In this document: positions 1-64,000 of the stretch, piece by piece | Position numbering within the stretch: position 1 is the first letter of the stretch | Layout of the letters: every line of letters starts with the position of its first letter | From: Paracoccus sp. IB05 | GTDB taxonomy: Bacteria > Pseudomonadota > Alphaproteobacteria > Rhodobacterales > Rhodobacteraceae | DNA length: 64,000 nt | Direction: 5' to 3' | Assembly (NCBI RefSeq): GCF_016405985.1 | Contig: NZ_JAEFCF010000006.1 | Coordinates: forward strand, 62,001-126,000 | The notes under the pieces: generated by a model | Database searches by the model: none | Told to the model about the DNA's origin: nothing | Seen by the model: only the letters and a program-made list of their open reading frames with translations | Position numbers and translations under genes: made by a program

Positions 1-157
1 GATCTGCGCGCAACCGCGCCGATATGCCATCCGCCCCCGAGGCTTCGGCGAGCAGCGCGGCCCTCAGGGGATCGGGCCAGTCATTGCCGCGCGCATTGCG
101 CAGCACCGCCACCTGATCGACACTGATGCAAAGCCTCAGCCTGTCGCGCGCAGCCAT
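1..157 (-). CDS. pdxJ: PdxJ-like protein, N-terminal part (cut by window edge)
   Basis: The first 52 codons read like the start of pyridoxine 5'-phosphate synthase, the last step of DXP-dependent vitamin B6 synthesis. Family landmarks [15 protein letters not shown] and SGADGIS are in the right order and spacing, and a Shine-Dalgarno AGGAGG lies just upstream of the ATG. Several positions that are nearly invariant in PdxJ differ. The VNIDH stretch reads ISVDQ (E. coli Asn9 to Ser, His12 to Gln). The catalytic His45 position in the VHLR motif is Arg (ARLR). Arg20 and Arg47 equivalents remain. It follows relA, as pdxJ does in related genomes. The family call is firm; activity is doubtful. The gene runs off the left edge. 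Confidence 0.75.
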
Positions 158-307
158 TACCCCTCCTGAACCCTGCCGGGCATGCGCCCCGGCCGCCTGT
201 GGTCTGTTACCCTGGCCCCGGGCCAGCAGCGCCGGCCCAAAGGCCCGGCTGGCAATCCCCGGGAGGTTAAGAACTTTTCCGCCTGCCTGCAATGCGGCGC
301 GATGGAG

Positions 308-2425
308 TCAGGGTTTGCGTGACAGATCGCGGTGGCGCGAGATCTGCGCCACATCGGTATCGGCCTCGAGCGCGGTCATCACCATATGCAGATGCTCGAC
401 ATCGCGCAGATCGACCTCGGCCAGCAGCCGGAAGAAATCCGGTTTGCGGTCGGTGAATTTCAGATCCGAGATATTGGCCCGCTGTTCGCCGATCAGGGTG
501 CAGACCCGTCCGAGCACGCCCGCATCGTTGGAAATCGTCAGTTCCAGCGTTACCGAATGGATCGGCGCATGGCGGCCGGTCATCCATTGCAGATCGACCC
601 AGCGTTCGGTCTGGCTTTCGAATTCCTCCAGCGCCGGGCAGTCGATGGCATGGGCCACAACACCCTTGCCGCGATAGGTGATGCCGACGATGCGCTCTCC
701 GGGCAAAGGCTGGCAGCAGGGGGCGCGACGGAAGGCCTGATCATCCTCCAGCCCGACCACGGGGCGCTGGCTGTCAACCTGCGGCTCGCGGTTGGTCACG
801 AGTTCAGGATAGAGCACTTCGACAAGGCGGCGCGCGGTGATTTCTGCCGATCCGACGCGCGACAGCAGTTCGCTTTCATCAGGGTAGCCTAGGAGCTTGG
901 CCGCGGTGCGGATCGCTTTTTCGCTGGCCTTCTTTCCGACATGTTCAAAGGCCGCCCGCGCCAGCTCCTGGCCGAGTTTGACAAAGCGGCCACGGTCTTC
1001 TTCGCGCAAGGACCGCCGGATCGCGGCCTTGGCGCGACCCGTGGTCACGATATCCACCCAGGTCGGTTGCGGGCGCTGACCTTCGGCGGTGATGATCTCG
1101 ACCGATTGTCCGTTTTTCAACCGGGTCCAGAGCGGGACGCGGATGCCATCAACCTTGGCCGAAACGGTGGAATTGCCGATCCTGGTATGGATCGCATAGG
1201 CGTAATCGAGCGGCGTCGCCCCGCGCGGCAGCTGGATCACATCGCCCTTGGGTGTGAAGCAGAAGACCTGATCGGAATACATCTCGAGCTTGACGTTTTC
1301 GAGGAATTCGTCGTGGTCTTCCTCGTCCAGACGCTCGGTCATCTGGCTGATCCAGCTTGCGGGATCGACAGCAAAGGGGTTCCGGCCCAGCACGCCCTCG
1401 CGGTAGGACCAATGCGCGGCCACACCGGATTCAGCGACCTCGTGCATCTCGCGGGTGCGGATCTGCACCTCGACCTTGGATGCCGCGCGGCCCGAGACCG
1501 TGGTATGGATCGAGCGGTAGCCGTTGGATTTCGGCTGGCTGATGTAATCCTTGAACCGCCCCGGCACCGCGCGCCAGCGCTGATGGATCACGCCGAGGAT
1601 CCGGTAGCAATCCGTGACCGAGCCGCAGATCACCCGGAAGCCATAGATATCCGACAGTTGCGAGAAGGCGAGATCCTTCTCCTGCATCTTGCGCCAGATC
1701 GAGTAGGGCTTCTTGGCGCGCCCGTAGACCATCGCCTCGAGACCTTCGCGGTCAAGTTCCGTGCGGATATCGGCGGTGATCTTATGGACCACATCACCGG
1801 TTTTCTTCTGCAAAGTCACATAGCGGCGGATGATCGAATTGCGCGCATCGGGGTTGATGACGCGGAAGGACAGGTCCTCCAGCTCTTCGCGCATCCATTG
1901 CATGCCCATGCGGCCCGCAAGCGGTGCGAAGATTTCCATGGTCTCGCGGGCTTTTTGCACCTGCTTTTCCGGCTTCATCGACTTGATCGTGCGCATATTG
2001 TGCAGACGGTCGGCAAGCTTGACCAGGATCACCCGCAGATCCTTGGACATGGCCATGAAAAGCTTGCGGAAATTCTCGGCCTGTTTGCTCTCGGCGGAGG
2101 AAAGCTGCAGGTTCGTCAGCTTGGTGACACCATCGACCAGCTCAGCGACGTCGGGGCCGAACTGGTCGGCGATCTCGGTCCAGGTGGAGCGGGTGTCTTC
2201 GATCGTGTCATGCAACAGCGCAGTGACGATCGTATCATCATCCAGCCGCATCTCGGTGAGAATGGCGGCGACGGCGACAGGATGGGTGAAATAGGGCTCG
2301 CCGGATTTGCGATACTGCCCCTCATGCATCCGGATGCCGTAAGCATAGGCGCGGCGGATCAGATCAGCATCAGAGCGCGGATTGTAGTTACGGACAAGGG
2401 CGATAAGGTCTTCTACGTCAATCAT
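308..2425 (-). CDS. relA: Bifunctional (p)ppGpp synthetase/hydrolase (RelA/SpoT, Rsh)
   Basis: This is the stringent-response enzyme that makes and degrades (p)ppGpp. About 705 residues, full length. An HD hydrolase domain carries HDTIED at residues 72-77. The synthetase domain carries RFKD, the charge pattern of bifunctional Rsh enzymes, followed by QPKSNGYRSIHT. A TGS domain (VFCFTPKGDVIQLP), a Cys-rich helical segment (APCCQPLPGE) and a C-terminal ACT domain (NDAGVLGRV) follow. I chose the ATG at 2425 (MIDVEDLIAL) because GAGG precedes it; another ATG lies five codons upstream. It sits between rpoZ upstream and pdxJ downstream on the same strand, with about 100 and 150 bp gaps. As the likely only long Rsh protein it would be cytosolic and ribosome-associated. 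Confidence 0.95.
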   Translation of the reverse strand: MIDVEDLIALVRNYNPRSDADLIRRAYAYGIRMHEGQYRKSGEPYFTHPVAVAAILTEMRLDDDTIVTALLHDTIEDTRSTWTEIADQFGPDVAELVDGVTKLTNLQLSSAESKQAENFRKLFMAMSKDLRVILVKLADRLHNMRTIKSMKPEKQVQKARETMEIFAPLAGRMGMQWMREELEDLSFRVINPDARNSIIRRYVTLQKKTGDVVHKITADIRTELDREGLEAMVYGRAKKPYSIWRKMQEKDLAFSQLSDIYGFRVICGSVTDCYRILGVIHQRWRAVPGRFKDYISQPKSNGYRSIHTTVSGRAASKVEVQIRTREMHEVAESGVAAHWSYREGVLGRNPFAVDPASWISQMTERLDEEDHDEFLENVKLEMYSDQVFCFTPKGDVIQLPRGATPLDYAYAIHTRIGNSTVSAKVDGIRVPLWTRLKNGQSVEIITAEGQRPQPTWVDIVTTGRAKAAIRRSLREEDRGRFVKLGQELARAAFEHVGKKASEKAIRTAAKLLGYPDESELLSRVGSAEITARRLVEVLYPELVTNREPQVDSQRPVVGLEDDQAFRRAPCCQPLPGERIVGITYRGKGVVAHAIDCPALEEFESQTERWVDLQWMTGRHAPIHSVTLELTISNDAGVLGRVCTLIGEQRANISDLKFTDRKPDFFRLLAEVDLRDVEHLHMVMTALEADTDVAQISRHRDLSRKP

Positions 2426-2525
2426 TACCGCCTCGCGCATCCGTCGCAGAAGGCCTGCGGGGCCGGGGCCCCGCCTGCTGCATCAGGACAGCTCAGGTTA
2501 GCTGCTCAGCCACCGCTTTTCAGAC

Positions 2526-2879
2526 TCAGTTTTCGCCCTGGGCTTCCATGAGGGCGCGGAGCAGTTTTTCTTCCGACATGTCGTCTTGCTGCGGACGGTC
2601 GATCTCGCCCGCCATCAGAAGCGCCATCTGGTCTTCTTCCGGCTCGTCGACCTCGATCTGGGTCTGGAACGATTCGATCATCCGCTCGCGCAGAACTTCG
2701 GCCGACTGGGTCTCGTCCGCGATCTCGCGCAGCGACACGACCGGGTTCTTGTCATTGTCGCGGTCAACAGTCAGCGGCGCGCCGGTGTTGATCTCACGCG
2801 CACGATGGGCCGCCAGCAGCACCAGCTCAAAGCGGTTCGGAACCTTGTCAACGCAATCTTCGACCGTCACACGGGCCAT
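2526..2879 (-). CDS. rpoZ: RNA polymerase omega subunit
   Basis: 117 residues. The N-terminal [20 protein letters not shown] and the following [10 protein letters not shown] match the conserved omega core, which clamps the C-terminal part of the beta' subunit and helps assemble RNA polymerase. The C-terminal half is acidic ([16 protein letters not shown]), as in other Rhodobacterales omega subunits. It lies upstream of relA on the same strand. The pairing is widespread in proteobacteria and functionally apt because in some species omega contributes to the ppGpp site of the polymerase. No unusual residues are seen. Confidence 0.96.
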
Positions 2880-3054
2880 GGGTCAGTCACTCCAGGGTTC
2901 GGGCCCGGCAAAAGCCGGGCGCAGCGCCGGCGGTCTTCGGATGTTTGCCCAGACGAGGACAGACACCTGAACGGGCCAGGCTCTCGGAAAAGGAACATTT
3001 AGGCGGATTTCGCCTTGCTGACAAGCGCTGTCAACAGGAAATCCCGATCACTTC

Positions 3055-3651
3055 TCACGTCACATCGATCCGTTTCACCGCCTCGCGGTCTTCTTCCGGC
3101 AGGGCGGCCAGCATCTCGCGGACGGTCAGCCCCAGCAGAGGATGACGCCAGTCGGGCAGGATCTCGGCCATGGGCACCAGAACAAAGGCACGATCCTGCA
3201 TCCGCGGATGCGGCAGGATCAGCTGATCCGGCGCCCGCTGCGCCTGTTCAGCGGCGGAGAGATTGCGCCAGAGCCCCTGGGTTTCCACATCGGGCAAAAC
3301 CGAATCACCCCAGGCAATCAAATCAAGATCCAGCGTCCTTCCGCCCCATCTCTCCTGCCGTTCCCGCCCGAATTTCGCCTCAATTCGATGCAAAATCGTC
3401 AAAATCATGGCCGGATCGGTCCGCACATCCACGTGAGTCAAAATGATTGCGTTAACATAATCAGGGCCCGCCCCCCGGGGGAAACAGGGGGTACTCCAGA
3501 AGCTGCTTGCCCCTGAAATCGTTAACGCATCCTCGCTGATTGCGGTCAGGGCAGACCGGAGTGTTTCCACCGGAAACATGTCTGCGAATGGCAGGTTTGC
3601 GCCGAGCGCTATAACAACAGGGGTTGCAGGTTTGTCGCCGATCAATTTCAT
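3055..3651 (-). CDS. folK: 2-amino-4-hydroxy-6-hydroxymethyldihydropteridine pyrophosphokinase (HPPK)
   Basis: This cytosolic enzyme transfers pyrophosphate from ATP to 6-hydroxymethyl-7,8-dihydropterin in folate synthesis. The protein shows ALGANLP near the N-terminus, FWSTPCFP, DYVNAI and the HPPK signature RWGGRTLDLDLIAWG, then PHPRMQDRAFVLVPM. I prefer the ATG at 3651 (MKLIGDKPATP), giving 198 residues. An in-frame GTG 13 codons upstream is possible, but no good Shine-Dalgarno distinguishes them. It is upstream of rpoZ-relA on the same strand and divergent from the NYN-domain gene, so the roughly 125-bp gap between them must hold both promoters. Confidence 0.94.
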   Translation of the reverse strand: MKLIGDKPATPVVIALGANLPFADMFPVETLRSALTAISEDALTISGASSFWSTPCFPRGAGPDYVNAIILTHVDVRTDPAMILTILHRIEAKFGRERQERWGGRTLDLDLIAWGDSVLPDVETQGLWRNLSAAEQAQRAPDQLILPHPRMQDRAFVLVPMAEILPDWRHPLLGLTVREMLAALPEEDREAVKRIDVT

Positions 3652-3776
3652 ACCGTATCGTTTACCAGTCGCATCATGTCTCGAAAACACTTTTCAGTCC
3701 GCGCCGGATCCATTGATTCATCGGGGTCGGCTGTCGGCGTTTTCGATACTGCTGTGACTGTTCGAGGGGAATGAGA

Positions 3777-4352
3777 ATGTTTTACAAAGACGAACGGCTC
3801 GCGCTGTTCATCGATGGATCGAATCTTTACGCGGCTGCAAAGGCGCTTGGGTTCGACATCGACTACAAGCTTCTGCGTATGGAATTCATGCGTCGGGGCA
3901 AGCTGCTGCGAGCATTTTACTACACGGCACTTCTGGAAAACGAGGAATACTCGCCGATACGTCCGCTGGTGGACTGGCTGCACTATAACGGCTTTACCAT
4001 GCGGACCAAACCGGCGCGGGAATATACGGACAGCCAGGGCCGCCGAAAGGTGAAGGGCAATATGGATATCGAACTGGCTGTCGACGCGATGGAACTCGCG
4101 GCGCGGCTGGATCATATCGTGCTCTTCTCGGGTGACGGGGATTTCCGGCCTTTGGTCGAAAGCCTCCAGCGCCAGGGCGTCCGCGTCTCGGTCGTCTCGA
4201 CCATCCGCAGCCAGCCGCCGATGATCTCGGATGAATTGCGCCGTCAGGCGGATAATTTCATCGAGCTCGACGAGCTGCGCGATGTGATCGGCCGTCCGCC
4301 GCGCGAGCCGCGCCCTGCTGATGGCGAAGAGGTCACTGTCGGCGCGCGCTGA
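3777..4352 (+). CDS. NYN-domain protein, LabA/DUF88 family (probable RNase-like)
   Basis: 191 residues forming a single NYN (PIN-like) domain. Acidic motifs expected of the metal-dependent nuclease fold are present: LFIDGSNLY near residue 13, KGNMDIELAVDAM in the middle, and FSGDGDF followed by a conserved serine/threonine-rich strand. The family is predicted to cleave RNA, but the substrate is unknown here. The ATG at 3777 has GAGGGG about 7 nt upstream. The ATG at 3771 would almost touch that site and is less likely. It is divergent from folK and monocistronic, and ends before a C/G-rich hairpin at about 4396-4418. Confidence 0.88.
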   Translation: MFYKDERLALFIDGSNLYAAAKALGFDIDYKLLRMEFMRRGKLLRAFYYTALLENEEYSPIRPLVDWLHYNGFTMRTKPAREYTDSQGRRKVKGNMDIELAVDAMELAARLDHIVLFSGDGDFRPLVESLQRQGVRVSVVSTIRSQPPMISDELRRQADNFIELDELRDVIGRPPREPRPADGEEVTVGAR

Positions 4353-4460
4353 ACCGCCCCACTGATCTGGCCCGCATCCGGCACTGTTCTGCTTTCCCCC
4401 GACCTGAGCCCTCGGGGGGAATGCCAGAAAAGCGCCGCCATGCCGGGCATTTGACACTTG

Positions 4461-4498
4461 CCATAGGGCGCGCTTCTCTCCAGAAGCGCGCCCTATGG
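4461..4498 (+). other. Perfect 17-bp inverted repeat covering a start codon
   Basis: Arms 4461-4477 and 4482-4498 are exact reverse complements with a 4-nt loop (CTCC). The right arm contains the ATG annotated at 4495. A TTGACA hexamer lies at 4451-4456 just before the left arm. In RNA this would hide the start codon in a very stable stem. It may be a terminator for the upstream gene lacking a U-tract, a translation-control element, or a sign that translation starts at the next ATG (4507). Confidence 0.7.
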
Positions 4499-4956
4499 AT
4501 TTTCTGATGACCCTGGGTCTGGCCGGCCTCGCGCTGGCGGCCTTTATCGCTTCCACGCCGCTGCCGATGAATTCCGAACTGGTCTTCATTGCCCTGCAAG
4601 GCGCGGGGCATGGGCCGGTTCTCCTGGTGCTGGTGGCGTCAGTTGCCAATATCCTCGGCTCCTGCGTCACCTATTGGTGTGGCCTGCGGGGCGAGCGCCT
4701 GCGCGGCAGCCGCTGGTTCCCCTTCACCGATGAGGGGCTGATCCGCGCCCGCGCCTGGTTCTCCCGCTGGGGATTGTGGTCCCTGCTGCTCAGCTGGGCG
4801 CCGGGCGGTGATCTGATCGTGGCGCTTGCCGGGCTGATGCGGGTCCATCCGCTGCTGTTCCTCGCTTTGGTCACCATCGCAAAAACCGCCCGCTATGCGG
4901 TGCTCGCGCTGATAGGGGCCGGGATGCTCGACAGCTTTTCCGGCGTTTTCCTCTGA
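4495..4956 (+). CDS. DedA-like / YqaA family inner-membrane protein
   Basis: 153 residues, largely hydrophobic, with about four membrane segments. It has the YqaA-type arrangement: an early LPMNSELVFIAL stretch, a polar loop (RGERLRGSRWFPF), then GLWSLLLSWAPGGDLIVALAGLM, which matches the conserved Gly/Pro-containing region of the DedA (SNARE-associated) superfamily. DedA proteins act in membrane homeostasis and lipid or ion movement; the specific job of YqaA members is unknown. The first ATG (4495) is inside the hairpin listed separately, so the ATG at 4507 is a real alternative. It is upstream of ispH. Confidence 0.8.
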   Translation: MDFLMTLGLAGLALAAFIASTPLPMNSELVFIALQGAGHGPVLLVLVASVANILGSCVTYWCGLRGERLRGSRWFPFTDEGLIRARAWFSRWGLWSLLLSWAPGGDLIVALAGLMRVHPLLFLALVTIAKTARYAVLALIGAGMLDSFSGVFL

Positions 4957-5079
4957 GGTTTTTTCGGGCAACTGAGCGCCTGCGGGGGCTTGCGGCACTG
5001 GACCCGGGGACACTTTGACATTACCTCTCATCCAGGCCAGTCCGCAGACCAGTCCGCTGTGCCATATCCGGAAATGCCC

Positions 5080-6036
5080 ATGACCACCCGCCCGCCTCTG
5101 ATGCTCTATCTTGCCGCGCCGCGCGGTTTCTGCGCCGGTGTCGACCGGGCGATCCAGATCGTCGAGATGGCGCTGCAGAAATGGGGCGCGCCGGTCTATG
5201 TCCGCCATGAGATCGTCCATAACCGCTATGTGGTCGACGGGCTGCGCGCGAAAGGCGCGGTTTTTGTCGAAGAGCTGAGCGAATGCCCCGATGACCGGCC
5301 AGTGGTTTTTTCCGCGCATGGCGTGCCGAAATCGGTGCCGGCAGAAGCGACGAGCCGGCAGATGATCGCGGTGGATGCCACCTGCCCGCTGGTCACAAAG
5401 GTCCATAGCGAGGCCGCGCGCCACCACACCAACGGCCTCCAGCTGATCTATATCGGCCATGAGGGCCACCCTGAAACCGTCGGCACCATGGGCCAGCTGC
5501 CCCAGGGTGAGGTGCTGCTGGTCGAGACGCCCGAAGACGTGGCGGGCCTAAGCGTGCGCGACGAGACGAAGCTCGCCTTCGCCACCCAGACCACGCTTTC
5601 CGTCGATGACACGGCAGAGATTGTCGAGGCGTTGCGCGCCCGTTTCCCCGCCATCACCGGCCCTGGTCATGAGGACATCTGCTACGCCACCACCAACCGT
5701 CAGGCGGCGGTGAAGGCGATCGCGCCAAAGATCAACGCTTTGCTGGTCGTCGGCGCGCCGAATTCGTCAAACTCGAAACGCCTCGTCGAGGTTGGCCGCG
5801 CCGCCGGCTGTTCCTATGCGCAACTGGTACAGCGCGCCGGGGATATCGACTGGCGCGCGCTGGAGGGGATCACAGCGCTCGGCGTCACTGCCGGCGCCTC
5901 GGCGCCCGAAGTCCTGATCAATGAGGTGATCGACGCCGTCCGTGACCGCTTTGACGTCACCGTCGAGCTGGTCGAAACCGCCGTCGAGAATATCGAGTTC
6001 AAGGTGCCGCGCATCCTGCGTGTGCCCGCAGCTTAA
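5080..6036 (+). CDS. ispH: 4-hydroxy-3-methylbut-2-enyl diphosphate reductase
   Basis: This is the last enzyme of the MEP isoprenoid pathway; it reduces HMBPP to IPP and DMAPP using a [4Fe-4S] cluster. The three ligand cysteines are visible in [22 protein letters not shown] and [11 protein letters not shown]. The catalytic-region His-Glu pairs [10 protein letters not shown] and [15 protein letters not shown] and the C-terminal [13 protein letters not shown] are intact. Length (318 residues) is normal. ATG 5080 (MTTRPPLML) has GGA 8 nt upstream. An ATG at 5074 and a longer in-frame extension to 4990 look less likely. A LysE-type gene follows after 9 bp, suggesting co-transcription. Confidence 0.96.
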
Positions 6037-6045
6037 AGGCTGGCC

Positions 6046-6660
6046 ATGGCGATCCTGAGCCCGGAATTCCTGCTGACCGCGTTCATCGTCTGCATCACGC
6101 CGGGGATCGGCGTGGTCTATACGCTTTCGGTGACGCTGGGCGGCGGTGCGCGGGCGGGGATCTGGGCGACGGTGGGCTGCACGCTTGCAACGGTCTTCCA
6201 TATGATCGTCGCGATGGCGGGGCTGGCGGCGGTGCTGCACAGCTCGGCCCTGCTGTTTCAGGCGCTCAAATATGCCGGCGTCGCCTATCTGCTGTGGATG
6301 GCCTGGGCGGTGCTGCAATCGGGCGGCGGGATGGCGATCACAGCCGCGCAGAGCGGGACGCCCGCGCGACTCGTCTGGCGCGGGATCCTGCTCAATCTGC
6401 TGAACCCGAAACTGCCTTTGTTTTTTCTGGCCTTCATCCCGCAATTCCTGCCGAAAGAGGCCGGGCTGGCGGATCTGGTCATTCTCGGCTCTGGCTTCAC
6501 GGCAATGACCTTCGCCACCTTCCTGCTTTACGTGATCCTGGGTGCGACCGGTCGCTCACGCCTTCTGTCTTCCGCGCGCCTGATGACCTGGGTCAGGCGC
6601 GCCTTTGCGGCATCTTTCGCTGCGCTCGGCGCCCGTCTTGCGCTGGAGCGCGCGCCGTGA
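6046..6660 (+). CDS. LysE/RhtB family translocator
   Basis: 204 residues with about six hydrophobic segments in the LysE/RhtB pattern. It opens with a typical LTAFIVCITPGIGVVYTLS segment, followed by GARAGIWATVGC and KYAGVAYLLWMAW, a polar loop, then GILLNLLNPKLPLFFLAFIPQF, the family signature. Members export amino acids or related metabolites across the inner membrane. The substrate cannot be told from sequence. It starts 9 bp after ispH and is followed 12 bp later by rnhA, so the three plus-strand genes probably share a transcript. Confidence 0.9.
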   Translation: MAILSPEFLLTAFIVCITPGIGVVYTLSVTLGGGARAGIWATVGCTLATVFHMIVAMAGLAAVLHSSALLFQALKYAGVAYLLWMAWAVLQSGGGMAITAAQSGTPARLVWRGILLNLLNPKLPLFFLAFIPQFLPKEAGLADLVILGSGFTAMTFATFLLYVILGATGRSRLLSSARLMTWVRRAFAASFAALGARLALERAP

Positions 6661-6672
6661 CATCACCCGGCC

Positions 6673-7152
6673 ATGCCTGATCTTTTCGCCTATACCGACG
6701 GAGCCTGCTCCGGAAATCCTGGCCCCGGCGGCTGGGGTGCTTTGCTGATCGCACGCGATGGTGACACCGTGCTGAAAGAGCGCACGCTGTCTGGCGGCGA
6801 AGCGGATACCACCAATAACCGGATGGAACTGCTGGCTGCGATCCACGCGCTGGAAAGCCTGACCCGGCCCTCGACGCTGACCGTGGTCACCGACAGCGCC
6901 TATGTGAAAAACGGTGTGACCAGCTGGATCCATGGCTGGAAACGGAATGGCTGGAAGACCGCCGATAAAAAACCGGTAAAGAATGCCGATCTCTGGCAAA
7001 GACTGGAACAGGCGCAGACCCGGCATCAGGTGACCTGGCAATGGATCAAGGGCCATGCCGGCCATGCTGAGAATGAGCGCGCGGATGAATTGGCCCGTGC
7101 AGGTATGGCCCCTTACAAAACCGCCGCAAAAGGGTCACAGGAAAAGGCTTGA
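6673..7152 (+). CDS. rnhA: Ribonuclease HI
   Basis: 159 residues. The enzyme cleaves the RNA strand of RNA-DNA hybrids (R-loops, primer remnants) in the cytosol. All four carboxylates of the DEDD centre are visible: Asp9 in [12 protein letters not shown], Glu52 in NNRMELLAA, Asp74 in VVTDSAYVK and Asp138 in ENERADELA. The basic protrusion [18 protein letters not shown] is present, as in E. coli type RNase HI. The short gap to the preceding transporter gene suggests a shared transcript. A TetR-like gene starts 31 bp after its stop. Confidence 0.96.
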
Positions 7153-7183
7153 ATGCGGCCTCGGCCTCGCGCAGGCTGGGCCC

Positions 7184-7696
7184 ATGCCACGCCGCAAGAT
7201 CCTCTCTGACGCCGAAGTCCTGAAAGCGACCCGCCAGCTCTTTGCCACGGGGGGTGAAAAGGCGATCAGTTTTGGCAATCTCTCGCGCGCGACGGGTCTC
7301 GCGGCATCAACACTGGCGCAGCGCTTTGGCTCGGTCGAGGGTCTGCAGGGCGCGGCGGCACGAAATGGCTGGGAAGAGATCGGTGCCCGGCTCGGGGCGG
7401 CAGATCAGGCCAGCCAGGGCAAAGGGCCCCAGGCGCTTTTGAAAGCGCTGGAGGATGGATCTGACGGAGGCTCTGTCCAGATCGCCGGCCTCATCCTGCT
7501 GAGCCAGCGCGACGCTGCGGCCCTGGAGGCCGCTACAGCCTGGCGCTGCCAGGTAGAGATGCAGCTGGCTTTGCGGATCGGCCAGGGCGAGAAGGCACGA
7601 CAGGCGGCGCAGATCCTGTTTGCCGCCTGGCAGGGCAAACTCATCTGGGGGATCGGGGATCTGCGACTGAAAGATCTGGTGAAACGTCTCGGATGA
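7184..7696 (+). CDS. TetR-family transcriptional regulator
   Basis: 170 residues counted from ATG 7184 (MPRRKILSDAEVL). The N-terminal third is a TetR-type helix-turn-helix: AEVLKATRQLFATGGEKAIS, then LSRATGLAASTLAQRFGSVEGL. The C-terminal part is alanine- and leucine-rich and should form the helical ligand or dimer domain, but it shows no recognisable ligand class. An in-frame extension to 7055 overlaps rnhA and is not needed. The target is unknown; possible targets are the adjacent exporter operon or distant genes. Confidence 0.8.
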   Translation: MPRRKILSDAEVLKATRQLFATGGEKAISFGNLSRATGLAASTLAQRFGSVEGLQGAAARNGWEEIGARLGAADQASQGKGPQALLKALEDGSDGGSVQIAGLILLSQRDAAALEAATAWRCQVEMQLALRIGQGEKARQAAQILFAAWQGKLIWGIGDLRLKDLVKRLG

Positions 7697-7712
7697 GATC
7701 CGGCGCCCGCCC

Positions 7713-7746
7713 TTTACCGCATCCAGGTCTTTACCGCATCCAGGTC
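7713..7746. repeat. 17-bp exact tandem duplication carrying a stop codon
   Basis: Two adjacent identical 17-bp units, 7713-7729 and 7730-7746. The second unit holds the last codons and TAA of the minus-strand GlsB/YeaQ-like gene, so the first unit is a spare copy of TWMR-stop just downstream. It looks like a recent slippage duplication and does not change the protein. Confidence 0.9.
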
Positions 7747-7964
7747 TTCCAGGCCCAGATCAGCGCCAGTGCCCCCAGAAATGCACCCACAAATCCCGCG
7801 GCGGCGCCCAGTGACCAGACAAGGAACCGCAGCGCAAATCCACCGATCAGGGCACCGAATACGCCGATCGCGATGGTGGTCGGCACATCTGTCTGCAACC
7901 GCATGACCCGTGTGGCCAGAAACCCGGCCGCAACCCCGATGATCAAAAGTCCGATGAAAGGCAC
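7731..7964 (-). CDS. GlsB/YeaQ/YmgE family small membrane protein
   Basis: 77 residues with three hydrophobic segments. The family pattern is clear: an N-terminal FIGLLIIGVAAGFLATRVM helix, a short loop, then GVFGALIGGFALRFLVW and a final GAFLGALALIWAWK. These small inner-membrane proteins (transglycosylase-associated family) are linked to stress responses in other bacteria; their biochemical role is not settled. The gene is convergent with the TetR gene, with only 34 bp between them, which includes the 17-bp duplication. Confidence 0.85.
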   Translation of the reverse strand: MPFIGLLIIGVAAGFLATRVMRLQTDVPTTIAIGVFGALIGGFALRFLVWSLGAAAGFVGAFLGALALIWAWKTWMR

Positions 7965-8264
7965 GCTTCCCTCCTCTGCTGTCCCTGAACATATGGGGGC
8001 GCCGCGCGCCTGACGAAAGACTGCGCCCCTGTTTTCCGGGGAAAGCCTCCGGCGGGGCTCCCCGAAAGCGCTGAGGCGGATCTGCGCCGCAGGTTCAGTA
8101 TATTACCCCTGATCATACCGTCCTTCGGATATGTTCAGAGACCGAATACATCAAAGGAGCGCCTCTTTTTCTGCCGTTGAGTATAGCGGGTCCGTCTGCG
8201 TCAGCAGACAGAGGGGCAGCGCCCCCCTCTTGTCCCCGGACCGGCCACAGGCGAAACTCTGGCG
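7965..8264. other. Gene-free stretch with two small hairpins
   Basis: About 300 bp between the divergent GlsB-like gene and recO. No convincing coding frame. It holds a TCTGC/GCAGA hairpin (8195-8208) and GAGGGGC-AGC-GCCCCCCTC (8211-8229). A CCTCCGGCGGGG piece at about 8047 resembles the hairpin modules found at other gene ends in this window. An AT-richer part around 8098-8165 could hold promoters for either gene. Confidence 0.5.
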
Positions 8265-9068
8265 ATGATGGAATGGCATGATCAGGCTCTGGTTCTGGCG
8301 GCGCGGCCGCATGGCGAAACATCCGCCATTCTCACCGTTTTCGCCCGTGAGCATGGCCGGTGTTCCGGGCTGGTCAGGGGCGGCGCGTCCCGGCGCCTCG
8401 CGGCCCATTTGCAACCCGGCAACGAGCTCGACCTGACCTGGACGGCAAGGCTTGAGGACCAGCTTGGCAGTTTTCGTGTCGAACCACTGCGCTCGCGCGC
8501 AGCGGTGCTGGCGGACCGGCTCGCGCTGGAAGGCCTGGGCGCGGTGACGGCGCTGTTGCAGCTCTGCCTGCCCGAACGCGAGGCCTATGGCACTTTGTGG
8601 CAGGAGACCCAGGATCTTCTGGATCAGATGACGCGGACCGGCCCGGTCAATGCCAGCTGGCCCGCCTATTATCTCTTGTGGGAGCTCAGATTTCTGACCG
8701 AGACCGGCTATGGCCTGGATCTGGGTTCCTGTGCGGTGACCGGCGCAACGGAAGGGCTGGCCTATGTCAGCCCCAGGACGGGCCGGGCGGTTTCGGCCCG
8801 GGGCGCGGGGGATTGGGCGGCGCGTCTCCTGCCGCTGCCCGCCTCGCTTGCGGCAGGCGGGATGCCGGGCGAGGCCGACATCCTGCCGGGCCTCGCGCTG
8901 ACCGGACATTTCCTGACGCGCGAGCTGCTGAACGACAGGCCCCGGCCCGCCGATGACAAAGCGCCGCCTGTCCCGGCGGCCCTGCCCGCCGCGCGGGGCC
9001 GGCTTATCGACCTTCTGGCCCGCACCAAAACGGCGGGCCCCGCTGCGGGGGCACCGTCTGCCACCTGA
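8265..9068 (+). CDS. recO: DNA repair protein RecO
   Basis: 267 residues. RecO works with RecR to load RecA on gapped DNA coated with SSB. The N-terminal OB-fold is recognisable (DQALVLAARPHGETSAILTV, then EHGRCSGLVRGG and LQPGNELDLTWTARLEDQLG). It is followed by the helical domain with YYLLWELRFLTETGYGLDL and a CAVTGATEGLAYVSPRTGRAV segment, where most RecO proteins show a zinc-binding or degenerate cysteine region. ATG 8265 or 8268 could start; neither has a strong Shine-Dalgarno. An MFS gene follows 66 bp after its stop. Confidence 0.93.
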   Translation: MMEWHDQALVLAARPHGETSAILTVFAREHGRCSGLVRGGASRRLAAHLQPGNELDLTWTARLEDQLGSFRVEPLRSRAAVLADRLALEGLGAVTALLQLCLPEREAYGTLWQETQDLLDQMTRTGPVNASWPAYYLLWELRFLTETGYGLDLGSCAVTGATEGLAYVSPRTGRAVSARGAGDWAARLLPLPASLAAGGMPGEADILPGLALTGHFLTRELLNDRPRPADDKAPPVPAALPAARGRLIDLLARTKTAGPAAGAPSAT

Positions 9069-9134
9069 TGCCCGCGACACGCTCTGTCGCAAATGGTGCA
9101 GACCGGGCTTCTCTTTCGGAGTGTGGTCGGCGGC

Positions 9135-10364
9135 ATGGGCCATTACGATCTCCCCCTCGCGCTGAAACACAGCCCGGTGCCGAAGGTTGAGCATTTCGCT
9201 CTGCTTGCCGGGCTTGAGGCTGCGGTGCGCGGTATGCTGGTCTCGGCCATGCCATTGGCGGTCTATCAGAGCCTTGGCGATGCACAGATGACCTCGGTCG
9301 CCTATCTGGCGGCGGGGTTTGTCGCGCTGTTTTGCGGGCTGATGGTGCCGGGCGTGACCCGGTTCGTGCCGCGCCGCTGGACCTATACCGGAGGGGCCAC
9401 GCTTTATCTTGTCGGCACAGCGCTGGCGGTCTGTGGCACGCCGCTGACAATCTCGCTCGCGCTGATCTGCAATGCGATGGCGACGGCGACGGTCTTCATC
9501 TGTCTCAACGCCTATGTGCTGGATTATGTCGAGCGCACCCGGCTGGGTCACAGTCAGGGGGTGCAGATGGCCTATGCCGCTATCCCATGGGCGGTGGGGC
9601 CGGTGCTGGGGGTCTGGCTGCATCACCAATGGGCGCCGGCGCCCTTCCTGCTCTCGGGCTTTTTTGCGCTGGTGCTGATCGGGGTCTTCTGGTGGCTGAG
9701 GCTGGGAAATGGCCGCCAGATCTCGCGGGCGCGCCGGCCGGCGGTCAATCCGCTGGGGTTTCTGTCGCGCTTTCTGCGCCAGCCGAGGCTGATCGCGGGC
9801 TGGACCTTCGCGGTGATGCGGTCCTGCGGCTGGTGGGTCTATATCGTCTACCTGCCGATCTATTGCGTCCAGTCGGGTCTGAGCGACAAGACCGGCGGTA
9901 TCGTATTGTCGGTCTCGAACACGTTCCTGTTCCTCGCGCCGGCCATCAACCGCGCAGCGCGCCGGTTCTCGGTGCGCCGCTCGGTGCGGCTGGCGTTTCT
10001 GGCGGGCGGGGGCCTGATGCTGGCGGCGGCGATGCTGTCGGTCCTGCCCTGGGTCGCGGTGGCGCTGTGCCTCGCGGCAAGCTTTTGCTTCGTGACACTG
10101 GATGTCGTCGGCGGGCTGCCCTTCCTGATGTCGGTCAAACCCTCTGAGCGTACCGAAATGGCGGCCGTCTATGCCAGTTTCCGCGATGTATCGGGCATTC
10201 TGACGCCCGGCATCGCCTGGCTCATCCTGTTCTTCGCGCCGGTTCCGGGCATCTTTATCGTGGCAGGTCTCGGCCTTCTTGGCTGCTGGTGGATCGCAGG
10301 CGCGCTCCATCCGCGGCTGGGGGTGGAACGCCCCTCTCGCGGCGGTGGGGACCAAATTTCTTAA
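9135..10364 (+). CDS. MFS transporter
   Basis: 409 residues counted from ATG 9135 (MGHYDLPLALK), or 423 from 9093. It has about twelve hydrophobic segments split by a central basic loop (GNGRQISRARRPAVNPLG), the usual 6+6 major facilitator layout. There is a charged loop RRFSVRRSVRLAF before the last four helices. No substrate-specific motif was recognised; sugar, drug or metabolite export are all possible. The stop codon lies inside a palindrome that starts a two-hairpin cluster. Confidence 0.85.
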   Translation: MGHYDLPLALKHSPVPKVEHFALLAGLEAAVRGMLVSAMPLAVYQSLGDAQMTSVAYLAAGFVALFCGLMVPGVTRFVPRRWTYTGGATLYLVGTALAVCGTPLTISLALICNAMATATVFICLNAYVLDYVERTRLGHSQGVQMAYAAIPWAVGPVLGVWLHHQWAPAPFLLSGFFALVLIGVFWWLRLGNGRQISRARRPAVNPLGFLSRFLRQPRLIAGWTFAVMRSCGWWVYIVYLPIYCVQSGLSDKTGGIVLSVSNTFLFLAPAINRAARRFSVRRSVRLAFLAGGGLMLAAAMLSVLPWVAVALCLAASFCFVTLDVVGGLPFLMSVKPSERTEMAAVYASFRDVSGILTPGIAWLILFFAPVPGIFIVAGLGLLGCWWIAGALHPRLGVERPSRGGGDQIS

Positions 10365-10397
10365 AAGAAATTTGTGCGGTTTTCGCTGCGAAAACCG
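10354..10397. terminator. Two adjacent perfect hairpins after the MFS gene
   Basis: First palindrome: arms 10354-10362 and 10365-10373 (AAATTTCTT/AAGAAATTT). Second: arms 10377-10386 and 10388-10397 (CGGTTTTCGC/GCGAAAACCG). The MFS stop codon (10362-10364) is inside the first. The placement and A/T-rich first stem suit a termination or 3'-end stabilising element, although there is no classical T-run. Confidence 0.6.
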
Positions 10398-11054
10398 GGC
10401 CCCTGGCCAGTCGCGCGCCATGAGGAAGCTGGCCGAGTTGGGCCATCTGACGTCAGGGCCGCAGCCGACAGTGGCGGCAAGAACATATGTTCAGCACATG
10501 CCGCCACTTTTCCGCGAAATCGGCAGGGCGCTTCCAGATCCAAAGGCGGTGAGAGATTTCACTTATGATGATGCACGGAAAGCCGCCCTCGCAAAGCTGC
10601 GTCTGGAGGCTCTCAGGAGTGGATCTGCATCGATCGGTCGGGCGCTTTGCGTTAGTCTCCAGACTCATTAACCTTCAAAGCCGGAAGAGGGCGGTTGCGC
10701 TGAGGGCAGTAGCTGAGGGGAAGACCATGGGGCGACTGTCGCAGCGGGTGGCCACGCGCCTTCGGTCCTTGCGCCTTCAGAACATGTCTGGATGGTTGCG
10801 GCATTTGATGCGGCGATCTCCGACGCAGCATCCTCCAAGGACCGGCCCCCCGGATCTCTTGCTGTCAAGCCTCCCTTCGTCGGTCAGAATTCACGCGTTC
10901 CAAGCAGGACAAAAAATAATATCAATAACTTACCAGGAAATCCCTCGCCCCCCCCCGGAGGAACTGCTCAAAGGCGGAGAGCATCCACTTTCCTTGTCTG
11001 CTCCTGAATATCCCCGGGGGGCCCGCTTCTGCGGACGGCGGCTGAACCCCGCTC
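10398..11054. other. About 650 bp without a recognisable gene; contains a nested palindrome
   Basis: Several short frames are open on both strands, but none looks coding: their third positions do not follow the strong G/C preference of the neighbours. Base composition shifts to AT-rich around 10905-10940. Arms 10470-10479 and 10499-10508 (AGTGGCGGCA/TGCCGCCACT) enclose a perfect 12-bp palindrome GAACATATGTTC (10481-10492), shaped like a regulator site. A CTGAATATCCCCGGGGGG piece at about 11005-11022 resembles the gene-end hairpin modules found elsewhere. It may be a decayed insertion. Confidence 0.5.
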
Positions 11055-11948
11055 TTAAAGACGTGGCGGCAAAGTGAGGCCTTTGAGCACCTCGGCGGCA
11101 GGCATCGGTTTCTTGCCCTCGCGCTGCGCCTCGGTCACCGTCACCGCCCCCTCACCACAGGCGATGGTGAAGCCGGACAGCACCTCGCCGGGCGCTCCCG
11201 CACCGGCATCGATCCGGGAACGCAGCAGCTTCACCCGTTCCGCTCCCACCTGTGTCCAGGCCCCCGGAAAGGGCGAGAGACCGCGGATCTGGCGGTCGAT
11301 CACATCGCAGGGGCGTGTCCAGTCGATCTTTGCCTCGGCCTTGTCGATCTTCGCGGCGTAACTTACGCCCTCTTCGGGCTGGCGAACCGGCACGAGCCCG
11401 TCCAGCTGGTCAAGCGCCGCGATCATCGCAGCGGCGCCCAGTGCGGACAGGCGGTCATGCAGATCGGAGGCCGTCTCCTCCGCACCGATCCGGGTTTCTT
11501 CGCGCAACAGAACCGGGCCGGTATCAAGCCCCGCCTCCATCTGCATGATACAGATGCCGGTTTCCGCATCCCCGGCCATGATCGCGCGCTGGATCGGCGC
11601 CGCACCGCGCCAACGCGGCAAAAGCGAGGCATGGATGTTCAGACAGCCCCGCGCCGGCATGTCCAGCACGACCTGGGGCAGGATCAGCCCGTAAGCCACC
11701 ACCACCGCCACATCGGCCTTCAGCGCGGCAAACACCGCCTGATCCTCGGGCGCGCGCAGTTTGTCGGGGGTATGAACCGTCAGCCCGAGCGCCCCGGCAC
11801 GGGCATGGACCGGGGTTTTGCGCAGCTCTTTGCCGCGCCCGGCGGGCCGGGGCGGCTGCGACCAGACGCCGACGACCTCATGCCTTGCATTCAGCGCCTC
11901 GAGCACCGGCACCGAAAACTCCGGCGTGCCCATGAAAATCACCCGCAT
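11055..11948 (-). CDS. fmt: Methionyl-tRNA formyltransferase
   Basis: 297 residues. Fmt formylates initiator Met-tRNA using 10-formyltetrahydrofolate. The N-terminal [19 protein letters not shown], the [17 protein letters not shown] loop and the catalytic block [20 protein letters not shown] (Asn-His-Ser residues) are intact. The C-terminal OB-like domain contains [19 protein letters not shown]. It is the last gene of a three-gene minus-strand set def, def-like, fmt. This is the logical order for formylating and deformylating nascent proteins. The gap to the def-like gene is 10 bp, so they are surely co-transcribed. Confidence 0.97.
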
Positions 11949-11958
11949 CCGCGCCTCC

Positions 11959-12462
11959 TCAGCCGCGTTTGCGGAGCTTCTCCGCCTTCGCGATCAGCAT
12001 TTTCCGTTTCAGGGGCGAGAGATGATCGAAATACATCTTGCCCGCCAGATGGTCGATCTGGTGCTGCGCCGATGTCGCCCAGAGATGCACGAAATCGCGC
12101 TCTTCGATCTGGCCCTCTGCGTTCAGGAACCTGACCGTCACCGCGCGCGGCCGCGTCACCCTGGCTGAGACGCCCGGCAGATTGGGCGAGGCCTCTTCAT
12201 GGTCACGCGGCTGCACCGAAGCATGGATCACCTCGGGATTGGCCATCAGCACCGCCTGGCCGCGCGCCTCGGAACAATCCACCACAGCCAGCCGCAACGG
12301 AACCCCGATCTGCACGGCGGCAAGGCCGTAGCCCGGCATCGCCTCCATCGTATCAACCATGTCGCGCCAGATCGCACGCACCTCATCGGTGATCTCCGCC
12401 ACATCCGCCGCCGGCGCCTTCAGCACCGGATGCGGGTAAGGCACACAGACACGAACCGCCAT
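11959..12462 (-). CDS. Peptide deformylase-like protein lacking metal and catalytic residues
   Basis: 167 residues, the same fold and length as peptide deformylase and aligned without gaps to the neighbouring def across the motifs. Motif I reads [10 protein letters not shown] instead of GVGLAAPQIG. In motif II, EEGCLSIP is EEASPNLP, so the metal-binding cysteine (Cys92 in the neighbour) is Ser92. In motif III, QHEIDH is QHQIDH, so the catalytic Glu135 is Gln. The two metal histidines (134, 138) remain. It is therefore probably inactive as a deformylase. ATG 12462 overlaps the stop of def (TGATG), implying translational coupling. Possible roles are a pseudo-enzyme partner of Def or a different ligand-binding protein; sequencing error is unlikely, as the frame is clean. 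Confidence 0.85.
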
Positions 12463-12983
12463 CACATGCCTTCCGAACGCGCGCGTTCGCGCTTCAGCTT
12501 TTCCATCTTGCGGGTGATCATCTGGCGCTTCAGCGGCCCGAGATAGTCAATGAACAGCTTGCCGTTCAGATGGTCGATCTCATGCTGGACGCAGGTGGCC
12601 CAGAGCCCTTCGAAACTGCGCTCATCGGTTTTGCCATCGAGCCCCGTCCAGCGCACAGTAACCAGCGAAGGGCGCTTCACCTCGGCATATTGATCCGGAA
12701 TGGAAAGACAGCCTTCCTCATAGATGTTCAGATCTTCCGAGGACCAGATGACCTCGGGGTTGATCAGCGCCATCGGCTCGGGCGTGCCCTCCTTGATGCA
12801 ATCCATCACCAGAAGCCGCTTCATCACACCGATCTGCGGCGCGGCCAGGCCAACGCCCGGCGCATCATACATGGTTTCCAGCATGTCATCGGCCAGCCTG
12901 CGGATCTCGTCCGAGACCTCGGTCACGGGATCGCAGAGCTTTTTCAGGCGGGGATCGGGATGGATCAGGATGGAGCGCAACAT
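12462..12983 (-). CDS. def: Peptide deformylase
   Basis: 173 residues. It removes the formyl group from the N-terminal Met of new proteins at the ribosome exit. All three motifs are canonical: GVGLAAPQIG (residues 43-52), EEGCLSIP with ligand Cys92, and QHEIDH with ligands His134 and His138 and catalytic Glu135. The basic C-terminal tail (RKMEKLKRERARSEGM) is typical of ribosome-binding Def proteins. It is the first gene of the def, def-like, fmt operon. Its stop overlaps the start of the degenerate paralogue. Confidence 0.97.
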   Translation of the reverse strand: MLRSILIHPDPRLKKLCDPVTEVSDEIRRLADDMLETMYDAPGVGLAAPQIGVMKRLLVMDCIKEGTPEPMALINPEVIWSSEDLNIYEEGCLSIPDQYAEVKRPSLVTVRWTGLDGKTDERSFEGLWATCVQHEIDHLNGKLFIDYLGPLKRQMITRKMEKLKRERARSEGM

Positions 12984-13139
12984 GGGGGGGATTTAGGTCA
13001 TCCCCCCCCTTTCGCGCAAGGGATTCGCGCATATCTGCGTGAGGGCGGGTGCCGGAGGGCGCGGACAGACGGCGCGCGGCTTGATCCGGGCCGCATCTGC
13101 GGCTAGCCCTTTCGGGGTATTGTGCAGAAAGACGCCCTC

Positions 13140-14321
13140 ATGTCCCGCCCCGATTTCGATACGCCCATCAACCGTTTCGGCTCTCATTGCGTGAAATGGG
13201 ACATGATGGAGACGCTTTACGGCATCCCGCATGACCGGGGCCTTGCGATGTGGGTGGCAGATATGGAGTTCCGCCCGCCCGCCGCGGTGCAGGCCGCGCT
13301 GCAAAAGATGCTCGATCATGGGGTTTACGGCTATTTCGGCGATGAGCGCCCCTATCTCGAGGCGCTCACCTGGTGGATGCAGACCCGCCATGGCTGGAAA
13401 ATCGATCCTTCGCATATCTTCACCACCCATGGCCTGGTGAATGCGGTGGGGCTGTGTCTGCAGGCCTTTACGCAGCCCGGGGATGGCATCGTGCTGATGA
13501 CGCCGGTCTATCACGCCTTTGCCCGGGTGATCCGGTCCAGCGGGCGCGAGGTGGTGGAATGCGAACTGAAGAACGAGGACGGGCGCTATATGCTCGATCT
13601 CGCGGCCTGGGACGCGCAGCTGACGGGGCGCGAGACCATGCTGATCCTGTGCTCGCCCCATAATCCCGGCGGGCGGGTCTGGACGCCGGCCGAACTGCGC
13701 GCGATCGCCGCCTTTGCGCAGCGCCATGATCTGATCCTTGTCTCGGACGAGATCCATTCCGACCTGACCTATCCGGGCCATAAACACACGGTGATGGCCA
13801 ATGCCGCACCAGAGATCCAGGACCGGCTGGTGATGCTGACGGCAGCAACCAAGACCTTCAACATCGCGGGCGCCCATACCGGCAATGTGATCATCGCCGA
13901 TGAGGTTCTGCGCCGGCGCTTTGCATCTGTGATGGGGGCGATCGGGATTTCGCCGAACAGCTTTGGGATACATATGGTCACCGCCGCCTGCTCGCCCGAG
14001 GGGGCGGCCTGGGTCGATGCGCTGATGACCTATCTCGACGGCAACAGGCAGTTGTTCGATGCGGCGATCCACCGGATCCCGGGGCTGAAATCCATGCCGC
14101 TTGAAGCGACCTATCTCTCTTGGGTCGACTTCTCGGGCACCGGGCTGAGCAAGGCCGGGATGCTGGAACGCGTCGAAGGTCAGGCCGCCATCGCGACCAA
14201 TTACGGTGACAGTTTCGGACGCGGCGGCGAGAGCTTCCTGCGCGTCAATATCGCGGCACCACGCGCCCAGGTCGAAGAAGCGCTGGAGCGGTTGCAGGCG
14301 GCATTCTCCGATCTGCAATGA
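13140..14321 (+). CDS. PLP-dependent C-S lyase, MalY/PatB family
   Basis: 393 residues from ATG 13140 (MSRPDFDTPINRFGS); a longer start at 13122 is possible. The N-terminal NRFGSHCVKWD and LAMWVADMEFRPP are characteristic of MalY/PatB cystathionine beta-lyase-like enzymes, which cleave cystathionine or cysteine conjugates. PLP-fold landmarks include CSPHNPGGRVW, LVSDEIHSDL and the lysine in AATKTFNIAGAHTGN. Downstream, ATGA overlaps the L,D-transpeptidase start, so the two are coupled. The exact substrate (cystathionine versus another C-S bond) cannot be told. Confidence 0.88.
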   Translation: MSRPDFDTPINRFGSHCVKWDMMETLYGIPHDRGLAMWVADMEFRPPAAVQAALQKMLDHGVYGYFGDERPYLEALTWWMQTRHGWKIDPSHIFTTHGLVNAVGLCLQAFTQPGDGIVLMTPVYHAFARVIRSSGREVVECELKNEDGRYMLDLAAWDAQLTGRETMLILCSPHNPGGRVWTPAELRAIAAFAQRHDLILVSDEIHSDLTYPGHKHTVMANAAPEIQDRLVMLTAATKTFNIAGAHTGNVIIADEVLRRRFASVMGAIGISPNSFGIHMVTAACSPEGAAWVDALMTYLDGNRQLFDAAIHRIPGLKSMPLEATYLSWVDFSGTGLSKAGMLERVEGQAAIATNYGDSFGRGGESFLRVNIAAPRAQVEEALERLQAAFSDLQ

Positions 14322-14863
14322 AACAGCTGGCGCGGCTTTTCACGCTGCTGAGCCTCAGCGGGCTGATCCTCGCCGCTCTGCTGTTCTGGCCGCGCCTAGT
14401 CCCCGCCCCCGGGCCTGATGCAACGCCGCTGCCGCCGCTTTCAGGTGAGGTGGAGCGCATCGTGATCGAAAAATCCACCCGCCGCATGGCCTTGATCCAG
14501 GATGGCAAAGAGGTGCGGGTTTATAGGATTGCCCTCGGATTTGCGCCCGATGGGAGTAAGGAACGCGAAGGCGATGGCCGCACCCCCGAGGGCGAATTCC
14601 GCATCGACCGCCGCAATGACCAGTCTGCCTATCACCTCTCACTGGGGCTCGATTACCCGCAGCCCGCCGACCGCGCGCGCGCCCGGGCCGGCGGCTATTC
14701 TCCCGGGGGCGATATCATGATCCATGGCCAGCCGAATATGCTGCCCGATGACACATTTATCGCAACTGACTGGACGGCAGGATGTATCGCCATAAGCAAT
14801 GCGGAAATGCGTGAAATCTGGGCGGCGACGCCTGTTGGAACCATGGTCGAGATCCGACCGTGA
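14318..14863 (+). CDS. L,D-transpeptidase family protein (YkuD domain)
   Basis: 181 residues. An N-terminal hydrophobic segment (LLSLSGLILAALLFWPRL) anchors or exports it to the periplasm. The YkuD domain follows: VERIVIEKSTRRMALI, GRTPEGEFRIDRRN, then the catalytic region MIHGQPN and DWTAGCIAIS with the active cysteine. This matches the YafK-like subgroup more than the SHGC subgroup. It should cross-link peptidoglycan or attach proteins to it. Its ATG overlaps the stop of the preceding lyase gene. A long inverted repeat follows the stop. Confidence 0.88.
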   Translation: MKQLARLFTLLSLSGLILAALLFWPRLVPAPGPDATPLPPLSGEVERIVIEKSTRRMALIQDGKEVRVYRIALGFAPDGSKEREGDGRTPEGEFRIDRRNDQSAYHLSLGLDYPQPADRARARAGGYSPGGDIMIHGQPNMLPDDTFIATDWTAGCIAISNAEMREIWAATPVGTMVEIRP

Positions 14864-14890
14864 TGGCGCCTCTGGCCAGGTGAGGAAGCC

Positions 14891-14978
14891 TCCGGCGGGA
14901 GTATTTCAGTCAAGAGGAAATACGCTCTTCCTCTTGATCTGAATACTCCGGGGGTGGAGGGGGCAGAGCCCCCCCTTA
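14891..14978. terminator. Long hairpin plus G/C hairpin between convergent genes (dispersed gene-end module)
   Basis: Arms 14898-14918 and 14929-14949 form a 21-bp near-perfect inverted repeat (GGAGTATTTCAG.../...CTGAATACTCC). A second G/C stem AGGGGGC-AGA-GCCCCCCCT follows. The module separates the convergent L,D-transpeptidase and the 14976 gene, so it can terminate in both directions. Related modules occur at several other gene ends in the window. Confidence 0.75.
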
Positions 14979-15332
14979 CGCGGATGGCAAATAACCCGCC
15001 GGCCCCTCGTCTTCGCGCCAGTAGTCAAGCGCCGCGCGATTGGTCACCGGGGTCAGACGTTTGAAGTCGCAGACCAGTTCGCCATCGACGATTTCCGAGG
15101 CAACGATCAGGCACTGAAAAACATGGCGCGGGCCGTCATAGATATCGACCAGCCCCCGCAGCCGCGCCGGCACCAGATCGGCATCAAGCGAAAAGCCGCC
15201 CTGCCAGAACCGCATCACCGGATAGACCAGCAGATCGCCAAGTTCGACCCGCATCCGCGATTTGCGCCTTTGCTGGCGCTTGCGGGCAGCATCGAGATGA
15301 TCGCGCAACTCCTTGGGCAGATATTCCAGCAT
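14976..15332 (-). CDS. Conserved-type hypothetical protein (118 aa)
   Basis: Start ATG 15332 (MLEYLPKELRDHLD) is supported by AGGAGGGG about 9 nt upstream; nine more in-frame codons upstream are not needed. The protein begins with a basic helix (DAARKRQQRRKSRMRVE), followed by a beta-rich region (LLVYPVMRFWQGGFSLDAD, GLVDIYDGPRHVFQCLI) and ends DYWREDEGPAGYLPSA. There is no signal peptide or membrane segment, so it is cytosolic. Codon use matches its neighbours and the reading frame is clean. I do not recognise a named function; it looks like a lineage-conserved small protein. Confidence 0.75.
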   Translation of the reverse strand: MLEYLPKELRDHLDAARKRQQRRKSRMRVELGDLLVYPVMRFWQGGFSLDADLVPARLRGLVDIYDGPRHVFQCLIVASEIVDGELVCDFKRLTPVTNRAALDYWREDEGPAGYLPSA

Positions 15333-15536
15333 GTCCGTCCCCTCCTGAGCCCAGCACAAACCCGAAAGCCCGTGAAATCAAGCCCCTCTCACCATGCCAG
15401 CACTTTACCACAAAAAGATGAAGCCTTCGTGGCGGCAATGCCGCAGGCCGGGACCGTTGAATGCCCGCTTGCCCGCGGGGCCGATCCGGTTCACTTCCCT
15501 GTCAGATGATTCGCAACCACCAGCACGGGGTCCGGC

Positions 15537-16436
15537 ATGGTTTTGGTTCTTGCCATGATTCTCGACGCCGCCTTTGGCGAGCCCGCCTGGATCTGGCGCC
15601 ACCTGCCGCATCCGGCGGTGCTGATGGGCCGGCTGATCGGCCTTGCGGACCGGCGGTTCAACGAGGGCGCGGCGCGGCGGCTCAAGGGGGCTGTGGTGAT
15701 GGCCGTCCTGGTCCTTGGCGCGGGCCTGGTGGGCTGGCTCATCGGCAGGCTGCCATATCACGGTGTGATCGAGACCGTGATCGCCGCCATTCTGATCGCG
15801 CAGCGCTCGCTGGTTGATCATGTGCGGGCGGTGGCGACGGGGCTCCGGCAGTCGCTGGACGAGGGCAAGCGCGCGGTTGCGATGATCGTCGGACGCGACA
15901 CCAAAGACATGCGCGCGCCGGATATCGCCCGCGCCGCGATTGAATCGGCGGCCGAAAATCTTTCGGACGGGGTGATTGCGCCGGTTTTCTGGTTCCTGAT
16001 CGCCGGATTGCCGGGGATCCTGATCTACAAGATCACCAATACCGCCGATTCGATGATCGGCCATATGACGCCGCGCCATCGCGAATTCGGCTGGGCCGCT
16101 GCGCGGTTTGATGACCTGCTTAACCTGATCCCCGCGCGGCTGACGTCTTTGTTACTCGCGCTGTCACATGGCTGGCTCGACCCGCGCCCGGTGCTGCGCG
16201 ATGCGCCGCAGCATCGCAGCCCGAATGCCGGCTGGCCGGAATCCACCCTCGCGCCCATTCTGAATGTCGCGCTTTCCGGCCCGCGCAGCTATAATGGCGA
16301 AATGCGCTGGTACCCCTGGGTCTGGCCCGAGGGGCGCCGCGATGCCGGGCCCGAAGATATTGACGCCGCCTGCCGCGCGCTTTGGCGGGCCTGGGCACTG
16401 ATGCTGGCAATTGCCCTCATGGCCGCGCTCGTCTAG
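15537..16436 (+). CDS. cobD: Adenosylcobinamide-phosphate synthase
   Basis: 299 residues, membrane protein of the CobD/CbiB family that attaches the aminopropanol (phosphate) side chain to adenosylcobyric acid. The N-terminal MILDAAFGEPAWIWRHLPHP and AVLMGRLIGLADRRFN are diagnostic. The central RDTKDMRAPDIARAAIESAAENLSDG motif, PVFWFLIAGLPG, KITNTADSMIGH and the C-terminal AGWPESTLAPILNVALSGPR are intact. No cobalamin riboswitch was recognised upstream. It stands apart from other cob genes but fits the B12 requirement of the mutase at 61.7 kb. Confidence 0.95.
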   Translation: MVLVLAMILDAAFGEPAWIWRHLPHPAVLMGRLIGLADRRFNEGAARRLKGAVVMAVLVLGAGLVGWLIGRLPYHGVIETVIAAILIAQRSLVDHVRAVATGLRQSLDEGKRAVAMIVGRDTKDMRAPDIARAAIESAAENLSDGVIAPVFWFLIAGLPGILIYKITNTADSMIGHMTPRHREFGWAAARFDDLLNLIPARLTSLLLALSHGWLDPRPVLRDAPQHRSPNAGWPESTLAPILNVALSGPRSYNGEMRWYPWVWPEGRRDAGPEDIDAACRALWRAWALMLAIALMAALV

Positions 16437-16446
16437 CTTCGCGCCC

Positions 16447-17664
16447 ATGCTGAGACCCCTGATCATAGCCGCAATGCTGGCCCCCTTTTCTGCCCGGGCA
16501 GAAACTCCGCCCCCCCTCCCCGAGGCCCCGACAGCTGAGGCAGCAGCCCAGGTGCCCTGCGGTGGCAGCTTTCCCGGGTTCCTTGCAGGGCTGCGTGATG
16601 AAGCCCTGGCCGAGGGCCTTCCTGAGGCGGCAGCAGATGGCTGGCTTGCAGATGCCCGCGCCGAACCCGAGATTCTCAGGGCCGATCAGCGTCAGGGGGT
16701 GTTTCGCAAACCTTTCCTCGAATTCGCGCAGAGCCTGATCGGCGACAAGCGCCTGCCCGATGCCATGCTCGCCTGGGACGCCCATCAGCCGCTTTTTGCG
16801 AAAGCCGAAAGCACCTATGGCATTCCGCCCGGGGTGATGCTGGCGATCTGGGGGTTTGAAACCGATTTCGGCCGCTTCCAGGGCGATTACAATACCCGCG
16901 CCGCGATCCTCACCCTCGCCTGGGATTGCCGCCGACCCGAAATGTTCCGCCCCCAGGCCTTTGCCGCGATGCGGCTTTTCGCGAATGGCGACCTGCCGCT
17001 CGACACGACAGGGGCCTGGGCGGGCGAGATCGGCATGGTGCAGATGCTGCCGAAGGACATTCTGGAACGCGGTATTGACGGCGATGGCGACGGGCATGTG
17101 CGGCTGAAAACCTCGGTCCCGGATGCGCTGATGTCGGGCGCGAATATGCTGAAACATCACGGCTGGCGCGCGGGCGAGCCCTGGCTGACCGAGGTTGTGC
17201 TGCCCGAGACCTTCGACTGGGCGCTGAGCGGGCTCGACAAGGACCTGCCGGTCGCGCAATGGGCGGCGCTTGGCGTGGCGCCCCGGCGCGGCAATACGCT
17301 GCCGGCGGAACTTGAAGCCTCGCTTTTGCTGCCGCAGGGCCGCAAGGGGCCGGCTTTCCTGGTCTTTCCGAATTTCCAGGTCCTGCTGGAATGGAACAAA
17401 AGCCTGACCTATGTGACCACCGCCGCCTATTTCGCCACCCTGATCGAAGGGGCGGAGCCGGCGCTGAACACCTCGCCCGACCCGTTACTGCCCGATGAGG
17501 ATATGAGGGCCCTGCAGGAAAAGCTTCAGGCGCTTGGATATGATGTCGGCAAGATTGACGGGGTTCTGGGCGCGGGCACGCGGCGCGCGATCCAGGCGGA
17601 ACAACAGCGCCTCGGCCTGCCGGCAGATGCGTGGCCGACGCGGGAATTGCTGGATCTCCTGTGA
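16447..17664 (+). CDS. Lytic murein transglycosylase (MltB-like) with C-terminal peptidoglycan-binding domain
   Basis: 405 residues from ATG 16447 (MLRPLIIAAMLAPFSARAE), whose first 19 residues are a signal peptide ending in an AXA site. The catalytic SLT-2 domain shows GIPPGVMLAIWGFETDFGRF with the active glutamate, then GDYNTRAAILTLAWD, GEIGMVQMLPKDIL and IDGDGDGHV. The C-terminal ALQEKLQALGYDVGKIDGVL to LPADAWPTRELLDLL is a PG_binding_1 repeat. It cuts glycan strands in the periplasm. The stop overlaps the GTG of the next gene. Confidence 0.92.
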   Translation: MLRPLIIAAMLAPFSARAETPPPLPEAPTAEAAAQVPCGGSFPGFLAGLRDEALAEGLPEAAADGWLADARAEPEILRADQRQGVFRKPFLEFAQSLIGDKRLPDAMLAWDAHQPLFAKAESTYGIPPGVMLAIWGFETDFGRFQGDYNTRAAILTLAWDCRRPEMFRPQAFAAMRLFANGDLPLDTTGAWAGEIGMVQMLPKDILERGIDGDGDGHVRLKTSVPDALMSGANMLKHHGWRAGEPWLTEVVLPETFDWALSGLDKDLPVAQWAALGVAPRRGNTLPAELEASLLLPQGRKGPAFLVFPNFQVLLEWNKSLTYVTTAAYFATLIEGAEPALNTSPDPLLPDEDMRALQEKLQALGYDVGKIDGVLGAGTRRAIQAEQQRLGLPADAWPTRELLDLL

Positions 17665-18587
17665 AACAGGCCGCCAGCTGGGCGCTGGTTGCCACGGTGA
17701 AAGCGCCCGAGGAGAAGATCCTCGCCTTTCTTGCCTGGCATCTGGATCTTGGCGCGGATCAGATCACGCTCTGCTTTGATGACCCGGACGACCCGGCGCT
17801 GGCGGCGATCGCGGCGCGGCGCCTTTCGCGGGTGCGGCTGATCGCCTGTGATGCAGGGCACTGGCAGGCGCTTGGCGGCCGGCCCGACCGGCATCAGAAC
17901 CGCCAGGCGAAGAATGCGCGCATGGTCTACCGCGCGGGCGGCAGCGACTGGCTTGGCCATGTCGATATCGATGAATTCATCTGGCCGCTGCGGCCGGTGG
18001 CCGAGGTGCTGGGCTGCCTGCCCGCCAAAGACATCCTGTGCCGGATCGAGCCTTTCGAGGCGCTGCATGAGCCGGACCTTCCCGATGACATCTATACCGC
18101 CCGCGCCTTTCGCGGCGCGCTGAAGCCGCGGCATAGGGGGCTGCGCGGGCCGACCTTAGGCGATTATGCCGATATCCTGCCCGAAGCGATGCTGTCGCAT
18201 TCCGCCGGCAAGGTGTTTTTCCGCTCGGGCGTGCCGGGGCTGTCGCCGCGCCTTCATGGCGCGTTTATCGGCGGCGAACGGCTGCCAGGGCCGGGCTTTC
18301 ACCCCGGGCTGAAGCTTTTGCATTTCCACGCCCAGGACCGCCAGGACTGGCTTTCGGCCCTGCCCTTCCGCCTGACGCGCGGCGCCTATCAATACCGGCC
18401 CGAAATGCAGGCCTGGCTGATGGCGGCCAGCCCTGGTCAGATCGCGGATTTCTACCAGGTGACCCAGATACCGGGTCGGGGGACAGATCTTTTGCGCGAG
18501 GCCGGGCGGCTGGTGGAGGCACGGCTTGACCTGCGCGCCCGGGTCGCGAAACTGCCGGAAAGCGGATCGGAAGGGAGCGGGACATGA
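17661..18587 (+). CDS. Glycosyltransferase family 2-type protein
   Basis: 308 residues if translation starts at GTG 17661, which overlaps the stop of the transglycosylase gene; an upstream ATG at 17631 is inside that gene. The layout fits the Glyco_tranf_2_4 group: FLAWHLDLGADQITLCFDDP near the N-terminus, HQNRQAKNARMVYR, then the metal/nucleotide-sugar motif LGHVDIDEFIWP (DxDEF). Later motifs include HSAGKVFFRSG and LLHFHAQDRQDW. It is a cytosolic transferase of unknown acceptor, perhaps for a surface glycan. The MOSC gene starts 4 bp before its stop. Confidence 0.82.
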   Translation: MKQAASWALVATVKAPEEKILAFLAWHLDLGADQITLCFDDPDDPALAAIAARRLSRVRLIACDAGHWQALGGRPDRHQNRQAKNARMVYRAGGSDWLGHVDIDEFIWPLRPVAEVLGCLPAKDILCRIEPFEALHEPDLPDDIYTARAFRGALKPRHRGLRGPTLGDYADILPEAMLSHSAGKVFFRSGVPGLSPRLHGAFIGGERLPGPGFHPGLKLLHFHAQDRQDWLSALPFRLTRGAYQYRPEMQAWLMAASPGQIADFYQVTQIPGRGTDLLREAGRLVEARLDLRARVAKLPESGSEGSGT

Positions 18588-19135
18588 CCCCGATGGAAGA
18601 CCTGATGGCAGCGCTCGGCCATGTGACCGCTGCACCGAAAGAGGTGAGCGTTGCGCGGCAGCTGACCTTCCGCCCGGGGCGCAATCTGCGCGAACATCCG
18701 GACAGCCTGACCCTGACCGTCGCGGGCGGTATTCCCGGCGAGCGCTGGTCGAAAGAGCCCTGGCTCCGGCTGGAAAATGGCGCGCCCGACCCCGCGATCC
18801 AGGTCTCGGTCCTGCCGGCGCGGGTGCATGATCTGGTACGGCCCGATCCGGAAACGGTGGTCCATCCGGGCGATCCGGTGATCGCCGATCTCGACACATC
18901 CGAGGCCAATCTGCCGGTCGGCTCGGTGCTGCAGATCGGCACGGCGCTGATCCGGGTCTCATCGGTCTTTAACGATGGCTGTGTGAAGTGGAAGGTGCGC
19001 TACGGCGAGGATGCGATGACCTGGCTGAACCTGCCGCAGCATGTGCCGTTGCGGCTGCGCGGGATCCTCTGTTCCATCGAGCGCGATGGCGTGGTGCGGC
19101 GCGGTGATGAGATACGGGTGGTGTCGCGGGGCTGA
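18584..19135 (+). CDS. MOSC-domain protein
   Basis: 183 residues matching a stand-alone MOSC domain. The sequence has an early PGERWSKEPWLRL, a mid DLDTSEANLPVGSVLQIGTA, then VSSVFNDGCVKWKVRYGEDA with the conserved cysteine, and ends VVRRGDEIRVV. MOSC domains bind molybdenum cofactor or sulfur carriers. For small stand-alone members the partner is usually unknown. Its ATG overlaps the stop of the glycosyltransferase gene (ATGA), so transglycosylase, glycosyltransferase and MOSC form one tightly packed operon. A hairpin module follows. Confidence 0.8.
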   Translation: MTPMEDLMAALGHVTAAPKEVSVARQLTFRPGRNLREHPDSLTLTVAGGIPGERWSKEPWLRLENGAPDPAIQVSVLPARVHDLVRPDPETVVHPGDPVIADLDTSEANLPVGSVLQIGTALIRVSSVFNDGCVKWKVRYGEDAMTWLNLPQHVPLRLRGILCSIERDGVVRRGDEIRVVSRG

Positions 19136-19141
19136 GCGCCG

Positions 19142-19201
19142 CGCGGGAGGGGGCGCTGCCCCCGTCCCGTTCCGGGACTCCCCCGGGATATTTTCAGACA
19201 G
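19142..19201. terminator. Gene-end hairpin module between convergent genes
   Basis: A G/C hairpin (GGGGGC-GCT-GCCCCC with flanking GGGA/TCCC-type pairing) is followed by CCCCCGGGATATTTTCAGACAG, which resembles in mirrored order the module at 14.9 kb. It lies between the convergent MOSC gene and the small gene behind smc. Confidence 0.6.
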
Positions 19202-19214
19202 AAAATGTAACGGT

Positions 19215-19559
19215 TCACATGCCTTCGCCGCGTTCGCGCTGCTGGCGGCGGAAGCTGAGGCAGGTCTGGACCATGCTGTCGGCGGCTTTCGCCCAGATGT
19301 CGAGATCGGCGGTGGTCTCCGCCCCCATGCGCAGCCGGGTCTCGCCGCCCGAAAGGTCGAGGAAGGCGCCCGGGTTCTGACTGTTCCAGCGGGCCAGCGT
19401 GTTCGGGTCGAGCCGCACCGGCCAGAGAAGTGTCAGGATCCAGGCCGCGCCTTCCGGATCCGCGCGAAATTCGGGGCCGGAGGCGGAAAGTCGCGCCCAG
19501 ATCGTATCGCCATCGGCCTCGATGCCGGGAAAGCCTGCTTTTTCGAGAAGAGAGTGCAT
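19215..19559 (-). CDS. Small hypothetical protein coupled to smc
   Basis: 114 residues, no signal peptide or membrane segment. It begins MHSLLEKAGFPGIEADGDTI and has a tryptophan-rich middle (WILTLLWPVRLDPNTLARW), then a basic end RRQQRERGEGM. Its ATG overlaps the smc stop (TGATG), so it is translated from the same message. I do not recognise a domain. The tight coupling suggests a role around chromosome segregation or simply shared expression. Confidence 0.72.
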   Translation of the reverse strand: MHSLLEKAGFPGIEADGDTIWARLSASGPEFRADPEGAAWILTLLWPVRLDPNTLARWNSQNPGAFLDLSGGETRLRMGAETTADLDIWAKAADSMVQTCLSFRRQQRERGEGM

Positions 19560-22500
19560 CAGGCGACAAGAGCCTCGGCTTTGCGCAGATCGACCGAGAC
19601 CAGCTGGCTGACGCCCTGTTCCTGCATGGTGACCCCGAAAAGCCGGTCCATCCGCGCCATGGTCACCGCATGATGGGTGATGACAAGGAAGCGGGTCTCG
19701 GTGCGGCGGGTCATCTCATCCATCAGGTCGCAGAAGCGGGTGACGTTCGCATCATCAAGCGGCGCATCGACCTCGTCGAGCACGCAGATCGGCGCCGGAT
19801 TGGCGAGGAAGACCCCGAAGATCAGCGCCAGCGCGGTCAGCGTCTGTTCGCCCCCGGAAAGAAGCGACAGCGTCGCAAGGCGCTTGCCCGGCGGCTGGCA
19901 CATGATCTCGAGCCCGGCTTCGAGCGGATCATCGGATTCGACCAGCACGAGACGGGCCTCACCGCCGCCGAAAAGATGGGTGAAGAGCATCGAGAAATTG
20001 CTGTTGACCTGTTCGAATGCGGTCAGCAGACGTTCGCGGCCTTCCTTGTTCAGCCCCTGGATCCCGGCGCGGAGCTTGCGGACGGCTTCTTCGAGATCGG
20101 TCTTCTCGGTCGCAAGCTGTTGATATTCGGCATCAATCGTTTTCGCATCCTCTTCGGCGCGCAGGTTGACGGCGCCAAGCGCCTCGCGCTGGCGTTTCAG
20201 GCGCTGAACGTCCTGGTCAAGGCTGTCCGCATCCGGCATCTTCTCAGGATCGGTCTTCAGCGCGGCCAGCAATTCCTGCGGCGTGCGGTCTTCTTCTTCG
20301 GCGATACGCTCGGCGGCATGGGCCACGCCTTCGCGGGCGGCATCGAGACGCGCCTCGGCGCGGGCGCGGGTTTCGCGGGCTTCACCGGCGAGGCGCTCGG
20401 CATCGCGTTCGGTGATCTGCGCTTCGCGCAGCGTGGTTTCGGCGGCGATCAGCGCGGTCGCGGCCTCGCTGCGGCGGGCTTCGGCTTCAAGGATCGCATC
20501 GCTGAGCTCTTCGCGCCTGGCGGCGATTTCCTCGGGAACCTCACTGGCCTCGGCCAGCTCCTCCTCGGCCTCGGCGCGGCGCTCGGTCAGCTCCTGGCTG
20601 CGCTTGCCGGCGGTCTCAAGCCGGTGATTCCAGCCGGACAATTCCTTCTGCGCCTCCTGGCGGCGGCGCACCCGCGCCTCGCCCTCACGGCGCAGCTCAT
20701 CATGGCCCGAGCGCCGGGTCATCATGGTGATGCGCGCCGCCTCGACCGTCATCCGCGTGGTCTCGACCGCCTCGCGGGCCTGGTCGAGATCGGGCAGATC
20801 CGCCATGCCGGTCTCGGCCTCGCGCAGCCTGGCGCGGGCGGCCATAGCGTCATCCTCATAGCGCGCGACCGAGATCCGCGCCGCCTCAAGCCGGCCGGTG
20901 GCGAGGGTGCGCCCGGCCTCGGATTTCGACAGCGCGCGGTCGGCTTCAGCCAGGCGCTGATCGGCGGAACGGCGGGCCTCACGCGCCATCTGATCGGCGC
21001 GGGCGAGGTCCTGGAGCCGGGTTTGCAGCACCTCATGCGCCTGAGCGGCACCCTCGGCCCGGGCGCTCGCCTCTTCAAGATCCTGTTTCAGCCGTTGCAG
21101 CCGGTTCAGCTGTTGCAGCCTGAGCGCCGCGGCTGAGGGCGCATCCTCGGCGCCCGAGCGATAACCATCCCACCGCCAGAGATCCCCTTCAAGGCTGACG
21201 AGACGCTGGCCCGGCTTCAGATCCGCCTGCAGCCGGAACCCGTCTTCGCGGCTGACCACGCCGATCTGGCCCAGACGGCGCGCCAGCACTGCCGGCGCCT
21301 CGACGCGCGCGCCCAGAGCCGCAGCCCCCGCAGGCAGCGGCTGCGGCGTGATATAGGGATCAAGCAGGCCCCAGCCGGTGCGTTCCCCCACCGCGATTTC
21401 CGGCGCACGCAGGTCATCCGACAAGGCCGCGCCAAGCGCCTTTTCATATCCCGGTTCGACCACCAGACGATCGAGAAGCTGATGCCCGGCCTGGGCCTCG
21501 CGGTCCACGAGTTTCGCCAGCGCCGCGCGTTCGGCGCGCAGCGCATTGGCCTCACCTTCGGCCCCCGAGCGCGCGGCGCGGGCCTCGGCCTCGCGCGATT
21601 GTGCCTCGGCGCGGGCTTCTTCGGCCAGTTCCAGCGCGGCCTCGGTCTGTTCCGTCAGCTCTGCCGCCGCCTCGCGCGCCTCTTCCGCGGCCTCGAAAGT
21701 CTCACCGGCCCCGGCCAGGGTTTCCTCGGCCCCCGCCACCGCATCGCGGGCGCGCAGCGCCTCGGCCTCGGCGCGGTCGACCGCTGAGCGGCTTTCCTGC
21801 ACCAGCCGCGTGGCCGACTGATGCCGCGCCGCCAGTCGCGCCGAATCCTCGGTCGCCTCGGACATCAAAGTCTCGCGGTCCGTCAGGACCGCCCCCGCCT
21901 CACGCGCCGCCTCGACCGCCTCGGCGAGGCGCTCGTCATGGCCCTCATGGGCCTTAACGATCTGGTCGATTTCCCATTGCAGCCGCTGGATCACCTCGCC
22001 CGCATCACGGTTCAGCCCCGCCTCGCGTTCGATATCATTGCCAAGCTGACCGATCCGGCCTTGCAGGGTCTGGATCCGGGCAAGCGCCTGCCGCTCCTGA
22101 TCGCCAAGCGCGTCGCGTTGCAACATGAGGCGCTGCAGGATCGCCGCCGCCACCGCCTCTTCCTCGCGCCGCGCAGGCAGACCCTCTTCCGCCGCCTCGC
22201 GCGCTTTGGTGCCGTCCCGCGCCGCCATCTCGGCGCGGCCCTGCGCGATAAGCCGGTCGCGCAGCGCGCTTTCCGCCTCGCCCCGCGCCAGATCCGCCTC
22301 ACGCCAGCGCCGGTATAAAAGCATCCCTTCCGATTGCCGCAGCTCATCGGAAATCTCGCGGTAGCGCGCGGCCTGGCGGGCCTGGCGGGTCAGCACCGAA
22401 AGCTGTTGTGCCAGCTGTTCCAGCACGTCATCGACCCGGGTCAGGTTGGTCTCGGTGCCGGTCAGCTTCAGCTCCGCCTCATGGCGGCGGGCATAAAGGC

Positions 22501-23014
22501 CCGAGATCCCGGCCGCCTCTTCCAGCACCCGACGCCGCGCCTTCGGTTTCGCATTGATCAGTTCGGAAATCTGGCCCTGCCGCACCAGCGCCGGGCTGTG
22601 CGACCCGGTCGAGGCATCGGCGAACAGCATCTGCACATCACGCGCCCGCACGTCCTTCGAATTGGCCTTATAGGCCGAACCGGCATCGCGGGTGATACGC
22701 CGCACGATCTCGATCGTATCGCTGTCATTGAACCCCGAAGGCGCCAGCCGGTCGGCATTGTCGAGCACCAGCGAGACTTCGGCAAAGTTGCGCGCGCCCC
22801 TGGTCGCCGCTCCGTTGAAGATCACGTCATCCATGCCCGCGCCGCGCATCGCGGTCGGACGGTTCTCGCCCATCACCCAGCGAAGCGCTTCCAGCAGATT
22901 GGATTTGCCGCAGCCATTTGGCCCGACCACGCCTGTCAGCCCCTCATGGATCACCAGATCCGTGGGGTCGACAAAGCTTTTGAAACCGTTGAGCCTGAGT
23001 TTACTGAAGCGCAA
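19559..23014 (-). CDS. smc: Chromosome segregation protein SMC
   Basis: 1151 residues. SMC dimers with ScpAB organise and help segregate the chromosome. Walker A is GPNGCGKSN (about residues 31-39). It is followed by RGARNFAEVSLVLDNADRL and the Q-loop region VRQGQISELINAKP. Long Ala/Glu/Arg-rich coiled coils flank a hinge that begins near GYEKALGAALSDDLRAPEI (around residue 510). The ABC signature LSLLSGGEQTLTALAL and Walker B VLDEVDAPLDD are near the C-terminus. The gene is complete, and the start MRFSKLRLNGFKSFVD is the family norm. Its stop overlaps the next gene. Confidence 0.97.
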   Translation of the reverse strand: MRFSKLRLNGFKSFVDPTDLVIHEGLTGVVGPNGCGKSNLLEALRWVMGENRPTAMRGAGMDDVIFNGAATRGARNFAEVSLVLDNADRLAPSGFNDSDTIEIVRRITRDAGSAYKANSKDVRARDVQMLFADASTGSHSPALVRQGQISELINAKPKARRRVLEEAAGISGLYARRHEAELKLTGTETNLTRVDDVLEQLAQQLSVLTRQARQAARYREISDELRQSEGMLLYRRWREADLARGEAESALRDRLIAQGRAEMAARDGTKAREAAEEGLPARREEEAVAAAILQRLMLQRDALGDQERQALARIQTLQGRIGQLGNDIEREAGLNRDAGEVIQRLQWEIDQIVKAHEGHDERLAEAVEAAREAGAVLTDRETLMSEATEDSARLAARHQSATRLVQESRSAVDRAEAEALRARDAVAGAEETLAGAGETFEAAEEAREAAAELTEQTEAALELAEEARAEAQSREAEARAARSGAEGEANALRAERAALAKLVDREAQAGHQLLDRLVVEPGYEKALGAALSDDLRAPEIAVGERTGWGLLDPYITPQPLPAGAAALGARVEAPAVLARRLGQIGVVSREDGFRLQADLKPGQRLVSLEGDLWRWDGYRSGAEDAPSAAALRLQQLNRLQRLKQDLEEASARAEGAAQAHEVLQTRLQDLARADQMAREARRSADQRLAEADRALSKSEAGRTLATGRLEAARISVARYEDDAMAARARLREAETGMADLPDLDQAREAVETTRMTVEAARITMMTRRSGHDELRREGEARVRRRQEAQKELSGWNHRLETAGKRSQELTERRAEAEEELAEASEVPEEIAARREELSDAILEAEARRSEAATALIAAETTLREAQITERDAERLAGEARETRARAEARLDAAREGVAHAAERIAEEEDRTPQELLAALKTDPEKMPDADSLDQDVQRLKRQREALGAVNLRAEEDAKTIDAEYQQLATEKTDLEEAVRKLRAGIQGLNKEGRERLLTAFEQVNSNFSMLFTHLFGGGEARLVLVESDDPLEAGLEIMCQPPGKRLATLSLLSGGEQTLTALALIFGVFLANPAPICVLDEVDAPLDDANVTRFCDLMDEMTRRTETRFLVITHHAVTMARMDRLFGVTMQEQGVSQLVSVDLRKAEALVA

Positions 23015-23258
23015 GCCGCGCCCTCACGAGTCGTTGTTCTGTTTTGGCCGGACATGCTCGGAATTTGAGCAGGCAAGGTCAATGCGTGTCGCGGCGATAA
23101 GCCGGATTTCCCGGGGTTATCCCCATAAAAGACGCGCCCCCGCGCCAAAGCCCGGGGCGGGGCGCGAAAACATGGCGGCCCTGACCATTTCGCCACTGGT
23201 TCCCGGCCCGGCAAAATCGCAGCATGGCAAAGGCCCCTCACCCCCGGAAACAAACTCC

Positions 23259-23651
23259 ATGGTCCCGCCCACCATCATCGCCATCCTCGCCATCCTCGCC
23301 TGCCAGCTGACCGGAGAAGTCATCTCCCAGGCCAGCCATCTGCCAATCCCGGGCCCCGTCCTTGGCATGGCGCTGATGCTGGCCGGGCTGATCACCTCCG
23401 AGCGGCTGCGCGACGTCATCCGGCCCATGGCGGGGACGATCCTCGGCAATCTGCTTTTGCTCTTCGTGCCGGCAGGCGTGGGGGCGATGTTGCAGCTTGG
23501 CAGCCTCGGGGGGAATACGCTGCCGCTTTTGCTGGCCATCGTGGTCTCGGCGCTGGCGGCGATTGCGGTGGCGGCACTGACCTTCGTGCTGGTGTCCCGG
23601 CTGACCGGAGATGTCAGCGGCAAAGAAGACAGCAAGGAGGGCAGCCTGTGA
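23259..23651 (+). CDS. lrgA: LrgA/CidA family membrane protein
   Basis: 130 residues, about four membrane helices. The ATG is at 23259 (MVPPTIIAILAILACQLTGE). Family landmarks include LPIPGPVLGMALMLAGL and GTILGNLLLLFVPAGVGAML. CidA/LrgA proteins resemble holins, and together with LrgB they influence murein hydrolase export, autolysis and pyruvate or other metabolite flux in bacteria where they were studied. The next gene starts within the stop codon, so the pair is translationally coupled. The ORF can be extended far upstream on paper, but that part is antisense to smc. Confidence 0.88.
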   Translation: MVPPTIIAILAILACQLTGEVISQASHLPIPGPVLGMALMLAGLITSERLRDVIRPMAGTILGNLLLLFVPAGVGAMLQLGSLGGNTLPLLLAIVVSALAAIAVAALTFVLVSRLTGDVSGKEDSKEGSL

Positions 23652-24355
23652 CCGATATCTGGACCTATCTCGCCCGCGATCCGCTTTTATGGCTGTCGAT
23701 GACGGTGGCGGCCTATGCTTTCGGTCTCGTGGTGTTCAATTACACCGGGCGGATGCCCGCCCTCAACCCGGCCATTGTCGCGATGGCGGCACTGTCGCTG
23801 GTGTTGCTGGCGACCGGCACCAGTTTCGAAACCTATTTCGAGGGCGCGCAATTCGTCCATTTCCTGCTGGGCCCGGCGACGGTCTGCCTTGCCCTGCCAC
23901 TTTACGACAATCTCGCCCGGGTCCGTCGCGCCGCGCTGCCGATCCTGACCGCGCTGCTGGCGGGCTCGGTCACGGCGATCCTGACCGCACTGCTGATTGC
24001 CCATGCTTTCGGGGTCGGGCCAGAGCTTCTTGCGGCGCTGGCGCCGAAATCCGCGACCGCCGCCGTGGCGCTTGGCATTGCCGAGCAAAGCGGCGGCTCG
24101 CCCACCCAGGCCGCACTGATGGTCTTCCTGACCGGGCTTTGCGGCGCGGCCTGCGCGACCCCGCTGCTGAATGCCCTGCGGATCCGCGACTGGCGCGCCC
24201 GCGGCTTTGCCACCGGCCTCGCGGCGCATGGGTTCGGCACGGCGCGCGCCTTCCATGTCAACCCGACCGCCGGCGCCTTCGCCGGGCTCGGCATGGGGCT
24301 GAACGCGCTGATGACCGCGATCCTCGCCCCGCTCCTTTTGCGCCTTTTCGTCTGA
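23648..24355 (+). CDS. lrgB: LrgB/CidB family membrane protein
   Basis: 235 residues with a GTG start (23648) overlapping the lrgA stop. It has about seven hydrophobic segments. The signature GPELLAALAPKSATAAVALGI followed by GGSPTQAALMVFLTGLCGA and the end GLAAHGFGTARAFHVNPTAGAFAGLGMGLN are characteristic of LrgB. It forms the membrane partner of the adjacent LrgA protein. A flavin reductase follows after 20 bp and may be co-transcribed. No two-component regulator (LytS/LytR type) is seen next to it. Confidence 0.92.
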   Translation: MTDIWTYLARDPLLWLSMTVAAYAFGLVVFNYTGRMPALNPAIVAMAALSLVLLATGTSFETYFEGAQFVHFLLGPATVCLALPLYDNLARVRRAALPILTALLAGSVTAILTALLIAHAFGVGPELLAALAPKSATAAVALGIAEQSGGSPTQAALMVFLTGLCGAACATPLLNALRIRDWRARGFATGLAAHGFGTARAFHVNPTAGAFAGLGMGLNALMTAILAPLLLRLFV

Positions 24356-24375
24356 TCCCTGTTCCGGAGACCGAT

Positions 24376-24915
24376 ATGACCAGCCTCACCCTCCTCGGCA
24401 TTGCCGGTGCCCTCCGCCAGGGATCGACCAACCGGATGCTCCTGCGCGAGGCCCGCGCGGCCTTCGGCCCGACCCGCCAGCTCGAGGCCGACCTGAACCT
24501 GCCCCTTTATGACGGCGATCTCGAAAGCACTGAGGGCTACCCCGCCGGCGTCACCCGGCTTTATGACCAGATCGCCGAAGCGGATGCCGTGGTGATTTCG
24601 ACCCCGGAATATAACAAAGCCCCGCCCGGAGTGCTGAAAAATGCCCTCGACTGGGTCAGCCGGATCAAAGGCAATCCCTGGGAAGACAAGCCCGTCGCCA
24701 TCATCTCGGCCGCTGGCGGCAGGGGCGGCGGCGACCGGTCGCAATTCGCGCTGCGCCTGATGCTGACCCCGTTCCAGCCGCGTCTTCTGACCGGCCCCGA
24801 ACTCCTCGTCGCCGACAGCTCGAACGCCTTCGACGACAATGGCCATCTCAAAGATCCGCGCTACCAGAAAGTCCTCGACCAGCTGATGGCCAAACTCCGC
24901 GCCGCCGCCAGCTGA
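24376..24915 (+). CDS. NAD(P)H-dependent FMN reductase
   Basis: 179 residues, flavodoxin-like. It opens LLGIAGALRQGSTNRMLLREA, where the GSxRxxS-type phosphate loop binds FMN. The middle STPEYNKAPPGVLKNALDWVSR is the conserved TPEYN(G/K) segment of the ChrR/SsuE-like reductases, and AAGGRGGGDRSQFALR follows. It reduces FMN or quinone-like acceptors with NAD(P)H in the cytosol. It starts 20 bp after lrgB, an unusual pairing. A two-hairpin terminator follows. Confidence 0.92.
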   Translation: MTSLTLLGIAGALRQGSTNRMLLREARAAFGPTRQLEADLNLPLYDGDLESTEGYPAGVTRLYDQIAEADAVVISTPEYNKAPPGVLKNALDWVSRIKGNPWEDKPVAIISAAGGRGGGDRSQFALRLMLTPFQPRLLTGPELLVADSSNAFDDNGHLKDPRYQKVLDQLMAKLRAAAS

Positions 24916-24925
24916 TCTTTTCTGT

Positions 24926-24990
24926 CCTTAAATATCCTCGGGGGGAGGAAGCGGCCAAAGCCGCTTCCCGGGGGGCAGACAGCCCCCCGC
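24926..24990. terminator. Two tandem hairpins between convergent genes (gene-end module)
   Basis: Hairpin one: arms 24947-24955 and 24960-24968 (GGAAGCGGC/GCCGCTTCC). Hairpin two: 24970-24976 and 24982-24988 (GGGGGGC/GCCCCCC). They are preceded by CTGTCCTTAAATATCCTCGGGGGG, the same kind of core as the modules at 11.0, 14.9 and 19.2 kb. They separate the FMN reductase from the convergent glutamate-synthase-like gene. Confidence 0.75.
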
Positions 24991-25014
24991 CCGACCGCAG
25001 CCACGTAACCTGCC

Positions 25015-26643
25015 TCACCCCATCCGCGCGAAAGTATCCGCCCGCGACAATGCCCAGGCCTCGGCAAAAGCCGGTGCCGATCGCGGATCCGCCAGCAATT
25101 GCCCCGGTGCCAGCTGGTCATAAAGCTCGGCAAAGGACCGCACCCGATCCGCATCGGCGCGGCGCAGGAAATGATGTGGCCGCAATTCCGACGGATGCGA
25201 CAGCCCCGCCGCGCCGACCAGCTCTGCCAGCGCATGCAATGTGCCGCGCTGGAACGAGGTCACCCGCGCGGCCTTATCCGGCACCACAATCGCCCGCGCC
25301 CGCGCCGGATCCTGGGTCGCCACCCCGGTCGGGCAGGCGCCGGTATGGCAGCTCTGGGCCTGGATACAGCCGACCGCAAACATGAAACCGCGCGCCGCAT
25401 TGCACCAGTCGGCCCCAAGCGCCATCACCCGCGCCATATCAAAGGCCGAGACGATCTTGCCGCTCGCCCCCAGCCGGACCCGATCCCTCAGCCCCACCCC
25501 CAAAAGCGCATTATGGGCGAAACTCAGCCCGTCGCGCAAAGGCGTCCCGATATGGTCCATGAATTCCATCGGAGCGGCCCCCGTGCCGCCCTCTTTGCCG
25601 TCGATCACGATGAAATCAGGGGTGATACCGGTCTCCAGCATCGCCTTGCAGATCGCCATGAATTCCCAGCGATGCCCGATACAAAGCTTGAACCCTGCCG
25701 GCTTCCCCCCCGAGAGCTCGCGCAGTCTGGCGACAAACTCCAGCAGCCCCACCGGTGTCGAAAAGGCCGAATGCGAGGGCGGCGAGATACAATCCTGCCC
25801 CATCGGAATATGACGGATCGCGGCGATCTCGGGAGTGATCTTCGCAGCCGGCAACATACCGCCGTGACCGGGCTTGGCGCCCTGGCTCAGCTTCAGCTCA
25901 ACCATCCGGATCTGCGGATCAGAGGCGCCTTCGGCAAAGCGCACCGGGTCGAAAGCGCCATCGCCGCCGCGCGCCCCGAAATAGCCGGAGCCGAGCTCCC
26001 ACACGAGATCGCCGCCATTCTCGCGGTGATAGGGCGACACGCCACCCTCACCGGTATCATGGTAAAACCCGCCCGCCTTCGCGCCTTTGTTCAGCGCGAG
26101 GATCGCGTTTGACGACAAAGAGCCATAGCTCATCGCCGAGATGTTCAACAGGCTGGCCGAATATGGTTTCGCACAGCTGCCGCCGATCAGAACCCGCAAT
26201 TCCTCATGCGTGACAGGGGGTTTTGGCGCCACCGAATGATGCAGCCATTCATATTGTTCTTTATAAACATCGTATTGCGTGCCGAAAGGCCGGGTCTCCA
26301 GCTCTTTCTTGGCGCGCTGGTAGACGATGGCGCGCTTGTCACGGGCAAAGGGCGTGCCGTCCTTGTCATCCTCGAAGAAATACTGCCGGATCTCGGGCCG
26401 GATCCCCTCGAACAAAAAGCGCAGCCGCGCGGCCACGGGATAATTGCGCAAGACCGCATGGCGCTTTTGGGTGATGTCGCGCAGCCCCAGCAGAACAAGG
26501 GTCAGCGCCACGCCCGCCAGCAGCAGAAACATCCAGCGCCAGGACGGGATCAGCAAGGACAGCCCGATAAGCGGCAGGAAGAGGATCGCGGGCCAGGTCA
26601 GCAGGGCATAGCGAACCTGAAACAGGGCAGGACTGACGTTCAT
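25015..26643 (-). CDS. FMN-binding glutamate synthase family protein
   Basis: 542 residues from ATG 26643 (MNVSPALFQVRYALL), which has CGGAG upstream; upstream in-frame codons are probably untranslated. Two N-terminal membrane helices (FLPLIGLSLLIP, WMFLLLAGVALTLVLLGL) precede a glutamate-synthase-type FMN barrel: ISAMSYGSLSSNAILALNKG, KLSQGAKPGHGGMLPAAKI, DGKEGGTGAAPMEFMDHIG. The Cys cluster CIQAQSCHTGACPTGVAT resembles the 3Fe-4S site. It lacks the glutaminase domain, so it is not a full GOGAT. Such stand-alone, membrane-anchored members have no settled reaction. Confidence 0.88.
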   Translation of the reverse strand: MNVSPALFQVRYALLTWPAILFLPLIGLSLLIPSWRWMFLLLAGVALTLVLLGLRDITQKRHAVLRNYPVAARLRFLFEGIRPEIRQYFFEDDKDGTPFARDKRAIVYQRAKKELETRPFGTQYDVYKEQYEWLHHSVAPKPPVTHEELRVLIGGSCAKPYSASLLNISAMSYGSLSSNAILALNKGAKAGGFYHDTGEGGVSPYHRENGGDLVWELGSGYFGARGGDGAFDPVRFAEGASDPQIRMVELKLSQGAKPGHGGMLPAAKITPEIAAIRHIPMGQDCISPPSHSAFSTPVGLLEFVARLRELSGGKPAGFKLCIGHRWEFMAICKAMLETGITPDFIVIDGKEGGTGAAPMEFMDHIGTPLRDGLSFAHNALLGVGLRDRVRLGASGKIVSAFDMARVMALGADWCNAARGFMFAVGCIQAQSCHTGACPTGVATQDPARARAIVVPDKAARVTSFQRGTLHALAELVGAAGLSHPSELRPHHFLRRADADRVRSFAELYDQLAPGQLLADPRSAPAFAEAWALSRADTFARMG

Positions 26644-26725
26644 CGCTGGCTCCGAAAGCGTAACTGCCGCAGCATTAGCCACGGATTTTGACATAGGGTT
26701 AACAGAACAACCGTGCGGTACCGGT

Positions 26726-27391
26726 TCAGAACGGCACCGGGGCCGCGAAATCCATCCATGCGCCGGTCGCCGGATGGTGCAGGCCCAGCGTTTCGGCATG
26801 CAGCATCAGGCGCGGGGCCTCGCGGGCGGGGCCGGCGGCATAGATCGGGTCGCCGAGAATCGGATGGCCCAGCTCCAGCATATGTACCCTGAGCTGATGG
26901 CTGCGCCCGGTCCGGGGCCAGAGCCGCATCCGCGTCTCGCCGGGGGCGCGGGCCACCACTTCCCAGTCGGTCTGGGCGGGACGGCCCTCCGCGTGATTGA
27001 CCATCTGGCGCGGCCGGTTCGGCCAATCGGCCGAAAGCGGCAGGTCGATATGGCCGGCCTCGCCGTCAACCTCGCCATAAACCCTTGCGATATATGACTT
27101 CTTCGCACGGCGCTTTTCGAATTCCTGGCCCAGAAACCCCTGGGCGATCCTGGTGCGCGCAAAAATCATCACGCCCGATGTATCGCAATCCAGACGGTGC
27201 ACCAGCAGGGCATCCCAATATTCCGCCTGCAGCCGCGAGACGAGGCAATCCTCGCGCCCGGCAAGCTTGCCGGGCACTGATAAAAGCCCCGCCGGCTTAT
27301 CAACGACCAGGATCTGCCGGTCCTCATAAAGAACCGACAGCGCCACATCCGGCGGATCATAGACGAAATCGGGAAGGGTGGAGGCGGTCAC
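26726..27391 (-). CDS. rluA: RluA-family pseudouridine synthase
   Basis: 221 residues, short enough to lack an S4 domain, as in RluA. The sequence has YEDRQILVVDKPAGLLSVPG, the catalytic motif VHRLDCDTSGVMIFA with the active Asp, RAKKSYIARVYG, and the end GRSHQLRVHMLELGHPILGDPIY. RluA isomerises U746 of 23S rRNA and U32 of some tRNAs; that specificity is inferred from length and similarity. Its stop codon is 82 bp before the start of the glutamate-synthase-like gene on the same strand. It follows the methyltransferase gene, with a 4-bp overlap. Confidence 0.88.
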   Translation of the reverse strand: MTASTLPDFVYDPPDVALSVLYEDRQILVVDKPAGLLSVPGKLAGREDCLVSRLQAEYWDALLVHRLDCDTSGVMIFARTRIAQGFLGQEFEKRRAKKSYIARVYGEVDGEAGHIDLPLSADWPNRPRQMVNHAEGRPAQTDWEVVARAPGETRMRLWPRTGRSHQLRVHMLELGHPILGDPIYAAGPAREAPRLMLHAETLGLHHPATGAWMDFAAPVPF

Positions 27392-28299
27392 AGGATCTCG
27401 TGCCCCGCCGCGCGCAGGGCCCCGGCCAGGTGGCGGATATGGGCGGGGCCGACCTCGCAGCAGCCGCCGACGATGGTGGCGCCCTGCCCGATCCAGTCCA
27501 GCGCGAAAGCCGCGTATTTCTCCGGGCTCAGATCATGCCGATGGGTCAGTTCTTTCACCGTCGGCGCGTTCTTCAGGAAATTCCCGGAAATATGTGTAAA
27601 GCCATTGGCATAGGCGCCAAAGGGCAGGCCGAAACCCCGGATCACATCCATCGCAGCCCCCATCGCCTCGGGGACAGAGCAATTCGCCAGCACCGCCGCC
27701 GGGCGGTATTTCGCAACCAGCGCCGCCAGATCTGCAACCGCCTCGCCCGAGCGCAGCCTCGCCCCGTCATGATCGTCGACCGAAACCGCGAGCCAGACCG
27801 GGATCCCGCCCTCTGCTGCCCCTCCCTCTGCTGCTCCGGCCAAAGCGCCTTCGGCGAGGCCCAGCGAAGACATCGTCTCCAGCAGGATCACATCACAATA
27901 GGGCGCCAGCAGCCGCACCTTTTCCGCATAGGCGGCGCGCGACTCTGCCAGCGGCGGCGTCAGATCGGGGCGATAGCTCGCGCCAAGCGGCCCCATTGAC
28001 CCCGCGATCATGCCGCGCCCGGCCTCGGCGCAGGCCTCATGCGCTTCGGACAAAGCGCGGGCATGCAGCGCCTGGAACCAGGGCTCCAGCCCAAAACCCT
28101 GCAGCCGGTCGCGCAGTACCGAATAGGTATTGGTGGTCGCAACCGAAGCCCCCGCCGCGAAGTAATCCGCATGGATCTCTTTCACGAGCCCCGGATGGTC
28201 GATCATCACCCGCGTCGCCCAGAGCGGCGTCGGCTCATCCCCCGACCGCGCGATCAGCTCCTGGCCCATACCGCCATCCAGCAGCGTGATCTCAGCCAT
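27388..28299 (-). CDS. Homocysteine S-methyltransferase family protein
   Basis: 303 residues from ATG 28299 (MAEITLLDGGMGQELIAR). The family transfers methyl groups from S-methylmethionine or related donors to homocysteine through a zinc-thiolate. Zinc ligands are visible: ANCS in the middle and GGCCEVGP near the C-terminus. Other landmarks are TNTYSVLRDRLQ, IAGSMGPLGASYRPD and YCDVILLETMSSL. A short Ala/Gly-rich repeat, ALAGAAEGGAAEGG, lies in a loop. The stop overlaps the RluA start and the start overlaps the GFA gene. An in-frame upstream start (28347) is less likely. Confidence 0.88.
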   Translation of the reverse strand: MAEITLLDGGMGQELIARSGDEPTPLWATRVMIDHPGLVKEIHADYFAAGASVATTNTYSVLRDRLQGFGLEPWFQALHARALSEAHEACAEAGRGMIAGSMGPLGASYRPDLTPPLAESRAAYAEKVRLLAPYCDVILLETMSSLGLAEGALAGAAEGGAAEGGIPVWLAVSVDDHDGARLRSGEAVADLAALVAKYRPAAVLANCSVPEAMGAAMDVIRGFGLPFGAYANGFTHISGNFLKNAPTVKELTHRHDLSPEKYAAFALDWIGQGATIVGGCCEVGPAHIRHLAGALRAAGHEIL

Positions 28300-29074
28300 C
28301 GTCCAGGGCCCCTTCATCCCAGACCTGCCATTGCGGCAGGTTGTCATCGAGCGTGTAGTAATCGCCCGCCTCAGCCATGAAAATATGTCCGGTCAACCGG
28401 CCGCCGGTGGGGCGGTCAAAGGCGCCTGCCTCCATCGAAAAGCTGCCATCTTTGGCGCGAAACCACAGCGAAGAGCCACATTTCGCACAAAAACCACGCC
28501 GCCCGCCGCCCGGGGTCGCATATTCGCGGGTCTCACGCGCGGTCCAGGTCACGCTGTCTTCTGCGGCCCAGAAACTGGCGGAGTAATGGCCCGAAAGCTT
28601 GCGGCACTGGCCGCAATGGCAGGCACCGACATCCCCCATCGGGCCCGCAACACGGAATGCATTCGCGCCGCAAAGACAGGATCCGTGCAATTCCTCTGCC
28701 GGTTGCGACGCGCAGGGCGGGCCCTCCGGCTCGTAATAATCGCCGCGATCTTCCTTATGAATATGGGCGATGGTCTTCAGCCCGGTCGGCCCGTCAAGTG
28801 CCCCGGCGGCAAAAGAGATCCGCGCTTCGCCCTCGGGTTTCCAGAACAGGCTGGCACCGCAATCCCGGCAAAACCCGCGCTCCGCCGAAGGCGAGGAGCG
28901 ATACCAGTCCAGGCCGCGATCTTCGATCAGGTGAAAACGTTCCAGCGGCACCGAGCTTGCCGACCAGTAATGGCCCGAGGTCTTGCGGCACTGGCTGCAA
29001 TGGCAGGCGACGACCTCGCGCAGCGGAGGATCGGCCTCGAACACCACAGAGCCGCAGTGACAGGATCCACGCAT
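28292..29074 (-). CDS. Tandem-domain GFA (glutathione-dependent formaldehyde-activating-like) protein
   Basis: 260 residues formed by two consecutive GFA/CENP-V domains. Domain 1 (about 1-110) has SCHCGS, ACHCSQCRKTSGHYW and FCRDCGASLFW. Domain 2 (about 130-245) repeats it with SCLCGA, ACHCGQCRKLSGHYS and FCAKCGSSLWF. Each domain can bind two zincs through its cysteines. Typical GFA proteins are single-domain, about 110-160 residues. Function in this class is mostly unproven; S-hydroxymethylglutathione formation was proposed for the founder. It is coupled to its neighbours by short overlaps. Confidence 0.9.
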   Translation of the reverse strand: MRGSCHCGSVVFEADPPLREVVACHCSQCRKTSGHYWSASSVPLERFHLIEDRGLDWYRSSPSAERGFCRDCGASLFWKPEGEARISFAAGALDGPTGLKTIAHIHKEDRGDYYEPEGPPCASQPAEELHGSCLCGANAFRVAGPMGDVGACHCGQCRKLSGHYSASFWAAEDSVTWTARETREYATPGGGRRGFCAKCGSSLWFRAKDGSFSMEAGAFDRPTGGRLTGHIFMAEAGDYYTLDDNLPQWQVWDEGALDDG

Positions 29075-29526
29075 TATTCCGCCCTTTCAAAGACTTGCGC
29101 CAAAAGCGGGATCAGCCAGTCTTCATCAGCCTGCGTAAAGGCCGCGGGGGTGTTGCTGTCGAGATCCAGCACGCCAAGAAGCCGCCCTGCCCCGTTGCGG
29201 ACCGGGATCACCAGCTCCGACCGGGTCGAGGAGGCGCAGGCTATGTGATCCGGGAAAGCATCGACATCGGGAACATTCTGCACCTCGCCCGTGCGCGCCG
29301 CCGCCCCGCAAACGCCGCGCGAAAACGGGATCACAAGGCAGCCATGGCCGCCCTGATAGGGGCCGATCTTCAACAGCTCCGGCGCAGTAACACGGTAGAA
29401 ACCAGTCCAATCTGACAGCGGATGGCGGGCATGGATCTCGCAGGCCAGCGTCGCCATCAGTGCCACGCTGTCCGTCTCCCCATGGGTCAGAGCGAGGATG
29501 TCTTTCGTCGCGGTCTCGTAATCCAT
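29074..29526 (-). CDS. msrC: Free methionine-(R)-sulfoxide reductase (GAF domain)
   Basis: 150 residues, one GAF domain. The motif block GCLVIPFSRGVCGAAARTGE and then VPDVDAFPDHIACASSTRSE carries the three conserved cysteines (63, 73, 97) of fRMsr enzymes. These reduce free Met-R-sulfoxide with thioredoxin in the cytosol. It lies between the double GFA gene and the gamma-glutamyltransferase gene, abutting both. The whole minus-strand group from ggt to the RluA gene is so tightly spaced that it is likely one operon with a thiol/methionine theme. Confidence 0.92.
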   Translation of the reverse strand: MDYETATKDILALTHGETDSVALMATLACEIHARHPLSDWTGFYRVTAPELLKIGPYQGGHGCLVIPFSRGVCGAAARTGEVQNVPDVDAFPDHIACASSTRSELVIPVRNGAGRLLGVLDLDSNTPAAFTQADEDWLIPLLAQVFERAE

Positions 29527-29527
29527 C

Positions 29528-31111
29528 TCAATACCCCAAAGCGCAGCCGTCTTTGCGCGGATCCGACCCGCCGGTCAGCACACCATTCTCGCCAATCACA
29601 ATGGCCTGGGCGCCGCCCAGAGGTTGTTCAGGCGCGACGATACTATGCCCCAGTTCCGCCAGCCGCGCGCGGGTGGCGTCGGAATAGCCGCGCTCGACCT
29701 CCAGCCCGCCCGGCCCTGCGAAAAGGCGCGGCGCGTCGATCGCCTGCTGCAGCTCCATTCCATAGTCGCTGAGATTTGTGATGAGGCGGGCATGGCCGGT
29801 CGGCTGATAGGCACCGCCCATCACACCGAAAGGCATGGTCACGCGCCCCGCGCGGCGCAGCATGCCGGGGATGATCGTATGCATCGGCCGTTTGCCCGGC
29901 CCGGCTTCGTTCGGATGACCAAGGGTCAGGCTGAAACCCGCGCCCCGGTTCTGGAAGTTGATCCCGAATTTCTGCGAGGCCAGTCCCGAGCCAAAGCCCC
30001 AGAAAATCGAGTAAATCAGCGAGATCGCCATCCGGTCGCGATCCACCACCGAGAGGCAGATCGTATCGCGATGCACCGCTTCCGACAGGCGCACAGGATC
30101 AGCCATGGCGCGGTTCGGGTCGATCAGCGCGGCCAGACGCGCGGCGGTGTCATCGCCGAGGAAGGTGGCAAGCCGTGCCGGATCCATATGCCCGGGATCG
30201 GCGATAAAGCGGTTCCTTGCATCATAGGCAAGCTTGGCCGCTTCGGCCTCGATATGCGCGCGCGCGGGCCCGAGCGGGTCCATTGCGGCGAGATCGAAAT
30301 GCGACAGGATCTTCAGAAGCAGGATCGCCGTCGCGCCCTGGCCATTGGGCGGATGTTCGAGCAATTCAATGCCGGAATACAGGCCTGCGACCGGCTCGCC
30401 CCAGGTTGCGCTGGTCGCGGCAAGGTCTGCCTCGGTATGGCTGCCGCCAAGCGCCTTCAGCGAGGCGATCATATCCTCTGCGACCTCGCCCTCATAGAAC
30501 CCGGCGCGGCCTTCACGGGCGATGCGGCGCATGACTTCGGCCTGGCCGGGGGCGCGGAAGATCTGGCCGGGGCGCGGGGCGCGGCCATCGAGGCTGTAGA
30601 ATTTCAGCGCATCGCCCTGGAGGATATTGATATCATCCGCCCAGTCAAACGCGGCGCGGGCGGCGACAGGGATACCATCCTCTGCGTAACCGATTGCGGG
30701 GGCGAGGATTTCTTCCAGAGACAGGCGACCATGCGCGGCATGCAGCCGGCAAAGCGCATCGACGCCTCCTGGCAGCGTGACGGGTTCGATCCCATGGGTC
30801 GGAACGGTCTCATGCCCTGCCGCCCGCAACTTCTCGGCGGAGTATCCTGCCGGCGCGCGGCCCGATCCGTTCAATGCCAGCACGTCTTCCTGGCCGGCGG
30901 GCTTGAGCAGGATGAAAGCATCGCCGCCAAGGCCGCACATCTGCGGCTCGGCGATATTTTGCACCATGGCGGCCGCGATGGCGGCATCGACCGCATTGCC
31001 GCCGGCCTGCAGGATTGCGATGGCGGTTTGCGAGGCCAGCGGATGCGACGTCGCCGCCATGCCGTTCAAAGCCATGACTTCCGAGCGGCCGGGTGTTTCA
31101 AAATCGCGCAT
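29528..31111 (-). CDS. Gamma-glutamyltransferase family protein
   Basis: 527 residues. Ntn-hydrolase family that hydrolyses or transfers gamma-glutamyl groups such as those of glutathione. The N-terminal block MAATSHPLASQTAIAILQAG, GGNAVDAAIAAAMVQNI and MCGLGGDAFILL is canonical. The autoprocessing/nucleophile threonine is in HRDTICLSVVD (about residue 348), followed by SIFWGFGSGL. There is no visible signal peptide, unlike the periplasmic E. coli enzyme, so a cytosolic (YwrD-like) member is likely. It heads the minus-strand thiol/methionine gene group. Confidence 0.9.
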   Translation of the reverse strand: MRDFETPGRSEVMALNGMAATSHPLASQTAIAILQAGGNAVDAAIAAAMVQNIAEPQMCGLGGDAFILLKPAGQEDVLALNGSGRAPAGYSAEKLRAAGHETVPTHGIEPVTLPGGVDALCRLHAAHGRLSLEEILAPAIGYAEDGIPVAARAAFDWADDINILQGDALKFYSLDGRAPRPGQIFRAPGQAEVMRRIAREGRAGFYEGEVAEDMIASLKALGGSHTEADLAATSATWGEPVAGLYSGIELLEHPPNGQGATAILLLKILSHFDLAAMDPLGPARAHIEAEAAKLAYDARNRFIADPGHMDPARLATFLGDDTAARLAALIDPNRAMADPVRLSEAVHRDTICLSVVDRDRMAISLIYSIFWGFGSGLASQKFGINFQNRGAGFSLTLGHPNEAGPGKRPMHTIIPGMLRRAGRVTMPFGVMGGAYQPTGHARLITNLSDYGMELQQAIDAPRLFAGPGGLEVERGYSDATRARLAELGHSIVAPEQPLGGAQAIVIGENGVLTGGSDPRKDGCALGY

Positions 31112-31144
31112 AGTTCCCCTCGTAACCTGCTGTCAGCCTGGTGT

Positions 31145-31181
31145 CTCCGGCTTCCCGGGCTTTAAAGCCCTGTTTCCGGAG
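31145..31181. promoter_or_regulatory. Hairpin upstream of the gamma-glutamyltransferase gene
   Basis: CTCCGG (31145-31150) pairs with CCGGAG (31176-31181), with an inner perfect palindrome GGGCTTTAAAGCCC (31157-31170). It lies 34-70 bp upstream of the minus-strand gene start and could be a leader hairpin or protein site. Confidence 0.5.
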
Positions 31182-31259
31182 TTATGGCTGGCGGCACGGT
31201 GCCACAGCGATCCCGCCGGGGCCAGAGCTGAGGCCGGACACTGCTGCCCCTGAGCCGAA

Positions 31260-31490
31260 TTTAGGCGAGGACCGCAGCAAAGCCAATCCGCTCAAAGGGC
31301 CGAATTGCGGGGGATGCAAGCGGCGACGGCGGAGGAACAGCGTAAGTGGTGAGCTGCATGAGAAGATTGAACCCCGGTGCCGGAACTGGGTGGGGGCTGT
31401 TGATCCCGGCACCAGGGTGAAGCCTTATGCAGCTACACCTCAATCTATGGGTGCAAGCCCTGGCAGTTTTAGGGGGAAATTACGGCCAAA
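31260..31490. ncRNA. Candidate structured RNA or intron-like remnant, unidentified
   Basis: Gene-free stretch between ggt and rsbW. An outer stem AGCTGCAT/ATGCAGCT (31352-31359, 31427-31434) encloses a 13-bp stem with one mismatch, arms 31371-31383 and 31406-31418 (ACCCCGGTGCCGG/CCGGCACCAGGGT), leaving a 22-nt loop. Downstream lies CTATGGGTGCAAGCCCTGG. The nested fold and absence of a coding frame suggest RNA structure. The text reminded me of group II intron domain I, but no domain V was found. It is not recognised as tRNA, tmRNA, SRP RNA or RNase P RNA. The strand is undetermined. Confidence 0.35.
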
Positions 31491-31536
31491 CCGCGTCATT
31501 TTCACCCAAACCAAAACAATGCCCCCCTCAATGCCC

Positions 31537-32001
31537 CTATTGTTCGCAGGTCATGGTGACATCCAGACGGTTGGTTCTTCCCCGCCTGGCATAGGCGATC
31601 TCGCTGGCAAGGGCGCGAATCAAGAACCAGCCAAAGCCCCCCTCCGGCAGGCAGGCCGCATCGGGGAGAGTGCCTGCGGGTAAGTGGCCACCGGGCATCG
31701 CCTCCCCCTCGTCCTCGATCACGAGACACAGCCGACCACTCTCCATCCGCAAAAGCAGTCTGATTTCACCTTTGCCGCCGCGATAGGCGTGTTCGACGAT
31801 ATTGTTCAGCACCTCGGCCAACAGGATTTCGGCCCGGTCACGGTCATCGGCCCCAAGGCCGCGCAGCGGCGACGACCTTAACGCCCGATCCAGCCCGGCG
31901 CGCACCGACTCCGAATCGGCTGGCATCGTGACCAGGGCAAATCCCGCACCTCCGGAAGCTGAACAGCCCATGACCGATACAGCCCCGGTATCAGCCAGCA
32001 T
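31537..32001 (-). CDS. rsbW: RsbW-like serine-protein kinase / anti-sigma factor (HATPase)
   Basis: 154 residues from ATG 32001 (MLADTGAVSVMG); a TTG two codons upstream is the only alternative. The GHKL ATPase boxes are present: N box AEILLAEVLNNIVEHAY, G1 VIEDEGEAMPGG, G2 EGGFGWFLIRALA. In partner-switching systems RsbW phosphorylates its antagonist RsbV or binds a sigma factor. The gene overlaps rsbV by 11 bp, so the two are co-translated. No sigma factor or PP2C phosphatase lies beside them. Confidence 0.85.
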   Translation of the reverse strand: MLADTGAVSVMGCSASGGAGFALVTMPADSESVRAGLDRALRSSPLRGLGADDRDRAEILLAEVLNNIVEHAYRGGKGEIRLLLRMESGRLCLVIEDEGEAMPGGHLPAGTLPDAACLPEGGFGWFLIRALASEIAYARRGRTNRLDVTMTCEQ

Positions 32002-32326
32002 GCCCAAGGCCTCTGGCCAGATCGGGATGAATGGTGAAAATCGAATCCATCCGGGTCAGGCGAAAGACCTTTTCAACCGTGGGAGTCAGGCCGGCAAGTT
32101 CAAGCTTACGCTCTGGTGCGAGCAGTTTCATCACAGCGACGATCGCGCCAAGGCCCGAGGAATCAAGGAAATTCACCCGCGAGAGATCCATGATCACCCG
32201 TTTTTCGGGCCCGGGGATCAGATCGCGGATCCGTTCTTTGAAACCAATGGCGCCTGCGGCATCGATCCTGTCATGCCCGACCCGGATGATGCGGGCAGAG
32301 CCCTCAGTCTCTGCTTCGATGGACAT
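31991..32326 (-). CDS. rsbV: STAS-domain anti-sigma factor antagonist (RsbV-like)
   Basis: 111 residues from ATG 32326 (MSIEAETEGSARII), which has AGGAAGGG upstream. The STAS domain contains the phosphoacceptor motif NFLDSSGLGAIV, with Ser56 as the expected kinase target. Unphosphorylated RsbV would bind RsbW and free its partner. It is the first gene of a two-gene operon with rsbW. About 120 bp separates it from hspQ upstream, containing AACAACCGG and TTGATAAGAATTTT on the minus strand as possible promoter text. Confidence 0.87.
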   Translation of the reverse strand: MSIEAETEGSARIIRVGHDRIDAAGAIGFKERIRDLIPGPEKRVIMDLSRVNFLDSSGLGAIVAVMKLLAPERKLELAGLTPTVEKVFRLTRMDSIFTIHPDLARGLGHAG

Positions 32327-32447
32327 GGAGATCCCTTCCTGACGGCGTTCCTGCACAGGATGGGGCAAAATTCTTATCAACCTGTAAGCGGCTGCAGGAT
32401 TTTCGCAGACGGGCTTCTGCCGGTTGTTTTAACTGATCTGGCCCGGT

Positions 32448-32774
32448 TCAGTTCAGCTGGAACTGCAGCGGATAGCGCCCGTCCTCGAAATCACCAAAGA
32501 GATCGCAGAGATCGGGATGGCCCACCGGTTCGCCGGTATCATCCGGAATCAGGTTCTGTTCCGAGACATAGGCGACGTAATAGCTCTGATCATTCTCGGC
32601 GAGGAGATGGTAGAACGGCTGGTCCTTATCAGGCCGGCTTTCCTCGGGAATATTCTCATACCATTCATCGGTATTGGAGAACATCGCATCCACGTCGAAA
32701 ACCACACCGCGGAAGGTGTGTTTGCGGTGCATCAGCACCTGTCCGATATGATATTTGGCGTGTGTCTTAAGCAT
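32448..32774 (-). CDS. hspQ: Heat shock protein HspQ
   Basis: 108 residues, YccV-like fold. MLKTHAKYHIGQVLMHRKHT, FRGVVFDVDAMF, DQPFYHLLAEND and YYVAYVSEQNL match HspQ, a small heat-shock protein first described as binding hemimethylated DNA and later as a Lon specificity factor. It is encoded upstream of rsbV on the same strand, but a 120-bp gap suggests separate promoters. The co-location of a heat-shock gene with a partner-switching pair may reflect shared stress control. Confidence 0.9.
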   Translation of the reverse strand: MLKTHAKYHIGQVLMHRKHTFRGVVFDVDAMFSNTDEWYENIPEESRPDKDQPFYHLLAENDQSYYVAYVSEQNLIPDDTGEPVGHPDLCDLFGDFEDGRYPLQFQLN

Positions 32775-32995
32775 CAGTCACAGTCCCCCAAAAAGGTTCC
32801 TAACGCCGGGAGCGCGCCCTTGTCCACAAGTGAGACCGAATCAAAGGGAAACAGTCTGTGGAATGTATCCTCACAGTTCGCCTTAAACCCGCACGACTTT
32901 TGCTCGCGCAGAACTGAACAGAGGCCCCTGCCAACCGGTTCCCACCGGTTGCGGCTTGCGCTATAGTCGCAAAAAACAAGATGCACGAGGGGCAA

Positions 32996-33580
32996 ATGAG
33001 CAGGTTTCTCCGTGCGGCGCTGTTGCTTTTGTTGCTTGCCTCCTGCGGGGGCGGAAGAGCGAGCTTTACGGCGCCACGCGAACTCGACAATGCTTGCGCG
33101 ATCATCCGCGAGCGGCCGCAATATATGCGGGCGATGCAGGCTACCGAACGGAAATGGGGCATTCCGGTCCATGTGCAGATGGCCTCGATCCACCAGGAAT
33201 CGAAGTTCATCGGCAATGCGCAGACGCCGCATCGCTGGGCGCTCGGGGTGATTCCGATGGGGCGGCAAAGCACGGCCTATGGCTACAGCCAGGCGCTTAA
33301 CGGCACCTGGGAGGAATATCTCAAGGACCAGGGCGGGCGGCGCAAACGCGACGATATCCGCGACGCGACTGATTTCATGGGCTGGTATATGGACGGCTCG
33401 GCCCGCCGGCTTGGCATCTCCAAAACCGATGCTGAGAACCAGTATCTCGCCTATCACGAGGGCCGCACCGGCTTTTCGCGTCAAAGCTATCTGGCCAAGC
33501 CCTGGCTGGTCGAAGTGGCCAGAAAGGTCGGAAATCGGTCGGAAATGTATCGCACCCAGCTGGCGGATTGTCGCCGCTGA
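32996..33580 (+). CDS. SLT-domain lipoprotein (lytic transglycosylase-like)
   Basis: 194 residues from ATG 32996, with GAGGGG just upstream; the ATG at 32981 is less likely. The N-terminus is a lipoprotein signal (LRAALLLLLLASCGGG, lipobox LASC with modified Cys17). The rest resembles a compact SLT lysozyme-like domain: GIPVHVQMASIHQESKFIG with the likely catalytic glutamate, TAYGYSQALNGTWEEYL, then NQYLAYHEGRTGF. It probably works on peptidoglycan from the inner or outer membrane. The gene is single and ends at a strong bidirectional terminator. Confidence 0.83.
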   Translation: MSRFLRAALLLLLLASCGGGRASFTAPRELDNACAIIRERPQYMRAMQATERKWGIPVHVQMASIHQESKFIGNAQTPHRWALGVIPMGRQSTAYGYSQALNGTWEEYLKDQGGRRKRDDIRDATDFMGWYMDGSARRLGISKTDAENQYLAYHEGRTGFSRQSYLAKPWLVEVARKVGNRSEMYRTQLADCRR

Positions 33581-33620
33581 TCCCGGGGCCTGGCTCAGGC
33601 ACCTGACTGGTGCATGGCAA

Positions 33621-33660
33621 GAATGGAAAAAGGCGGGCCATTGCCCGCCTTTTTCCATTC
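33621..33660. terminator. Perfect 18-bp bidirectional terminator hairpin
   Basis: Arms 33621-33638 and 33643-33660 are exact complements with a 4-nt loop, with an A-run on one side and a T-run (CCGCCTTTTTCC) on the other. It sits between the convergent SLT lipoprotein gene and lolA and should stop transcription from both. Confidence 0.9.
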
Positions 33661-33692
33661 TGCAACTGACAGTTCAGCGGGGCCGGGCGGGG

Positions 33693-34307
33693 TCAGCCCT
33701 TACGCTTGCTCATTTCGACCGGGATCGAGAAGAGGCTGTCCCCAAGCCTGCCGCCCTTCTTCATCTCGCCAAGGATCACGGTGGTCTGCTGCCCCAGATC
33801 ATCGGTGATCACCCATTGCCGCAGCTCGGTCGGGCTGCCGGTAAAGACCAGCTCGATCGTGCCATATTCCGGATGTTCCGGATCCTGGGCGGTCACCCTG
33901 GTCGAGGTTCCGTCCTCCTTATGGCCGATCACGGTCCGCGCCTTTCCGAGATCAATATTCTGCGCGAGGATCAGGTTCAGCGGCGTGCGGCGCAGCGGGT
34001 ATTGCTCGGGCGCGGAGTTCGATTTGCCATCAAAAATCGCGACATTGCCGCCGCTGGCAAGCACCAGCGACCGGTCGGGCGGCGCATATTGAAAGCGCAC
34101 GCGACCGGGGCGACGGATAAACAGCTTGCCCGTCGAGACGGAACCGTCGCCGTTGATCTGGGTGAAATCCGTCTCAACCGTGGACAGCTCGTTCAGGTAT
34201 TTCGACAGCGTGTTGAGAGAGATCTTGTCCGCAAGGGCGGGCCGGCCGGCCATCACGACAGGCAGAGCAAGGGCGAGCGGGGCGAGAAGCGCGGTGCGAC
34301 GATCCAT
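33693..34307 (-). CDS. lolA: Outer-membrane lipoprotein carrier protein LolA
   Basis: 204 residues from ATG 34307 (MDRRTALLAPLALALPVVMA), a signal peptide cleaved near RPALA. LolA ferries lipoproteins from LolCDE to the outer membrane. The mature part shows LSTVETDFTQINGDGSVSTG, GKLFIRRPGRVRFQY and IFDGKSNSAPEQYPLRRTPL, typical of LolA. In several related genomes lolA lies directly behind ftsK. Here pmtA and three other genes (about 3 kb) lie between. The upstream in-frame extension to 34430 is not needed. Confidence 0.92.
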   Translation of the reverse strand: MDRRTALLAPLALALPVVMAGRPALADKISLNTLSKYLNELSTVETDFTQINGDGSVSTGKLFIRRPGRVRFQYAPPDRSLVLASGGNVAIFDGKSNSAPEQYPLRRTPLNLILAQNIDLGKARTVIGHKEDGTSTRVTAQDPEHPEYGTIELVFTGSPTELRQWVITDDLGQQTTVILGEMKKGGRLGDSLFSIPVEMSKRKG

Positions 34308-34718
34308 GACAACAGTATAACCGCCCGCCCGGCTTGCGGAAATCCCTCTGCAACAATACTCGCGGCTTTGTGCCGGGGCTGTGAGCGGGGTGGTCTGAGC
34401 GGCGCGCCCTTTTCCGGATGCAAAGTGCAACCCTGCCTTGCGGCCAGGTGTCTGTTACAGGGCGGAAACCGGACCTTGCCGGACTTTCCGCGCGACTTCC
34501 GGTCAGGCAATGCTTTGCCAGAACCGGCGATCCCCTGCCCTATGGCGACATCTGGCGCAAAACCACACTTGACCTTGCTCAGGTCTCTGACAGAAATCGC
34601 GGTTGAAAACCGGGCGTCAGGCCGGCGCGGATGATGGGGCAGCATCGGGCTTGCCGCAACAGATCGCACCGGTCAGCGCATATAACAAACCGGGCATAAC
34701 CAACGAGGAGTCCTCCGC
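34308..34718. other. 410-bp divergent promoter region, no gene seen
   Basis: It lies between the divergent lolA and pmtA genes. The longest open frame (34418-34606, plus) has no family features and weak codon bias. The last 40 bp before pmtA (CATATAACAAACCGGGCATAACC) are AT-richer and end in a strong AACGAGGAG ribosome site. I see no clear repeat or RNA fold. Confidence 0.5.
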
Positions 34719-35330
34719 ATGAAAGCCGCCGCCGTCACCGCCTCCTATAAACGCTGGGCGCCGGTCTATGATTCCGTCTTTGGGAAATTGCTGCATGAGG
34801 GCCGCAACCGCGCCGCCGCCCATGCCACAGCGCGTGGCGGCGACGTGCTGGAGGTGGGGGTCGGCACTGGCCTCGCCCTGCCGCTTTACGGGCCGGGGGT
34901 CAAAATCACCGGCATTGATTTTTCCGCCGAAATGCTCGCCCGCGCCGAAAGCAAGGTCGCAGAGCGCGGGCTGAAAAATGTCACGCTGCGGCAGATGGAT
35001 GCCCAGGCGCTCGACTTCCCGGATGCGTGTTTCGACACGGTCTCGGCGATGCATGTGCTCTCGGTCGTGCCAGATCCCGAACGCGCTTTGTCAGAGATCG
35101 CGCGCGTCTGCCGTCCCGGTGCGCATGTGCTGATCACCAATCATTTCGCCGCCGAAAAAGGCGCGCTGAAAGTCGCCGAACGCCTGATCCAGCCGCTGCA
35201 GCATCACCTGGGCTGGCAGGCCGATTTCCCGATTGCCCGCGTGCTGGGCGACCCGCGCCTGCGCATGATAGAACGCCGCCCGCTGCCGCCCCTGGGGGTC
35301 ATGACCTGGCTGGTGCTGGAGCGGGTGTGA
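34719..35330 (+). CDS. pmtA: Phosphatidylethanolamine N-methyltransferase (PmtA-type SAM methyltransferase)
   Basis: 203 residues. The Rossmann SAM motif is VLEVGVGTGLALPLYG, followed by GIDFSAEMLARAESKV and FDTVSAMHVLSVVPDPERAL. N-terminal SYKRWAPVYDSVFG matches Rhodobacter-type PmtA, which methylates PE to phosphatidylcholine at the membrane. A strong GAGGAG ribosome site lies 10-13 bp upstream. Another small-molecule SAM methyltransferase (UbiE-like) is possible but fits less well. It stands alone between lolA and a convergent SnoaL gene, with C/G-rich hairpin text after its stop. Confidence 0.82.
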   Translation: MKAAAVTASYKRWAPVYDSVFGKLLHEGRNRAAAHATARGGDVLEVGVGTGLALPLYGPGVKITGIDFSAEMLARAESKVAERGLKNVTLRQMDAQALDFPDACFDTVSAMHVLSVVPDPERALSEIARVCRPGAHVLITNHFAAEKGALKVAERLIQPLQHHLGWQADFPIARVLGDPRLRMIERRPLPPLGVMTWLVLERV

Positions 35331-35370
35331 GGCAGCCCCCCCGGGGGGAGAAGGGGGGCCGCCCGGGCCG

Positions 35371-35772
35371 TCAGCTCACGATCATGTAAGAGGCCGGATC
35401 CGCCGAAGTGGCGAATTCTTCCATCCTGCTGATCAGCCCATCGGTGACGGTGTAAACCTGCACCCATTTATTGGACAATTTGCCCTCGATCCCGTCCATG
35501 ACATAGCTTTCCTCGCCAAGAACCACGACCTGGCCGCCCTGTTCGATAAAGGTCAGCGGGCGGAAATAGTCGATCTTCATCGCGGCAAAGCTGGTGCCGA
35601 AGAATTTCGCAGCACCGCCCTTTCCCTCGAACCGGACCGAGGGCATTTTCTGCGATCCGTGATGGATCCACAGCGTCTCCTGCGACACGGTGGCAAGGGC
35701 GCCGTCCAGGTCTTTGGCGTTGAAGGCGGCGAACATCCGGTCAACGACGGCGCGTGCAGTGGTCTGGGTCAT
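35371..35772 (-). CDS. SnoaL-like / NTF2-fold protein
   Basis: 133 residues with the NTF2-like cone fold pattern of SnoaL-like proteins: an N-terminal helix pair (TARAVVDRMFAAFNAKDLDGA), LATVSQETLWIHHGSQKMPS, FEGKGGAAKFFGTSF, then strands YFRPLTFIEQGGQVVVLGEE and NKWVQVYTVTDGLISRMEEF. Such proteins may be small enzymes or binding proteins; no catalytic residues are certain. It lies on the same strand as, and about 105 bp downstream of, the NmrA-like gene and might belong to its regulon. Confidence 0.85.
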   Translation of the reverse strand: MTQTTARAVVDRMFAAFNAKDLDGALATVSQETLWIHHGSQKMPSVRFEGKGGAAKFFGTSFAAMKIDYFRPLTFIEQGGQVVVLGEESYVMDGIEGKLSNKWVQVYTVTDGLISRMEEFATSADPASYMIVS

Positions 35773-35877
35773 GGCATCCTCTGTCCTGTCTGACTGGAAA
35801 CGGGGGGGGATCGGGGGCAGGCCTCCCGATCCGGAAAACTGGTCACTCGTTACGGTACTGACTGGTCGGGACGGGCA

Positions 35878-36735
35878 TCAGACAAAGACCGATGCAAGCA
35901 TCTGATCCAGCGATTTCGGCGCCCGTCCCAAAAGGGTCTCAAGATCGCGCGAAGCGATGTCATACTGGCCGTCGCGGATATCCCTGATCGTGCCCAGCGT
36001 CAGCCAGATCGCAAAATCAGGCAGACCGGCGGCACGCATCCCAACGGCCATCGCCTCTTCGGAGATGTCCTGGTACCCGATTGCATGGCCGGTCAGCCGC
36101 GACAGGCCCGCTGCAATATGGGCATAGCTCCAGGCATCGCCGCCGGTGATGTTACAGGTCTTGCCCTCACGCCCCTCGCTTAGCAGAAGGTTCGCCGCCG
36201 CCTCGCCCATCCCGGCGCGCAAAGCATAGGGTACCCGCCCCGCGCCGCCCGGCAGTGAAATCCCATCGGTCAGCGCCTTTGGCCCCGCAATCTGCGCAAT
36301 CGCCTCGGCATACATGCTGTTGCGCAGAAAGGTCCATTGCATCCCCGAGGCGCGGATCCGGTCCTCGGTCTCGAAATGGCTGGCCATCAGGTCGCACAAG
36401 GCGGAGGTCGCGATATCGCGGATCGCAAGACCGGTATAGACGATGTGACCGATCCCGGCCGCCCCGGCCGCATCGACGACACGGCTCTGCTGTGCGCCGC
36501 GATCCTGCGACATGGTCGAAATGAACAGAAAGCGACTGATGCCGGCAAAGGCCGGACCGAGGCTTTCCGGCGTATCGAAATCCCCCAGGCGCACTTCTAT
36601 GCCCTGATCGGCATAGATTTTTGCCTTCTCCGGATCACGCGCGAGGATGGCAAACTGCCCCTTCGCCTTACGGCGCAACAGCTGGGCCACAGCTTCTTTA
36701 CCCAGCTGGCCGGTTGAACCACCGATCAGGATCAT
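35878..36735 (-). CDS. NmrA/QOR2-like NAD(P)-binding oxidoreductase
   Basis: 285 residues. The N-terminal IGGSTGQLGKEAVAQLL is an atypical-SDR NAD(P)-binding loop, followed by FAILARDPEKAKIYADQGIE, VRLGDFDTPESLGPAF and a middle FLFISTMSQDRGAQQSRVVD. It resembles E. coli YtfG (QorB) quinone reductase and relatives. It is divergent from an HxlR-type regulator 100 bp away, the same gene pair seen at ytfG/ytfH and qor2/qorR. It is therefore likely induced by quinones or electrophiles through that regulator. A SnoaL-like gene follows. Confidence 0.87.
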   Translation of the reverse strand: MILIGGSTGQLGKEAVAQLLRRKAKGQFAILARDPEKAKIYADQGIEVRLGDFDTPESLGPAFAGISRFLFISTMSQDRGAQQSRVVDAAGAAGIGHIVYTGLAIRDIATSALCDLMASHFETEDRIRASGMQWTFLRNSMYAEAIAQIAGPKALTDGISLPGGAGRVPYALRAGMGEAAANLLLSEGREGKTCNITGGDAWSYAHIAAGLSRLTGHAIGYQDISEEAMAVGMRAAGLPDFAIWLTLGTIRDIRDGQYDIASRDLETLLGRAPKSLDQMLASVFV

Positions 36736-36788
36736 GACACACTCCCTTTGCTGCCCCGCCGGTATAGGGGCCGCAAAAGGGTCAAAGA

Positions 36789-36806
36789 ACTATCAACTTG
36801 TATAGT
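36789..36806. promoter_or_regulatory. Inverted repeat between NmrA-like and HxlR genes, candidate operator
   Basis: ACTAT (36789-36793) and ATAGT (36802-36806) form an 18-bp inverted repeat, ACTATCAACTTGTATAGT, in the short divergent promoter region. Its place fits a binding site for the HxlR-type dimer that would control both genes. Confidence 0.5.
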
Positions 36807-36835
36807 GCTGTGCGGCGCATGTGAGGAGCCTCGGG

Positions 36836-37231
36836 ATGAACAGGGTGATCCACCAGATGGAGCTGGAGCCGGAAGATCACGAGCTCTGCAAGAAGGCCTT
36901 TGTGATGGCGATCCGCGACGCCCTGAACGTGGTGAGCGGCAAGTGGAAACTGGCGATCATCTGCACATTGCTGAGCGGCCCCAAAGGGTTCGCCGATATC
37001 GAAAGGCTGCTGGCGACGATCTCGCCCCGGATGCTCGCGCGCGAGCTGCGCGAACTTGAGGTCAATGGCGCGATCACGCGGCCAGATCCGGCGCAACCAG
37101 GCAGGGGCGGCAGATATGAGCTGACACCCTCGGGCAAGGCGCTCGAAAAGGTGGTGTTCATGCTGGCAGACTGGGGCAAGGAACACCGGGCGCTGTCCGC
37201 CAGCACGCCGGCCTCTGACCACGGGGTGTAA
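36836..37231 (+). CDS. HxlR-family transcriptional regulator
   Basis: 131 residues from ATG 36836 (MNRVIHQMELEPEDHELCKK), with GAGGAG 7 nt upstream; a GTG at 36821 is weaker. The winged helix shows VVSGKWKLAIICTLLSGPKG, FADIERLLATISPRMLARELRELE and GRGGRYELTPSGKAL, all typical of HxlR/MarR-like proteins. A cysteine near the N-terminus (ELCKK, residue 18) matches the redox-sensing cysteine of YodB/QorR-type members. It is divergent from the NmrA-like oxidoreductase gene. A strong terminator follows its stop. Confidence 0.9.
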   Translation: MNRVIHQMELEPEDHELCKKAFVMAIRDALNVVSGKWKLAIICTLLSGPKGFADIERLLATISPRMLARELRELEVNGAITRPDPAQPGRGGRYELTPSGKALEKVVFMLADWGKEHRALSASTPASDHGV

Positions 37232-37277
37232 CACCCCGCACGTTTTATTCTGATACAGGCGAGCGGTGGGGAAAATG

Positions 37278-37307
37278 AAAACGCCGCGCGGGATTGCGCG
37301 GCGTTTT
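37278..37307. terminator. Bidirectional terminator between hxlR and ftsK
   Basis: AAAACGCCGCGC (37278-37289) pairs perfectly with GCGCGGCGTTTT (37296-37307) across a 6-nt loop. The A-run and T-run ends allow termination for both convergent genes. Confidence 0.88.
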
Positions 37308-37326
37308 GGTCTGACCGGGCCGAGGC

Positions 37327-40300
37327 TCACGTTTCGGGGATCAGGATCTCGCGTTTGCCGACATGGTTTGCGGGCGTCACGACGCTGTTCTCTTCCATCT
37401 GCTCGACCAGTCGCGCCGCCTTGTTATAGCCGATGCCCAGTTTGCGCTGGATGTAAGAGGTCGAGCATTTGCGATCCCGTGCAACAATCGCCACCGCCTG
37501 GTCGTAAAGCGCATCCTCGCCATCGGTATTGCCGCCAAGGCCCAGCACCTGATCGATATCCGACGCGCTGTCCTCATCCGGGCCTTCCACCACGCCCGAC
37601 ATATAGGTCGGCGGGCCAAAGCTCTTGAGGTGGTTGACGATTTCCTCGACTTCCTCATCCGAGACAAACGGGCCGTGGATCCGCGAGATGCGCTGGCCAT
37701 TGCCCATATAAAGCATGTCGCCCTGGCCCAGCAGCTGTTCGGCCCCCATCTCACCAAGGATCGTGCGGCTGTCGATTTTCGACGTCACCTGGAAGGAGAT
37801 CCGGGTCGGGAAGTTCGCCTTGATCGTGCCGGTGATGACGTCCACCGACGGCCGCTGCGTCGCCATGATCAGGTGGATGCCGGATGCCCGCGCCATCTGC
37901 GCCAGGCGCTGGATACAGGCTTCGATCTCTTTGCCCGCGACCATCATCAGATCCGCCATCTCGTCGACGACGACGACGATATAGGGGAAGGGCTGCGGCG
38001 CGAATTCGTCGGTCTCGAACACCGGATCGCCGGTCTCATCGTCAAAGCCGGTCTGGATCGTGCGCTTGAACATCTCGCCCTTGGCCAGCGCCTCGCGGAC
38101 GCGGCCATTATAGCCCTCGATATTGCGCACGCCCATTTTCGACATGCGGCGATAGCGCTCTTCCATCTCGCCGACGACCCATTTCAGTGCAACGACTGCC
38201 TTTTTCGGGTCGGTCACAACGGGGCTGAGGAGATGCGGGATGCCGTCATAGACCGAGAGTTCCAGCATCTTCGGGTCGATCATGATCAGCCGGCATTCAT
38301 CCGGCGTCAGCTTATACAAGAGCGACAGGATCATCGTATTGATCGCGACCGATTTCCCCGAACCCGTGGTCCCGGCGATCAGGAGGTGGGGCATCTTGGC
38401 GAGGTTTGCCACAATCGGTGCGCCGCCAATGTCTTTGCCCAAAGCCAGCGGCAGGCGTTGCTGCCCGTCACCGAATTCGCGGCTGGCGAAGATCTCGCGC
38501 AGGAAGACTTTCTCGCGGCAGGCATTCGGAAGCTCGATCCCGATGACCGAGCGGCCCGGCACGGTGGAAACCCGGGCCGACAAAGCCGACATCGAGCGCG
38601 CGATATCATCGGCCAGACCGATCACACGGCTGGCCTTCAGGCCCGGCGCGGGTTCCAGCTCATACATGGTGACCACCGGGCCGGGGCGGACCGAAACGAT
38701 CTCGCCCTTGACGCCGTAATCATCCAGCACCGATTCCAGCATGCGGGCGTTTTCTTCCAGCGCCTCATCGGAAAGCTGCTGGCCGGAAGTGCCCGAGGGC
38801 GCCGACAGCAAAGCCAGCGGCGGCAGTTCGAAATCCTGATGCGTCTCGTCAAACCGCAGCGAGGGCTGCGCCTCGGCCTGGGCACGGCTTGACTGCACCA
38901 CGGCTTTTTTCACCGGCGCCTGCACGATCGGGCGGCGATCCAGCACCGGCGCAAGGCGCGGCGCGGCCACCGGGGCCGGGTCGTAATCGGGTTCATAATC
39001 CTCATCGGGCTGCCAGTCATCAACCGGTGCCTCATATGCCTGAGGTGCCGGAACCTGGGGCGCAGCCACGCGGCGCGCCATCAAAGGCGGCTCGGCACGG
39101 CCAGCGGCGGGCAGAGCCGGTGCGATTGCAGGCGCCTCTTCTTCCCAGCTCTCCTCGCTCCAGGCTTCATCATCGCTGAATTCGTTACCGAATTCGTCCT
39201 GACCGTAAGCGCGATATTCGTCGGAATAGTCGTAGCCGTTTGCAACCGCCTCATCCCAGGCCAGAGCATCGGTCTCTTCCATCTCACCCGCCTGAGCCAG
39301 CGCCTGAGAGGCGGTGAGCGGCGGCTCGGACATGTTTTGCATGACACGCGGGCGGGTGTCGGCGATCAGCGGTGCCGGACGGCGCGGGCGCAGCATCGGC
39401 GGCTCGGCCCGGCGCGCGGCAATCGCAGCTTGCAACGGGGTCATCGGCGGCCCGGCAGGGACAGCCGCGGCACTTCCGGCAGTTCCACGGGCGCGCGCCC
39501 GGATCGCATCGGAAATCCGCGCGCGGATACGGTCATCGCCAGGGGCGGCGATGTCATATTGCTCGGCTGGGAGATGCGGTTCGACCAGTTCAGGCTCGGG
39601 ATCGACCACGCGGCGCATCCGGGCGAGAAAGCCCAGCTTTTCCTTCGGCATTTCCTGGACCGGCGCAACCGGCGCGGAATAACGCTGATCCGCGCGCAGG
39701 GTCGCAGGCGCGTTCCAGGCCGCACCCGCCGCCAGCGGCGCCGGTTCCGGATCGGCGATCATCGCGGGTTCCGCACGGGCGATATCAGCTCGGGCAATAT
39801 CAGCCCGGGCGGTATCGGAACGGGCAACATCGGCGCGGCGCACCACGGAATTGCGGCTCTGCATCGGCTGCGGCGCACCGTAGGCCGAACCTTGTGCCGC
39901 CTGGCGCGGCTCGTGCCGGGGCTCATGGCGCGGCGATACCGGCACCTCTTTTGCCATCCGGCGGCGTTCCATCATATCGCCCGCCACATGGCGCGCCCGG
40001 TCCAGCGCCCCCGACGCCCCCTTGCCCATCAGCTGCATCAGCATCGAATAGAGCATGACCGAGCCATGCATCAGTACGAGGCGGATCGTCACCAGCTCGG
40101 CCCGGCTGAAGCCGGTCACGAACAAAAGCGCCGCGATCAGACCAAAGAAGCTGAGGAAAGACACCACGCGCAGCGAAAACTCAATTGAGCCGGGCACGAT
40201 GCCGACCAGGGCGCCGACCACGGTATCGCCGAAAAGCCCGCCATAGCCAAAGGAATGCGGCCAGCCGGCCGGCACGGTCAGGGTAGAGGCCCAGGCCGAG

Positions 40301-40665
40301 GCCAGCGCCACACCGCCCACCGCAAAGACGATGCGGCCGATCACCCGGTCCGCGCCGCAATGCAGGATAAAGCGCCCGCCCCAAAGGCCAAGGATCAGCG
40401 GGATCGACCATGCGCCCTGCCCGATCAGGATCGTCAGGGTCGACGCCACAGCCGCCCCGAAACGGCCCAGAATATTGCGCGCCGGCTCCTGGGTGGAAAC
40501 CATCCAGCCCGGATCCTCAGGCGAATAGCTCGACAGCATCAGCATGACCAGAAAAGCGGTCACGACCAGCGCGATGCCGATCAGCTCGCGGCCACGACGC
40601 TCCAGCATTGCCTGGGTGCCCTGATCGAGAAGGGGGTCTCGCTGTCTCATCTGAAAGCTCGCCAT
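37327..40665 (-). CDS. ftsK: DNA translocase FtsK
   Basis: 1112 residues. FtsK pumps DNA toward dif at the division septum and anchors to the divisome. Four N-terminal membrane helices lie within about residues 30-215. A Pro/Ala/acidic linker (about 225-640) follows, with a short ARAD repeat near residue 285. The RecA-like motor has Walker [14 protein letters not shown] near residue 760 and [12 protein letters not shown]. The C-terminal gamma winged helix ([21 protein letters not shown]) recognises KOPS. Start ATG 40665 or 40650. It ends at a bidirectional terminator. Confidence 0.97.
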
Positions 40666-40680
40666 GCTTTAGCCGTCCCC

Positions 40681-41859
40681 TCAACCGAACAGGCAGTCAC
40701 GAAGCTGAACCAGCCCGCGCCGCGTTTCTTCTTCGGGCGCAACAAGCGCCACTCTTACATAGCCCTTGCCCGGGTTTTCGCCCGCGACATCACGCGAGAG
40801 ATATTCCCCGGGCAGCACCCGCACCCCGGTCTGTTGCCAGAGCTTCAGGGTCGCCGCCTCGCCGTCCTGCACGGGCAGCCAAAGGAACATGCCACCATCA
40901 GGCAGCCGGAAGCCCTGATGGCCAGCGAAGACCTCGGCAGCCATGCGGTATTTATTCTGGTAAAGCGCAAGGCTCGCGGCGACATGCGCCTCATCGCGCC
41001 AGCAGGCCTCGGCCACCATCTGCAAGGGCAGCGGCAAGGGCGCCCCGGCGAAAGACCGCAACCGGCGGATCCGCGCCATCGACTCCGGGCCGGTCGCGAC
41101 AAAACCCGAGCGCAGCCCGGGCATGTTCGAGCGTTTGGAAAGCGAATGGAAGACCGCGTATTTCTCGGGATCGGCGCCCTTCTGACCGGCCACATCCAGG
41201 AGACCCGGGGGCGGGGCCTCGCGCCAGATCTCGGAATAGCATTCATCGGCGAAGAGGCGTAAATCGTGTTTCTCGGCCAGGTCGAGCAGATCCGCGAGAT
41301 AGTCACGCGGCGCCACGGCGCCCTGCGGATTGGCGGGCGAACAGATCCAGGCCAGAACGGCGCGGTCCAGAACCTCGGCCGGAAGTGCCGCATAATCAGG
41401 CAGAAAGCCCGTAGCGGCGGTGGCGGGCACATAGACCGGCTCGGCACCCGCAGCCAGCGCGGCCACGGCGTAAACCTGGTAGAACGGGTTCGGCATCAAC
41501 ACCACGGGGCGCTTGCCGTGCTTCATTTCGGGCGCCAGCGCCAGGGCCGCATTGAACAGCCCTTCCCGCGTGCCGTTCAGCGCCATCAGCCGGTTTTCAG
41601 TAATTTCAACGCCGTAGCGGCGCAGGATCCAGCCGGAAATCGCATCGAGCAGCCCAGGCGTTCCGTCATTCGGCGGATAGACTGCAAACCCCCCGACGTT
41701 CGCCGCGAGGATCCCGGCGACGAAATCGGGCATCGGATGCTTCGGCTCGCCGATGGACATGGCAATCGGTTCGCCGCCCGGAGCGTGCGCATCGAGAAGG
41801 TTCCGCAGGCGCGGAAACGCGTAATCCGGCAGGTTCGAAAACCGCTCAGGGAATGCCAT
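40681..41859 (-). CDS. dapC: Class I/II aminotransferase, DapC-type
   Basis: 392 residues, PLP fold type I. Landmarks are MSIGEPKHPMPDFV, VYPPNDGTPGLLDAI, VLMPNPFYQVYAVAALAAGA, ICSPANPQGAV, FADECYSEIW and the PLP lysine in FHSLSKRSNMPGLRSGF. The set matches DapC-type succinyldiaminopimelate aminotransferases of lysine and murein synthesis. Other aminotransferases of the same subgroup cannot be excluded. It is directly upstream of ftsK with about 15 bp between, probably co-transcribed. Confidence 0.85.
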   Translation of the reverse strand: MAFPERFSNLPDYAFPRLRNLLDAHAPGGEPIAMSIGEPKHPMPDFVAGILAANVGGFAVYPPNDGTPGLLDAISGWILRRYGVEITENRLMALNGTREGLFNAALALAPEMKHGKRPVVLMPNPFYQVYAVAALAAGAEPVYVPATAATGFLPDYAALPAEVLDRAVLAWICSPANPQGAVAPRDYLADLLDLAEKHDLRLFADECYSEIWREAPPPGLLDVAGQKGADPEKYAVFHSLSKRSNMPGLRSGFVATGPESMARIRRLRSFAGAPLPLPLQMVAEACWRDEAHVAASLALYQNKYRMAAEVFAGHQGFRLPDGGMFLWLPVQDGEAATLKLWQQTGVRVLPGEYLSRDVAGENPGKGYVRVALVAPEEETRRGLVQLRDCLFG

Positions 41860-42006
41860 AGACTGCCTCTGACCAGGGTCGTTGATCGCCCCGTTTGACG
41901 GTCAGCATAACGCCCTATCCTGCGGCGGTCCAGAATTTATCAACCATCCCCAGGGGGTTAAGGGCATCGATTGTGGCTTTTATGCCCGTGAAACTGCCGG
42001 CACGGT

Positions 42007-43338
42007 TCAGCCCAATGCGCGCTCTGCCGCCGAGCCTACCCTGAGAAGCCGGTCCTCGCCCATGGCGGTGCCCAGAAACTGAATGCCGCAAGAGGGTTGC
42101 GAGGTCGGGAGCGTCAGCGCGGCAAGCCCCATCAGATTGCCGATCCTTGTGTTCCTGAGCGCCAGCAGGTTCTCGCCGATGTAATAATCGCGGTCAGATT
42201 GCAGCCGTTCCGCATCGGGCGGCAGGATCGGCGCGGTGGGCGTCAGGATCGCGTCATAGCCCGCCATCCGGTCGCGCCAGAGCGCGCGGATCTCTTCCAG
42301 CCGCCGCCAGGCCGCGACATACTCTGCCGCCGTGATGGCAGCGCCCGACCGGAAACGCTCGAGGATCGGCGCATACATCTTGCCAGGCGCCGCCTCGATG
42401 GTCTCGCGCCAGATCCCCCAGGCCTCGCCGGTGAACAAAATGCCCGAAAGCGCCATCGCCTCTTTCAGCTCGGGCAGAGCCACCCGCTCAACCCGCGCGC
42501 GCGCCCGGGTCAGCGACGCACAGGCGTCCTGGAACCCCCTGGCCGGGGCCTCGCGCAGATCGTCCAGCGCCACCGTCTCCAGGACCGCAAAGCGCATGCC
42601 GGCGACCGCGCTGCCGGTCAGATCGGGGGCGCGCCGCCCTTCCAGCGCGGCAAGCAGCAGCGCGCAATCCTCGACCGAATGGGCCAGCGGGCCGACCGTG
42701 TCGAACCGCTCGCATAAAGGCACCACGCCCCGGCCCGAGAGCCGGCCCGGACTGGTTTTCAGCCCCGTCAGATCATTCCAGGCCGCCGGGATCCGCACCG
42801 ATCCGCCGGTATCCGAGCCGATCGCCGCCGGTGCCAGCCCGAAAGCCACCGAAGCCGCCGCCCCCGAAGACGAGCCCCCCGGCACGGCGCGTTCGTCATT
42901 CAGGCAAGGCGGCGTCGCAGTGACCGGGTTCAGCCCCAGACCGGAAAAAGCCAGTTCCGACATATGGGTCTTGCCCAGACAGACCAGCCCGGAAAGCGTC
43001 GCCATTTCAAGGGTTTCAGCGTCACGCTCCGGCACCCGGCCGCGCAGCAGCGCCGATCCGGCTTCGGTCGCTGTGCCGGTGCTGTCAAAATTATCCTTCC
43101 AGCTGACCGGCACCCCGTCAAGCGGCCCCTTGCGAAATCCGGTCCGCGCGCGGTCGGCGGCACCTACCGCCTCGGCACGGGCCCGCGCCTCGGTCGCGCG
43201 GGCATAGATGCGCTTAGACAGCGGGTGGTTCGCGATCTGATCGAGGAAAGCCTCGGCCAGTTCGACCGGATGGATACGGCCATCGCCGATGCTGCGCCCG
43301 AGATCCGCCGCCGTCATATTGAACCAGATACCGCTCAT
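42007..43338 (-). CDS. Amidase (amidase signature family)
   Basis: 443 residues from ATG 43338 (MSGIWFNMTAADLGRSI); an in-frame extension to 43446 is unlikely. The Ser-cisSer-Lys triad is visible: Lys in VSWKDNFDSTG (about residue 79), then PGGSSSGAAASVAFG and SDTGGSVRIPAAWN. It hydrolyses an unknown amide in the cytosol. It lacks neighbours gatB/gatC and is too divergent to call GatA. The gene is divergent from the UbiH-family hydroxylase. About 150 bp separates its end from the DapC gene start. Confidence 0.88.
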   Translation of the reverse strand: MSGIWFNMTAADLGRSIGDGRIHPVELAEAFLDQIANHPLSKRIYARATEARARAEAVGAADRARTGFRKGPLDGVPVSWKDNFDSTGTATEAGSALLRGRVPERDAETLEMATLSGLVCLGKTHMSELAFSGLGLNPVTATPPCLNDERAVPGGSSSGAAASVAFGLAPAAIGSDTGGSVRIPAAWNDLTGLKTSPGRLSGRGVVPLCERFDTVGPLAHSVEDCALLLAALEGRRAPDLTGSAVAGMRFAVLETVALDDLREAPARGFQDACASLTRARARVERVALPELKEAMALSGILFTGEAWGIWRETIEAAPGKMYAPILERFRSGAAITAAEYVAAWRRLEEIRALWRDRMAGYDAILTPTAPILPPDAERLQSDRDYYIGENLLALRNTRIGNLMGLAALTLPTSQPSCGIQFLGTAMGEDRLLRVGSAAERALG

Positions 43339-43451
43339 ATCGCCCGTCTCTCCGCCAGTCTCGCCACCATTCGCGCCGACGCTAGCGACATGTCGCGCGG
43401 GCGACAATCCCGCGCATGGACAAACCGCCGCGCCGGGTCTAGCCATGCCCT

Positions 43452-44690
43452 ATGACGAAGCGGAACCAACACAGCGATGTGCTGATTGCGGGCGGCGGGC
43501 TGAACGGGCCGGCGCTGGCGCTGGCTTTGGCGCAAGGCGGGCTTTCGGTCACGGTGGTCGATCAGCGCCCGGCGCCGGCGCGCGCCGAAGCCGGGTTCGA
43601 CGGCCGCGCCTATGCGCTCTCCATCGCCTCGAAACGGCTGCTGAGCGCCATCGGGATCTGGGATCAGGTCGCTGATAAATCGCAGCCAATCCACCGCATC
43701 AAAGCCAGCGACGGGCGGCCAGGCGAAGGCCCCGCGCCGTTTTTTCTGAACTTCGATGCGGATGAGATCGAAGAAGGCCCGATGGGCTTTATGCTTGAGG
43801 ACCGTTTTCTTTATGCGGCCTTTCTTGACGCGATGCGCGAGACGCCGGGGGTCACGCTGATCTCGGGCGAGACGGTCAGCGGCCAGGCACCGGGTGCGGC
43901 AGGGGTCGGAGTGACGCTCGCATCGGGCGAGGCGCTGGCGGCGCGGCTGCTCGTGGGCTGTGACGGGCGCGGATCAGGCGTGGCGGCGCGGGCGGGCATC
44001 CGCCGGCTGAGCGCAGGCTACGGTCAGACCGCTTTGGTGACAGCAGTCCACCATGAGATCCATCACCAGGGCTGCGCGCAGCAATTTTTCATGCCGGGCG
44101 GGCCGCTGGCGATCCTGCCGCTTGCGGGCGGTCACCACTCCTCGATCGTCTGGAGCGAGGAGAGCGGGCTTGCCGCCCGGATCGCCGCGCTGGATGACGC
44201 GGATTTCCTGACCGCGCTGAAGCCCCGTTTCGGCGATTTCCTTGGCGAGCTCAGCCTGGCAGGGGCACGGTTCACCTATCCGCTGTCACTGTCACTGGCC
44301 GAGCATTTCGTGGCGGATCGCATCGCGCTGGTCGGCGACGCGGCGCATGGTGTCCATCCGGTGGCCGGCCAGGGGCTGAACCTTGGCCTGCGCGATGTGG
44401 CAGCCCTGGCCGAGGTGCTGATCATGGCGCAGCGCCGTGGCGAAGACATCGGCGGCGGTGTCGCGCTGGAGGAATATCAGCGCTGGCGCCGGTTTGATTC
44501 GACGCTTCTGGCGCTTGGCATGGATGCGGTGACGCGTCTGTTCTCGAACGACAATCCGATCCTGCGGCTGGGCCGCGATCTGGGCCTCGGCGCGGTCAAT
44601 GCAGCGCCTGGCCTCAGACGCCGTTTCATCCGCCAGGCGGCGGGGTTGAGCGGCGAGCTTCCGAAACTGCTGACAGGCCGACCCGTCTGA
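43452..44690 (+). CDS. UbiH/UbiF/COQ6-family FAD-dependent hydroxylase
   Basis: 412 residues. The FAD-binding GGGLNGPALALALAQGG (GxGxxG near residue 14), the mid-protein ARLLVGCDGRGSGVA (DG motif), and the GD motif LVGDAAHGVHPVAGQGLNLG (about residue 293) define the UbiH family. Ring hydroxylation in ubiquinone synthesis is the likely role. Which ring position cannot be told. It is divergent from the amidase and convergent with carbonic anhydrase, with only 6 bp between stop codons. Confidence 0.9.
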   Translation: MTKRNQHSDVLIAGGGLNGPALALALAQGGLSVTVVDQRPAPARAEAGFDGRAYALSIASKRLLSAIGIWDQVADKSQPIHRIKASDGRPGEGPAPFFLNFDADEIEEGPMGFMLEDRFLYAAFLDAMRETPGVTLISGETVSGQAPGAAGVGVTLASGEALAARLLVGCDGRGSGVAARAGIRRLSAGYGQTALVTAVHHEIHHQGCAQQFFMPGGPLAILPLAGGHHSSIVWSEESGLAARIAALDDADFLTALKPRFGDFLGELSLAGARFTYPLSLSLAEHFVADRIALVGDAAHGVHPVAGQGLNLGLRDVAALAEVLIMAQRRGEDIGGGVALEEYQRWRRFDSTLLALGMDAVTRLFSNDNPILRLGRDLGLGAVNAAPGLRRRFIRQAAGLSGELPKLLTGRPV

Positions 44691-44696
44691 AACCGC

Positions 44697-45344
44697 TCAG
44701 ACGGGAACGAATACGCCCTTTTCTGGATCAAACTGTTCCAGTTCGCCCTCGCCGGTGTTGTTCCACATGCCATGCAGCGTCAGCATGTCATTTTCGACCG
44801 CGTTTTTCACGAAGGGGAAGGTCATCAGGTTTTCAAGGCTGACCAGCACCGCCTCTTTCTCAAGCGCGGGCAGGATCACATCCTCGGGCAGATGGGCGAC
44901 TTTCTCGAAGCCGGGGCGCAGAATATCCATCCAGCGGCCGACGAAACTGGTCTTTTCTTCCAGCTCAGGCGCATGGCCGGTGCACATGTCATGGCAGCCT
45001 TTGACGCCACCGCAATTCGAATGGCCGACCACCAGGATATGCGCGACCTTCAGCGCGGTCACCGCATATTCCACCGCCGCCGAGGTGCCGTGATTCTTGC
45101 CGTCCGGCGTATAGGGCGGCACGAGGCCCGCGATATTGCGGTGAATGAAGAACTCCCCCTCATCCGCGCCGAAGATCGAGGTGACATGCACGCGGCTGTC
45201 GCAGCAGGAAATCACCATGGCGCGCGGGTGCTGACCGCTTTCCGCAAGGCGGCGATACCACGCCCGGTTGTTCTGATAGCTGGTCGCGCGCCAGCCGTGA
45301 AAGCGCTGGACAAGGTACTGCGGAAGAATGCGGGCCTGGATCAT
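44697..45344 (-). CDS. Beta-class carbonic anhydrase
   Basis: 215 residues. It interconverts CO2 and bicarbonate. Zinc ligands are visible: Cys47 in SCCDSRVH with the Asp49-Arg51 dyad, and His108 and Cys111 in VVGHSNCGGVKG. The QNNRAWYRRLAESGQHPRAM region and HGTSAAVEYAV are standard for the class. It is convergent with the UbiH-family gene and has about 270 bp of upstream DNA before the divergent hypothetical gene. In a Rhodobacteraceae host it may feed anaplerotic carboxylations, such as crotonyl-CoA carboxylase in the ethylmalonyl-CoA pathway. Confidence 0.95.
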   Translation of the reverse strand: MIQARILPQYLVQRFHGWRATSYQNNRAWYRRLAESGQHPRAMVISCCDSRVHVTSIFGADEGEFFIHRNIAGLVPPYTPDGKNHGTSAAVEYAVTALKVAHILVVGHSNCGGVKGCHDMCTGHAPELEEKTSFVGRWMDILRPGFEKVAHLPEDVILPALEKEAVLVSLENLMTFPFVKNAVENDMLTLHGMWNNTGEGELEQFDPEKGVFVPV

Positions 45345-45612
45345 GGGCTTGCTCCTTGGTTGCTCTGGTTACTTCGCATTTGCAGAAATTGCGAGGGGCA
45401 AAATCGCCACAAAACCGATACGCGCCCGGCATGTTTAGCAAAGCCGAAAGCAAATCACCGCAATGATCTCTGTGGGTAATGGGAAATTTCCGCCGGGGCG
45501 GCGCGCGTTTCCGGCCCGTCCTGCGGCGCTCAATGCCGGCGGGCGGGCCGGGTTGCGATTGCTCCGGCGGTGGTTTTGGGGGTTTGGCCTGGTGGGGCCA
45601 CGGGGTAAGGCA

Positions 45613-45993
45613 ATGGGGACCATACAGATACTGCATCCGCAGGAGCGGATATTGCAGGATGGCGAAGTCATCGCATCGATCTATCGCAGCCTCGGCACGG
45701 CTGCGGCCGATCAGGTCGTAAGCCGCGCTCTGGGAGAGCTGGCGCTGGTGCTGGCGGGGCTGGCCAGCCAGATCCGCGATCACGAATTGCAAAGCGCGGA
45801 CCGGCATCTGCAAAAACTCCGCGTCATGGCGGAAAACCTTGGCATGCAGAGCCTGGAACGCGCGGCCTCGGATGCCCGCTTTTGTCTGCAGCGGGGCGAT
45901 GGCACGGCTTTCGCCGCGATCTGGGCGCGGATTTTGCGGATCGCGCGGCGCTCGCTTAACCCGGATCCGGAATTCGCCGGTGGTTCGGTATGA
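45613..45993 (+). CDS. Hypothetical alpha-helical protein (126 aa)
   Basis: Start ATG 45613 (MGTIQILHPQERIL) is chosen for the GGGGTAAGG site upstream; an in-frame start at 45463 adds a low-quality Pro/Gly-rich stretch. The protein is almost all helix (ELALVLAGLASQIRDHELQS, ADRHLQKLRVMAENLGM, QSLERAASDARFCLQRGD) and ends ARILRIARRSLNPDPEF. The pattern is reminiscent of small Hpt-type helical bundles, but no phospho-His motif is certain. There is no membrane segment. Codon use matches neighbours. Confidence 0.7.
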   Translation: MGTIQILHPQERILQDGEVIASIYRSLGTAAADQVVSRALGELALVLAGLASQIRDHELQSADRHLQKLRVMAENLGMQSLERAASDARFCLQRGDGTAFAAIWARILRIARRSLNPDPEFAGGSV

Positions 45994-46149
45994 CCCCTGC
46001 TGAGGGCGGGCAAAGGTCCCGGGGCCGCCCGGTGCGACCACCTCCCGCGAGCGCCCCTTGCAGCCGGAAGCCGGCCAGGCCAGGCTCGCGCGATCACTGA
46101 CCGCGCGCGCAGGGCTTTGCCCCGCGCCGACATATAACCGGACCCGATC

Positions 46150-47556
46150 ATGTCAGAGCAGACCCGAGCAGAGCCCCGTTTCCTCGAACCAGGCGGGGAG
46201 TCGCTGCCGCTCTATATCGTCACCCCTGCCGGCCTGCCGGAATTTCTGGCCGGAAAAGGCGCCAAATTCGCGCCCTGGCTGCGGGCGAGCGGCTTTGAGG
46301 CGGCAGCGGGCGAGCTGCGCCTCCTCCCGGGGGGCGATGGCATCCAGGGCGCGGTGGCGGGGCTGGGCACAGACCGCGCCCGGGCCCGGCAGCGCTTTGT
46401 GCTGGCCAAAGCCGCAAGCGCACTTCCCGAGGACACCACCTGGCATTTCGCGACCGATCTCGCCGCCGATCTCGCCTCCGAGGCGGCGCTCGGCTGGCTC
46501 CTGGCCTCGTACCGGTTCGACCGCTACCGCCCCGGCAAACCCACGGCGCGGCCTGCGCAACTCGTCGTGCCCGACGGCGTCAATGCGCGGCGGATCGAGG
46601 CGATGGCGGCGGGCGAATTCCTCACCCGTGATCTGATCAACACCCCTGCCCGCGATATGGGCCCGGACGAGCTGGAAAGCGCCTTCCTCGCGCTCGCGGC
46701 TGAACATGGCGCCACCACGCAGGTGATCCGGGGTGATGATCTGATCACGCAGAATTTTCCGCTGATTCATGCGGTTGGCCAGGCCAGCCCGCGCGCGCCG
46801 CGCCTGCTTGACCTTCGCTGGGGCAGTACAGGCCCGCGCCTCACCCTGGTCGGAAAGGGCGTCTGTTTCGACACGGGCGGCCTCGATATCAAACCGCCAA
46901 ACGGCATGCTCCTGATGAAAAAGGACATGGGGGGTGCCGCCACCACCATGGGCCTTGCAAAGATGATCATGGCGCTGAACCTGCCGATCCGCCTGCGGCT
47001 GCTGGTGCCGGCGGTGGAAAACGTGATCGCGGGCAATGCGCAAAAGCCGAAAGACATCGTGACCAGCCGCAAGGGGCTGACGGTCGAGATCAATGACACC
47101 GATGCTGAAGGCCGCCTCGTGCTCGCCGACGCCCTGGCCTTTGCGACCGAGGAAGAGACGGATGCGCTGATCACCATGGCGACGCTGACCGGCGCGGCGC
47201 GGATCGCGGTCGGCCCCGATCTCGCCCCCTATTGGGCGCAGGATGATGCGATGGCCGCAGCCCTGGAGCGCGGCGCGAAATCCGGCTTCGACCCGGTCTG
47301 GCGGCTGCCCTTCCACGAGGCTTACGAGCCGGTGATCGAACCCGGGATCGCTGATCTCGACAATGCGCCCGGTTTCGGCTTTGCCGGGGCGATCACGGCG
47401 GCACTTTTTCTGCGCCGTTTTGCCGATCACCCGCGCTATATGCATTTCGACATCTACGGCCATACGCCCTCTGACGCGCCGGCGCGGCCCAAAGGCGGTG
47501 CGGGCCAGGGGGCGCGGGCGATCCTGAACGCCTTGCCCGAAATCCTGGGGCTTTAA
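46150..47556 (+). CDS. M17-family leucyl aminopeptidase
   Basis: 468 residues. Two-zinc M17 peptidase that removes N-terminal residues in the cytosol. Metal and catalytic motifs are intact: VGKGVCFDTGGLDIKP, MKKDMGGAATTMGLAK and the hallmark NDTDAEGRLVLADAL (about 314-328), then TLTGAARIAVG. The N-terminal non-catalytic domain is present. The next gene (NlpC/P60) starts 2 bp after its stop, so both are on one transcript. This pairing is common in alphaproteobacteria and suggests turnover of peptides, including murein peptides. Confidence 0.93.
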   Translation: MSEQTRAEPRFLEPGGESLPLYIVTPAGLPEFLAGKGAKFAPWLRASGFEAAAGELRLLPGGDGIQGAVAGLGTDRARARQRFVLAKAASALPEDTTWHFATDLAADLASEAALGWLLASYRFDRYRPGKPTARPAQLVVPDGVNARRIEAMAAGEFLTRDLINTPARDMGPDELESAFLALAAEHGATTQVIRGDDLITQNFPLIHAVGQASPRAPRLLDLRWGSTGPRLTLVGKGVCFDTGGLDIKPPNGMLLMKKDMGGAATTMGLAKMIMALNLPIRLRLLVPAVENVIAGNAQKPKDIVTSRKGLTVEINDTDAEGRLVLADALAFATEEETDALITMATLTGAARIAVGPDLAPYWAQDDAMAAALERGAKSGFDPVWRLPFHEAYEPVIEPGIADLDNAPGFGFAGAITAALFLRRFADHPRYMHFDIYGHTPSDAPARPKGGAGQGARAILNALPEILGL

Positions 47557-47558
47557 GG

Positions 47559-48389
47559 ATGGCCACTGATATGGACCGCCGGCTGACTCCGTTTTCCGGC
47601 CGCATCGGTCATATCTCGCTGCGGGGGCGGATCGCTGATGTTCCCCTGACCGAGGGGGAGCCTGCGCGCATCAGCACCCCGCTGGCGCCGCTGCTGGCCG
47701 CACCGGCGGGGGCGATCGACCGGCAGCTGGTCTTTGGCGATGAGGTCACAGCGATCGACCGGCGGGAGGGCCATATCTTCGTGATGGCTGCGAAAGACGG
47801 CTATTGTGGCTGGGTGGCGGAAACCAGCCTCGCCCCGCCCCGCGCGGCCTCGCACTGTGTCAAAACGCCCGCCACCCATCTCTACCCCGAGCCCCGCGTC
47901 CAGGCCCCGCCGCTGATGCCCCTTTGGCTGAATGCCCGCGTCACGGTGACCGGCGAAACCGGCCCCTGGGCGGAGACCCCCGATGGCTTTCTTGCGAAAT
48001 CCCATCTCGCGCCCCTTAACCAGGCGGCGCCGGATCCGGTCACGGTCGCGCAATCCCTCCTCCACGCCCCCTATCTCTGGGGCGGCAATTCCGCCGCCGG
48101 CGTCGATTGCTCGGGCCTTGTGCAACTGGCCTTCCATGCCGCCGGCCTCGCCTGCCCCGGCGACAGCGATCTGCAACAGAGCATCGGTCAGGCCATCCCC
48201 GACAGCGCCTCCCTGCAACGCGGAGACCTGCTGTTCTGGAAAGGCCATGTCGCGCTGATGGAAAGCCCGACCCGGCTGATCCACGCCAATGGCTATACGA
48301 TGTCGGTGGCTTATGAAGACCTCGCGGCCGCCATCGCCAGAATTCAGTCCCATTACGGCGGCGAGCTCACCGCCCGCCGCCGCCCCTGA
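47559..48389 (+). CDS. NlpC/P60 family hydrolase with SH3 domains
   Basis: 276 residues. The N-terminal half has two SH3b-like segments (QLVFGDEVTAIDRREGHIF to GYCGWVAETSL, and the YPEPRVQAPPLMPLW region). The NlpC/P60 peptidase follows, with PYLWGGNSAAGVDCSGLVQ (nucleophile Cys about 183), GHVALMESPTRLIHANG (catalytic His). It cleaves gamma-D-Glu-diamino-acid bonds of peptidoglycan peptides. No signal peptide is evident, so it may recycle murein peptides inside the cell together with the M17 peptidase 2 bp upstream. ATG 47571 is another possible start. Confidence 0.88.
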   Translation: MATDMDRRLTPFSGRIGHISLRGRIADVPLTEGEPARISTPLAPLLAAPAGAIDRQLVFGDEVTAIDRREGHIFVMAAKDGYCGWVAETSLAPPRAASHCVKTPATHLYPEPRVQAPPLMPLWLNARVTVTGETGPWAETPDGFLAKSHLAPLNQAAPDPVTVAQSLLHAPYLWGGNSAAGVDCSGLVQLAFHAAGLACPGDSDLQQSIGQAIPDSASLQRGDLLFWKGHVALMESPTRLIHANGYTMSVAYEDLAAAIARIQSHYGGELTARRRP

Positions 48390-48537
48390 CGGCAACGTCA
48401 GCCAAAGCACTGCGCGGCGGCTATTCGTCCTGGCGGAAATATTCCGGAGCTTCTAAGGCGGCCCCCGAAGCCTTTCCGCCGGGGCTGCGTTAATATCCCA
48501 GTATATGGCAGGCTTTTGCGGGGTTCGGCGGCGCCAT

Positions 48538-49040
48538 ATGGCCGGTTTCATCACAGGCGCCAGCCGGGGTCAGATCACCGTTTTCCCTGATCGGCCGGGG
48601 GATTGGATTGCAGAATATAACCCTCTTCGAGGTGCCAGTATCTTCTCAGATGACCCCGGCGCGGGCGGGCCCGGCCTCCCTCGCCACGGCGCGGACCGGG
48701 CGTCCTGGTTGCCACGCTGCGGTCATCCTGAGCCAGGCAGAAATGCACATTTCCTGTGACAAGGGCCGCTTCGGCGGCTTCGATATCTGGCCCGGCGGGG
48801 CAGGCCCTGGCATTGCGTACCACATCCGAAAAGCAGGGCCTGAAAATGCGGCGCTCCGGGATCAGCACGTGCCGGAAATGCTCGCACAAGGACCGCTGCA
48901 TCACAGGTCACTTGCGCTTGGCCACAAGATCCGGGCACCCGCACCTGGCCGAGGCCTCAAGGCATGGCCGGGCCAAAGCCCCTTCCTGACGCCTGGCCTG
49001 AAGCGTGTCGGCAAGAGGCGCGCAACGTCCTCGCCCGCGA
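48538..49040 (+). pseudogene. Decayed IS1182-type transposase
   Basis: Recognisable transposase pieces occur in order but in different frames. MAGFITGASRGQITVFPDRP with GDWIAEYNPLR lies at 48538-48654 (frame 1). ARTGRPGCHAAVILS lies near 48690-48735 (frame 2). GPAGQALALRTTSEKQGLKM, SGISTCRKCSHKDRCITGHL lie at about 48786-48905 (frame 3). FLTPGLKRVGKR lies at about 48980-49018 (frame 2). These match the start, the TGRPGYHP motif, the CPAGQ-zinc-like region and the HFLTR-type C-terminal helix of IS1182-family transposases. Most of the catalytic middle is deleted. I could not define terminal inverted repeats. The rest of 48390-49240 shows no gene. Confidence 0.72.
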
Positions 49041-49242
49041 GATCAGAACGAGGGTCGGGATCATCGGTCCAGGGGCATTCTGAAGACAATCCCGCGCTGA
49101 CCGGCCTGCCAGGTAACGCCGTGAATGGCCTGACGCGGTCGCGGCACCGGCATTGCTGCGGCAAGACCAGGAAGCTGGCAGCGACCGACACTACGCCGCG
49201 CATCCGCCGTCACATGGCAGAGGTGCCACCCGGCCGCCGCGC

Positions 49243-49590
49243 TCAGCCGACCGGCCGAATCAGCTTGCGCTCAAGCACCCTGAGCACCTGCTCCAGCTCA
49301 TGCCCGCGCCGCAGCACCTGGCCTCCCTCGCCGAGCACGGCATAGATCCCCTGCTTCAGCCGCAGTTTCGGGCGCTTCTCGATGCGGTAAAGCGGGGTCT
49401 CGGCGCTGCGGCGGAAGACGGAGAAAACCGCCACCTCCCGCCCATGCGAAATGCCGTAATCCCGCCATTCGCCTGCAGCCACCATCATTCCGTAAAGCCT
49501 CAGGATTACAGAGAGTTCCTGCCGCTGAAAGGCGATGATCTCCGGCTCTTTGCCACCCGCCGGAAAGGGAAGGGGTGCTTCCATGTTCAT
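49243..49590 (-). CDS. DUF2794 family protein
   Basis: 115 residues from ATG 49590 (MNMEAPLPFPAGG); an in-frame extension to 49662 is possible. The core IIAFQRQELSVILRLYGMMV, AAGEWRDYGISHGREVAVFS and VFRRSAETPLYRIEKRPKLR matches DUF2794, a small cytosolic protein family found mainly in alphaproteobacteria and without a known role. It is next to the transposase remnant on one side and the asparaginase gene on the other. Confidence 0.85.
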   Translation of the reverse strand: MNMEAPLPFPAGGKEPEIIAFQRQELSVILRLYGMMVAAGEWRDYGISHGREVAVFSVFRRSAETPLYRIEKRPKLRLKQGIYAVLGEGGQVLRRGHELEQVLRVLERKLIRPVG

Positions 49591-49723
49591 GCAACCAGTC
49601 TGCCCGCCGCTTTGCCACAAATCAAGCGCTGCGCGACACAGCTTCGTTACACTCCTGGTCACGTCCCTGTCTCAGACCACACCTCCTCAGGCCGCGCCTC
49701 AGGAGGTGCCCCCCAGGCCGGGG

Positions 49724-50752
49724 TCAGACCAGCCCGGCGGCGGCCCGAACCTCACCGGTCACCAGCCCGCGCCAGTTCTTCAGCACCGGATTGAGCCAGC
49801 GCGACACCTGCGGATCGCCCGCCTCGACCACGCCCAGCCGCACCAGAAGCGCCGCGATCGCCGCTTCTGAGGCGCGGTGATTGCCGTCGACGGCCTTGAT
49901 CGCGATGCCGATGCCGCGTTCCGGCAGGATGCCGATAAACACCCCTTCGGCACCGGTCTTCACCGCCGCGCGGCCCCTCGCGGCCCGCATCAGCCCGGTA
50001 CAGGCGCGGCCTTCGCCCGCGACCAGTTCGGGATGCGCCATCATCGCCTCGCGCAGTGCAACCATCGCTTCGGCCCTGGCGCCCTGCCCGGGTTTCGCAT
50101 TGGCAAAACCGGCCATCGCGCGGCCAAGCCCTTCCAGGCTCAGCGCGAAATTCGGTGCCGAGCAGCCATCAATCCCCCAGCCCGAGATCTCCTCGCCCGC
50201 GACCTCGGAGGTCGCCTCGCGGATCGCACGCTGCAAAGGATGGTCGATCTCGTGATAGTCGGGACCCCAGCCCTGATGCTGCACCACGGTCAGGAAACCG
50301 CAATGTTTGCCCGAACAATTGTTGTGCAGCTGGCAGGGCGCCTCTCCGTCGCGGATCAGCCGGTTGCGCTCCTCGCGGTCGGCGGGTTCATGCGCGCCGC
50401 AGCGCAGATCCGGCTCGGTAAGGTCCAGATCCGCCAGCCAGCGCCCGGTTTTTGACACATGCAGATGCGCGCCCTCATGGCTCGCGCAGGCAAGTGCCAG
50501 ATGCTCGCTCCCCAGCCTGCGCTCCGCTGCCGCGCCGGTCTCGATCAAAGGCAGCGCCTGGATCATCTTGCACGACGAGCGGGGAAAAATCACCGCCGAC
50601 GGGTTCCCCCAGGCCTCGATGATCCCCTTGGCATCGCAGATCACCGCATGCCCCAGATGGGTGCTTTCCAACACGCCACCGCGCCAGAGTTCCGCCAGCG
50701 GAGCGGCTCCGCTATCGACCCTGCGACCGTCACTTCCTGTTTTCCGCGCCAT
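49724..50752 (-). CDS. Asparaginase (Rhizobium etli type-II-like family)
   Basis: 342 residues from ATG 50752, with GAGGGACGGA directly upstream. The family differs from bacterial AnsA/AnsB. Its landmarks are VIFPRSSCKMIQALPLIETG (Ser-x-x-Lys active-site pair), LALACASHEGAHLHV (Ser), NNCSGKHCGFL (cysteine and lysine near a zinc site) and GWGIDGCSAPNFALSL (second cysteine). These correspond to residues of the R. etli inducible asparaginase. It hydrolyses L-asparagine to aspartate and ammonia, probably in the cytosol. Confidence 0.88.
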   Translation of the reverse strand: MARKTGSDGRRVDSGAAPLAELWRGGVLESTHLGHAVICDAKGIIEAWGNPSAVIFPRSSCKMIQALPLIETGAAAERRLGSEHLALACASHEGAHLHVSKTGRWLADLDLTEPDLRCGAHEPADREERNRLIRDGEAPCQLHNNCSGKHCGFLTVVQHQGWGPDYHEIDHPLQRAIREATSEVAGEEISGWGIDGCSAPNFALSLEGLGRAMAGFANAKPGQGARAEAMVALREAMMAHPELVAGEGRACTGLMRAARGRAAVKTGAEGVFIGILPERGIGIAIKAVDGNHRASEAAIAALLVRLGVVEAGDPQVSRWLNPVLKNWRGLVTGEVRAAAGLV

Positions 50753-50793
50753 TCCGTCCCTCACAGATGTGCGATTTTCTGCGCAGAGGGCTT

Positions 50794-50982
50794 TTACCCC
50801 CTGCCATTTTTAAGTATTTCTGCAATATCGGGTTCAGAAAGCGCCTGCCAGATCAGAATGGCCCCTATCAGAACGGCCGCAAGACTGAGGCAAGGCGTAA
50901 ACAGAGGCAAGAGACAGCTTGGAGGCTGCGTCAGACATATGACTATCGCCCTTCGTCGCGCCATTGGCGTCTGCGCAATCAT
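50794..50982 (-). CDS. Possible small single-span membrane protein
   Basis: A 62-codon frame ending LSLAAVLIGAILIWQALSEP then DIAEILKNGRG, which looks like one membrane helix with a short acidic tail. The 5' part overlaps the divergent ialB-like gene, so if real it would start later (for example TTG or CTG codons near 50900). There is no clear ribosome site. It lies 41 bp upstream of the asparaginase start on the same strand. Weak support. Confidence 0.25.
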   Translation of the reverse strand: MIAQTPMARRRAIVICLTQPPSCLLPLFTPCLSLAAVLIGAILIWQALSEPDIAEILKNGRG

Positions 50983-51460
50983 CCTGGCCGCCCCCTTCGC
51001 GGCATCGGCTCAGGAATCGACCAATCTCGTCACATCAATGACGGACTGGAACGTCTTTGTGGACGGCAATCCGAAAGAATGCTGGGGCGTCTCGAAGCCG
51101 CGGGAATCCGTCAATACCAAGGATGGCCAGCCGGTTTCAGTGCGGCGTGGTGACGTTCTGCTTTTCGTGACCTACCGTCCGGGCGTCGCGCCGCAAGTGT
51201 CATTCACCGGTGGCTACCCCTTTGCCAACGGCTCGACCGTGACGGTCGCCGTCGGCAGTTCGACCTTTAATCTGTTCTCGGATGGCGAATGGGCCTGGTC
51301 GGGTTCAGCCGAAGACGATGCCACCCTGATCCGAGCGCTGCGTGGCGGTGCCGATGCGGTGGTCTCGGCGCGTTCGGGCCGTGGCACCCAGACCCGCGAC
51401 AAATTCAGCCTGCGCGGCTTCTCGGCCGCGATGGATGATGCGGCGGCGCGCTGCAAATAA
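50939..51460 (+). CDS. Invasion-associated locus B (IalB) family protein
   Basis: 173 residues from ATG 50939 (MTIALRRAIGVCAIILAAPF), with GGAGG about 12 nt upstream. A signal peptide ends at ASA-QE, so it is secreted to the periplasm. The mature domain TSMTDWNVFVDGNPKECWGV, DVLLFVTYRPGVAPQVSFTG and GSSTFNLFSDGEWAWS matches the IalB-like fold common in alphaproteobacteria; in free-living species the role is unknown. It is followed by a rho-independent terminator and then rlmN. Confidence 0.87.
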   Translation: MTIALRRAIGVCAIILAAPFAASAQESTNLVTSMTDWNVFVDGNPKECWGVSKPRESVNTKDGQPVSVRRGDVLLFVTYRPGVAPQVSFTGGYPFANGSTVTVAVGSSTFNLFSDGEWAWSGSAEDDATLIRALRGGADAVVSARSGRGTQTRDKFSLRGFSAAMDDAAARCK

Positions 51461-51483
51461 GCCGCATCACCGGCAAATATTCC

Positions 51484-51516
51484 GCGCTCCGCCCCCCGGC
51501 GGGGCGCTTTCATTTT
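51484..51516 (+). terminator. Rho-independent terminator after the IalB-like gene
   Basis: GCGCTCCGCC (51484-51493) pairs with GGCGGGGCGC (51498-51507), with one G-T pair and a CCCC loop, followed by TTTCATTTT. A typical terminator shape. Confidence 0.85.
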
Positions 51517-51609
51517 CGCCGCTTTCATATTTGGGGCCAATCGCGTATAGCGCGCCCTGACAATAGCCAGATCGCCTGTAGCAAGGCTCTATCCTGAAGG
51601 ATCTGCCAG

Positions 51610-52812
51610 ATGAACGACCTCACCCCCGCCCGCGCAGTTGATGCCCCGATCACGCAGGATGTGATGACGATTCCGCGCAAACTGCCGGAGACGGACAAGG
51701 TCAATCTCGTCGGCCTGACCCGCGCCCAGCTGAAAGACGCGCTGATCGCTGCCGGCACACCCGAGAAACAGGCGAAGATGCGGGTCGGCCAGGTCTGGCA
51801 ATGGGTTTACTATTGGGGCGTGCGCGATTTCGCACTGATGACCAATCTCGCCAAAGACTACCGCGCACTCTTGTCCGCGAAATTCGAGATCGCGCTGCCC
51901 GAGATCGTGACGCGCCAGGTCTCGGCCGATGGCACCCGCAAATACCTTCTGCGCATCGCCGGTGGCCATGAGGTCGAGGCGGTCTATATCCCCGAGGAAG
52001 GCCGCGGCACGCTTTGCGTGTCGAGCCAGGTCGGCTGCACACTGACCTGTTCCTTCTGCCATACCGGCACGCAGAAACTGGTGCGCAACCTGACGGCGGG
52101 CGAGATCGTCGGCCAGGTCATGCTGGCACGTGACGACCTGGGCGAATGGCCGGAACCGGGCCAGGGCTCGACCGGCGAGCGCCTTTTGTCGAATATCGTC
52201 CTGATGGGCATGGGCGAGCCGCTCTATAATTTCGACGCCGTCCGTGACGCGATGCTGATCGTGCGGGACGACGAAGGCATCGCTTTGGGGCGCCGCCGCA
52301 TCACGCTTTCCACCTCGGGCGTGGTGCCCGAGATTGCGCGCTGCGCCGAGGAAATCGGCTGTCAGCTCGCGATCAGCTTCCACGCCACCACCGATGAGGT
52401 GCGTGACAAGCTGGTGCCGATCAACAAGAAATGGAACCTCGCGACGCTCCTGGGCGCGCTGCGCGACTATCCGCGCCTGTCGAATTCGGAACGCATCACC
52501 TTTGAATATGTGATGCTCAAGGGCGTGAACGACTCTGACGCTGATGCGCGCCGTCTGGTGAAGCTGATCCAGGGCATCCCCGCCAAGATCAACCTGATCC
52601 CCTTCAATGAATGGCCCGGCTCGCCCTATGAACGCTCGGACTGGGAACGGATCGAGGCTTTCGCCGATATCATCTACAAGGCCGGCTATGCCTCGCCGAT
52701 CCGCACCCCGCGTGGCGAGGATATCATGGCGGCCTGCGGTCAGCTGAAATCCGCGACCGAACGCGCGCGCAAATCCCGTGCGCAGATCGCGGCGGAAACC
52801 GCAGGCGCCTGA
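51610..52812 (+). CDS. rlmN: 23S rRNA A2503-C2 / tRNA A37-C2 methyltransferase, radical SAM
   Basis: 400 residues. The radical SAM cluster motif is [11 protein letters not shown]; it follows [10 protein letters not shown]. Other landmarks are [41 protein letters not shown] and the C-terminal [11 protein letters not shown] with the methyl-carrying cysteine. The N-terminal region [20 protein letters not shown] matches RlmN. A GAAGGA site precedes the ATG. It modifies 23S rRNA at the peptidyl transferase centre and some tRNAs. Transcribed after a terminator, so it has its own promoter. Confidence 0.97.
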
Positions 52813-52924
52813 GAAATCCGTACTCTCTGCGATATTGCAACCGTAATGTCGCAGGGCTGAGACCTGACTGTCAGAAAGCGCCGCTACCTGTCCCGCCATG
52901 AAACGCGACGACAGGAGTTCGCCC

Positions 52925-54283
52925 ATGCGCCCCGGCCTCACCCTTGCTTTGACCACTGCCCTGACCGGCCTCATCGCCCTGCCTGCCCTGGCGGAAGAGA
53001 AATTCCCGGTCAGACTGGCCGGCCATGCCTTCCTGCCGGCCTTTACCATGGTGACCCCACCGGCCGACGCGCCGCGTGACCTCTGGGTCTCGGGAAAATT
53101 CACCGGCAAGACCCGCAACGAGGCGCCGATGAGCGTGATGGGGGACGTGGGCAAGGCCTACGGCGCGCATCCGACCGGCATTTCGCTGCCCTTTATCGGC
53201 CAGCCGGTGCAGGGCTTGTCGGGCTTTGCGATGAACCGCGCGGAAGATGGCAGCTGGCTCACGCTGACCGATAACGGGTTCGGCTCCAAGCTGAATTCCC
53301 CCGATGCGATGCTGATGGTCCACCGCCTGGCGCCCGATTTCACCTCTGGCAGGGTCGAACGGCTGGAGACGGTGTTCCTGAAGGATCCGGGCCATGTCGT
53401 CCCCTTCCGCATTGCGAATGAGGGCACGGAAAGCCGCTATCTGACCGGTGCGGATTTCGACCCGGAATCGATCCAGTACCTGAATGACGAGATCTGGATC
53501 GGTGAGGAATTCGGCCCCTTCATCCTGCGCGTCGGCCTCGATGGCGTGGTGAAATCGGTACATCAGACCATGATGGACGGCCTGGCCCTGACCGGCCCCG
53601 ACACGCCCGGCACCGTGGTTCCTGCCGTGCCCGGCACCGATTACCGCGTCCAGCGCTCGGGCGGCTATGAAGGTATGGGGCTGCAGCCCGGCAGCAATCT
53701 GCTGTGGGGCATGCTGGAAAAGCCGCTGCTGATCGAGGGCGGCGAGATCGAGGGCGATTTCCTGCGCGTCTTCACCTTTGACACCGCCAAGGCCGACTGG
53801 ACCGGCGACAGCTTCAAATTCCGCCTGGCAGAAGGCGCGAAGGCGATCGGCGATTTCAACTTTATCGACGGGACCCGCGCTTTGGTGATCGAGCGCGACA
53901 ATGGCGAAGGCGACGCCGCGCTGGCCTGTGCCGAGGGTGCCACGGATATGGCAAGCTGCTACCCGCAGCCGGCGCGGGTGAAGAATATCGTGCTGGTCGA
54001 CACTGCCTCGACTGACGCTGATGGGTTTATCAAACGCATCGGCCATATCGACCTGATGGATATCCAGGATCCGGACGGTAAGGCACTGGCTGGTCTGAAA
54101 CCGGCAGAGGGGCCTTTCACCTTCCCCTTCTTCACCATCGAGGATGTGGCGCGGGTGGATGAGACCCATATCCTGGTCGCCAATGACAATAACCTGCCCT
54201 TCTCTGGCGGGCGTGAGATCGGGCGCGCGGCGGATAATGAATTCATCCTGCTCTCGGTGCCGGAACTGCTTGCCGCACGCTGA
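52925..54283 (+). CDS. Esterase-like-of-phytase domain secreted protein
   Basis: 452 residues from ATG 52925 (MRPGLTLALTTALTGLIALP), with ACAGGAG upstream. A signal peptide ends at ALA-EEK. The protein shows GQPVQGLSGFAMNRAEDGSW, LTLTDNGFGSKLNSPDAMLM, EDVARVDETHILVANDNNLP and GGREIGRAADNEFILLSVPE, the layout of phytase-like beta-propeller proteins. It is exported to the periplasm. The substrate (phosphate ester or other) is not known. It is a single gene between rlmN and the ycaQ-like gene. Confidence 0.85.
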   Translation: MRPGLTLALTTALTGLIALPALAEEKFPVRLAGHAFLPAFTMVTPPADAPRDLWVSGKFTGKTRNEAPMSVMGDVGKAYGAHPTGISLPFIGQPVQGLSGFAMNRAEDGSWLTLTDNGFGSKLNSPDAMLMVHRLAPDFTSGRVERLETVFLKDPGHVVPFRIANEGTESRYLTGADFDPESIQYLNDEIWIGEEFGPFILRVGLDGVVKSVHQTMMDGLALTGPDTPGTVVPAVPGTDYRVQRSGGYEGMGLQPGSNLLWGMLEKPLLIEGGEIEGDFLRVFTFDTAKADWTGDSFKFRLAEGAKAIGDFNFIDGTRALVIERDNGEGDAALACAEGATDMASCYPQPARVKNIVLVDTASTDADGFIKRIGHIDLMDIQDPDGKALAGLKPAEGPFTFPFFTIEDVARVDETHILVANDNNLPFSGGREIGRAADNEFILLSVPELLAAR

Positions 54284-54423
54284 AGCCGTTTCGGCCCCGG
54301 GGCGTGCAACCCCCGGGGTCGGGCGCCTTTCGCCATACATTCTTTCCAAAGGCCGGGCCCCTGCCCGGCCTTTGTCCCGGGCGCGCCGCTTGACCTCTGG
54401 CTGCGGCCTGCTACGCCTGTGAT

Positions 54424-55626
54424 ATGTCGCAGCCCGTGATTTCCAATCAGGCCGCCCGCCGGATTTTTCTCGACCGCCATGCGCTTGCCGAGGCGCCAAC
54501 CGGCCCGGCCGGTGGCGCCGCCCTTGCGGCCCTGATCGACCGCATCGGCTTTGTCCAGATCGACAGCATCGCCACGGTCGGGCGGGCGCATGACATGATC
54601 CTTTACGCGCGGCGGCAAAGTTACCGGCCGGATGGGATGAAGCCGCTGATCGAGCGTGACCGGCTTTTGTGGGAACACTGGACCCATGACGCCTCGATCC
54701 TGCCGGTCTCGATCTTCCCGCATTGGCATCACCGTTTCGACGAGAACCGGCGGACATTGGTAAAGCGCTGGACCGGCTGGCAAAAACCCGGTTTCGAAGC
54801 CGAATTCGACCGCATCTTGCAACATGTCTCGGACCACGGGCCCGTCAGTTCTTCGGATTTCACCCAAGATACGCCGCGCGAAAAGGGCAGCTGGTGGGAC
54901 TGGCATCCGTCCAAGGCAGCGCTCGAATATCTCTGGCAGTCCGGCGCATTGGCGATTGCCCGTCGCGACGCCTTTCGCAAAGTCTATGATCTGGCGGAAC
55001 GGGTCATACCTGCCGCGCTCCATCATCACAGGCCCGACCGGGAAGAAACGGTGGACTGGGCCTGCCGTTCGGCGCTGGACAGGCTTGGCTTTGCGACCAG
55101 CGGCGAGCTTGCCGCCTATTGGAAGGCCATCAGCCCGGCAGAGGCCCAGGGCTGGTGCGCGACGGCACTGCGCCGGGGCGAGGTCGCAAGGGCGCAGATC
55201 GAGGGCTGGGAGGGACAAAGCCGCGACGTCTTGCTCTGGCCAGACACCCTGATCGAAAGCCCGCCCGAACCTCCGGGGCGGATCAGGATCCTCTCGCCCT
55301 TTGACCCTGTCCTGCGGGATCGCAAACGCGCAGAGTTCCTCTTTGGTTTCTTCTACCGCATTGAAATCTATGTGCCGGAAGAAAAGCGGCAATATGGCTA
55401 TTACGTTTTTCCGGTCCTGGAGGGGGACCGGATCATCGGCCGGATGGATGTGAAGGCCCATCGCTCCAGCGGGTGCCTGCGGGTCGCAGGGTTCTGGCCT
55501 GAGGCCGGGATCCGGACCGGAACCGGGCGAAAGGCGCGTCTTCAGGCCGAGATGGAACGGCTCGCGCGGTTTGCGGGCTGTGCGATGATAGAATGGCTGC
55601 CGGGCTGGGATCGCTCCGCGCGCTGA
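54424..55626 (+). CDS. YcaQ/AlkX-type DNA glycosylase (winged-helix HTH_42)
   Basis: 400 residues. The catalytic QxD motif is in DRIGFVQIDSIATVGRAHD (Gln45, Asp47), as in E. coli YcaQ, which unhooks interstrand cross-links and alkylated bases. Winged-helix repeats carry SSDFTQDTPREKGSWWDWHP, then AALEYLWQSGALAIARRD and the C-terminal RILSPFDPVLRDRKRAEFLF with VLEGDRIIGRMDVKAHRSSG. It acts on DNA in the cytosol. It is convergent with the chemoreceptor gene, separated by hairpin-rich DNA. Confidence 0.9.
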   Translation: MSQPVISNQAARRIFLDRHALAEAPTGPAGGAALAALIDRIGFVQIDSIATVGRAHDMILYARRQSYRPDGMKPLIERDRLLWEHWTHDASILPVSIFPHWHHRFDENRRTLVKRWTGWQKPGFEAEFDRILQHVSDHGPVSSSDFTQDTPREKGSWWDWHPSKAALEYLWQSGALAIARRDAFRKVYDLAERVIPAALHHHRPDREETVDWACRSALDRLGFATSGELAAYWKAISPAEAQGWCATALRRGEVARAQIEGWEGQSRDVLLWPDTLIESPPEPPGRIRILSPFDPVLRDRKRAEFLFGFFYRIEIYVPEEKRQYGYYVFPVLEGDRIIGRMDVKAHRSSGCLRVAGFWPEAGIRTGTGRKARLQAEMERLARFAGCAMIEWLPGWDRSAR

Positions 55627-55801
55627 CTGTCCCTCCCGATCCGGCAAGCGATCCTTCTCCGATGGCAGGTCGCTTTACTGGGTCTCTCTGTGACGGGTGT
55701 CGCTTGGGGCAACGACTGTCCGACGACCTGATCCCGGTCACGGACAGTCAGCCGCCGCAGGGGCAGATGCCGCTCCGCCTGCCCCCCGGGATCCCCAGGA
55801 G

Positions 55802-55848
55802 CAGATGTCGTGGCATCCCCCCCGGGAACTGACCGGGGGCCACATCTG
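55802..55848. terminator. Bulged hairpin between ycaQ-like and chemoreceptor genes
   Basis: CAGATGTCGTGGCATCCCCCC pairs, with small bulges, with CCGGGGGCCACATCTG. It ends 1 bp before the chemoreceptor stop codon, where a terminator would be expected for the minus-strand gene and possibly the convergent one. Confidence 0.6.
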
Positions 55849-55849
55849 A

Positions 55850-57754
55850 TCAGAAGTCTTCCCATTGCTGCGCGCCGTCATGGGTGCCGGTACGGGCGAT
55901 CGGGATCGGCTGGAACCCTTCCGGCGTGCGCGCGGGGGTGGGGAGGCCGATGTCCGGCGCCCGTTTCGCCACCTCTTTGCCGGCAGGCACCACAAAGCGC
56001 AGCAGCGTTTCACTCAGTTTCTGCGCATCATTATGCAAAGCGTCAGAAGAGGTTGTGCTCTGCACCACCACAGCCGCATTGCGCTGCGTGACCTCGTCCA
56101 GCTGTTTCACCCCGGTATTGATTTCCGAAAGCCCGAGCGACTGCTCCCGCGCCGAAGCCGCGATATCCGCGATCAGCGTGGTCACCGAATGGATGCGTTC
56201 GATCATCCGGTTCAGCGCAGATCCTGTTTCATGCACGAGGGCAGAACCTGCCTCGACCTGCTCGGTCGACTGGCTGATCAGCCGCTTGATCTCGCGCGCC
56301 GATTCGGAAGCCCGCTGCGCCAGCGACCTGACTTCGGACGCAACAACGGCAAAGCCTTTCCCTGCCTCACCCGCCCTTGCGGCCTCGACCCCGGCATTGA
56401 GTGCCAGAAGATTGGTCTGGAACGCGATATCGTCAATCACATCGGTGATGCGGGTGATCTGGCGCGAGCTTTGTTCGATCTGCTCCATTGCGGTGATGGC
56501 GCGGTGAACAACCTGGCCGCTTTCTTCAGCCTGACGCCCGTTCTCGGCCATTTGCGTATCGGCATTGGCGGCGTTCTCGGCGGTCGATTGCACGCTTGCC
56601 GTCAGCTCGTCCAGCGCGGCGGCGGTCTCTTCCAGCGTCGCGGCCTGGGTTTCTGTACGGTTCGACATATCCTGCGAGATCGTGTTGAACTCTGCCGCAC
56701 CGCTGTCGATCGAGCTGGCAATCTGGCGGATCATCACCATGGTTTCCGCCAGCATATCGACCACACCATTGAAATTCTGTCGTAATTCCTCGTAGCGGAC
56801 CGGGAAAGGGTCCTCTGCCGGATTGGAGATCGCCGCCGTCAGATCCAGGCCGGACAGCCGCGCCAGCGAATCCGACAGATCCCGCACGACCCGGCTCTGC
56901 TCGGCCTCCCGACGGGTCGATTCCTCGCTCATCGCTTCGGTCTCGACCACCGACCGGCGCCAGTCCTCAAAGCCGCGGGCAAAGGTGCCGATCTCATCCT
57001 GACGGTTCAGCGCGGGCACCTCGACGGTGGCGTCACCGCTGCGGATCCGCTCCAGCACCTGCGAAAGCGATCCGAGCGGTCGCAGCAGCCCCCGATTGGC
57101 CAGGAACAGCATAAGGGCACCGATCAGAGAGGCGATGCCGACCCCGATGATCCCCTGGATCTCGGCCGAACGCAGATCCCCGCGCAAGACGGTCTCGGGC
57201 ACAAAGTTACACAGGATCCCGATAACCGTTCCGCTCAGATCACGGATCGGGATCAGGTTGACCGAATAGGTTTCGCCGAAAAGCACCGCCGGGCCCATAT
57301 AGCGCTCGCCCCGCAGGATATAGGGCCTGGCCGGGTGATCGAGGCCCAGCGGAGAGTCCACCCAGCGGCGCCCGGCCTCGTCAAAGATGCTGGTGGTCAC
57401 GCGGAAAAAATCGCCGCGCGCGTCATCCCAGCGGAGGATCGAGAAATGCGTGCCGGCGGTCTTTTTCGCCTCATCGACCATGTTATGGTTGCTGAAAGTC
57501 GGGATCCCGTCCCAGATGGCGTCGGCGACATTGCCGCTTGCATCAATCTGATAGCTGAGCCCCGCGAAAGTGTCCTGCGTGATCTCGGCCGTCATGCGCG
57601 TGGCCATCAGGATCAGCGTCTGCAGCCTTTCCTCAACCACCTGCGAAACTTTGTGACTGGCGAGCCAGACGCCGAGCCCCCCCACGAGCAGGAACATGAC
57701 AAGCGAAAGGCCGGTCAGCTTGGTGACGAGGCCGAGTGAACGCAGCCGTTTCAT
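55850..57754 (-). CDS. Methyl-accepting chemotaxis protein
   Basis: 634 residues from ATG 57754 (MKRLRSLGLVTKLTGLSLVM). A first membrane helix (about 8-30) is followed by a periplasmic Cache-like sensor and a second helix near GVGIASLIGALMLFLANRGL. A HAMP domain (PLGSLSQVLERIRSGDATVE) and a signalling domain follow; the conserved hairpin tip contains IDDIAFQTNLLALNAGVEAA and GEAGKGFAVVASEVRSLAQR. The C-terminus ends QQWEDF, matching the xWxxF tail that binds CheR/CheB. It senses an unknown ligand at the membrane. No che genes are nearby. Confidence 0.93.
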   Translation of the reverse strand: MKRLRSLGLVTKLTGLSLVMFLLVGGLGVWLASHKVSQVVEERLQTLILMATRMTAEITQDTFAGLSYQIDASGNVADAIWDGIPTFSNHNMVDEAKKTAGTHFSILRWDDARGDFFRVTTSIFDEAGRRWVDSPLGLDHPARPYILRGERYMGPAVLFGETYSVNLIPIRDLSGTVIGILCNFVPETVLRGDLRSAEIQGIIGVGIASLIGALMLFLANRGLLRPLGSLSQVLERIRSGDATVEVPALNRQDEIGTFARGFEDWRRSVVETEAMSEESTRREAEQSRVVRDLSDSLARLSGLDLTAAISNPAEDPFPVRYEELRQNFNGVVDMLAETMVMIRQIASSIDSGAAEFNTISQDMSNRTETQAATLEETAAALDELTASVQSTAENAANADTQMAENGRQAEESGQVVHRAITAMEQIEQSSRQITRITDVIDDIAFQTNLLALNAGVEAARAGEAGKGFAVVASEVRSLAQRASESAREIKRLISQSTEQVEAGSALVHETGSALNRMIERIHSVTTLIADIAASAREQSLGLSEINTGVKQLDEVTQRNAAVVVQSTTSSDALHNDAQKLSETLLRFVVPAGKEVAKRAPDIGLPTPARTPEGFQPIPIARTGTHDGAQQWEDF

Positions 57755-57988
57755 TGGATAAACCCCCGGGGTCAGACATGTTGCCCCGGCAGCCTCGGAC
57801 AAGCAGGTATAGATTCGGTTATTGGAAATGGGGGTAATTCGATTTTTCGCTATTATTCCCGGACCGGCATGCCCCCGTCAGCCTCCGCCGATCCGAATTC
57901 ACTCGCCCGCATTCACCCGGCCACTTTCCCCCGCCAGCTGCCGCGTCTGGTGCTTCCCGCCCCGGCGCCACCCGGCTATAAAGCGCGG

Positions 57989-59095
57989 ATGCGACAGACC
58001 CTTTCCGAGATTTACGAGGCCCGGGTGGCCGATGGCAGCCTGCGCCCCGACCCGGCACAGCGCGATGTATTACCCCTGCTCGAGAGCCTGCGCGACTGGC
58101 TCGAGAGCCATCCGCCGCGCAAAGGCGGCTTTCTGTCGGGCCTGTTCGGCAAGGCCCCTCCGGCGGCGCCGAAAGGGCTCTATCTCTGGGGCGGCGTCGG
58201 GCGTGGCAAGTCGATGCTGATGGATCTTTTTACCGAAATGACGGCGATCGAGGCGAAACGCCGCGTGCATTTCCACGCTTTCATGCAGGAAATCCATCAC
58301 GGGATGCATGAGGCGCGCAAGACCGGCGTCGAGGATGCGCTGGCGCCGGTGGCGGCAAAGATCACGCGCGAGCTGCGGTTGCTGGCCTTTGACGAGATGC
58401 AGATCACCGATATCACCGATGCGATGATCGTCGGGCGGCTCTTCGAGAAATTCTTTGCGGCGGGGCTGGTGGTGGTGGTGACCTCGAACCGGCCGCCGGA
58501 GGATCTGTACAAGAACGGGCTGAACCGGCAGCTCTTCCTGCCGTTCATCGACATCCTGCGCGAAAAGCTGGTGATCCATGAGATCGTCAGCGCCAATGAT
58601 TATCGCCAGCACCGGCTGACCGGGGCGCAGGTCTGGTTCCAGCCCGCCGGCAGCAATCATGGCCGGATTGATGCGATCTGGAAGGACCTTACCGGCGGCG
58701 CTGCGGGCATGGCGCTGCGCCTGCCGGTCAATGGACGCGAGGTCGAGCTGCCGCGGTTTGCCAGCGGCGTCGGGCGTGCGGGCTTCTACGATCTTTGCGC
58801 CCGCCCGCTGGGGGCCGCGGATTTTCTTGCGATCGCCAGCGCCTGCCGGGTGCTGATTCTCGAGGATATCCCGCAGCTCTCGGCATCGAACTATAATGAG
58901 GCAAAGCGCTTTGTGACGCTTGTGGATGCGCTGTATGAGGCAAAGGTGAGGCTGATCGCATCGGCGGCGGATGAGCCGGAGCGGCTTTACCTCGAAGGCA
59001 CCGGCGCCTTTGAATTTGAACGCACCGCGAGCCGGCTGCGCGAGATGCAGGACGCGACATGGGGCTCCGATCACAGGGATCCCGACCCTGCGTGA
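57989..59095 (+). CDS. zapE: Cell division protein ZapE (AFG1-like ATPase)
   Basis: 368 residues from ATG 57989 (MRQTLSEIYEARVADGSLRP); a longer start at 57869 adds a Pro-rich stretch and seems less likely. Walker A is LWGGVGRGKSMLMDLF and Walker B LLAFDEMQITD. Other AFG1 landmarks are RVHFHAFMQEIHHGMHE, VVTSNRPPEDLYKNGLNRQL and FLPFIDILREKL. ZapE is a septum-associated ATPase that modulates FtsZ. It is divergent from the chemoreceptor gene and followed by about 230 bp with no visible gene. Confidence 0.95.
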   Translation: MRQTLSEIYEARVADGSLRPDPAQRDVLPLLESLRDWLESHPPRKGGFLSGLFGKAPPAAPKGLYLWGGVGRGKSMLMDLFTEMTAIEAKRRVHFHAFMQEIHHGMHEARKTGVEDALAPVAAKITRELRLLAFDEMQITDITDAMIVGRLFEKFFAAGLVVVVTSNRPPEDLYKNGLNRQLFLPFIDILREKLVIHEIVSANDYRQHRLTGAQVWFQPAGSNHGRIDAIWKDLTGGAAGMALRLPVNGREVELPRFASGVGRAGFYDLCARPLGAADFLAIASACRVLILEDIPQLSASNYNEAKRFVTLVDALYEAKVRLIASAADEPERLYLEGTGAFEFERTASRLREMQDATWGSDHRDPDPA

Positions 59096-59324
59096 GAGGG
59101 CCTCCGGATCTCGGCCTGTCAGTACCCTCTTGGAGTGCCGGGCCAGATGAGAGCGCGGCAGGGCTTTGACCGCACTGCCCCGGATCGAGACGATATGACA
59201 GAACCCTGTGCTCAATCGCGATCAGGCTTTGATCCGGCCGCCTGTCGTCAGGTCACGCACAGCTGCGACAGTCGCCGGCCCGCCCTGGCGGATGCATCCG
59301 CCCTCAACCCGGGCGCGCGAGGGG

Positions 59325-60089
59325 TTAGCCGTAAAATATCTGCCATATCAGCCGCAACGCCATGGCGCCCGAGGTCACGACCAGCAGCGGCCGGATCAGC
59401 TGCGCCCCGATCCGCATGGCCAGTTTCGCGCCGATCCAGGCGCCAAGCGTCTGGGTCAGTGCCATGCCCAGCCCCACCAGCCAGAGCACATTCCCCGAAG
59501 GTATGAACACCGCAAGCGAGCCAAGATTTGACGCGAAATTCAGGAGTTTGGTATGGGCGGTGGCCCGCAGCACCCCATATCCGGCCAGCAGCACGAAGCC
59601 CATCATGAAGAAGCTGCCCGTCCCGGGGCCAAAGAACCCGTCATAGGCCGCGATGGCGGGCACGATGGTAATGGCAAAAACCGCAGGCTTCATCCGCTGC
59701 ACCCGGTCCTGATCGCTCAGCCCCTTGCGAAAGGCAAAAAAGCCCGCCACTGCGATCAGCACGACCGGCATGATGATCTGCAAAAGATCGGCCGAAATCA
59801 GATGCGCCACCATCGCGCCCGCCGCCGCCGCCAGGGCCGAAATCACCGCCATCGGCAATTGCTCGGACAGGCGCACATGCCCTGCTTTCGCATAGGTCAG
59901 CGCAGCGGTGCCGGAGCCGAAGCTGCCTTGCAGCTTATTGGTGGCCAGCGCCTCGATCGGCGGGACGCCGGCCAGCAGCAAAGCGGGCACCGTGATCAGA
60001 CCGCCGCCGCCGGCGATGGAATCGATCATCCCCGCCACAAAGGCCGCAAGCATCAGAAGAAGCGCCAGATCCGTCGCGATTTCAAACAT
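59325..60089 (-). CDS. TSUP/TauE-family sulfite or small-anion permease
   Basis: 254 residues with seven or eight membrane segments. Family motifs are AAFVAGMIDSIAGGGGLITV near the N-terminus, PPIEALATNKLQGSFGSGTA and later GFFGPGTGSFFMMGFVLLAG with LNFASNLGSLAVFIPSGNVL. TSUP proteins move sulfite, sulfonates or organic anions. The substrate is not set here. It lies just after the GNAT gene on the same strand (1 bp between stop and start), so serB, the GNAT gene and this one form an operon. Confidence 0.9.
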   Translation of the reverse strand: MFEIATDLALLLMLAAFVAGMIDSIAGGGGLITVPALLLAGVPPIEALATNKLQGSFGSGTAALTYAKAGHVRLSEQLPMAVISALAAAAGAMVAHLISADLLQIIMPVVLIAVAGFFAFRKGLSDQDRVQRMKPAVFAITIVPAIAAYDGFFGPGTGSFFMMGFVLLAGYGVLRATAHTKLLNFASNLGSLAVFIPSGNVLWLVGLGMALTQTLGAWIGAKLAMRIGAQLIRPLLVVTSGAMALRLIWQIFYG

Positions 60090-60090
60090 G

Positions 60091-60570
60091 TCAGAGGTCG
60101 AGCCGCCGGCTCACCCGCCCGACAACCGCGCCGCTTTTCAGCGCCCAGCCCGGATCGGCACTGTAATCCACAAAGCCGAGCCGCGCATAATAGGCCAGGC
60201 CAGGGCGGTTATCGGCGCGGATCGTGGCGTTCAGAACCGCCACGCCTGCCGCGCGGGCGGCAGCGCCTGTGGCCGCGAAAAGCGCCCGGCCGATGCCGCG
60301 TGCCTGGACATCCGAGGCAACGAATGTCCCGATTTCCGCCCAGCCTGCGGGCAGCGCCGGGTTGGGAGAGACGATCTGAAAGCCGATCACCCGGCCCTCG
60401 AGCTCGGCAACATGGCAGCAGATGCCATCGACCGGCGCAATATAGCGCGTGAGGATATCGGCCTCCTCGCGCTCATCCTCATAGGCAGTGGTGCCGCCCT
60501 CGCGGATGATGAGGTTTTGCAGCGCCGTCATCGCGGGTGCATCTGCTGGCAAAGCGCGGCGGATAATCAT
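60091..60570 (-). CDS. GNAT-family N-acetyltransferase
   Basis: 159 residues. The GNAT fold is seen in IIRRALPADAPAMTALQNLI, GCHVAELEGRVIGFQIVS-type strands, and the acetyl-CoA loop VASDVQARGIGRALFAATGA (Q/RxxGxG/A pattern), then ADNRPGLAYYARLGFVDYS. It resembles Pat/phosphinothricin-acetyltransferase-like members but the acceptor is unknown. Its ATG overlaps the serB stop (ATGA) and it runs almost into the permease gene, so all three are likely co-translated. Confidence 0.88.
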   Translation of the reverse strand: MIIRRALPADAPAMTALQNLIIREGGTTAYEDEREEADILTRYIAPVDGICCHVAELEGRVIGFQIVSPNPALPAGWAEIGTFVASDVQARGIGRALFAATGAAARAAGVAVLNATIRADNRPGLAYYARLGFVDYSADPGWALKSGAVVGRVSRRLDL

Positions 60571-61442
60571 GCTACGAACTCTTCGCGCGTATAGCCCTGC
60601 AGGTAGAGCAGCGCCGTCAGATCCCCGTGATTGACCCGGATCCTCGCCTCGGCCTGGACCTTTGGCTTGGCGTGAAGCGCGACCCCGGTGCCGGCGCGCT
60701 GCAACATCGGCAGGTCATTGGCGCCGTCACCCACCGCGATCACCTGATCAGCGCCGATCCCGAGCCTGGCGGTGATCTCTTCCAGCGCCGTCACCTTGGC
60801 CTCTTTCCCGAGGATCGGATCGGCGACCATGCCGGTCAGCTTCCCCTCCTCAACCAGCAGCGTATTGGCGCGGTTCTCATCAAAGCCGAGCCGCGCCGCA
60901 ATGGCGGCGGTAAAGGTGGTAAACCCGCCCGAGACCAGCGCCGTATAGGCGCCCTGCGCTTTCATGGTGTTGAGCAGCACCGCGCCGCCGGGCATCAGCG
61001 TGATCCGGTCCCGGATCACGCCCGCAATCACGCTTTCCTTCAGGCCTTTCAACAGGCCCACGCGTTCGCGCAAAGCCGCCTCGAAATCCAGCTCACCATT
61101 CATCGCCCGCGCGGTGATCCCCGCGACATGCGCCCCCACACCGGCCTCATCGGCCAGCTCGTCGATGCATTCCTGGCGGATCATCGTGCTGTCCATATCG
61201 GCGATCAGCAGCTGTTTCTTCCGCCCCGCCTCCGGCTGGATCGCCAGATCCAGCCGAAGCGACTGGAGGTCGCGCCAGACCTGATCCGCATTGTCCGGCA
61301 CATTGGCCAAAGGGAACTCGGCCGCCACGCCAGGATCCAGCCAGCGCGCATCACCGCCCCCCCAGGCATTGCGCAGGCTCTCGACCGTTTCGCGGTTCAG
61401 AATCGGGGTCTCGGGGCTGGTCAGCAAAGTGGCGACGAACAT
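60567..61442 (-). CDS. serB: Phosphoserine phosphatase
   Basis: 291 residues from ATG 61442 (MFVATLLTSPETPILNRETV), with CGGAGG upstream. The N-terminal roughly 75 residues form an ACT-like segment seen in Rhodobacteraceae SerB. The HAD domain has IADMDSTMIRQECIDELADE with the nucleophile Asp, SGGFTTFTAAIAARLG and IAVGDGANDLPMLQRAG. It dephosphorylates L-phosphoserine in the last step of serine synthesis. The 215 bp to the divergent mutase gene hold both promoters. The stop overlaps the GNAT gene start. Confidence 0.95.
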   Translation of the reverse strand: MFVATLLTSPETPILNRETVESLRNAWGGGDARWLDPGVAAEFPLANVPDNADQVWRDLQSLRLDLAIQPEAGRKKQLLIADMDSTMIRQECIDELADEAGVGAHVAGITARAMNGELDFEAALRERVGLLKGLKESVIAGVIRDRITLMPGGAVLLNTMKAQGAYTALVSGGFTTFTAAIAARLGFDENRANTLLVEEGKLTGMVADPILGKEAKVTALEEITARLGIGADQVIAVGDGANDLPMLQRAGTGVALHAKPKVQAEARIRVNHGDLTALLYLQGYTREEFVA

Positions 61443-61657
61443 CTGGCCTCCGGGCGTATCTGGGATCTCAAGCAGGGTTTCAGCCCGGGAATTACGCGCT
61501 TTCCGGGGCCAAATCCAGCGCGCCGGAGTTCTTTTGCACCTGCATCGCGAGCGCCGCATTGCAGCGATTGACATTGTCATTAAATAATCGATACCTCTAT
61601 CAATGCGAAAGATTATTGCGCATGCAGAATTGACGGCGCGTGACAGGTGAGGCGACC

Positions 61658-63655
61658 ATGACCGAAGCAAAAGCTCCCACGGAGACCATCGCAGGCGCAA
61701 AGCCGGTGAAGGATAAGCCATGGCTGTTTCGCACCTATGCCGGCCATTCGACCGCCAGCGCCTCGAACGAGCTCTATCGCGGCAACCTCGCCAAGGGGCA
61801 GACGGGTCTCTCGGTTGCCTTCGATCTGCCGACGCAAACCGGTTATGACAGCGATCATGAGCTTTCGCGCGGCGAGGTCGGCAAGGTCGGTGTGCCGGTC
61901 TGCCATCTGGGCGATATGCGGTCCTTGTTCAAAGATATCCCGCTGGAACAGATGAACACCTCGATGACGATCAACGCGACGGCACCCTGGCTGCTGGCGC
62001 TGTATGTTGCCGTGGCCGAAGAGCAGGGCGCGGATATCACCCAGCTCCAGGGCACGGTGCAGAACGATATCATCAAGGAATATCTCTCGCGCGGCACCTA
62101 TATCTGCCCGCCGAAGCCGAGCCTGCGGCTGATCACCGATGTCGCGGCCTGGACCGGGCAGCATCTGCCGAAATGGAACCCGATGAATGTCTGTTCCTAC
62201 CATCTGCAAGAGGCCGGCGCGACGCCGGAACAGGAGCTGGCCTTTGCTTTGGCCACCGCCTGCGCGGTGCTTGATGATCTGAAAGGGAAGGTCGCCGAAA
62301 AGGACTTCCCCAAGATGGTCGGGCGGATTTCCTTCTTCGTGAACGCCGGCATCCGGTTCGTGACCGAAATGTGCAAGATGCGCGCTTTCGTCGATCTCTG
62401 GACCGAGATCTGTCGCGACCGCTATGGCATAACTGACGAAAAATACTCACGTTTCCGCTATGGCGTGCAGGTCAACTCGCTTGGCCTGACCGAACCGCAG
62501 CCGGAAAACAATGTCTACCGCATCCTGATCGAGATGCTTGCCGTGACGCTGTCGAAACGCGCCCGCGCCCGCGCCGTGCAGCTGCCGGCCTGGAATGAGG
62601 CGCTTGGCCTGCCGCGACCCTGGGATCAGCAATGGTCGCTCCGGATGCAGCAGATCCTCGCCTATGAAACCGACCTGCTGGAATATGACGACCTCTTTGA
62701 CGAGAACCCCGCCATCGACCGCAAGGTCGAGGCGCTGAAACAGGGCGCGCGTGACGAGTTGGCGCAGATCGACGCCATGGGCGGCGCGGTCGCCTCGATC
62801 GAATATATGAAATCGCGGCTGGTCGAGGCCAATGCCGAGCGGATCGCCCGGATCGAGACCCAGGAGACCATCGTCGTTGGCGTGAACCGCTGGCGCGAAA
62901 CCGAACCCTCGCCCCTGACCACCGGTGATGGCGCGATCATGGTCATCGATGAAGCCGCCGAGGCCGATCAGCTTGACCGCCTGCGCGCCTGGCGCGAGGC
63001 CCGCGACGAGGCCCGCGTCCGCGAGGCGCTGGAAGAGTTGCGCGAAGCCGCTGCCCAGGGCCGCAATATCATGCCGCCCTCGATCAAAGCCGCCAAAGCC
63101 GGTGCCACCACCGGCGAATGGGGCGAAACCGTCCGCCGCGCCTTCGGCCAGTATCGCGGGCCGACGGGCGTGTCGAAGAACCCCTCGAACCGCACCGAAG
63201 GGCTGGAGCCGATCCGCGAGGCGGTCTCGGCGGTCTCGGCCCGGCTGGGCAGGCAATTGTCCTTCCTGGTGGGCAAGCCCGGCCTCGACGGCCACTCGAA
63301 CGGCGCGGAACAGATCGCCGCCCGCGCCCGCGATTGCGGCATGGAGATCCATTACGAGGGTATCCGCCTGACGCCCGCCGAGATCGTCGCCGCCGCCGCC
63401 GACCAGGACGTGCATGTCGTCGGCCTCTCGATCCTTTCGGGCAGCCATATCCCGCTGATCTCCGATATGATGGAGCGGATGCGGGCGGCAGGCCTCACCG
63501 TCCCGGTTGTCGTAGGCGGCATCATCCCCGAGGAGGACGCGGTGAAGCTGCGCGCCATGGGGGTCGCCGCCGTCTATACGCCGAAGGATTTCGAGCTGAA
63601 CCGGATCATGATGGATATCGTGACCCTGGTAGACCCGGAGCCAGAGGCCGCGTGA
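61658..63655 (+). CDS. ecm: Ethylmalonyl-CoA mutase
   Basis: 665 residues from ATG 61658 (MTEAKAPTETIAGAKPVKDK), with GTGAGG upstream. It is a B12-dependent mutase that converts (2R)-ethylmalonyl-CoA to methylsuccinyl-CoA in the ethylmalonyl-CoA pathway. The catalytic barrel shows TYAGHSTASASNELYRGNLA and SVAFDLPTQTGYDSDHELS. The C-terminal B12 domain has GKPGLDGHSNGAEQIAARA (DxHxxG) and VHVVGLSILSGSH with VVVGGIIPEEDA. The sequence resembles Ecm more than methylmalonyl-CoA mutase. It ends 298 bp before the next gene start and depends on cobalamin, for which cobD is in this window. Confidence 0.93.
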   Translation: MTEAKAPTETIAGAKPVKDKPWLFRTYAGHSTASASNELYRGNLAKGQTGLSVAFDLPTQTGYDSDHELSRGEVGKVGVPVCHLGDMRSLFKDIPLEQMNTSMTINATAPWLLALYVAVAEEQGADITQLQGTVQNDIIKEYLSRGTYICPPKPSLRLITDVAAWTGQHLPKWNPMNVCSYHLQEAGATPEQELAFALATACAVLDDLKGKVAEKDFPKMVGRISFFVNAGIRFVTEMCKMRAFVDLWTEICRDRYGITDEKYSRFRYGVQVNSLGLTEPQPENNVYRILIEMLAVTLSKRARARAVQLPAWNEALGLPRPWDQQWSLRMQQILAYETDLLEYDDLFDENPAIDRKVEALKQGARDELAQIDAMGGAVASIEYMKSRLVEANAERIARIETQETIVVGVNRWRETEPSPLTTGDGAIMVIDEAAEADQLDRLRAWREARDEARVREALEELREAAAQGRNIMPPSIKAAKAGATTGEWGETVRRAFGQYRGPTGVSKNPSNRTEGLEPIREAVSAVSARLGRQLSFLVGKPGLDGHSNGAEQIAARARDCGMEIHYEGIRLTPAEIVAAAADQDVHVVGLSILSGSHIPLISDMMERMRAAGLTVPVVVGGIIPEEDAVKLRAMGVAAVYTPKDFELNRIMMDIVTLVDPEPEAA

Positions 63656-63953
63656 GCGTCAGGTTTTCCGCAGGCGCAGCCCGGGCGCGCGACCTGCTTC
63701 CCCGGTCTGCATGGGCGGCATAGCGAATTCCCCCCCTGTCGCCCCGCCTCGCGGGTTGATGGTTACCCCGGCAGGTCAGTCAATATGACCGACAGATCCG
63801 GCATATTTCACGGTATATGCACCAGTCGTCAGTCAGAGTGTCGGTATTTTGGCAAATTTTCGGGCAAAATGCCGTATTGCCCTTATACCTGTCCTCAAAC
63901 TGCTTTAATTCGCGCCAAGGTGAATAATCTTTAGGCGAATCGGCGGAACAAGA
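63656..63953. promoter_or_regulatory. AT-rich promoter region with two inverted repeats
   Basis: No gene seen. Two inverted repeats are present: GCATAT (63801-63806) / ATATGC (63815-63820), and CGGTATTTTG (63842-63851) / CAAAATGCCG (63865-63874) with one G-T pair. Composition falls to AT-rich after about 63780 as expected for a promoter. They may control the gene starting at 63954 or terminate ecm transcription. Confidence 0.5.
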
Positions 63954-64000
63954 ATGCCTCATCTGGACGAGAGACTTGAATCCATCCTTGCCGAGGTGAT
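63954..64000 (+). CDS. gdhA: Probable NADP-dependent glutamate dehydrogenase, first codons only
   Basis: Only 15 full codons are in the window: MPHLDERLESILAEV, then the window ends. The MxxLDERLxxILxEV opening resembles the N-terminus of alphaproteobacterial NADP-specific glutamate dehydrogenases, which assimilate ammonium into glutamate. CGGAACAAG precedes the ATG as a weak ribosome site, and about 180 bp of AT-rich promoter DNA lies upstream. Other proteins beginning with a similar amphipathic helix are possible, so the name is tentative. Confidence 0.45.
   Translation, partial: MPHLDERLESILAEV

Follow-up and report, generated by a model that had tools for sequence, protein, structure and literature searches.

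The window analysed here is a whole stretch of 64,000 nucleotides of the Paracoccus sp. IB05 contig NZ_JAEFCF010000006.1. Its minus strand carries, in this order, the peptide deformylase (PDF) gene def, whose product we designate D1, a second PDF-like gene with the product D3, and fmt. Def takes the formyl cap off new proteins, and Fmt is the enzyme that puts it on. The features relevant to this work are as follows:

11959..12462, minus strand: D3, predicted pseudo-peptide-deformylase of 167 aa, with an ATG start inside a TGATG overlap with def
12462..12983, minus strand: D1, canonical def, 173 aa, with the motifs GVGLAAPQ, EEGCLS and QHEIDHL intact
11055..11948, minus strand: fmt, coding for a methionyl-tRNA formyltransferase of 297 aa that scores 264.1 bits in TIGR00460 (cut-off 201.5)
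12184..12198, minus strand: remodelled motif II, D3 residues 89-93 (E-E-A-S-P), with S92 in place of the metal Cys and P93 in place of Leu (placed by codon count)
12049..12066, minus strand: remodelled motif III, D3 Q133-H-Q-I-D-H138, with Gln135 in place of the catalytic Glu (placed by codon count)
11962..12015, minus strand: residues 150-167 of D3, a basic helix at the C-terminus that corresponds to the PDF ribosome-docking helix (helix at 150-166 in the structural model)

The def stop codon and the D3 start codon have one base in common (TGATG). A GGAAGG sequence was read six bases 5′ of the D3 start, and a GGAGG sequence lies directly 3′ of the D3 stop and five bases before the fmt ATG. 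Direct reading of the DNA agreed with the first-pass annotation of D3 in its coordinates, strand, length of 167 aa, TGATG coupling to def and the position of fmt as the next gene; the alignment of D3 with Def, which that annotation had called gap-free, in fact contains a one-residue gap, at 45% identity (74/164). D1 and D3 were the only matches to Pfam PF01327 in the whole genome, D3 scoring 132.3 bits (E 1.5e-38; cut-off 22.8). An AlphaFold2 model of D3 (pLDDT 93.8; 87.9 for the model of D1) predicted a PDF fold with TM scores of up to 0.93 to PDF structures, the best PDB match being 5j46 (TM 0.92). D3 fell below the cut-offs of the five other PDF models that it matched, and it passed the NCBIfam equivalog model TIGR00079 pept_deformyl (115.4 vs 103.95 bits), so that an annotation pipeline using this model would call the window's D3 a peptide deformylase despite its lost catalytic residues. 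Here a curated equivalog model for active PDF accepts a protein without them.

The residues of D3 were compared by alignment with those of E. coli Def, a type 1B PDF. Ser92 stands at the position of the metal ligand C90 of the E. coli enzyme, Pro93 at that of L91, Ser131 at that of C129 and Gln135 at that of the catalytic E133; the metal-binding His134 and His138 (E. coli H132 and H136) are kept, as are Gln51 (Q50), Glu90 (E88) and Arg104 (R102). Out of 148 known D3 genes, 99 were read letter by letter, each from a different genome and chosen by whole-protein or profile score without motif selection; the 49 left out were mostly of middling score, and the counts exclude three repeat loci (L168, L169 and L181) and two loci in which D1 is cut by the locus end (L009 and L015). 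The results showed that S92, P93, S131 and Q135 were present in 99/99 D3 genes together with both metal His residues, just as in the first 29 orthologues, whereas D1 carried C, L, C, E, H and H at the same positions in 99/99. Motif II of D3 read E-[AG]-S-P-[NC] throughout (residue 91 Ala in 82 and Gly in 17; residue 94 Asn in 93 and Cys in 6) and motif III read HQxDH throughout, and the EGCLS with its metal Cys and the HExxH of active PDFs were absent from all 99. The D3 proteins of genomes G013 and G016, at 51-52% identity, had the same substitutions. A set of 80 named loci (from Pseudogemmobacter, Gemmobacter, Tabrizicola, Rhodobacter, Cereibacter, Roseovarius, Pseudooceanicola and others) agreed in 80/80 and was not counted as evidence of invariance, since these loci had been found through the two motifs. 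Given that the substitutions are invariant in 99 orthologues from different genomes, they are not due to chance. The alignment thus bore out the changes of Cys92 to Ser and Glu135 to Gln with retention of His134 and His138 that had been noted earlier from the window alone. The window's D3 does have the motif I change from Pro to Val noted with them, yet this is no hallmark of the group, in which 69 of 99 have P, 27 have V and 3 another residue. The statement that exactly the Cys and the Glu were lost proved too narrow, because Pro93 in place of Leu and Ser131 in place of Cys are equally fixed. In PDF, the backbone NH of L91 and Q50 hold the formyl oxygen; with Pro in the place of L91, the hydrogen bond from that backbone cannot be donated.

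The same positions bear on the idea that D3 is an enzyme with a new chemistry, in which the two His residues would hold a metal and Ser92, Gln135 and Pro93 would serve another N-terminal group or ligand. Such an enzyme would fit the invariance of the substituted residues and of both His, Asp137, Gln51, Glu90 and Arg104 (99/99 each), and His at residue 88, just before motif II, could be a new ligand (79/99). We nevertheless judge it quite unlikely: Gln has replaced the Glu that acts as general base, the third metal ligand is lost as well, the columns fixed only in D3 add no new acidic residue or His, and residue 88 is not fixed, being Y in 12 and W in 6 of the 99.

D3-level matches were found in 119/121 genomes of an order sample, all of which bore one family code, and in 32/36 genomes of a family sample, the other four comprising two with a PDF and no D3 and two in which no PDF was found. 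When both samples were pooled, 148 of 154 different family genomes carried D3. A PDF was present and D3 absent in G026, G029, G121 and G167, and no PDF was found in G020 (82% complete) or G031 (91% complete). In the four PDF genomes without D3, def and fmt are 2 to 40 bases apart and D1 keeps all catalytic residues. In a class sample, 4/289 genomes matched D3 at a cut-off of 1e-56, and all four were from the window's family (family was listed for 24 of the 289, namely the 4 matching and 20 of the 285 others); the most divergent D3 proteins known here, at 4.1e-64 and 1.8e-68, would pass this cut-off. Profile scores, by which the D3-level matches were told from D1, separated the two groups in the order sample, with D3 at 244 bits or above and the best D1 at 184, and the two most divergent D3 proteins scored 217 and 231 bits against 190 for the highest D1. 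Within the window's genus, D1 and D3 were found in 13/13 genomes and a third PDF in 8/13, the window's genome not being among the eight. In two members of the genus the PDF cluster seems to be rearranged: the third PDF of G005 (G005:C45:87180-87632) is on a contig other than that of D1 and D3, and the best D1 match of G010 (G010:C95:18387-18761) is a partial one that lies near the contig end, some 8 kb away from D3 and on the opposite strand. Across the 99 D3 loci, 59 contain a middle paralogue, here D2 (e.g. L016:1016-1501 and L029:1004-1495), with the metal C92 in 59/59 and the catalytic E135 in 58/59. A tree of 128 rows, drawn from 43 loci of the family, 39 of them with D3, and from 20 outgroup proteins, the bootstrap of which had not fully settled, placed D3 in one clade (support 100/100) with a long stem followed by short branches; D1 and D2 did not form single clades on this tree, and the outgroup PDFs, from other families of the class, carried the catalytic Glu in 20/20. 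An origin of D3 from phages or mobile elements was rejected: 34 pattern matches in viral contigs included no relative, all 53 matches in phage records had less than 60% identity, and so did 850/851 matches in plasmid records, the remaining one (75%) being on a 1.58-Mb replicon of Pseudorhodobacter turbinis. One record with a Rhodobacteraceae-type def-D2-D3 cluster is titled as the chromosome of an Exiguobacterium profundum MAG (L127, CP059262.1), and its species name is probably wrong.

The reading frame of the upstream PDF overlaps the start of D3 in 81/99 loci, by 4 nt in 55/99 and by 1 nt in 21/99, and where D2 is present it is D2 that overlaps D3. With fmt starts set by alignment with the window's fmt and not by start codon, fmt begins within 100 nt after D3 in 86/93 loci and farther away in 7/93; the other 6/99 loci have no fmt in the stretch read and were left out of this count. 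The main rival to the interpretation developed below is that D3 serves Def as a subunit, structural or regulatory, in a heterodimer of pseudoenzyme and enzyme that would stabilise, activate or position D1. The 4-nt and 1-nt overlaps with the upstream PDF gene would fit co-translational assembly, although the overlapping gene is D2 wherever that paralogue is present. Gene duplication often leaves one active and one inactive paralogue, and D3 has residues of its own at Trp32 (99/99) and Met42 (98/99), where D1 has Ala in 94/99 and 99/99, respectively. PDFs are, however, known as monomers, the D1 proteins of the four genomes without D3 are catalytically intact in sequence, and the strictest conservation of D3 falls largely in the three motifs, and a subunit of this kind is therefore unlikely in our view.

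In order to judge selection on D3, close pairs were preferred because all or moderately distant pairs inflate dN/dS through saturation and codon bias. In 18 disjoint close pairs, median dN/dS was 0.113 for D3 and 0.095 for D1, with D3 above D1 in 13/18 and reaching 0.33; among 49 close pairs it reached 0.525. The 15 pairs formed by six members of the genus gave 0.05-0.15 for D1 and 0.03-0.15 for D3, and wider, saturated pairs gave 0.314 for D1, 0.415 for D3 and 0.638 for D2. No stop codon was found inside the D3 matches of the family and order samples with one apparent exception in G017, where the TAG comes from a match running past the stop and the open frame is of 164 aa. Thus neither stop codons nor dN/dS near 1 in sister species, named beforehand as the signs that would speak against a selected role, were found, and the earlier proposal that D3 is selected for a role that does not use canonical deformylase chemistry is supported, as far as sequence can tell, by the intact frames and by a dN/dS of D3 near that of Def. 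The serines at the remodelled positions were also informative at the codon level. Ser92 is encoded by AGY in 56 and by TCN in 43 genes, and Ser131 by AGY in 38 and TCN in 61, and on a D3 tree built without columns 92 and 131 there were at least 17 switches between the two codon families at Ser92 and at least 19 at Ser131 with the residue unchanged, against 6 and 2 at the invariant D1 Ser columns 82 and 94 used as control; these were quick trees of short proteins, and the switch numbers are rough. Since the path between AGY and TCN runs via Cys, Thr or a double change, serine itself is favoured. If the ancestor had Cys and this turned into Ser many times over, the codon trace would look alike and the conclusion would stand. 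Mean entropy at the D3 motif positions was 0.20 against 1.15 for the rest of the protein, and 0/10,000 random sets of positions were as low, which argues that the former active-site pocket still matters. The results leave very little room for D3 as a decaying duplicate kept as a spacer for def-fmt coupling: the genes are tightly coupled, and coupling alone can hold a frame open, but purifying selection is near that on Def, the substituted residues are invariant, and def and fmt lie within a few tens of bases of each other where D3 is missing, so that we consider this reading largely refuted. A recent pseudogene was likewise rejected, as the frame is open in all 99 genes read and constraint is strong. 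Together, the loss of catalytic residues, the purifying selection and the single origin indicated that D3 is, by the evidence of its sequence, a selected and conserved pseudoenzyme of the peptide-deformylase family.

The C-terminal helix points to where such a protein might act. In E. coli, the C-terminal helix of PDF sits in a groove between uL22 and L32, with L149, K150, R153 and K157 contacting uL22 and K160 and R163 contacting 23S rRNA (PMC12690207, main text), and the PDF site on the ribosome overlaps that of MAP, with which PDF competes (PMC8712518). All 99 D3 proteins have a basic residue at the positions of K150, K157 and K160, and likewise at the adjacent position of Q151. At the R153 position, 94/99 D3 have Met, as do 74/99 D1; a basic residue stands at the R163 position in at least 34/99 D3 (R in 21, K in 13; gap in 31) against 99/99 D1, and the L149 position is Thr in 14 of the 99 D3. 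Net charge of the C-terminal tail has a median of +7 in both D3 and D1 (range 5 to 9 in both), whereas in D2 the median is -1 and 51/59 tails are zero or negative. D3 thus appears from its residues to retain a basic helix of the docking type, though not every contact residue, and this helix lends indirect support to docking of D3 on the ribosome. D2 evolves fastest of the three paralogues (mean identity 0.49, vs 0.71 for D1 and 0.65 for D3), and in 59/59 it carries Arg where the Met pocket of E. coli Def has I44. Given this Arg and the missing basic docking helix, D2 may have a preference for a different substrate and work away from the ribosome.

The reading of D3 that we favour, tentatively and with somewhat less than even confidence, is that of a ribosome-docked, non-cleaving competitor or reader that tunes Def. 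D3 would be made together with Def and Fmt through translational coupling and would dock at Def's site beside the tunnel exit, its pocket would hold or screen N-termini with the formyl group left on, and it would lower or time deformylation and the removal of Met by MAP on some nascent chains. A docked D3 that does not cut would occupy or read the site for which PDF and MAP compete, and could set the rate or the selectivity of deformylation. Several points complicate this reading. Loss of the metal Cys and the change of Leu to Pro may also weaken formyl-peptide binding, in which case the pocket may have another ligand; D3 keeps, on alignment, three of the six published E. coli docking contacts and is incomplete at the R153 and R163 positions; D3 is dispensable somewhere, being absent from four PDF genomes in which def and fmt are direct neighbours; and dN/dS of D3 is mostly above that of Def in close pairs. 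The three paralogues divide the features of a PDF among them, D1 having the helix and the catalytic motifs, D2 the motifs without the helix, and D3 the helix without the catalytic residues. A division of labour along these lines, in which D1 docks and cuts, D2 has cutting motifs without the helix and D3 is a dedicated, non-cleaving occupant of the PDF site at the tunnel exit that may read or shield formyl-methionine and so set how long chains stay formylated, is possible but doubtful.

Among the known systems close to D3 is PDF itself (PF01327; E. coli Def), which D3 resembles in predicted fold, both metal His, Gln51, the C-terminal helix and an operon with fmt, and D3 differs from E. coli Def in that Ser replaces the metal Cys, Pro replaces L91, Gln replaces the catalytic Glu and Ser replaces C129 in 99/99. 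Type 3 PDFs are described as accessory and weak or inactive, S. aureus and S. pneumoniae each having one as their second PDF (PMC12690207, main text). D3 is like them, so far as that description goes, in that its motifs are altered and the genome encodes it in addition to an active PDF. By the same description, type 3 proteins are altered in motifs I and II, whereas D3 is altered in motifs II and III, with a variable Pro or Val in motif I, and lies inside the def-fmt cluster. If D3 were a deformylase of low activity, or one that works under stress or with a different metal, as has been suggested there for type 3 PDFs, it would have a precedent in the T. brucei type 3 PDFs with altered motifs that are cited as active (PMC12690207, main text); we find this improbable for D3, in which the metal Cys, the L91 equivalent and the catalytic Glu are all replaced in 99/99, unlike the alterations in motifs I and II described for type 3. 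As regards inhibitors, D1 of the window's family has Tyr (78/99) or Phe (21/99) at the E. coli R97 position. In V. cholerae Def1, R97Y lowers actinonin susceptibility, and Tyr is the reduced-susceptibility residue of Vibrio Def2 (PMC12690207, main text). By analogy with this effect, it is possible that the canonical Def of the family is naturally less susceptible to actinonin. A role for D3 as a decoy or buffer for natural PDF inhibitors is very improbable, because hydroxamate inhibitors bind PDF via its metal, the metal ligand set is altered in D3, and D1 already has the Tyr or Phe described above. Inhibitor pressure has been proposed as a driver of accessory PDFs, which would favour such a decoy (PMC12690207, main text).

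Clustered PDF genes have been reported in 98.1% of Rhodobacterales reference species, with three genes in 62.5% of these genomes, and the rationale of these clusters was called elusive (PMC12690207, 2025, main text); the D3 loci are very probably the same loci. In the parts of that paper considered here, neither the loss of catalytic residues in one member nor a split of helix and motifs between members is described, and a full-text literature search for pseudo-deformylase gave a single, unrelated paper. D3 is a conserved, disarmed PDF paralogue inside this known cluster. This makes the elusive purpose of the cluster a testable question, since the near-universal extra copy is disarmed and conserved and the optional copy has catalytic motifs without a docking helix. 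If D3 tunes deformylation, we know of no earlier protein regulator dedicated to this essential step. The strict preservation of its changed active site suggests that D3 has a real regulatory job at the ribosome.
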